Positions 1 through 20,862 of a DNA stretch of 20,862 nucleotides are shown piece after piece. Origin of the DNA: a virus. The translations under genes and the position numbers were made by a program. Below the pieces are notes generated by a model. That model had not been told where the DNA came from. It ran no database searches and saw only the letters and a list, made by a program, of their open reading frames with translations. The DNA lies in the IMG/VR virus record IMGVR_UViG_3300025138_013610, positions 1 through 20,862 of that record. One strand, written 5' to 3'. Numbering within the stretch: position 1 is the first letter of the stretch; each line of letters starts with the position of its first letter.

Positions 1-1290
1 CCGATCCGGCCCGCCCTCGATCACGACGTGATCGACGAGCCAGCTTTCCAGCCCGCGCCCCCAGGCCCAGACATCGACCTCGATCCGGTCCTTCTGCACA
101 TCGGCCCCGGCGGTCAGGAACAGCCCGCCCGCGGGCACCGTGCCGGATTTCCAGCGCTCGCGCCGGTCATAGAGCCGCTGCCAGTCCGGCGCTTCGCCAG
201 TCTCGACCCATGTCTCGCCGAGGATCGTGTTGCGGAAGGCCTTGATCGCCTCGTCCGACCCCTGCGCCGCGTCCCAGGCCCGCACGATCCGCTCCCAGCT
301 CATCCAGCCGATCGGCGAGTAGAGCGCCGAGAGGTGATACCCGACCGTGGTCGGATCGGCGGCAACGGCCGTCGTCCGCCATTGGCCGCCCTCCAGCATC
401 GCCGTCTTGTGGTGTTCCGCGATTGCCGCGTCGCAGCCCTCGCAGTGATATTCCGCCGTCTCCGGGCGGCCCTTCTGCCAGCGCAGCCGGTCGAACTTCA
501 GCCATTGCGCATGGCCGCAATGCGGGCACGGCACGAAGAACCGGCGCTGGTCCGATGCCTCGTATTCCCGCTCGATCCGGCTCAGCCCCCGGATGGTCGG
601 GGTCGAGACCAGAAACACCTTGCGCCGGTGGGCGAAGGTCAGCGAGCGCGCCTCCGCCAGCGTGACCGGATCGCCTTCCTCGTCGGCAGACGCTGGATAA
701 GCATCGACCTCATCCAGAAAGATGTAGCGCGCCGGAGTGGAGCGGAGACCCACCGCCGAGTTCGCCCCGGTCATGATCAGGATGCCGCCCGCGAATTCCT
801 TCGACAGCATGGTGTTGCCCGCGTCGCGCGAGCGCGCCGGTTTGACCCGTTCCCGCAGTTCCGGGCTTTCGTCGATCAGCGGGTCGATCCGCTGACGCGA
901 GTTGCGCTTGGCGAGTTCCACCGTCGGCTGCACCGCCAGCATCGGTCCCGGCGCCTGGTGGATCGCAAAGCCGATCCAGTTGTTCCCGGCCTCGGTTGCG
1001 CCGACCTGCGCGGCCTTCATGAACACGATCCGCTGCGTCGGATCGCCCGGCGACAGCCGGTCCATGATCTCGCCCATGTAGGGCGTGCGGGCTGTTCGGT
1101 ACCGGCCCGGCTCGGCCGAGGCGCGACCGGACAGCATCCGGTGCCGGTCTGCCCATTCCGAAACCGTCAGGTCCGCATCCGGCGTGAGGCCCGCGCCCCA
1201 GGCGCGCAGGATTTCAGCCGCGCCATCAAAGTCGTCCTCACCGGAGATCGGGTTGGACCTCGGCAAGATCGTCGAGCTGGGCACGGACAT
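1..1290 (-). CDS. Phage terminase large subunit, GpA family (partial, C-terminus off the left edge)
   Basis: This is the ATP-driven motor and nuclease that cuts and packages phage DNA into the capsid. Translated from the ATG at 1290, 430 codons remain open to the window edge. Visible features are the adenine/Walker A-type segment KAAQVGATE (residues 92-100), a Walker B-like FLDEVD (191-196), and a CxxC...CxxC zinc-type pair (C255/C258 and C283/C286). A segment beginning AGADVQKDRIEVDVW near the truncated end resembles the start of the GpA nuclease domain. GpA-family proteins are usually about 600-700 residues, so roughly a third is missing. The start lies 53 bases inside the upstream small-terminase gene, as is common for translationally coupled terminase genes. 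A long open frame on the opposite strand (28-1374) is only a high-GC shadow. Family assignment is firm; the exact start is less so. Confidence 0.95.
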   Translation of the reverse strand, partial: MSVPSSTILPRSNPISGEDDFDGAAEILRAWGAGLTPDADLTVSEWADRHRMLSGRASAEPGRYRTARTPYMGEIMDRLSPGDPTQRIVFMKAAQVGATEAGNNWIGFAIHQAPGPMLAVQPTVELAKRNSRQRIDPLIDESPELRERVKPARSRDAGNTMLSKEFAGGILIMTGANSAVGLRSTPARYIFLDEVDAYPASADEEGDPVTLAEARSLTFAHRRKVFLVSTPTIRGLSRIEREYEASDQRRFFVPCPHCGHAQWLKFDRLRWQKGRPETAEYHCEGCDAAIAEHHKTAMLEGGQWRTTAVAADPTTVGYHLSALYSPIGWMSWERIVRAWDAAQGSDEAIKAFRNTILGETWVETGEAPDWQRLYDRRERWKSGTVPAGGLFLTAGADVQKDRIEVDVWAWGRGLESWLVDHVVIEGGPDR

Positions 1291-1798
1291 GTTTCTCCAG
1301 AACCTTCTGCATCGTGGCAGGCTCAACGCCCAAATCGGCCGCCATCAACGCCGCCGCCCGTGCGGGCCAGTTGACCCAGACGTCGCGCTCCTGCCGCGCC
1401 AGCCGAAAGACCAGCGACAGCGCGCGGGCCCGGTCGATCAACTCGCCTTTTAGCTTTTGCAGGCGGAGGCGGCGTTCCTGCGCCTTCAGCACCTCGTTGG
1501 CCGTCTTGGCCTGCAAGAACGTAGTGCCGCTGCCCACCGGCGGGGCCGCCATTCCCTGTTCGCGCAGCGTCTCGCCCACGGCGGAGACCGCGGCTTCCGA
1601 GACAGGTTTGAGCTTCGCCTTAGGCGCTTTGCGGGTCTTCGACGGGTCAGTTGCCTGCGCTCGCAGGGCATCGCTGGCCTCCGCGTCGATGCTGCCATCG
1701 CTGTGCAACACCAGCCGTCCCGTCGCCTTGGCCTTTTGAACTGCGCCGCGCGACAGGCCGATGCGGGCGGCATACTGGCGCTCGCTCAGACCCTCCAT
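1238..1798 (-). CDS. Terminase small subunit, Nu1-like DNA-packaging protein
   Basis: A 186-residue protein directly upstream of the large terminase. The first 35 residues (EGLSERQYAARIGLSRGAVQKAKATGR) form a winged-helix/HTH like that of lambda Nu1-type small subunits, which bind the packaging site. Residues about 100-130 are charged and helical (LKAQERRLRLQKLKGELIDR), fitting an oligomerisation helix. The C-terminal third (VFRLARQERDVWVNWPARAAALMAADLGV) matches what I recall of small terminase proteins paired with GpA. A CGGAG Shine-Dalgarno element sits about 7 bases before the ATG. Its inferred role is to recognise phage DNA and load the large subunit. It is divergent from the plus-strand small genes starting at 1910. 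Confidence 0.85.
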   Translation of the reverse strand: MEGLSERQYAARIGLSRGAVQKAKATGRLVLHSDGSIDAEASDALRAQATDPSKTRKAPKAKLKPVSEAAVSAVGETLREQGMAAPPVGSGTTFLQAKTANEVLKAQERRLRLQKLKGELIDRARALSLVFRLARQERDVWVNWPARAAALMAADLGVEPATMQKVLEKHVRAQLDDLAEVQPDLR

Positions 1799-1909
1799 GA
1801 CGCGCTCCGATTACCATTCAAAATCATGTGCTTATGTAGTTGATAAGCCTCCGCGCCAGAGCGAACGTGATCCTACGAAAACGATGCAACTCACCACGGA
1901 GCCGCCACG
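1799..1909. promoter_or_regulatory. Divergent intergenic region with an AT-rich inverted repeat
   Basis: This 111-base gap separates the terminase operon (leftward) from the small-gene operon (rightward) and should hold both promoters. Positions 1810-1850 are clearly more AT-rich than their surroundings. An inverted repeat GCTTAT (1830-1835) / ATAAGC (1843-1848) with a 7-base spacer lies in the AT-rich part and could be an operator or a weak hairpin. I could not pick convincing -35/-10 boxes. Confidence 0.35.
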
Positions 1910-2179
1910 ATGACCCGCCTGAACCCGATCACCACACCCCGCCACCAACTGCGCGCCGAGAAGGCAAAACGGAACAAGGAAGCAGCGCTCAACACCTTCC
2001 TTGGCAAGAAGGCGGAGATCGACGAAATGATCGCCCGGCTGCAGGCGCTCAGCGACGACCACTTCAACGCCCACCCCGACGAGATCAACTGGGGCCATGT
2101 CGGCACCCTTGAGCACTACGCCAGCCTCCTGAAGCGCATCACCGACAGCGCCTTCAGCGAAGGCGAGCACGCGGAGTAA
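1910..2179 (+). CDS. Small hypothetical protein (89 aa)
   Basis: Not recognised. It encodes 89 residues rich in charged and helical sequence (RAEKAKRNKEAALNTFLGKKAEIDEMIARLQAL), suggesting a helical, possibly coiled-coil protein with no signal peptide or membrane segment. A purine-rich ACGGAG element sits about 8 bases before the ATG at 1910. An alternative overlapping frame starting at 1840 looks like a shadow, with no amino-acid pattern typical of real proteins. The gene ends 5 bases before the next small gene, and the two plus the DUF3489 gene form a short rightward operon inside an otherwise leftward phage region. Coding status is supported by spacing, ribosome site and composition; function is unknown. 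Confidence 0.7.
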   Translation: MTRLNPITTPRHQLRAEKAKRNKEAALNTFLGKKAEIDEMIARLQALSDDHFNAHPDEINWGHVGTLEHYASLLKRITDSAFSEGEHAE

Positions 2180-2184
2180 GCACC

Positions 2185-2403
2185 ATGGAAACCAGCACCA
2201 TCCGAATTGCCATCCGTAAGCTGCCCGATCATTTCGACAGAAGCCGCATCACCGCAGTCCTCGACGAAATCGAAAGCGCCCTGATGGACGACGGCGGCGT
2301 TTATGTCCGCGCCTACGCCGACAGCATGACCATCACCATCGAGGTGCCGACCAGCCAGCTGATCGATGCGGCAACCTGCCTGAAGGACCTAGACCTGATC
2401 TGA
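2185..2403 (+). CDS. Small hypothetical protein (72 aa)
   Basis: Not recognised. It is a 72-residue acidic protein with alternating beta-like and helical stretches (TSTIRIAIRKLPDHFDRSRITAVLDEIESAL; YADSMTITIEVPTSQLIDAATCLKDLDLI). This would fit a small alpha/beta fold, but that is inference from residue pattern only. It begins 5 bases after the stop of the preceding gene, so the two are probably translated from one message. No Cys-pairs, signal peptide or membrane helix are seen. Confidence 0.7.
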   Translation: METSTIRIAIRKLPDHFDRSRITAVLDEIESALMDDGGVYVRAYADSMTITIEVPTSQLIDAATCLKDLDLI

Positions 2404-2424
2404 ACCGTGCGAACGCTCAGACCC

Positions 2425-2442
2425 GCCCCGCATCTGCGGGGC
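2425..2442 (+). other. Hairpin in the leader of the DUF3489 gene
   Basis: A perfect 7-bp stem GCCCCGC / GCGGGGC closes the tetraloop ATCT. It lies in the 90-base leader between the 72-aa gene and the DUF3489 gene. There is no run of T after it, so it is not a standard intrinsic terminator. It could stabilise or attenuate the message. Confidence 0.5.
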
Positions 2443-2493
2443 TCGTCCGGGTAGAAGGGTCGCATACCGCGCCCCCGATGACCGGAGACAACC

Positions 2494-2736
2494 ATGGCCA
2501 AGAATTCCACCCCCACAACAACCGATGCAGCCCCGCGCCAGACCAAGCAGCAGATCATGATCGATCTCCTGCGGCGCCCCGAAGGCGCGGGCATCGAAGA
2601 GATCACCGTTGCAACCGGATGGCAGTCGCACACGGTGCGCGGCGCAATGTCCGGCGCGCTCAAGAAGAAGCTTGGTCTCGTAATCGCCTCGGAAAAGGTG
2701 GAGGAACGTGGACGCGTCTATCGTATCGAAGACTGA
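2494..2736 (+). CDS. DUF3489 domain protein
   Basis: An 80-residue protein that I recognise as DUF3489 from the block QIMIDLLRRPEGAGIEEI, then TGWQSHTVRGAMSGALKKK and a C-terminal GRVYRIED. The family is small, basic and resembles a winged helix; a DNA-binding role is inferred and not established. The N-terminal 20 residues are low-complexity (STPTTTDAAPRQ). The 90-base leader carries a 7-bp hairpin, and a GGAGA-type ribosome site lies about 7 bases before the ATG. The 3' end overlaps by 19 bases the end of the convergent DUF7220-like gene. A strong terminator follows about 57 bases after the stop. Confidence 0.88.
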   Translation: MAKNSTPTTTDAAPRQTKQQIMIDLLRRPEGAGIEEITVATGWQSHTVRGAMSGALKKKLGLVIASEKVEERGRVYRIED

Positions 2737-3038
2737 TCCCGCACCGCCGTGCCGCTGAAGTCTCGGCGGTAGGGAAGCCTGCGCCGAACCGAGCCGTCGC
2801 CCGTCATGGGCGACGGTTTCTTCGCTCTGACCCGGATTGCCTCGAAGACCCGCCGCAGGGCGAAGGACCGAGCGATGCTCACAACGGTGAAGATCGCGCC
2901 CATTTTCAGGTTCTGCGCCAATGTGGTGTGCAGCCCGAAGGTCGGAAAGATCAGGATCTGCGTAAGAACCGCAACGCCGTAGCCGACAAACACGTTGGCG
3001 ATAGCCTCTATCAACGACATGGCCCGGCTTTGCTTCAT
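2718..3038 (-). CDS. Small membrane protein, DUF7220-like
   Basis: A 106-residue protein with two predicted membrane helices, about residues 8-27 (LIEAIANVFVGYGVAVLTQI) and 42-56 (AQNLKMGAIFTVVSIARS), followed by a basic segment (ALRRVFEAIRVRAKKP). This pattern matches small phage and prophage membrane proteins I associate with DUF7220; the family number is from memory. The ATG overlaps the methyltransferase stop (ATGA), so the two genes are coupled. The last 35 or so residues are arginine-rich, low in hydrophobics and encoded across the opposing operon's terminator. That tail may be non-conserved read-through. Function is unknown. Confidence 0.78.
   Translation of the reverse strand: MKQSRAMSLIEAIANVFVGYGVAVLTQILIFPTFGLHTTLAQNLKMGAIFTVVSIARSFALRRVFEAIRVRAKKPSPMTGDGSVRRRLPYRRDFSGTAVRDQSSIR
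2794..2824 (+). terminator. Rho-independent terminator for the small-gene operon
   Basis: A perfect 9-bp stem, CCGTCGCCC (2794-2802) and GGGCGACGG (2808-2816), closes the loop GTCAT and is followed by TTTCTTC. It ends the rightward operon 1910-2736. A second inverted repeat, ACCGCCG (2743-2749) / CGGCGGT (2764-2770), lies between the stop codon and this hairpin. The hairpin is inside the 3' part of the opposing minus-strand gene. Confidence 0.75.
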
Positions 3039-4294
3039 GCTGCAGCCCTTCCTTCTCTGATCTCATCGAAGGGTCGGCCATCGCTCTCCAGCACAGCCGC
3101 CTGACCCGTGAACTGCTGCCACCGCTGTATGGCGACATCGACATAGGCCGGGTTCAATTCGATCCCGAGGCAGACCCGGCCCGTTGTTTCCGCCGCGATC
3201 AGCGTGGTGCCAGATCCCATGAAGGGCTCATAGACCGCCTGACCCGGGCTTGAATTATTGAGGATCGGCCGGCGCATGCATTCGACGGGTTTCTGGGTCC
3301 CGTGCACGGTTTCCGCGTCCTGATCCTTGTTTGCGATCTGCCAGAGCGTTGTTTGTTTGCGGTCACCGGCCCAATGGCCCTTGCCGGTCTTTTTCACGGC
3401 ATAGAGGCAGGGCTCGTGCTGCCAGTGATAATCACCGCGGCTGAGCACCAGGCGATCCTTGGCCCAGATGATCTGGGACCGGATATTGAAGCCAGAGGCC
3501 TCGAGGCTTTCCGCAACCGTCATCGCATGCAGCGCGCCGTGCCAGACATAGGCCACATCTCCCGGAAATAGTGCCCAGGCCTCGCGCCAATCAGCGCGGT
3601 CGTCATTCAGCACCTTGCCGGTGCGCTTGGTCGCGGCAGCCCCTGCCTTGTTACGCCAGCCGGGATCGTATTCGACGCCATAGGGCGGATCGGTCACCAT
3701 CAGCAGTGGTTTCACATCACCGAGCAGGCGCTCGACATCGGTGGCCACCGTCGCGTCACCGCAGAGCAGCCGATGCTTGCCCAGCACCCAAAGATCGCCG
3801 GGGCGGCTGATCGGGGTTTCCGGGGCCTCGGGAACATCGTCCTCACCCTCGCGGGAGGCGGTTTCAGGGTCGACCTCACCGGCCAGCAGCGCCTCAAGCT
3901 CGGCATCATCGAATCCGATGAGCGACAGGTCGTAGTCCTCGGCCAGCAGGTCGTTCAGCTCGGCCGACAGCAGCGCCTCATCCCAGGTGCCCAGTTCCGT
4001 CAGCTTGTTGTCCGCGATGCGATAGGCCCGGCGTTGCGCCTCGGTCAAATGGCCCAGCACGATCACCGGTGCCTCGGTCAGCCCCAGCTGCGTGGCAGCC
4101 AGCACCCGGCCATGGCCCGCGATCAATTCGCCGTCGCCCGCGACCAGGCAGGGAACGGTCCAGCCGAACTCGGCCATGCTGGCAGCGATCTTCGCGACCT
4201 GGTCCGCGCCATGCGCCTTCGCGTTGTTCGCGTAGGGCTGGAGCTTGGCCAGCGGCCACATCTCGATTGCATCTGGGGCAAAGCTCAGGGTCAT
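3035..4294 (-). CDS. ParB-domain / DNA N4- or N6-adenine methyltransferase fusion
   Basis: A 419-residue phage-type DNA methyltransferase with an N-terminal ParB/Srx-like domain. Residues about 10-110 are ParB-like, with the box LIAGHGRVLAA (57-67) and then AYRIADNKLTE. The catalytic domain follows a short acidic linker. It has motif IV DPPY (202-205), target-side HGTQKPVE (331-338) and the SAM-binding motif FMGSGTT (358-364). Motif IV preceding the FxGxG block gives the beta-class order. It should methylate an adenine or N4-cytosine in a specific site; the site cannot be read from sequence. There is no adjacent restriction gene, so it is an orphan enzyme, probably for protection or regulation. 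The ribosome site is weak (GAGGCG about 13 bases upstream), so a start at residue 12 is possible. It is coupled to the downstream membrane-protein gene. Confidence 0.93.
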   Translation of the reverse strand: MTLSFAPDAIEMWPLAKLQPYANNAKAHGADQVAKIAASMAEFGWTVPCLVAGDGELIAGHGRVLAATQLGLTEAPVIVLGHLTEAQRRAYRIADNKLTELGTWDEALLSAELNDLLAEDYDLSLIGFDDAELEALLAGEVDPETASREGEDDVPEAPETPISRPGDLWVLGKHRLLCGDATVATDVERLLGDVKPLLMVTDPPYGVEYDPGWRNKAGAAATKRTGKVLNDDRADWREAWALFPGDVAYVWHGALHAMTVAESLEASGFNIRSQIIWAKDRLVLSRGDYHWQHEPCLYAVKKTGKGHWAGDRKQTTLWQIANKDQDAETVHGTQKPVECMRRPILNNSSPGQAVYEPFMGSGTTLIAAETTGRVCLGIELNPAYVDVAIQRWQQFTGQAAVLESDGRPFDEIREGRAAA

Positions 4295-4343
4295 GCGGGT
4301 CGGTTCGCCTCAATCGGGTGGACTCCGGACACCAGTGGTCCGC

Positions 4344-4365
4344 CTGGACTCCACGAGGGGTCCAG
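4344..4365 (+). other. Hairpin in the methyltransferase leader
   Basis: CTGGACTCC (4344-4352) pairs with GGGGTCCAG (4357-4365) around the loop ACGA: 9 bp including one T-G wobble on the plus strand. No T-run follows. It lies about 50 bases upstream of the methyltransferase start and contains a GACTC, so it could be an operator or a cruciform. Confidence 0.4.
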
Positions 4366-4452
4366 CGACCACCGGGCGTATCCGAAGCCAACGGTTTGTT
4401 TTGTCGTGGTTTTCAGCGGATAGCGGGTGGATGCCTGCCGGGGTGGCTTCCC

Positions 4453-4486
4453 AAAAAACGCGCCCTGTCGCTGGCGATATTGCGCG
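4453..4486 (-). terminator. Possible weak second minus-strand terminator
   Basis: Read on the minus strand, CGCGC (4482-4486) and GCGCG (4459-4463) can pair around an 18-base loop and are followed by six T. The stem is only 5 bp, so this is a weak candidate, tandem to the stronger terminator at 4592-4628. Confidence 0.3.
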
Positions 4487-4591
4487 CTTCGCCCGCCCGT
4501 ATACGTTTGGGGCCAGGAAGGACCCGCAAAGTCAGTGGGTTAGCCGATTGGACCCCGGCGGACTCCGGATGCCGCCAGGGTATCCACCACG

Positions 4592-4628
4592 AAAAACGGG
4601 GAGAGCCGTCTTCCAACGCACTCTCCCC
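4592..4628 (-). terminator. Rho-independent terminator closing the early operon
   Basis: On the minus strand GGGGAGAG (from 4628) pairs perfectly with CTCTCCCC (to 4598) around a 15-base loop and is followed by GTTTTTC. It lies about 70 bases after the DUF6362 stop codon and separates the long early operon from the methyltransferase unit. Confidence 0.75.
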
Positions 4629-4653
4629 ATCATGCCCTACGGGTAGCACGGAA

Positions 4654-4689
4654 ATGTTGCATGTGTCGAACACAAAAGTGTTGCAACAT
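4654..4689. promoter_or_regulatory. Inverted repeat ATGTTGCA...TGCAACAT
   Basis: Perfect 8-bp arms, ATGTTGCA (4654-4661) and TGCAACAT (4682-4689), are separated by 20 bases. Inside are two alternative small stems, TGTGT-CGA-ACACA (4662-4674) and ACAC-AAAA-GTGT (4670-4681). It sits just after the DUF6362 stop, before the terminator. It is a candidate protein-binding site or RNA fold; its purpose is unknown. Confidence 0.4.
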
Positions 4690-4700
4690 ATTGGAGTCGC

Positions 4701-5081
4701 TCAGACATTCAGCCGCGACGCGATCTTGGTCAAGGCCAGCTTGTGCTTGCGCCATGCCGTCGTGCGATCGACGCCCAGCTCGCCGCTGATCTGCTTCCAC
4801 GGCACGCGGGCGGCGCGAGACCAGATCAGCTTGCGCTCCTCCACCTCGATCCAGAGCACCCAGTCGAAGGTCTGCTCTAGCCGGGTGATGGCGGCGGCCG
4901 ACGGCCAGACCCGCATCGGCTGCGGATCCATCGCCGCGATCTCTCGGGCAGACCTCACGATGTCTGGCCATGCGTTGAAATACCCGCGCGCCTTGACCGG
5001 TGGCAGCTTGCGCAGCGTGCGAAATGCTTCCTCGAAATGATCGGCGACATCGTCGGCGGTCCATGTCTTTTTCTCACCCAT
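4701..5081 (-). CDS. DUF6362 family protein, HTH-containing
   Basis: A 126-residue protein that I recognise as the DUF6362 type from FEEAFRTLRKLPPVKARGYF, then WPDIVRSAREI and a C-terminal half of W(I/L)-rich helices. The C-terminal segment VPWKQISGELGVDRTTAWRKHKLALTKI is a helix-turn-helix resembling sigma-factor region 4 or phage late-gene regulators. The start at 5081 is chosen because GGGGGAGGTCCGCC precedes that ATG; an upstream in-frame ATG at 5111 lies deep inside the previous gene. The chosen ATG overlaps the previous stop by 8 bases (ATGGGTGA). It is the last gene of the long early operon, and a transcriptional role, perhaps turning on later genes, is inferred. Confidence 0.82.
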   Translation of the reverse strand: MGEKKTWTADDVADHFEEAFRTLRKLPPVKARGYFNAWPDIVRSAREIAAMDPQPMRVWPSAAAITRLEQTFDWVLWIEVEERKLIWSRAARVPWKQISGELGVDRTTAWRKHKLALTKIASRLNV

Positions 5082-5271
5082 GGCGGACCTCCCCCACGGG
5101 GCGTGGCCCATAGAGTTTGGTGCCCAGTTGTTCGACGAGTTCGCGTTCTGGCCAAGTCAGGCGATGGTCATCCACCGAGACCGCCAGCACACCTTGCTCG
5201 CGCCAGCCGTCACGCTTGACCTCTTCGGGTGAGCGGCGCTGGCCGCCGTAGCCTTTGGGGAAATAGTTCAT
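5074..5271 (-). CDS. Small hypothetical protein (65 aa)
   Basis: Not recognised. It encodes 65 residues beginning MNYFPKGYGGQRRSPEEVKRD and containing WPERELVEQLGTKLYG. The ATG at 5271 overlaps the resolvase stop codon (ATGA), which is why I prefer it to the in-frame ATG at 5301. The 3' end overlaps the DUF6362 start by 8 bases. The sequence is hydrophilic without Cys-pairs, signal peptide or membrane helix. Position between a resolvase and a regulator suggests a phage early function; nothing more can be said. Confidence 0.75.
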   Translation of the reverse strand: MNYFPKGYGGQRRSPEEVKRDGWREQGVLAVSVDDHRLTWPERELVEQLGTKLYGPRPVGEVRHG

Positions 5272-5753
5272 GCCACACCTCCCTGCGTCTCGATCGCCCA
5301 ATGCAGGATCGCGATGGCATCGGCCTCATTGTCGTCCGCAGGGCTGAAACCGCGAGCCTTGGCGGCCGCGATCATGGCGGCTTTGTTGGCGTTGCCCTTG
5401 CCAGTGGCGTGGCGCTTGATGGTTCCGACGGGCACACCCTCGTAGGGAATACCCCTCAGCTCTGCCCAGCTGGTCAGCGACGCCATCAGGCCGCCGTAGA
5501 CATGTGCTGCGTCGGTGCCGGCGTGACGGCGCACCTCTTCAAACCAGATCGTGCCGACCGGGCCGCTCAGCCGATCCAGTTCGGTGAGCCAATTGGTGAA
5601 GCGCAGATAGCGCATCCCGCCACCATCGTAGCGACCGGGCTTGAATGACGCGGTACCTGTGGTGACCAGCCCGTCAAAGCCACGAAGCGCCCAGCCCGTG
5701 GTAGTGCCAAGATCGAGCGCCAGGATGGGGCGCAGTTTTTGTGATTGGGTCAT
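5268..5753 (-). CDS. RuvC-like Holliday junction resolvase (RNase H fold)
   Basis: A 161-residue protein with the RNase H-fold pattern of RuvC: LALDLGTTTGWAL with D14, WFEEV with E72/E73, and C-terminal DDNEADAIAI with D141 and D145 as the likely metal ligands. VGTIKRHATGKGNANK (109-124) is the basic segment usual before the last acidic pair. It should cut Holliday junctions or branched replication intermediates before packaging. AGGAGG lies 5 bases before the ATG, a stronger site than in most genes of this operon. This fits re-initiation after the 390-base gap that separates it from the primase gene. It belongs with the replication and recombination genes upstream. Confidence 0.9.
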   Translation of the reverse strand: MTQSQKLRPILALDLGTTTGWALRGFDGLVTTGTASFKPGRYDGGGMRYLRFTNWLTELDRLSGPVGTIWFEEVRRHAGTDAAHVYGGLMASLTSWAELRGIPYEGVPVGTIKRHATGKGNANKAAMIAAAKARGFSPADDNEADAIAILHWAIETQGGVA

Positions 5754-6144
5754 GACGACCTCCTCTTCGATGTGCTGGACGCGGCGAGAGGGCTGGCCGG
5801 TGAAGGCTGCGGTCTCGCCAGGCCCCGAAGGGTGGTCTGGTCATGTCAGGTGCTGGGCGAATGATCCGCCCGGCACTTCTTTCAGTTTCTTCAGGCGAGC
5901 AGCTTGAAAGAAGTCAAGCTTTAAGCCTCGTTCTGTATAGGTAATATACCTTCTTTCAATATTTCAATTATTTCATGGTGTGCGTCATCCTATTTCCAAC
6001 CGCGCGCGCGAGAACACATACATACAAGGCACCTCTTGAAAGATTGAAAGAAGTGAAGGAAGGTAAATCCGCTCATGTTTTCAGGCGCTTGACCCTTCAC
6101 TTCCTTCAATTGAAGAAAGCCCGCGTTTGAAAGAAGCTCACCCG
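5754..6144. other. 391-base gene-free gap between primase-polymerase and resolvase genes
   Basis: No frame here has protein-like composition. The right two thirds hold the TTGAAAGAAG repeat cluster and an AT-rich block. The left part (5754-5870) is GC-rich with nothing recognisable beyond the resolvase ribosome site. A promoter for the resolvase operon could lie in the AT-rich block. Confidence 0.7.
5875..6136. repeat. Iteron-like cluster of TTGAAAGAAG repeats; candidate replication origin
   Basis: Exact TTGAAAGAAG copies lie at 5904-5913 (+), 5950-5959 (-), 6044-6053 (+) and 6127-6136 (+). Near copies are at 5875-5885 (-, CTGAAAGAAGT), 6036-6042 (+, TTGAAAG), 6099-6109 (-, one change) and 6110-6119 (+, TTGAAGAAAG). 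The last two abut as the palindrome CTTCAATTGAAG. Positions 5911-5990 are strongly AT-rich for this genome and include AGGTA-ATA-TACCT (5939-5951), and an alternating CG run lies at 6000-6010. The cluster fills the only large gap in the early operon, directly after the primase-polymerase stop. This is the layout of an iteron origin placed next to its replication gene. Origin function is inferred. Confidence 0.6.
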
Positions 6145-8415
6145 CTAGCCGGATAGCCGATACACCATGGCCCGGCGCCCCCCGGTGTCCCTCATGCCTG
6201 TGGTGATGTCGCCGCTTTCGATCAAAGTCAGCAGGATCTCGTCCCGATCCCGCGCCTTCAGCCATTGGGAAGCCCGGGTGATCTCGGATTTGGTGATGCC
6301 CTTGGCACCGGCCGTGCGGATGATCTCTTTCAGCCGCTTCAGATGGGCCTCTGTTTCGGTATCGGCCACGTGCCGCTCGATGGCTTCCATGGTTCTGGCT
6401 GCGAAGTTCCGCACGAAACCGATGGCCCATTCCGCCGCGCCGAGATCGATTATGGGTCGTGCCGGATCGCGACCGACGGCGACGATGAGCGAAAGCTTCA
6501 GTGCATTTTCTCCGATCCGGGCAAGGATCGCGGTGAACGCCGTGCCCCGCGCCGCCCGCAATTCCTCTGTCAGCGTGCCGCTCAACTCCTTGAAACGGGC
6601 TTTGGCCTCGTCTGACATCGGCACCGTGATGGGGTTCACCGCTGTTGTCTGGCCCGGGGTCATTCCGGTGAGATTGCCGCTTTGCAGACCGCCCCCGGCC
6701 GCCAGGGTCTTGAGCCCGTGGATCAACGCGGAGGGTGTTTGCCGAATACCGGCAGCGAGGTTTTCGTCGGGGTAATCCTCGTCGCTGGGCAGGATGAGAA
6801 ACCGGGCGAGCGATCCATCCACGACATTCGCGCCCTGCAGCGCGCCCCAGAAATGAAGGGGTGTCGTCGTGCCATAGACACAGAGACAGGGTTGGTTGAT
6901 GTCGCGCCTGTCATTCGAGCCGTCCCGGTTGGCGTATTCGGCCCCCAGGAACACCCCGCCAGCCGCCGTGTAGAGCTCGGTCATGTTGTCGAGGATCTCG
7001 GTGATGTGGCGCGGGCTGCGCTTGCGATCCGCCGCGGCCGACAGGAACATGCCGAACTCGTCGATCTGAAACAAGATCGCGGGCTGGCGGTGCAACGCCG
7101 TCAGGAGGCCTGCCCCCGAGGCGATCTTGTTGCCGCCGAGGTGATGGGCGAGCCCGGCTTCAAAGAACACCTCATTGATGATTTCCCGCGCGTGGTTCTT
7201 GCCCGACCCGCTATCGGCGATGCCGACGATATAGAGGTTTGAGCGCAGATTGCTTTCGGTCCGGTAGTTCCGCCCCATGAGCGCGCCGATGGCACAGAGG
7301 CTTGCCCCGAGTGACAGAAGCGGCTGCGGTCGCCGCGCGGTCGACAGCATGTAGGCGGTCAGATCCCCGACCAGCCCGTCCGGCATGTGTAGCGTGTAGG
7401 CGGCGTGATCGTCCGTCTCCGCGTCGGGCTCAGATGGGCTGCCCAACTGTGACAACAGCCCTGCAGCGGGGTGCGTTTCCACGCAGTCCGTGGATCCGTC
7501 AAGGCGCAGCGAGGCGTCGGGCTTCCAGCCGCGCTCCAGGGCGAGATGATAGATCGACCCCGCGCCGATCCGGTCCGGTCTGAAGCTTGTCCAGGTCTTG
7601 AGCGTGGTCGCCGGTACATCCTTTGCGGCCTGTGCCGACCATTGCGCGAAGACATCCTCGCCGTCATCGCCAAGCGCGCCTTTAAGCGCCATGCCGATCC
7701 GCATCCAACTGTCGTAATCAAGCTCGGCATTCGGCAGCCATTCGAGAGCCGCTTGAATCGCCGGCAGCGTGCCTGTCTGGCTGTGCCCGGTGAGATGTGG
7801 GTGCGCTGAGGGCGTCACCGCGAACCCGCGGTGGCGAACCGCGTCTGGAAGCATTGCCTGAGCCGCCTCCAGAAATGCCAACGCCTCATCGACCGTGATT
7901 GCCGGGAGGTCGGAGATATCGAGGTCAGCCAGACCTTCCTCGGGCCAAGCATAGGGTGCGCCCGTGTCGGGATGGTTGGCGTAGGCCAGAAACTGTTGTC
8001 CGAGACAGAGCACCTCGAGCGGATGGCGTTTGATGCCACGAAACGGCTCTGCCGCGCGATAGACCAGCAAACGCTTGGGGGCGCGTCCGATGCGCAGCGC
8101 CGGTGTGTCACCAAGGCGATCGCGCGCCAGCTTTTCGATCTTCAAGGCGAGCTCTGCATCCTCGGCGATGTCGATGTCGATGGCGGCAACCGCACCACCG
8201 ACGAGCCCGACACCGCAATCAGGCCAGGAAGACCATGTCGCGACTTCAACCTCGGTCGTGGGGCGCGCGGCATGGCGATTCCATTCTGGGTAATCTACCC
8301 AAGCACCGCGTTGGAAACGGCCAGGCTTTTTTGTTCCCGGCGCAATGGGCAGAATGGCGTAGCCATTGGTGACAAGCCGCGCGCCGTAGCGCGCCATGTG
8401 AGAGGAGCTCTGCAT
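6145..8415 (-). CDS. Bifunctional primase-polymerase with P-loop ATPase (replication initiator type)
   Basis: A 756-residue replication protein. Residues about 10-180 are a prim-pol (AEP-type) domain, with GVGLVGGAVAAIDIDI (69-83) supplying the catalytic aspartates D80 and D82. Residues about 220-297 look like a PriCT-2 domain (ALEWLPNAELDYDSWMRIGM). The ATPase part has Walker A GIADSGSGKN (398-407) and Walker B ILFQIDEFG (447-455), resembling DUF3987-type primase-helicases. The C-terminal 65 residues (GAKGITKSEITRASQWLKARDRDEIL) form a winged-helix segment. It should synthesise primers and open DNA. The ATG at 8415 is chosen because it overlaps the upstream stop as TGATG; a longer frame to 8490 runs through the previous gene. 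The repeat cluster follows directly. Confidence 0.92.
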   Translation of the reverse strand: MQSSSHMARYGARLVTNGYAILPIAPGTKKPGRFQRGAWVDYPEWNRHAARPTTEVEVATWSSWPDCGVGLVGGAVAAIDIDIAEDAELALKIEKLARDRLGDTPALRIGRAPKRLLVYRAAEPFRGIKRHPLEVLCLGQQFLAYANHPDTGAPYAWPEEGLADLDISDLPAITVDEALAFLEAAQAMLPDAVRHRGFAVTPSAHPHLTGHSQTGTLPAIQAALEWLPNAELDYDSWMRIGMALKGALGDDGEDVFAQWSAQAAKDVPATTLKTWTSFRPDRIGAGSIYHLALERGWKPDASLRLDGSTDCVETHPAAGLLSQLGSPSEPDAETDDHAAYTLHMPDGLVGDLTAYMLSTARRPQPLLSLGASLCAIGALMGRNYRTESNLRSNLYIVGIADSGSGKNHAREIINEVFFEAGLAHHLGGNKIASGAGLLTALHRQPAILFQIDEFGMFLSAAADRKRSPRHITEILDNMTELYTAAGGVFLGAEYANRDGSNDRRDINQPCLCVYGTTTPLHFWGALQGANVVDGSLARFLILPSDEDYPDENLAAGIRQTPSALIHGLKTLAAGGGLQSGNLTGMTPGQTTAVNPITVPMSDEAKARFKELSGTLTEELRAARGTAFTAILARIGENALKLSLIVAVGRDPARPIIDLGAAEWAIGFVRNFAARTMEAIERHVADTETEAHLKRLKEIIRTAGAKGITKSEITRASQWLKARDRDEILLTLIESGDITTGMRDTGGRRAMVYRLSG

Positions 8416-8801
8416 CAGAAAGGCACCTCCGGCACCATGCCGTCGAGCCGGGTGCGATCCCGCGCGGCAAGCTCGCGCAGGTGATCGCAATAGCCGGTGA
8501 CCACGACATCAATGAACTGATCCCATTCGGTCGCGCTCAAGGTCGCGAGATCGGATTTGCCGATGCTCTCCAGAAAAGCTCCGCCTTCTTGGCCGCCGAC
8601 AGTCATCGCCTCGGTCTCGTTGGGTGTGGGATCGATCATACCCTTCCTCCCATGGCAGATGTCCTGGCACGTCCGGCTACAGAGGGGCTTGCGGCTTTGG
8701 TCTCGCCGCGGGTCCGAAACGGGGAAGACAGGGTCGAACCAGCCAAGCCCACGAGGTTGCCGGTGGCAGACGGCGCAGAGGCCGTTGTGGAATGCGTGCA
8801 T
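8415..8801 (-). CDS. DUF6511-like protein with cysteine-rich N-terminus
   Basis: A 128-residue protein that I associate with DUF6511 (number from memory). The N-terminus has a zinc-finger-like Cys set, C9/C12 (CAVC) and C41/C45 (CSRTC), with C49 nearby, around GLGWFDP. The conserved-looking middle is GRKGMIDPTPNETEAM and the end is WDQFIDVVVTGYCDHLRELAARD...PEVPF. A nucleic-acid-binding role is inferred. The ATG lies 166 bases inside the helicase frame, and its stop overlaps the primase-polymerase ATG as TGATG. A start further downstream would remove the first Cys pair, so the 8801 start is preferred despite the overlap. Confidence 0.82.
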   Translation of the reverse strand: MHAFHNGLCAVCHRQPRGLGWFDPVFPVSDPRRDQSRKPLCSRTCQDICHGRKGMIDPTPNETEAMTVGGQEGGAFLESIGKSDLATLSATEWDQFIDVVVTGYCDHLRELAARDRTRLDGMVPEVPF

Positions 8802-10375
8802 GGGTCAAACCTGTAATCGGTGATCTCGAAATAGCGGCCCGACGGACGGACCGAGATGTGGCTGGGACGTGCCAAGCTGCGGGATAGCGTCAGGGCCTCG
8901 TTCACACTGCGCGGCACGGGCTGACCGGGCGCACGCTTGCGCCACCAGTCTTCTGCCTTTCGCCGCGCGTAGCCCTGATGCTCGAAGCAGATCCACTCCT
9001 GATAGGTCGTGAGCCCGCAGCTATACGTCACTTTCAGCGAGGGCCGACCGCCCCGCTTGTCATGACGGCTGTAGGACAGGTTGCTCACGGCGACCCATTG
9101 CGGTGCCTTGGGCGACAGGACGGGCAAAGTGGCTGCGGTCGGCGCAATCTTCACCTCACGCGGTGGGAACACATAGCCGCAATCCGGGCATTCGGTCGCC
9201 GAGAGCGCGATGATGCTGTCGCACTCCGGGCAGACCTTGGTCGGTGCCTCGCCCCCGCCGCCCTCACCGGGGCGCTTGGGCCGCACTAGATCGATCGGTC
9301 CGTGGCGGCGGACATTGCCCGCGAAGTCCAGCACCAGGCAGTTCTCCTTGCCCGGCGCGAGGCGGGTGCCGCGCCCGACCATCTGCACATAGAGCCCGGC
9401 CGATTGCGTGGGACGCAGGAGCGCGATCAGGTCGACCCCTGGCGCGTTGAAGCCGGTGGTCAGTACGCCCATCGAGGCCAGCGCCCGGATTTCGCCGCGC
9501 TTGAAGGCGGCAAGGATCCCATCGCGCTCGTCTTTCGGCGTGTCGCCAAAGATCGTGCGGCAGCTGATGCCCTGGCGGCCGAATTCCTCGGCCACATGGA
9601 GCGCGTGCTCGACGCCCGAGCAGAAGGCCAGCCAGGATTTCCGGTCGCGGCCATGCTCGATGATCTCGGTGACGGCCGCACGGGTGATGGCGTCTTGGTC
9701 GACCGCCGCCGCCAGATCGCGTGCAATGAAATCGCCAGCGCGGGTGCCCACCTTCGAGACATCCAGCCGGGTGGCGGGCTGCTTCGAGACCAGAGGGCTC
9801 AGATACCCCGCATCGATCAGTTCGCGGACCGGGGCCTCATAGGCGATGTCGGTGAAGAGCGCGTTCTGCCCCTCGTGCAGCATCCCGCAGTCGAGCCGGA
9901 ACGGCGTGGCGGTCAGCCCGATCACCTTGAGCGCGGGGTTGATCGCCTTCAGCGCGTCGAGGAAGCGCCGATACATGGTGCTCGACTTGCCGGGGATCAG
10001 ATGCGCCTCGTCGATCAGCACCAGATCGGTATGGCCGATCTCGGCGGCGCGGCGGTGGATTGACTGGATGCCCGCGAACAGAATCTGCGCCTGAGCCTCG
10101 CGCTTGCCGAGGCCCGCCGAATAGATGCCCGCCGGGGCATCGGGCCAGAGGCCGATCATCTCGGCATGGTTCTGCGCGATCAGCTCGCGGACATGGGTCA
10201 CGATCAGGATCCGCTGGTCGGGCCAGGCCTTCAGTACCCCCTCGATGAAGGAGGCCATGACGAGCGACTTGCCGCCCGCAGTCGGGATCACCACCAACGG
10301 ATTGCCGGTGTGGGTCTGGAAATAGCCGTAGATCGCGGTGATCGCGGCTTCTTGATAGGGTCGCAGGGTCAGCAT
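8636..10375 (-). CDS. SF2 DEAD/DEAH-type DNA helicase
   Basis: A 579-residue superfamily 2 helicase. The motifs are in order: Q-like RPYQEAA (5-11), Walker A PTAGGKS (31-37), DEAH (122-125), TATPFR (155-160), VLTTGFNAPG (304-313) and motif VI QMVGRGTR (331-338). A zinc ribbon follows, C382/C385 and C396/C399. The domain after that (about 425-525) contains YSCGLTTYQEWICFEHQGYARRKAEDWW. I know it from phage helicases of this group. It likely unwinds or remodels DNA during phage replication. The start overlaps the upstream nuclease stop (ATGCTGA). The last 54 residues, after EITDYRFDP, are low-complexity, serine/alanine-rich and encoded over the next gene; they are probably not conserved. Confidence 0.94.
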   Translation of the reverse strand: MLTLRPYQEAAITAIYGYFQTHTGNPLVVIPTAGGKSLVMASFIEGVLKAWPDQRILIVTHVRELIAQNHAEMIGLWPDAPAGIYSAGLGKREAQAQILFAGIQSIHRRAAEIGHTDLVLIDEAHLIPGKSSTMYRRFLDALKAINPALKVIGLTATPFRLDCGMLHEGQNALFTDIAYEAPVRELIDAGYLSPLVSKQPATRLDVSKVGTRAGDFIARDLAAAVDQDAITRAAVTEIIEHGRDRKSWLAFCSGVEHALHVAEEFGRQGISCRTIFGDTPKDERDGILAAFKRGEIRALASMGVLTTGFNAPGVDLIALLRPTQSAGLYVQMVGRGTRLAPGKENCLVLDFAGNVRRHGPIDLVRPKRPGEGGGGEAPTKVCPECDSIIALSATECPDCGYVFPPREVKIAPTAATLPVLSPKAPQWVAVSNLSYSRHDKRGGRPSLKVTYSCGLTTYQEWICFEHQGYARRKAEDWWRKRAPGQPVPRSVNEALTLSRSLARPSHISVRPSGRYFEITDYRFDPCTHSTTASAPSATGNLVGLAGSTLSSPFRTRGETKAASPSVAGRARTSAMGGRV

Positions 10376-11313
10376 GGCGCGGCCTCAGGGAAACGAGCGT
10401 CATTGGTCCAGGTCGAGCCATCAGCCATGCGGTAGGTGACGACATCGTCGCCCGCATCGGTGATCTCGCCCGGGATGAGGTCGGGGATAAAGAGATGGCG
10501 GCCGCAGGCGGCGCGTTGCTCGGAAGGCGCCAGCATCCGATCGTGCCGCGCACAGTGCCAACCGCTGTCGACGGGCGTCGCATGCAGGCAGGACCGGCAG
10601 GTCACCGCCGCGCCACCGCCTTCATGGCAGGCCGCATGATGATCGCAGAACCTGCATTCGAACCAGGCCGGGTCCGCGCTGATCCGCGCGGGCGGATGCT
10701 GGGCGAATATGACCCGACCGGCCTTGTCCAACAGCCGTTCGGCCATGGCACGGTCCGCCTCGATGCGCTCGATGTGCAGCGCGTCGGTGTCTTTGCAGAC
10801 CGCGACATAGAGGGCGCGCGTGATGCCCGTCAGGTGCATGTAGATCTGCATCTGCGCGGCGTGCTGAGGTTTCGCCAGAACGACGCCCTTGGCGACCAAC
10901 TCGTTGAAGCTCTTGACCGAGTGGGTCTTGAACTCCAGCACATGCCAGGTCTTTGGCGCCTCGAGGAGACCGAGGGCTACACCGTCGAGCGAGCCGCCGA
11001 AATGCCCGCCATGGGCTTCGACCCGGAACTGACGACCGGTCTCAGGGTCGACCTCAAGCACGGTCGCCCCGGTGGTACGCAGGTTGCGCACGAGCCGGTC
11101 CTCCTCCAGCTGACCCGTCTCAAAGAGGCGCAGCAGACGGCCGGAATGGCGCGCGGGCGTGATCCAGCGGAAATCATACCAGAGCGCCCGGGCACAGGAT
11201 TTGCCGATGATCGACGCCCCGAGGTGATCGCGGAAACCATCGCCCTGGCGGGCCTCGTAATCGGCATAGATCGCCGTCAGCGTCGGCGTGGGGGCTTCGG
11301 GAAGCTCTGCCAT
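10369..11313 (-). CDS. Cas4/RecB-like PD-(D/E)xK nuclease with probable Fe-S cluster
   Basis: A 314-residue nuclease. The active-site core is visible as GGSLDGV (D110), then HVLEFKTHS (E127, K129), then AAQMQIYMH (Q154/Y158). An N-terminal C40 (GKSCARALWYDF) and a C-terminal C220/C223/C229 set (CRFCDHHAAC) match the one-plus-three cysteine 'iron staple' of Cas4 and AddB nucleases. An extra C-terminal Cys set (C239, C242, C254, C270) may bind zinc. It likely resects DNA ends to make single-stranded tails for the RecA-fold ATPase and DUF669 protein encoded upstream. The start at 11313 is set by the TGATG overlap with the previous stop; the frame to 11367 is an in-gene extension. It is not a CRISPR gene here: no array or cas1/cas2 is present. 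Confidence 0.87.
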   Translation of the reverse strand: MAELPEAPTPTLTAIYADYEARQGDGFRDHLGASIIGKSCARALWYDFRWITPARHSGRLLRLFETGQLEEDRLVRNLRTTGATVLEVDPETGRQFRVEAHGGHFGGSLDGVALGLLEAPKTWHVLEFKTHSVKSFNELVAKGVVLAKPQHAAQMQIYMHLTGITRALYVAVCKDTDALHIERIEADRAMAERLLDKAGRVIFAQHPPARISADPAWFECRFCDHHAACHEGGGAAVTCRSCLHATPVDSGWHCARHDRMLAPSEQRAACGRHLFIPDLIPGEITDAGDDVVTYRMADGSTWTNDARFPEAAPC

Positions 11314-11675
11314 CACAGACCCTCCCGTTCGGCTCTCGCCTGAGCCTCTGCCAGAATGCCATCCCAAGCCTCGGGGTCATGGCGTTCCCGCAGGATGCCG
11401 ATCAGCGCATCCTTCAGCTTTTCACGGCGACGGCGGCCGGTGCCCTGGGCGAGTAGTTCCGCGCGCTCGCGGCACAGGTGGCGCAGGGCCGTGCGAGCCC
11501 GGTGGAACCAGTCCGGGTCGATTGGCCTCGCCCCGCGCTGGCGCGCCAGATCAGCGGTCGCGATCTGGGTGCGAATCTTGGCGATATCGTCGTCGAGTTC
11601 GATAAGACGCCGTTGATGTTCAGGCACGCCGGGGGTGTTCACAGCCGCAGGGGCTGCGTTGGTCATGTCAGTCAT
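11313..11675 (-). CDS. Hypothetical coiled-coil protein (120 aa)
   Basis: Not recognised. The protein is highly charged and helical throughout. Residues about 20-45 (QRRLIELDDDIAKIRTQIATADLARQR) suggest a coiled coil, and a basic patch RRRREK lies at 81-86. No catalytic motif, Cys-pair, signal peptide or membrane helix is seen. TGAGGA lies about 7 bases before the ATG at 11675; a second ATG at codon 4 is an alternative. Its stop overlaps the nuclease start as TGATG, so it is coupled to the recombination genes and could be an accessory DNA-binding subunit. Confidence 0.78.
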   Translation of the reverse strand: MTDMTNAAPAAVNTPGVPEHQRRLIELDDDIAKIRTQIATADLARQRGARPIDPDWFHRARTALRHLCRERAELLAQGTGRRRREKLKDALIGILRERHDPEAWDGILAEAQARAEREGL

Positions 11676-11739
11676 GGAAATATCCTCAGGTGGGGTTGCG
11701 CGCTGCCCCGTCAGTCAGGGCGCAGGGCAGCGCGAAGGC

Positions 11740-12237
11740 TCAGCCCTTCTTGTTCCAAGGCGCGGAGGCCATTTTTGCAGGCGGCGTGGAGGCGTTCCCG
11801 CCATTAGGCGGTGTCGCAGCTTGCTGGACCGCCGCTCTGGGCTCGGGCAGCAGGTAGCGGATGCCGTTGCTCTCGCCGTAGCCGTTCTTGGGCGGTTTGA
11901 CCGTCACCTGGATGGTCATCGGGATCAGATGCAGCTCCTCACTGTCGCTGACCTGCATCTTGCCGGTGGCGTGACAGATCGCCGACAAGGTCCGCTGCGC
12001 GATTTCCACCGTGGTCGGGTTCGGGTTCACCAGGTTCAGCTGGTCGAAGATCTTCCGACCCTTGTGCTCGCCCTCCAGGATATCGAGCATCAGCCACAGG
12101 AATTGGCCCATGCCGTTGCGGGTCACGCGCATCTCGCTTTCGACGATCTGGGCGCGATACTTGCCTGCGGGCAGAACCTCGTAGGCGGTGGTGGGTTCGA
12201 CGCCGGTCGCGTCAAAGGACGTATCGAAACGTGCCAT
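11740..12237 (-). CDS. DUF669 family protein
   Basis: A 165-residue protein of the DUF669 phage family. It is recognised from MARFDTSFDATGVEP, then YEVLPAGKYRAQIVESEMR, LWLMLDILEGEHKGRKIFDQLNLVN, and a C-terminal low-complexity linker (QQAATPPNGGNASTPPAK) ending APWNKKG. DUF669 proteins sit in phage replication/recombination clusters next to RecA-like ATPases and nucleases. The beta-rich core followed by a disordered tail resembles single-stranded-DNA-binding proteins. That function is inferred. AAAGGA lies about 8 bases before the ATG, and the gene follows the ATPase stop after 18 bases. Confidence 0.88.
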   Translation of the reverse strand: MARFDTSFDATGVEPTTAYEVLPAGKYRAQIVESEMRVTRNGMGQFLWLMLDILEGEHKGRKIFDQLNLVNPNPTTVEIAQRTLSAICHATGKMQVSDSEELHLIPMTIQVTVKPPKNGYGESNGIRYLLPEPRAAVQQAATPPNGGNASTPPAKMASAPWNKKG

Positions 12238-12255
12238 GGTATTGTCCTTTCTGGA

Positions 12256-13002
12256 TTATTCAGGCTGCGGCATGGCTGCAAGGAACTCCGACCACGAAAG
12301 CGGCAGGGTGTCCGGCAGGCCGTAACGGTTCTTGGCGAGGAAGGCGGGGCGCTCTTCGGTGTGCATGACGCGCGCACCGGACCCGAGCGCCCGGGTCACC
12401 TTCTTGTTGAAGCCGACATCGGATTTCGCGACCGAGATCTGATAGTTGGCGAAGAGCACCACGTCCGAATGCTCCTGCAGCAGCGCCGAGGCGCGGGTCT
12501 GTAGCTTGATCACATAGCGGTCGTAGGGCTCGTGCTCGGGGCTGTCGAAGCGCTTGATGTCGGTATGGGCGATCTGAATGACCACCATACCTTTGCGGTC
12601 CCGCAGCGCGCTGAGCTTGTCGAGATACTCACGCCAGATGGTCAGCGCCTCGGCATAGCCCTTGCCGAAGCCCGGCGTCTCGATAGAGGTCCAGCCGTTG
12701 CGTTTGCAGGCCTCGGCCCAGATCAGCGGCTCCAACCAGTCGACGCTGTCGATGACGACTGTGCCGAAATCGTGGTCTTCGTTCAGCAGTGCATCGAGGG
12801 CCTCGGCCACCTCCGCATAGCTGGTCGCGAGCGGGAAATGCGGGACCTGCAATTTGCCAAGACCATCCTCGGTCATTAGGAAGACAGGCCGGTCGGCATC
12901 GGCCGCGAAGGTGGATTTGCCCACCCCCGCCACGCCGTGGATCAGGATGCGCGGCGGCTGAAGCACCGATGTTGTGCGCAGAGAAGCGAGAGAAATGGCC
13001 AT
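12256..13002 (-). CDS. RecA-fold phage ATPase (Sak4-like recombinase candidate)
   Basis: A 248-residue P-loop ATPase: Walker A GVAGVGKST (23-31) and Walker B TVVIDSVDW (81-89), followed by MVVIQIAHTDIKRF (about 139-152). This is the compact RecA-like core found in phage nucleotide-binding proteins and in the Sak4 group of single-strand annealing/recombination proteins. With DUF669 immediately downstream and a Cas4/RecB-like nuclease further on, a role in homologous recombination or recombination-dependent replication is likely. No N-terminal extension typical of host RecA is present. The start overlaps the previous stop as TGATG. The Sak4 label is inferred from size and context. Confidence 0.87.
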   Translation of the reverse strand: MAISLASLRTTSVLQPPRILIHGVAGVGKSTFAADADRPVFLMTEDGLGKLQVPHFPLATSYAEVAEALDALLNEDHDFGTVVIDSVDWLEPLIWAEACKRNGWTSIETPGFGKGYAEALTIWREYLDKLSALRDRKGMVVIQIAHTDIKRFDSPEHEPYDRYVIKLQTRASALLQEHSDVVLFANYQISVAKSDVGFNKKVTRALGSGARVMHTEERPAFLAKNRYGLPDTLPLSWSEFLAAMPQPE

Positions 13003-13487
13003 CAGCGCGCCTCCTCTTTCAGTACCAGGCGGAATTTCGGCTTTCCGGTGCGGACCGTACGCGCGGGCTCGAAGCCCTTGCGCCAGTTTTCAGGAAGGGC
13101 CGCATATTTGCGTTCCGACACCTTCAGCGTGGTTTCGATGAACTCCGCCGGATCCTCACCTGCCGTGGCAATGTTCTCCGCGATCTGCGCAAGCAACGCC
13201 TGGTCCCAATCAATGCGTTTGGGGAGATCAGCGGTCACGGTGACATTGCCATCGTTGATGCGAACCGTGCCGGTATCTTTGCCCGCGTCGCGGCGGCACT
13301 CCGCTGCCCGGTCAGCGTATTTCAGCGCGATTGCGCCATCGAGCCAGTCGGACACCGTTTTGGCCCGCTGAAAGTCTTGCTGTGCCGCCTCTTGCAGCAG
13401 CACCAGTTGCTCTGCGGGAAGCGCGGCGATCTCGCCGACGGGCATGGCGGGAATATCCGCGAGGGTGATGTGGTTAGGGATGGTCAT
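13002..13487 (-). CDS. Hypothetical phage early protein (161 aa)
   Basis: Not assigned to a named family. The N-terminal part (ITLADIPAMPVGEIAALPAEQLVLLQEAAQ) is followed by a helical segment rich in charged residues (QRAKTVSDWLDGAIALKYADRAAECRRDAGKDTGTVR). Then comes VTVTADLPKRIDWDQALLAQIAENI, and the end is basic and beta-like (TGKPKFRLVLKEEAR). The ATG at 13487 is preceded by AAGGGGG; the longer frame to 13820 would run through the HTH gene and its leader and is rejected. It lies 10 bases after the HTH gene and overlaps the ATPase start as TGATG. The position suggests an early replication or recombination accessory protein. Confidence 0.8.
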   Translation of the reverse strand: MTIPNHITLADIPAMPVGEIAALPAEQLVLLQEAAQQDFQRAKTVSDWLDGAIALKYADRAAECRRDAGKDTGTVRINDGNVTVTADLPKRIDWDQALLAQIAENIATAGEDPAEFIETTLKVSERKYAALPENWRKGFEPARTVRTGKPKFRLVLKEEAR

Positions 13488-13497
13488 TGCAGCCCCC

Positions 13498-13707
13498 TTA
13501 CGCCGACATCGGGCGATGGGGTTCGCCGTCTGCGCCGCGGATCTGCTCGGCCTCGAATGCTTCGACATCTTCGAGGCGGTAGATAACGCGGCCGCCGAGC
13601 TTGATGAATTTTGGGCCTTCGCCCGTCCACCGCCAACGCTCCAGCGTGCGGTGTGAGATGTTCCAGCGAGCCGCCAGCTCGATCTGGGAAAGGTGCCTTG
13701 TCGCCAT
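13498..13707 (-). CDS. Small HTH (MerR/excisionase-type, HTH_17) DNA-binding protein
   Basis: A 69-residue protein made almost entirely of one helix-turn-helix domain: LSQIELAARWNISHRTLERWRWTGEGP (6-32), then FIKLGGRVIYRLEDVEAFEAEQ (34-55). This is the layout of HTH_17/Xis-like proteins. An AAGGAGGT ribosome site lies a few bases before the ATG at 13707, the best site in the operon. It is the first gene of the 9-kb early operon, so it could regulate that operon or act as the recombination directionality factor for the serine recombinase. Both roles are inferred. Two direct CCGGTAGGAA repeats lie about 75-100 bases upstream and are candidate binding sites. Confidence 0.88.
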   Translation of the reverse strand: MATRHLSQIELAARWNISHRTLERWRWTGEGPKFIKLGGRVIYRLEDVEAFEAEQIRGADGEPHRPMSA

Positions 13708-13812
13708 GTGAACCTCCTTGGGGATTGTGCGAACAGTTGCGGGACCAACATCGCGGAGGGGGCGGTAGGGCTGAGGGAGGGCACCGGTAGGAAAGCCGGT
13801 AGGAAGGTGACA
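13708..13812 (-). promoter_or_regulatory. Early-operon leader with tandem CCGGTAGGAA repeats
   Basis: This 105-base gap should contain the promoter of the early operon, since a terminator lies just upstream. On the plus strand CCGGTAGGAA occurs at 13784-13793 and 13796-13805, a 12-base period, with a partial copy GCGGTAGGG near 13762-13770. Direct repeats in this place are typical of regulator binding sites. No clear -35/-10 pair is visible. Confidence 0.5.
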
Positions 13813-13845
13813 AAAAGCAAAAGGCCGCCCTTTCGGACGGCCTTT
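13813..13845 (-). terminator. Strong Rho-independent terminator
   Basis: On the minus strand an 11-bp stem, AAAGGCCGTCC against GGGCGGCCTTT (one G-U pair), closes a GAAA tetraloop and is followed by TTGCTTTTTG. It lies about 23 bases after the stop of the gene at 13868-14821. It separates the two-gene unknown operon from the early operon. The plus-strand tail is poor, so it works mainly leftward. Confidence 0.85.
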
Positions 13846-13867
13846 GAAACGGCGTTGCATGGTCACA

Positions 13868-14821
13868 TCAGGGCTCGATCCAACAGTTTCCGTGGCTGTA
13901 TTTGATGAATGAGCGCCAGTCGTCGCGACCGCTGAAAACCTTGGAGAACGCGTTCGTGCTGTCCCCGTAGCCCGCCTCGAAAAGAACGACCGCCGTTCGG
14001 CAAACCGGCGAACCTGACCAATAGGCGTCAAACAACAGCCCCAAGAGTTGCCGCTGTTTATCGCTGCCGAAGGTGAGGGATTCATCTCGCAGCCAGACGA
14101 TGCCGTAGTCATCCGAATGGTCGATCGGGAAACGACGCTGCGCTTGCCCGGGGAACACCCGCGCACCGAGGATCTGCGGTGAGATTGCGAGCTTGGCCAG
14201 ATCACCCTCGACATCCGCAACACTGATGATGTGATTTCGCTTCTGGGAGGTCTCTGGGATTCGCCCACCGGGCGTCGATGTAAGGATGATGCGGATTTCG
14301 TGCGGCGGCTTGCGTGCGATCAGCGTCTCAAGCTGCGCCCAGACACGCGGATCACTGAGTCGCCGGGCAAACCAGACGGGCACCGGGGCCTTTGCGCCGG
14401 CAAGCTTGATGGTGCCCACATCCCAGATGAGATCGGCAATCAAAGATGTCGGACGGGAGGGCCCGGCACGCTCGAACGCCACCAGCATCTTGGCGAGGGC
14501 CAGACCATAGTCGACCCTGCACGCCGCGATGTCCTGATCGGTCACAGTGATCCATCGGCCAATGCTGTCGTGATAGCCAAATGATTTCAGCTCGGCCAAC
14601 CAGGTCGCCTCAAACGGCTCATCTTCGTAGTCATCCATACCCGCAACGACCGGGACATGCCCGTTCGGAACCAGCAGGTTGGCCTTCAACAATGCGTCTG
14701 TCGCAGCGCGCGAGACCTGGTGCAGCGCCGATACCTGAAGAGACGCGCTGCGGGCTTCCATTGCCCGCAGCAGAAGGTCGATCGCACGCTTACTCAAGGA
14801 CGTCGCCTTCGTCGTTGTCAT
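13868..14821 (-). CDS. Unknown protein with C-terminal winged-helix-like domain (317 aa)
   Basis: Not recognised as a named family. The N-terminal 55 residues are helical (SKRAIDLLLRAMEARSASL; SRAATDALLKANLLVP). The middle (about 60-245) is mixed alpha/beta, with no nuclease, ATPase or protease motif that I can see. Residues about 250-315 (FGSDKQRQLLGLLFDAYWSG... to ...WIEP, with FSKVFSG and WRSFIKY inside) resemble a winged-helix domain I have seen at the ends of uncharacterised phage and defence-type proteins. It overlaps the upstream 408-aa gene by 32 bases in another frame, so the two are surely co-translated. The unit is divergent from the repressor and metallopeptidase genes, which suggests control by them. 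DNA-binding or sensor activity is inferred. Confidence 0.85.
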   Translation of the reverse strand: MTTTKATSLSKRAIDLLLRAMEARSASLQVSALHQVSRAATDALLKANLLVPNGHVPVVAGMDDYEDEPFEATWLAELKSFGYHDSIGRWITVTDQDIAACRVDYGLALAKMLVAFERAGPSRPTSLIADLIWDVGTIKLAGAKAPVPVWFARRLSDPRVWAQLETLIARKPPHEIRIILTSTPGGRIPETSQKRNHIISVADVEGDLAKLAISPQILGARVFPGQAQRRFPIDHSDDYGIVWLRDESLTFGSDKQRQLLGLLFDAYWSGSPVCRTAVVLFEAGYGDSTNAFSKVFSGRDDWRSFIKYSHGNCWIEP

Positions 14822-16016
14822 CTTTCAGGATGCCCCAGAGCCGCAGGTACTTCTCGCCGATCAGGCGCTCTTGCGGCGTCATGTCCTTCAGGTTGCAGCC
14901 ATGCGGCATGGTCACGGTCAGAGACAGAGACTTGCCGCGCCCGCCGGAGGGACCGGGGTGGAACTTGATTGTGAAGCGCGCCCGGGTGATCACCCATTCC
15001 GGCACCTCACCGGTAATCCCGTGGACGAAGGAACCGCCGCCGATGTCCAGACCAATGCGATGCTCTGCCATCTGCCAGATCGTCCGGTCCGCGCCGGACA
15101 TGGACTCCAGCGTGATGCGCTCTTTCGCATCGCCGAGATCCATCAACCGCAGTTCCTTGACGGTCACGCCGGCGATCCCGTCTGCCGGGTCGGTCGGAAA
15201 ATCGAACGGCTGCGCGAGCATGCTGAGATCATATTCCCGCAGCGGCAGCTGTTGCTTTTCGTCAATAGTAATGCCGAGCAGATCACGCGCCATGAAACGC
15301 GTCAGATCCATGCGATCCTCGCGCGTCTTGGCCACGACCTCAATCACGCCGGTCGCCGCCTCATAGGTCAGCGCAGCCTCGAACACGGGCTTGACGATGC
15401 GACGTGACAAGGTGCTGTCGGCATCGAAACCCAACATGTCCTCGGGGCGGCCTTCGCGGTAGACGGCCACCTGAACGAGTTCGCATTCTTCACCGTCGAG
15501 GATCACCCGGTGGCGATCGAAGATGTCGACATGCACATTGGGTGTTTCGAACCGTTCACGGATCGCGGCAGTGAAGGCAGCAATCGAGATCGGGTCATTC
15601 TTTACATCCAGACCTTCATCGACACCGAAGCCGCTCCAGGACCGACCGCGCCGACGCTCGTCGTTGTAGCGGACCTCTTCGGCCAGCCGGAACCGGTCTG
15701 CCTCGTTCAAGAACACCCAGAGTGACCGATTGTTGGGGCCCTCTAGCGTGTCGAAGGTCGAGCGATCCAGCACGACATTCTGCAAGGCATTCTGTCCGGG
15801 CTCATCTGCGAGGGCCGCAACACGTCCAGCATCAAGGATGACGCGTTGCTTTTCAGCCTCGTCCATGTCGTCGACGGCCTTGATCAAAGGCTCAACAACC
15901 TCCGGCTCGGGTTTGGTCCAGTCGACCGGAGGAAGGGAGGTGAAGCCGCCTGCGGTAAAATAGTCCTGCAGCCGGGGAATCGGGGTTTTGCGGAGGAAGG
16001 AAGCAATCGCTGTCAT
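14790..16016 (-). CDS. Unknown protein, partner of the 317-aa protein (408 aa)
   Basis: Not recognised. No Walker, HEXXH, PD-(D/E)xK or methyltransferase motif was found. The N-terminal 80 residues include FLRKTPIPRLQDYFTAGGF and an acidic helical stretch (VVEPLIKAVDDMDEAEKQRV). The middle is rich in beta-like segments and charged turns. Residues 350-390 contain ITRARFTIKFHPGPSGGRGK followed by SLSLTVTMPHG, and the tail is acidic (KDDNDEGDVLE). No signal peptide or membrane helix is present. AAAGG lies about 7 bases before the ATG at 16016. It is the first gene of the divergent unit whose promoter region holds two palindromic operators. It could be a structural scaffold, sensor or effector working with the downstream protein; that is inference. 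Confidence 0.87.
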   Translation of the reverse strand: MTAIASFLRKTPIPRLQDYFTAGGFTSLPPVDWTKPEPEVVEPLIKAVDDMDEAEKQRVILDAGRVAALADEPGQNALQNVVLDRSTFDTLEGPNNRSLWVFLNEADRFRLAEEVRYNDERRRGRSWSGFGVDEGLDVKNDPISIAAFTAAIRERFETPNVHVDIFDRHRVILDGEECELVQVAVYREGRPEDMLGFDADSTLSRRIVKPVFEAALTYEAATGVIEVVAKTREDRMDLTRFMARDLLGITIDEKQQLPLREYDLSMLAQPFDFPTDPADGIAGVTVKELRLMDLGDAKERITLESMSGADRTIWQMAEHRIGLDIGGGSFVHGITGEVPEWVITRARFTIKFHPGPSGGRGKSLSLTVTMPHGCNLKDMTPQERLIGEKYLRLWGILKDDNDEGDVLE

Positions 16017-16080
16017 GATGTGGCCTTTCTAAGCCTGGGAGGGAGGAGGACGACAGAATCGCGAATATGCGATACGATCA

Positions 16081-16100
16081 TGTTCGATATATACCGAACA
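16081..16100. promoter_or_regulatory. Operator palindrome O1 for the XRE repressor
   Basis: Half-sites TGTTCG (16081-16086) and CGAACA (16095-16100) flank an 8-base AT-rich centre. The 20-base site matches its own reverse complement at 18 of 20 positions. It lies in the divergent gap near the 408-aa gene. Binding by the adjacent XRE protein is inferred. Confidence 0.72.
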
Positions 16101-16130
16101 AAGCGTCAGGTCTACTTGCGCGGCATAATT

Positions 16131-16150
16131 TTGTTCGGCATATCGAACAA
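16131..16150. promoter_or_regulatory. Operator palindrome O2 for the XRE repressor
   Basis: Half-sites TTGTTCG (16131-16137) and CGAACAA (16144-16150) flank a 6-base centre. The half-sites match those of O1 but with a spacer 2 bases shorter. Its centre is exactly 50 bp from the O1 centre. It lies 35 bases before the XRE start, well placed for autoregulation. Confidence 0.72.
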
Positions 16151-16184
16151 ACGTCCTCTGACCAAGGAAACCAAGGATGATACA

Positions 16185-16505
16185 ATGACCACGTCCCTCG
16201 GCGCCAAGATCAAGCGCCACCGCAAGGAGAAGGGATACTCCCTCGACAAGCTCGCGGCGCTGACCGAGTCCAGCAAAAGCTATCTTTGGGAACTCGAGAA
16301 CCGTGATACCCGAAAACCGTCCGGCGAAAAGCTGACCCGCATTGCCCAGGCACTGGAGGTCACGACCGATTACCTGCTCGATGACAGCGAGGAGCCCGGC
16401 GACGAGGTTCTGAAAGAGGCATTCTTCCGCAAGTTCAGCAAGCTCGATCCCGAAGACCAACAGAAAATCAACCAGATGATCGATATGTGGGGGAAGAAGG
16501 ATTGA
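16185..16505 (+). CDS. XRE-family transcriptional repressor
   Basis: A 106-residue protein with an N-terminal Cro/C1-type HTH: LGAKIKRHRKEKGYSLDKLAALTESSKSYLWELENR (5-40), then SGEKLTRIAQALEVTTDYLL (46-65). The C-terminal tail (FRKFSKLDPEDQQKINQMIDMW) is a short helix that may dimerise or be recognised by the neighbouring peptidase. The ATG at 16185 is preceded by AAGGA about 9 bases upstream; a frame open further upstream runs through the operators and is not coding. Its stop overlaps the start region of the ImmA/IrrE gene, the pairing seen in ImmR/ImmA switches of mobile elements. It should repress itself and the divergent operon through the TGTTCG palindromes. Confidence 0.92.
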   Translation: MTTSLGAKIKRHRKEKGYSLDKLAALTESSKSYLWELENRDTRKPSGEKLTRIAQALEVTTDYLLDDSEEPGDEVLKEAFFRKFSKLDPEDQQKINQMIDMWGKKD

Positions 16506-17419
16506 GCCTGCCGACGACGCCTCAGAGCTGGGCCAACCGCCTGACGAAAATCCTGTCCGTGCATCAGGCGGTGCACGGGCTGCCGCGGTTCCCCATCGAC
16601 GTGGCCGCGCTCGCGCAGGATTTCTCGCGTCAGGTGTTTCCGGACGCGCCGATCACCATCGTGAAGGGGCTTGCGCTGTCCAAGGGCGTCGAAGGCATGC
16701 TGATGCCGCATCCTAGCGGCTCCGGCGAGTGGGGCATTGTCTACAACGAGACCATCCGGTCGTCGGGGCGGCGCAACTTCACGCTGGCCCATGAGCTGGG
16801 GCACTACCTCCTCCACCGAAACGCCAACCCACGTGGGCTGGAATGCACCAGCCGTAACATGGCCGATTGGGATGAGGCCCGGAACAAGATTGAGGGGGAG
16901 GCAAACACCTTCGCCTCCTACCTGCTGATGCCGTTCGACGATTTCCGCGAACAGATCAAAGGACGGATCGTCGACATCGACGTGATGACCGAACTCGCAG
17001 ATCGATATGCCGTGTCGCTCACAGCCGCGATCCTGAAATGGATGACGATCACCGAAAAGCGCGCGATGATCGTGGTTGGCAAGGAAGGCTTCATCGACTG
17101 GGCGTGGTCCAGCGAACCGTTGTTGAAGTCCGGGATCTTCTACCGGGCACGCCAAATCGTGACGGAATTGCCAGCAGCATCATTGGCGGCGCGAGAAGCC
17201 GATTGGGACACAGGTCGCCATGGCGTTGAGCATCCGGCCGGGGTCTGGCTAGGCAACGAACCGGTCCGCGAGATGACGGTGTTCTCGCCGGGCAATGAAA
17301 TGTCGATCTCATTGCTCCTCTATCCCGACCAGGCGCCCTCGCGTTGGGAGATGGCCGAGCTCGAGGAAGAAGCTACCGTCGATACGTTCGACAAATTCAT
17401 GGGCGGTTCAGGGCGGTGA
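16487..17419 (+). CDS. ImmA/IrrE family zinc metallopeptidase
   Basis: A 310-residue member of the family that cleaves XRE repressors in response to stress. The zinc motif HELGH is at 102-106 (FTLAHELGHYLLH), and IEGEANTFASYLLMP (135-149) supplies the downstream glutamate ligand. The N-terminal 60 residues and a C-terminal domain of about 130 residues (WAWSSEPLLKSGIFYRA... to the end) flank the catalytic part. The C-terminal domain may sense a signal. The start is uncertain: GTG at 16487 overlaps the repressor gene, while TTG at 16502 also overlaps the repressor stop and has GGGGGAAG before it. It likely inactivates the repressor encoded upstream and so derepresses the divergent unit, the phage genes, or both. 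Family assignment is firm; the target is inferred. Confidence 0.93.
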   Translation: MGEEGLSLPTTPQSWANRLTKILSVHQAVHGLPRFPIDVAALAQDFSRQVFPDAPITIVKGLALSKGVEGMLMPHPSGSGEWGIVYNETIRSSGRRNFTLAHELGHYLLHRNANPRGLECTSRNMADWDEARNKIEGEANTFASYLLMPFDDFREQIKGRIVDIDVMTELADRYAVSLTAAILKWMTITEKRAMIVVGKEGFIDWAWSSEPLLKSGIFYRARQIVTELPAASLAAREADWDTGRHGVEHPAGVWLGNEPVREMTVFSPGNEMSISLLLYPDQAPSRWEMAELEEEATVDTFDKFMGGSGR

Positions 17420-17584
17420 TTCGCCGTGAGGCCCGGTTAGGGCGAGCAGTGAGCTGACAAAGCGCATACGCAGATTTGCGCGGCTCTTCGCACAGGTCGA
17501 AGCGTTCCACAAATTATTGATTTACTTGTGCTTTCCTGATTTCGCGATACCATTCGGGCATCAACTCAATCGCGAAAAGTCGCC
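17420..17584. other. Intergenic region before the integration module
   Basis: This 165-base gap lies between the metallopeptidase and the integration genes. Positions 17505-17555 are AT-rich (AAATTATTGATTTACTTG and onward) and are the likely promoter area for the rightward module. I could not fix the boxes. No terminator with a T-run follows the metallopeptidase gene. Confidence 0.45.
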
Positions 17585-17833
17585 ATGTCACTCGATCCAG
17601 ACGACCCGATTTCCGGGCCCAATCCCCTATGCCCTGAGCGCATGTCGCCTGAGGCGCGCATCGAAGAAATCGGCCGCATCCTCGCTGGTGGCCTGGTGCG
17701 TGTTCTGGCCGCGAAGTCCAGCTCTTTATCTGCCGAAACCGGAGACCGTTTCGTGGACTTACCGCCCCGAAAGAGCGGTGGTCGTCGCAGGAAACGTATC
17801 CGCATCGGAGGAATTGATGAAGCATCAGAGTAA
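17585..17833 (+). CDS. Small hypothetical protein preceding DUF2924 (82 aa)
   Basis: No named family. The protein is proline-rich at the N-terminus (DPDDPISGPNPLCPERM), then has one helix (SPEARIEEIGRILAGGLVRVLAAK) and ends in a strongly basic patch (PPRKSGGRRRKRIRIGG). I recall similar short genes in front of DUF2924 and serine recombinase genes in Alphaproteobacteria. A DNA- or recombinase-binding role is plausible but unproven. The 3' end overlaps the DUF2924 start by 17 bases, showing coupling. The ribosome site before the ATG is weak. Confidence 0.75.
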   Translation: MSLDPDDPISGPNPLCPERMSPEARIEEIGRILAGGLVRVLAAKSSSLSAETGDRFVDLPPRKSGGRRRKRIRIGGIDEASE

Positions 17834-18314
17834 GATAGCACCACCCACGCCGGGTCAGGATGCCAGCCTGGATCAAACGGTCCTGTCGCGTCTGGCCGCG
17901 TTAAAAACCCTGTCCGTCAAGGAATTGAAAGCTCAGTGGGAAACCCTGATGGGAAGCTCAGCGCCCAACAACAGCCGCGCATTTCTGGAGGGTCGGCTCG
18001 CCTATCGCATTCAGGAACTGACCTATGGCGGGCCAGATCGCGAAACGCGGCGCATGCTCGATCTGCTCGCCGATGAGGTCGAAGGGATCGCGCGCCGCAA
18101 ACATCAGATCACGGATCCTCGCAATCCCGTCCCGGGCACGCAGCTCATCCGCGAATGGAACGGCGTCGAGCATACAGTGACCGTTTTGAAAAACGGGTTC
18201 GATTGGCAGGGCCGCAAGTACAAATCGCTCTCCGGCATCGCCCGCGAAATCACCGGAACGCGGTGGAACGGCTACCGCTTTTTCGGGCTGCAGACCCGTT
18301 CGCGGGAGATTTGA
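17817..18314 (+). CDS. DUF2924 family protein
   Basis: A 165-residue DUF2924 protein, recognised from LKTLSVKELKAQWETLMGS, then NSRAFLEGRLAYRIQELTYGG, and the C-terminal PGTQLIREWNGVEHTVTVL followed by GFDWQGRKYKSLSGIAREITGTRWNGYRFFGL. The C-terminal half is a compact beta-rich domain seen next to serine recombinases. Family members accompany recombinases in Alphaproteobacterial mobile elements, so an accessory role in integration or excision is the usual inference; its biochemistry is not established. GGAGG lies 6 bases before the ATG at 17817. The long in-frame extension to 17517 is rejected because it passes through the previous gene. The recombinase starts 2 bases after its stop. Confidence 0.93.
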   Translation: MKHQSKIAPPTPGQDASLDQTVLSRLAALKTLSVKELKAQWETLMGSSAPNNSRAFLEGRLAYRIQELTYGGPDRETRRMLDLLADEVEGIARRKHQITDPRNPVPGTQLIREWNGVEHTVTVLKNGFDWQGRKYKSLSGIAREITGTRWNGYRFFGLQTRSREI

Positions 18315-18316
18315 CC

Positions 18317-19642
18317 ATGGATAGCAACTCGCGCCCAAACCGCCGCCTGCGCTGTGCGATCTATACCCGCAAGTCTACCGAGGAAGGGCTCGACATGGAG
18401 TTCAACAGCCTCGATGCGCAGCGCGAGGCCTGCCAGGCCTATATCGCAAGCCAGCGCTCCGAGGGCTGGGCCTGTCTGCGCGAGCGTTACGACGACGGCG
18501 GGTTCTCCGGCGGCACACTGGACCGCCCTGCGTTGAAACAGCTGATCGCCGACGTCGCGGACGGTCTCGTTGATGTGATCGTGGTCTACAAGATCGACCG
18601 CCTCAGCCGTGCGCTGATGGATTTTTCGAAGCTGGTCGAGCTTTTCGACCGGCATGGCGTTACCTTCGTGTCAGTGACCCAGTCCTTCAACACGACAACG
18701 TCCATGGGGCGGCTGACACTGAACATCCTGCTCAGTTTTGCTCAGTTCGAGCGTGAGGTCACAGCCGAGCGGATCCGCGACAAGGTCGCCGCCTCCCGGA
18801 AGAAGGGCATGTGGATGGGGGGCTACGTCCCCCTCGGATACGATGTCGTCGACCGCAAGCTCATCGTGAACGACACCGAGGCCGCGCAGGTGCGGCAGAT
18901 GTTTGAGCGCTTTGTCGAACTTGGATCCGCCAGCATGCTGGCGCGAGAGCTCCGTCGCAAAGGGGCCCGTAACAAACAAGGCACGCTGATCGACAAGGGC
19001 TATCTGTACCGGCTGCTCAAGAACCGCGTTTATCGCGGTGAAGCCGTCCACAAGGGAAAATCCTATCCCGGCGAGCACGATGCCATCATCGACGAGGCCC
19101 TCTGGGATCGCGCCCACGCCATCCTGCAAGAGAGTCCCCGAAAACGCGCCAACAACACCCGCGCGCAGACACCGGCGCTGCTCAAGGGGTTAATATTCTC
19201 CGAAACCGGTGCGGCCATGACGCCCACCACCACGAAGAAAGGCCCAAAACTTTACCGCTACTATGTGTCCATGGACGTGATCCGGAACAAAGATACCGGC
19301 GACGAGACCGCGCCCACGCGGCTGGCCGCTGGGATGGTCGAGGAGGCAGTGATGACCGAAATCCGCCGGATCCTGCAAACGCCAGAGGTCGTAACGCAGG
19401 TGTTGTCGGCGCTGAAAGCCATCACCGCCAATATCTCCGAAGCCGACGCCTTGGGCGCGCTCCACGAGTTCGACACCCTCTGGACCCAACTCTTCCCCGC
19501 CGAGCAAGCCCGAATTGTTCAACTACTTGTTCGGCGCATCACGGTAACGGCCGCCGGGCTCGAGGTCGATATCCGGCGCGAGGGCATCGCCGGGGTCATC
19601 CGCGAGATGTTCGCCCCGCGCGAGATAGAGGCCGCCGAATGA
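18317..19642 (+). CDS. Large serine recombinase (element integrase)
   Basis: A 441-residue serine recombinase. The N-terminal catalytic domain has YTRKS with nucleophile S20, YDDGGFSGG (58-66), and YKIDRLSR with R95 and R98. It also has GRLTLNILLSFAQFERE (131-147) leading into the long helix. The Recombinase domain spans about residues 165-285 (WMGGYVPLGYDV...YLYRLLKNRVYRGE). The region where a zinc ribbon normally sits (about 325-370) has no Cys, a variant I know from Alphaproteobacterial relatives. It should integrate and excise the element by attP/attB recombination. GGGAGA lies about 8 bases before the ATG at 18317. It overlaps the next gene as ATGA. Confidence 0.95.
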   Translation: MDSNSRPNRRLRCAIYTRKSTEEGLDMEFNSLDAQREACQAYIASQRSEGWACLRERYDDGGFSGGTLDRPALKQLIADVADGLVDVIVVYKIDRLSRALMDFSKLVELFDRHGVTFVSVTQSFNTTTSMGRLTLNILLSFAQFEREVTAERIRDKVAASRKKGMWMGGYVPLGYDVVDRKLIVNDTEAAQVRQMFERFVELGSASMLARELRRKGARNKQGTLIDKGYLYRLLKNRVYRGEAVHKGKSYPGEHDAIIDEALWDRAHAILQESPRKRANNTRAQTPALLKGLIFSETGAAMTPTTTKKGPKLYRYYVSMDVIRNKDTGDETAPTRLAAGMVEEAVMTEIRRILQTPEVVTQVLSALKAITANISEADALGALHEFDTLWTQLFPAEQARIVQLLVRRITVTAAGLEVDIRREGIAGVIREMFAPREIEAAE

Positions 19643-20022
19643 CCAATTCCAATGACACCATCCGCATTCTGATCCCTCTCAAGGTACGCAAGAAAAACGG
19701 GCGACCGAAGATCCTGCCTCCCGCCGACCATGGCCCGAGCGCGGATCAAGCGCAGGATCCCCACATCCTGCGTGCCATCGGCCGCGCATGGAGCTGGCGT
19801 CGTCGCATGGAAGCAGGCGAGTTCGCCACAATTCAGGAACTGGCCGAAGCCGTCGGTCTGGCCGAACGCCATGTCAGCCGCCAATTACGCCTCGCCTATC
19901 TTGCACCCGAGGTTCTTAAACGCCTGACCTGCGGTCGGGAGACGTCGGCGGTCAGCCTCTACGATCTGTGCTTTCTGGCGGGGGATGCTTGGCAAAAACA
20001 GGCTGAGCGAACGTTTCGCTGA
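19639..20022 (+). CDS. HTH-like protein coupled to the serine recombinase (127 aa)
   Basis: A 127-residue basic protein. The segment about 48-90 (RAWSWRRRMEAGEFATIQELAEAVGLAERHVSRQLRLAYLAP) is a helix-turn-helix of the ParB/KorB-like type. The N-terminus is basic (IPLKVRKKNGRPKIL) and the C-terminus contains LYDLCFLAGDAWQKQ. Similar genes often follow serine recombinases of this group, from memory. Its ATG overlaps the recombinase stop (ATGA), so the two proteins are made together; it may control recombination direction or element copy. The function is not known. It ends 3 bases from the stop of the convergent DUF3883 gene. Confidence 0.87.
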   Translation: MTNSNDTIRILIPLKVRKKNGRPKILPPADHGPSADQAQDPHILRAIGRAWSWRRRMEAGEFATIQELAEAVGLAERHVSRQLRLAYLAPEVLKRLTCGRETSAVSLYDLCFLAGDAWQKQAERTFR

Positions 20023-20025
20023 CCT

Positions 20026-20862
20026 TCAATGAAAACTCGCCTGAAAGGACGTTGCCGTCAGCGAGACATGCGCGTCCAGCGGCGGGTGCAGCTCGAACGC
20101 CTTCGGCTCACGTGCGAAATTCCAGAGCCGAAACAGGGACCATTCCGAACGCCGCTCCTCGGCGACGGCCAGTTCATTCCGGCTGATGTGGAAAGGCGTG
20201 CGTTCCCAGCCATTCGTCGTTTTCACCTCGATCAGGCGCGGGCGGCCATCCGTCGCGAAGCTGGCTATATCGTAGCCGGCACCATCGCCATCCTCCTCCG
20301 ACACCCACCTGACCTTGCGCGCGAGGTCGTCGCGACCCGCTGATTTCAGGGCTGCACGTTCGTGCGCCAGCACGCGTTCCTCACCGGCACGGCCGAGGGT
20401 GCGGTTTCGCTCGTCTCTCGCTGCGACATCGAATTTTTGGGCGATGTGCAGCATCTGCTCCAGCTCCTGCGGCGGCGGCTGGTTCGACAACGTGGGCGGC
20501 GGCCCGATCCAGATTGGCGCGGCTTCGGCCAGGCCGGTCGGCGCTCCTGCACCCGAACGGCGGCCGAGCCACGCCGGGTTCAGCGCCAGCCAGCGCGCCA
20601 CGGCATCAACCAGTGTCATCTGGAAATTGAACGCTGGCTTGTAGCCCGGGATCCAGTCCTCACCGAGCCCCTTCAGCACGGCGCTGATGTTCTGATGTTT
20701 GAACTCGACCGATCCCTCGGACCGATCTTTCAACAATGGCATAAGCGCCCGTCGATGCTCAGCCTTGTTATAGCGGTGCCCAGCAACGTCATCGGCCAAC
20801 ATCGCAAAGTAATCTGCGACGATCAGATCGTTTTCTTCATCTGTCCAGGGCCCATTCGACAT
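20026..20862 (-). CDS. DUF3883 domain protein (PD-(D/E)xK-like)
   Basis: A 278-residue protein whose ATG is formed by the last three bases of the window, so an earlier start cannot be excluded. The N-terminal part (GPWTDEENDLIVADYFAMLADD; KHQNISAVLKGLGEDWIPGYKP) is a helical region I have seen with DUF3883. The C-terminal domain has E161/E162 (GRAGEERVL), D198 (GAGYDI), E212 and K214 (LIEVKTT), the PD-(D/E)xK pattern of restriction-like nucleases. DUF3883 occurs in restriction and anti-phage proteins as well as in solitary genes. It converges on the recombinase module with only 3 bases between stops. It may be host DNA beside the element, cargo or a defence gene. Confidence 0.85.
   Translation of the reverse strand: MSNGPWTDEENDLIVADYFAMLADDVAGHRYNKAEHRRALMPLLKDRSEGSVEFKHQNISAVLKGLGEDWIPGYKPAFNFQMTLVDAVARWLALNPAWLGRRSGAGAPTGLAEAAPIWIGPPPTLSNQPPPQELEQMLHIAQKFDVAARDERNRTLGRAGEERVLAHERAALKSAGRDDLARKVRWVSEEDGDGAGYDIASFATDGRPRLIEVKTTNGWERTPFHISRNELAVAEERRSEWSLFRLWNFAREPKAFELHPPLDAHVSLTATSFQASFH

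Follow-up and report, generated by a model that had tools for sequence, protein, structure and literature searches.

A putative replication origin whose repeats switch together with the wing of a primase-polymerase in uncharacterised alphaproteobacterial prophages

What is the role of a 391-nt intergenic gap, rich in short repeats, that directly follows the gene of a phage primase-polymerase? The question arises from a stretch of 20,862 nt (the window), positions 1 to 20,862 of the IMG/VR virus record IMGVR_UViG_3300025138_013610, read on one strand. The gap (5754-6144) starts at the stop codon of the primase-polymerase gene (6145-8430, minus strand), holds the repeats inside it, and separates this gene from that of a RuvC-like Holliday junction resolvase (5268-5753, minus strand; phrog_159, E 7e-30), which lies downstream of the putative origin. 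According to Pfam and PHROG matches, the operon of the primase-polymerase also encodes a DEAD/ResIII helicase, a Cas4-like exonuclease, a DUF669 ssDNA-binding-type protein and a Sak4-like ATPase, while terminase and serine integrase genes are found near opposite ends of the window. This gene set is a temperate phage replication module, and its relatives occur in the genomes of Rhodobacterales and other Alphaproteobacteria; the group is one of uncharacterised alphaproteobacterial prophages. A first-pass annotation had described the gap as the only large one in a 9-kb operon, which holds for that stretch, with the addition that the next large gap of the window (4295-4700; 406 nt, between the DUF6362 and the ParB-like/methyltransferase genes) lies just outside it and is free of such repeats. 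No Rfam match was found anywhere in the window.

The repeats are 10-bp words that occur in both orientations. Four exact copies of TTGAAAGAAG, as previously annotated, lie at 5904-5913 (plus strand; slot -71, counted from the leader of the RuvC-like gene), 5950-5959 (minus; slot -118, inside an AT-rich block), 6044-6053 (plus) and 6127-6136 (plus; slot -295). To these are added two copies with one mismatch on the minus strand, CTGAAAGAAG at 5876-5885 (slot -43) and TTGAAGGAAG at 6100-6109 (slot -267), and two weaker copies on the plus strand, TTGAAAGATT at 6036-6045 and GTGAAGGAAG at 6053-6062, which together with the exact copy at 6044-6053 make up a tandem cluster of three overlapping repeats (6036-6062, plus strand; spacing of 8-9 nt; slots -204, -212 and -221). 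In-phase direct iterons of 18-22 bp are absent. Allowing at most one mismatch, TTGAAAGAAG occurs six times in the gap, with 0.66 expected, and nowhere else in the window, and none of 100 shuffles reached six copies. Likewise, not one of 2000 dinucleotide shuffles of the gap contained any 10-mer at four copies or any 9-mer at five, and no other 391-nt stretch of the window attains these counts. An equal frequency of the 10-mer elsewhere in the element, which would have refuted the initial proposal, was not met: among the 55 loci that share this word, 204 copies fall in the gap and the 820 kb outside contain a single one. The host genome of the closest relative (3.8 Mb) has six copies of TTGAAAGAAG, four of them in the gap.

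Other features accompany the repeats. The annotated AT-rich block proved to be the lowest-GC 40-mer of the whole window (5934-5976; 20% GC over 40 nt), a candidate DNA unwinding element with repeats on both sides, slots -295 to -204 on one and slots -71 and -43 on the other. Between the tandem repeats and this block lies, in most origins, an alternating purine-pyrimidine tract of the Z-DNA-prone type (CCGCGCGCGCGAGAACACATACATACAA at 6000-6027 in the window); the longest alternating run averages 15.0 in 124 origins, versus 8.9 in shuffles, and the type of sequence in the tract seems to follow the class of the origin. The GC skew, for which a check had been proposed with the earlier annotation, also changes at the gap: 108 of 110 loci have a higher skew on the RuvC side than on the PrimPol side, even though the genes run in one direction. 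These loci share homologous genes and are not independent, so that they should be regarded as one observation repeated rather than as 110; the difference is in keeping with a two-way replication from the gap. Finally, the strongly conserved leader of the RuvC-like gene (5754-5850, minus strand) carries a covarying hairpin, with its stem within about 5780-5824, where 96% of the cells are paired and 23 two-sided changes, most of them at one pair, compare with 5.5 in shuffles (folding z of -2.6). No Rfam family corresponds to this hairpin, which could be a translation control element or a part of the origin.

The comparison with relatives, which comprised 80 viral contigs (79-95% identity to the primase-polymerase) and 80 genome contigs down to about 60%, revealed that the arrangement is more conserved than the repeat itself. 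More than 100 relatives retain the length of the gap, the positions and orientations of the repeats and the AT-rich block, which is present in all origin classes, while the repeat word varies. In loci that have the resolvase gene, the gap nearly always measures 320-500 nt; for most close relatives in classes A and B, the range is 384-399 nt. Class A, to which the window belongs, uses the word TTGAARGAAG, and class B the word TTGAARGATT. Both classes share the slots -295, -221, -212, -204, -118, -71 and -43, with position and orientation kept within a few bases. The exact 10-mer is missing in many relatives, a seeming refutation of the origin reading, which it is not, because those origins hold another word at the same places; the class-B word TTGAAAGATT is as confined as its class-A counterpart, with 133 copies in the gap and none in 696 kb outside (46 class-B loci). 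One class-B word TTGAAAGATT is also contained, within the tandem cluster, in 36 of the 55 class-A origins, which indicates that discrimination may not be absolute. The final member of that cluster (AATCTTTCAAGAGGA on the coding strand; 6036-6045 in the window) is nearly invariant in classes A, B and C, even where the other words have switched.

Class C has a weak repeat set. In its members (L009, L012, L053, L084, L088 and others), the primase-polymerase has a basic C-terminal extension, xGPWRDxSGRKxxQKE, and the origin, about 345 nt long, keeps no more than 3-4 TTGAA sites; a simple rule of correspondence between wing and word does not explain them. Among deep relatives with [ST]xTK wings, the words TTGAGGAATT, TTGAGGGATT and TTGAAGAATT also end in ATT. 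Downstream of more distant primase genes, from Pseudomonas phage 73, Synechococcus phage JY40, Pseudoalteromonas phage H40/1, Roseobacter phage CRP-902 and the Sulfitobacter plasmid pDSM110093_d, no repeat family above shuffles was found, so the arrangement seems limited to relatives of roughly at least 60% identity. The Sulfitobacter plasmid (L362, 21.5 kb) has a gene for DUF669 and carries PrimPol-PriCT-2 and DUF3987 on separate genes; downstream, a long inverted repeat (8600-8978) takes the place of iterons and is either a terminator or possibly an origin of the stem-loop type known from pRN1. Some host genomes carry two or three elements (L096/L098, L090/L101, L091/L099/L133, L097/L119 and L093/L161), mostly, not always, with different origin classes, too few cases to judge incompatibility.

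Which protein could read these words? The candidate initiator is the primase-polymerase, with PrimPol, PriCT-2 and DUF3987 domains (PF09250, 44.2 bits; PF08707, 57.8 bits; PF13148, 51.6 bits, all over the gathering cut-off) followed by a C-terminal winged helix. Annotated before as a protein of 756 aa, it measures 761 aa from the start used here, or 781 from an upstream TTG, and its true start is undetermined. The PrimPol domain gives a fold match to the structure of the pRN1 PrimPol (1rni); a PDB sequence search with the profile of the primase-polymerase gave no relative. The helicase part of the full-length AlphaFold2 model is of low confidence. The C-terminal domain (residues 692-761, encoded at 6148-6357, minus strand) was modelled as a fragment with a mean pLDDT of 90, and its matches among PDB structures include many winged-helix proteins. 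In this model, residues 749-752 (T-G-G-R; codons at 6175-6186, minus strand) are predicted to occupy the turn between the two strands of the wing (88-95 and 98-105 of a fragment starting at residue 655).

It is precisely this turn that switches with the repeats. The protein ends in MRDTGGRRAMVYR in class A and in MRGSSTKQAMVYR in class B. The wing TGGR accompanies class A in 55 loci and class B in none, and the wing S[S/A]T[K/R] without a C-terminal extension accompanies class B in 45 loci and class A in none. Out of 761 columns compared in 98 loci, only 749-752 predict the class perfectly; the best column outside the C-terminal tail reaches 0.83, as does the best column of the RuvC-like protein. 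Position 750 can be R in class A (L085, L166 and L167). Position 748 (D/G) was considered as a determinant and ruled out, given that L162 combines D with a class-B origin. The helices that precede the wing hardly differ between A and B, which agrees with a repeat made of a shared core, TTGAA, and a variable 3′ end.

The rule was also met in a held-out set of 41 previously unused loci from three further scans, where T-x-G-R wings went with class A in nine of nine cases and other wings in none of 32, although these loci are not all independent, with seven of the nine T-x-G-R loci in one clade. The contrast between A and other words is repeated in a separate lineage (L166 and L167 versus L168 and L169), and lineages that have diverged to 72-75% protein identity still obey (L117, L119-L134 and L166-L169). 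These data point to residues 749-752 as what reads the repeat word, and to the primase-polymerase as the origin initiator, because the word and the four wing residues change together across about 140 related phages. The assignment of origin specificity to the C-terminal domain, through these residues, comes from covariation alone.

The history of these changes is one of repeated exchange. In the best tree, built without the wing sequence, word and wing change 12 times each, with at least eight changes on supported branches, and all eight independent pairs of changes go the same way without exception (sign test, p = 0.0078). Pairs of different class (L075/L082, L022/L060, L064/L072 and L016/L068, with a lesser drop in L053/L076) mostly keep 80-100% identity until the wing, fall to 30-70% across wing and origin and recover 80-100% at the leader, whereas pairs of the same class show no such drop. 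A drop limited to this segment indicates that wing and origin have been exchanged as a cassette, whose left edge lies repeatedly at the wing. In L076, an origin located just after 10241 mixes A and B words beside a primase-polymerase with the wing frame shifted by one base; its gene is 97% identical to a class-C gene until the wing, and it may represent a failed recombinant or an assembly error.

A cassette of this kind could nonetheless result from mere hitchhiking, if recombination had happened to replace the 3′-terminal part of the gene along with the neighbouring DNA and the repeats were not read by the wing, in which case the gap may still be an origin. Only about 40 nt separate the wing from the first repeat, so linkage alone could hold both together after a crossover, and the spacers of the cassettes differ too, which indicates that whole origins, and not single bases, were exchanged. 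Scattered breakpoints should, however, yield discordant or mixed sets, and apart from L076, with its shifted wing frame, none appears among 101 loci of classes A and B or the 41 held-out ones; the recurrent left edge at the wing and the obedience of diverged lineages to the same rule also speak against it. We consider this explanation improbable, but linkage as the cause of the co-switching cannot be fully excluded.

Two other readings would place the origin elsewhere or give the gap another function, and both seem to us still weaker. The repeats could be operators of the RuvC-like gene or operon, bound by the primase-polymerase or by another phage regulator. A promoter of that gene would naturally sit in the gap, the conserved leader hairpin lies immediately upstream of the same gene, and the initiators of iteron replicons often repress transcription as well. 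Yet no sigma-70-like promoter was found in 5600-6300 (a weak test), operators would not need seven or more sites flanking an AT-rich block over 260 nt, the partner in the co-switching is the wing of a PrimPol-helicase and not that of a regulator, and the GC skew changes at the gap; we therefore regard operators as very unlikely. Least credible of all is a centromere-like partition site or a packaging site, suggested by intergenic repeats near DNA-metabolism genes and by a gene with an N-terminal ParB-like domain at 3035-4294. This ParB-like domain forms one protein with a DNA methyltransferase (PF01555), no ParA gene was found among those genes of the window that were searched, about 4.5 kb separate the gap from the terminase gene, and neither function accounts for the co-switching with the primase-polymerase wing, so both were rejected.

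The reading that we favour, and hold to be very probable, is that the gap is a phage replication origin and that the PrimPol-DUF3987 protein acts on it as initiator and self-loading primase-helicase, with its winged helix on the repeats, a proposal built on sequence in the absence of binding or replication data. The repeats, their fixed layout, the AT-rich block and the strict co-switching of word and wing are established by comparison, whereas binding, the assignment of protein parts to bases, oligomer loading, unwinding, priming and the direction of replication are inferred. In the proposed mechanism, the C-terminal winged helix would bind the 10-bp repeats flanking the AT-rich block, its near-invariant helices reading the shared core TTGAA and its wing turn (749-752) discriminating between GAAG and GATT at the 3′ end. 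Bound protomers would then assemble into oligomers, the AT-rich block would melt and the helicase would load, and the PrimPol domain would make the first primers, leading to a two-way (theta) replication of the excised and circularised prophage. The initial idea of an iteron origin beside its initiator gene thus gains support from covariation, layout, AT-rich block and skew, still without replication data, and loses the likeness to classical plasmid iterons in its spacing.

A further proposal is more tentative, and we would place it slightly below even chances: that origin specificity resides in the four-residue wing turn rather than in the recognition helix, and that wing and origin form a mobile allele, often exchanged, with at least three origin types and further words in deep relatives. 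Such frequent exchange suggests selection on origin identity, through prophage compatibility or through escape from an origin-directed attack, as in PLE versus ICP1. If true, allelic origins could allow the independent replication of co-resident prophages, or an escape from nucleases or parasites that target one origin type. With the favoured reading alone, the family of PrimPol-helicase-winged-helix initiators would gain a concrete origin and named residues likely to read it, and the natural swaps between A and B would offer matched pairs for work on DNA recognition. Within the open-licence papers to which our survey of the literature was confined, those on DUF3987, phages and replication origins describe no such origin, and we found no report of a word- and wing-switching origin for the PrimPol-DUF3987 phage family, an absence that is no proof of novelty.

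Among known systems, the directly repeated, in-phase 18-22 bp iterons of classical plasmid origins (RepA/RepE/TrfA type) are not met here, and the layout is nearer to that of SaPI, whose origin has an AT-rich region flanked by repeats. By analogy, the phage system may work like SaPI Rep/ori or PLE RepA/ori. In the SaPI Rep helicase/origin and in SCCmec Cch2, the initiator helicase uses its C-terminal DNA-binding domain to recognise short repeats that immediately follow the gene encoding it (PMC7581432). The phage gap resembles SaPI in its short repeats directly 3′ of a candidate initiator gene, on both sides of an AT-rich block, and in a specificity located, from covariation only, in the C-terminal domain. 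It differs from SaPI and Cch2 in the PrimPol domain and DUF3987 core that its candidate initiator carries in addition, in a specificity mapped to the wing turn, and in its location on a prophage of Alphaproteobacteria that encodes a terminase of its own. In the PLE satellites of Vibrio cholerae, the DNA-binding domain of RepA_N and the origin covary and have been swapped as a module several times, with the cognate specificity proven by origin swaps (PMC8263062). The modular covariation of initiator and origin is common to both systems, but PLE has an unrelated initiator, RepA_N, and semi-palindromic iterons of about 30 bp, and comprises satellites of one phage, whereas in the phage group only the wing of the winged helix is exchanged, and this across the whole group.

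The closest parallels in domain architecture come from other mobile elements. The ORF904 protein of the crenarchaeal plasmid pRN1 combines PrimPol, helicase and winged helix, and the replication gene is immediately followed by the origin, a 100-nt stem-loop explicitly without iterons (PMC4234260). The phage protein shares with it a similar domain order, an origin placed directly 3′ of the gene and the fold match of the PrimPol domain (1rni), but in the phage gap repeats dominate, and the covarying hairpin sits in the leader of the RuvC-like gene. The same architecture as that of the phage protein is found in the PrimPol-PV1 supergroup (AEP-PriCT-P-loop ATPase-winged helix), present on mobile elements, whose winged helix was suggested to recognise origins (PMC5862659). 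What was there a suggestion only is accompanied here by matching repeats and candidate specificity residues, with which the published idea would become directly testable.
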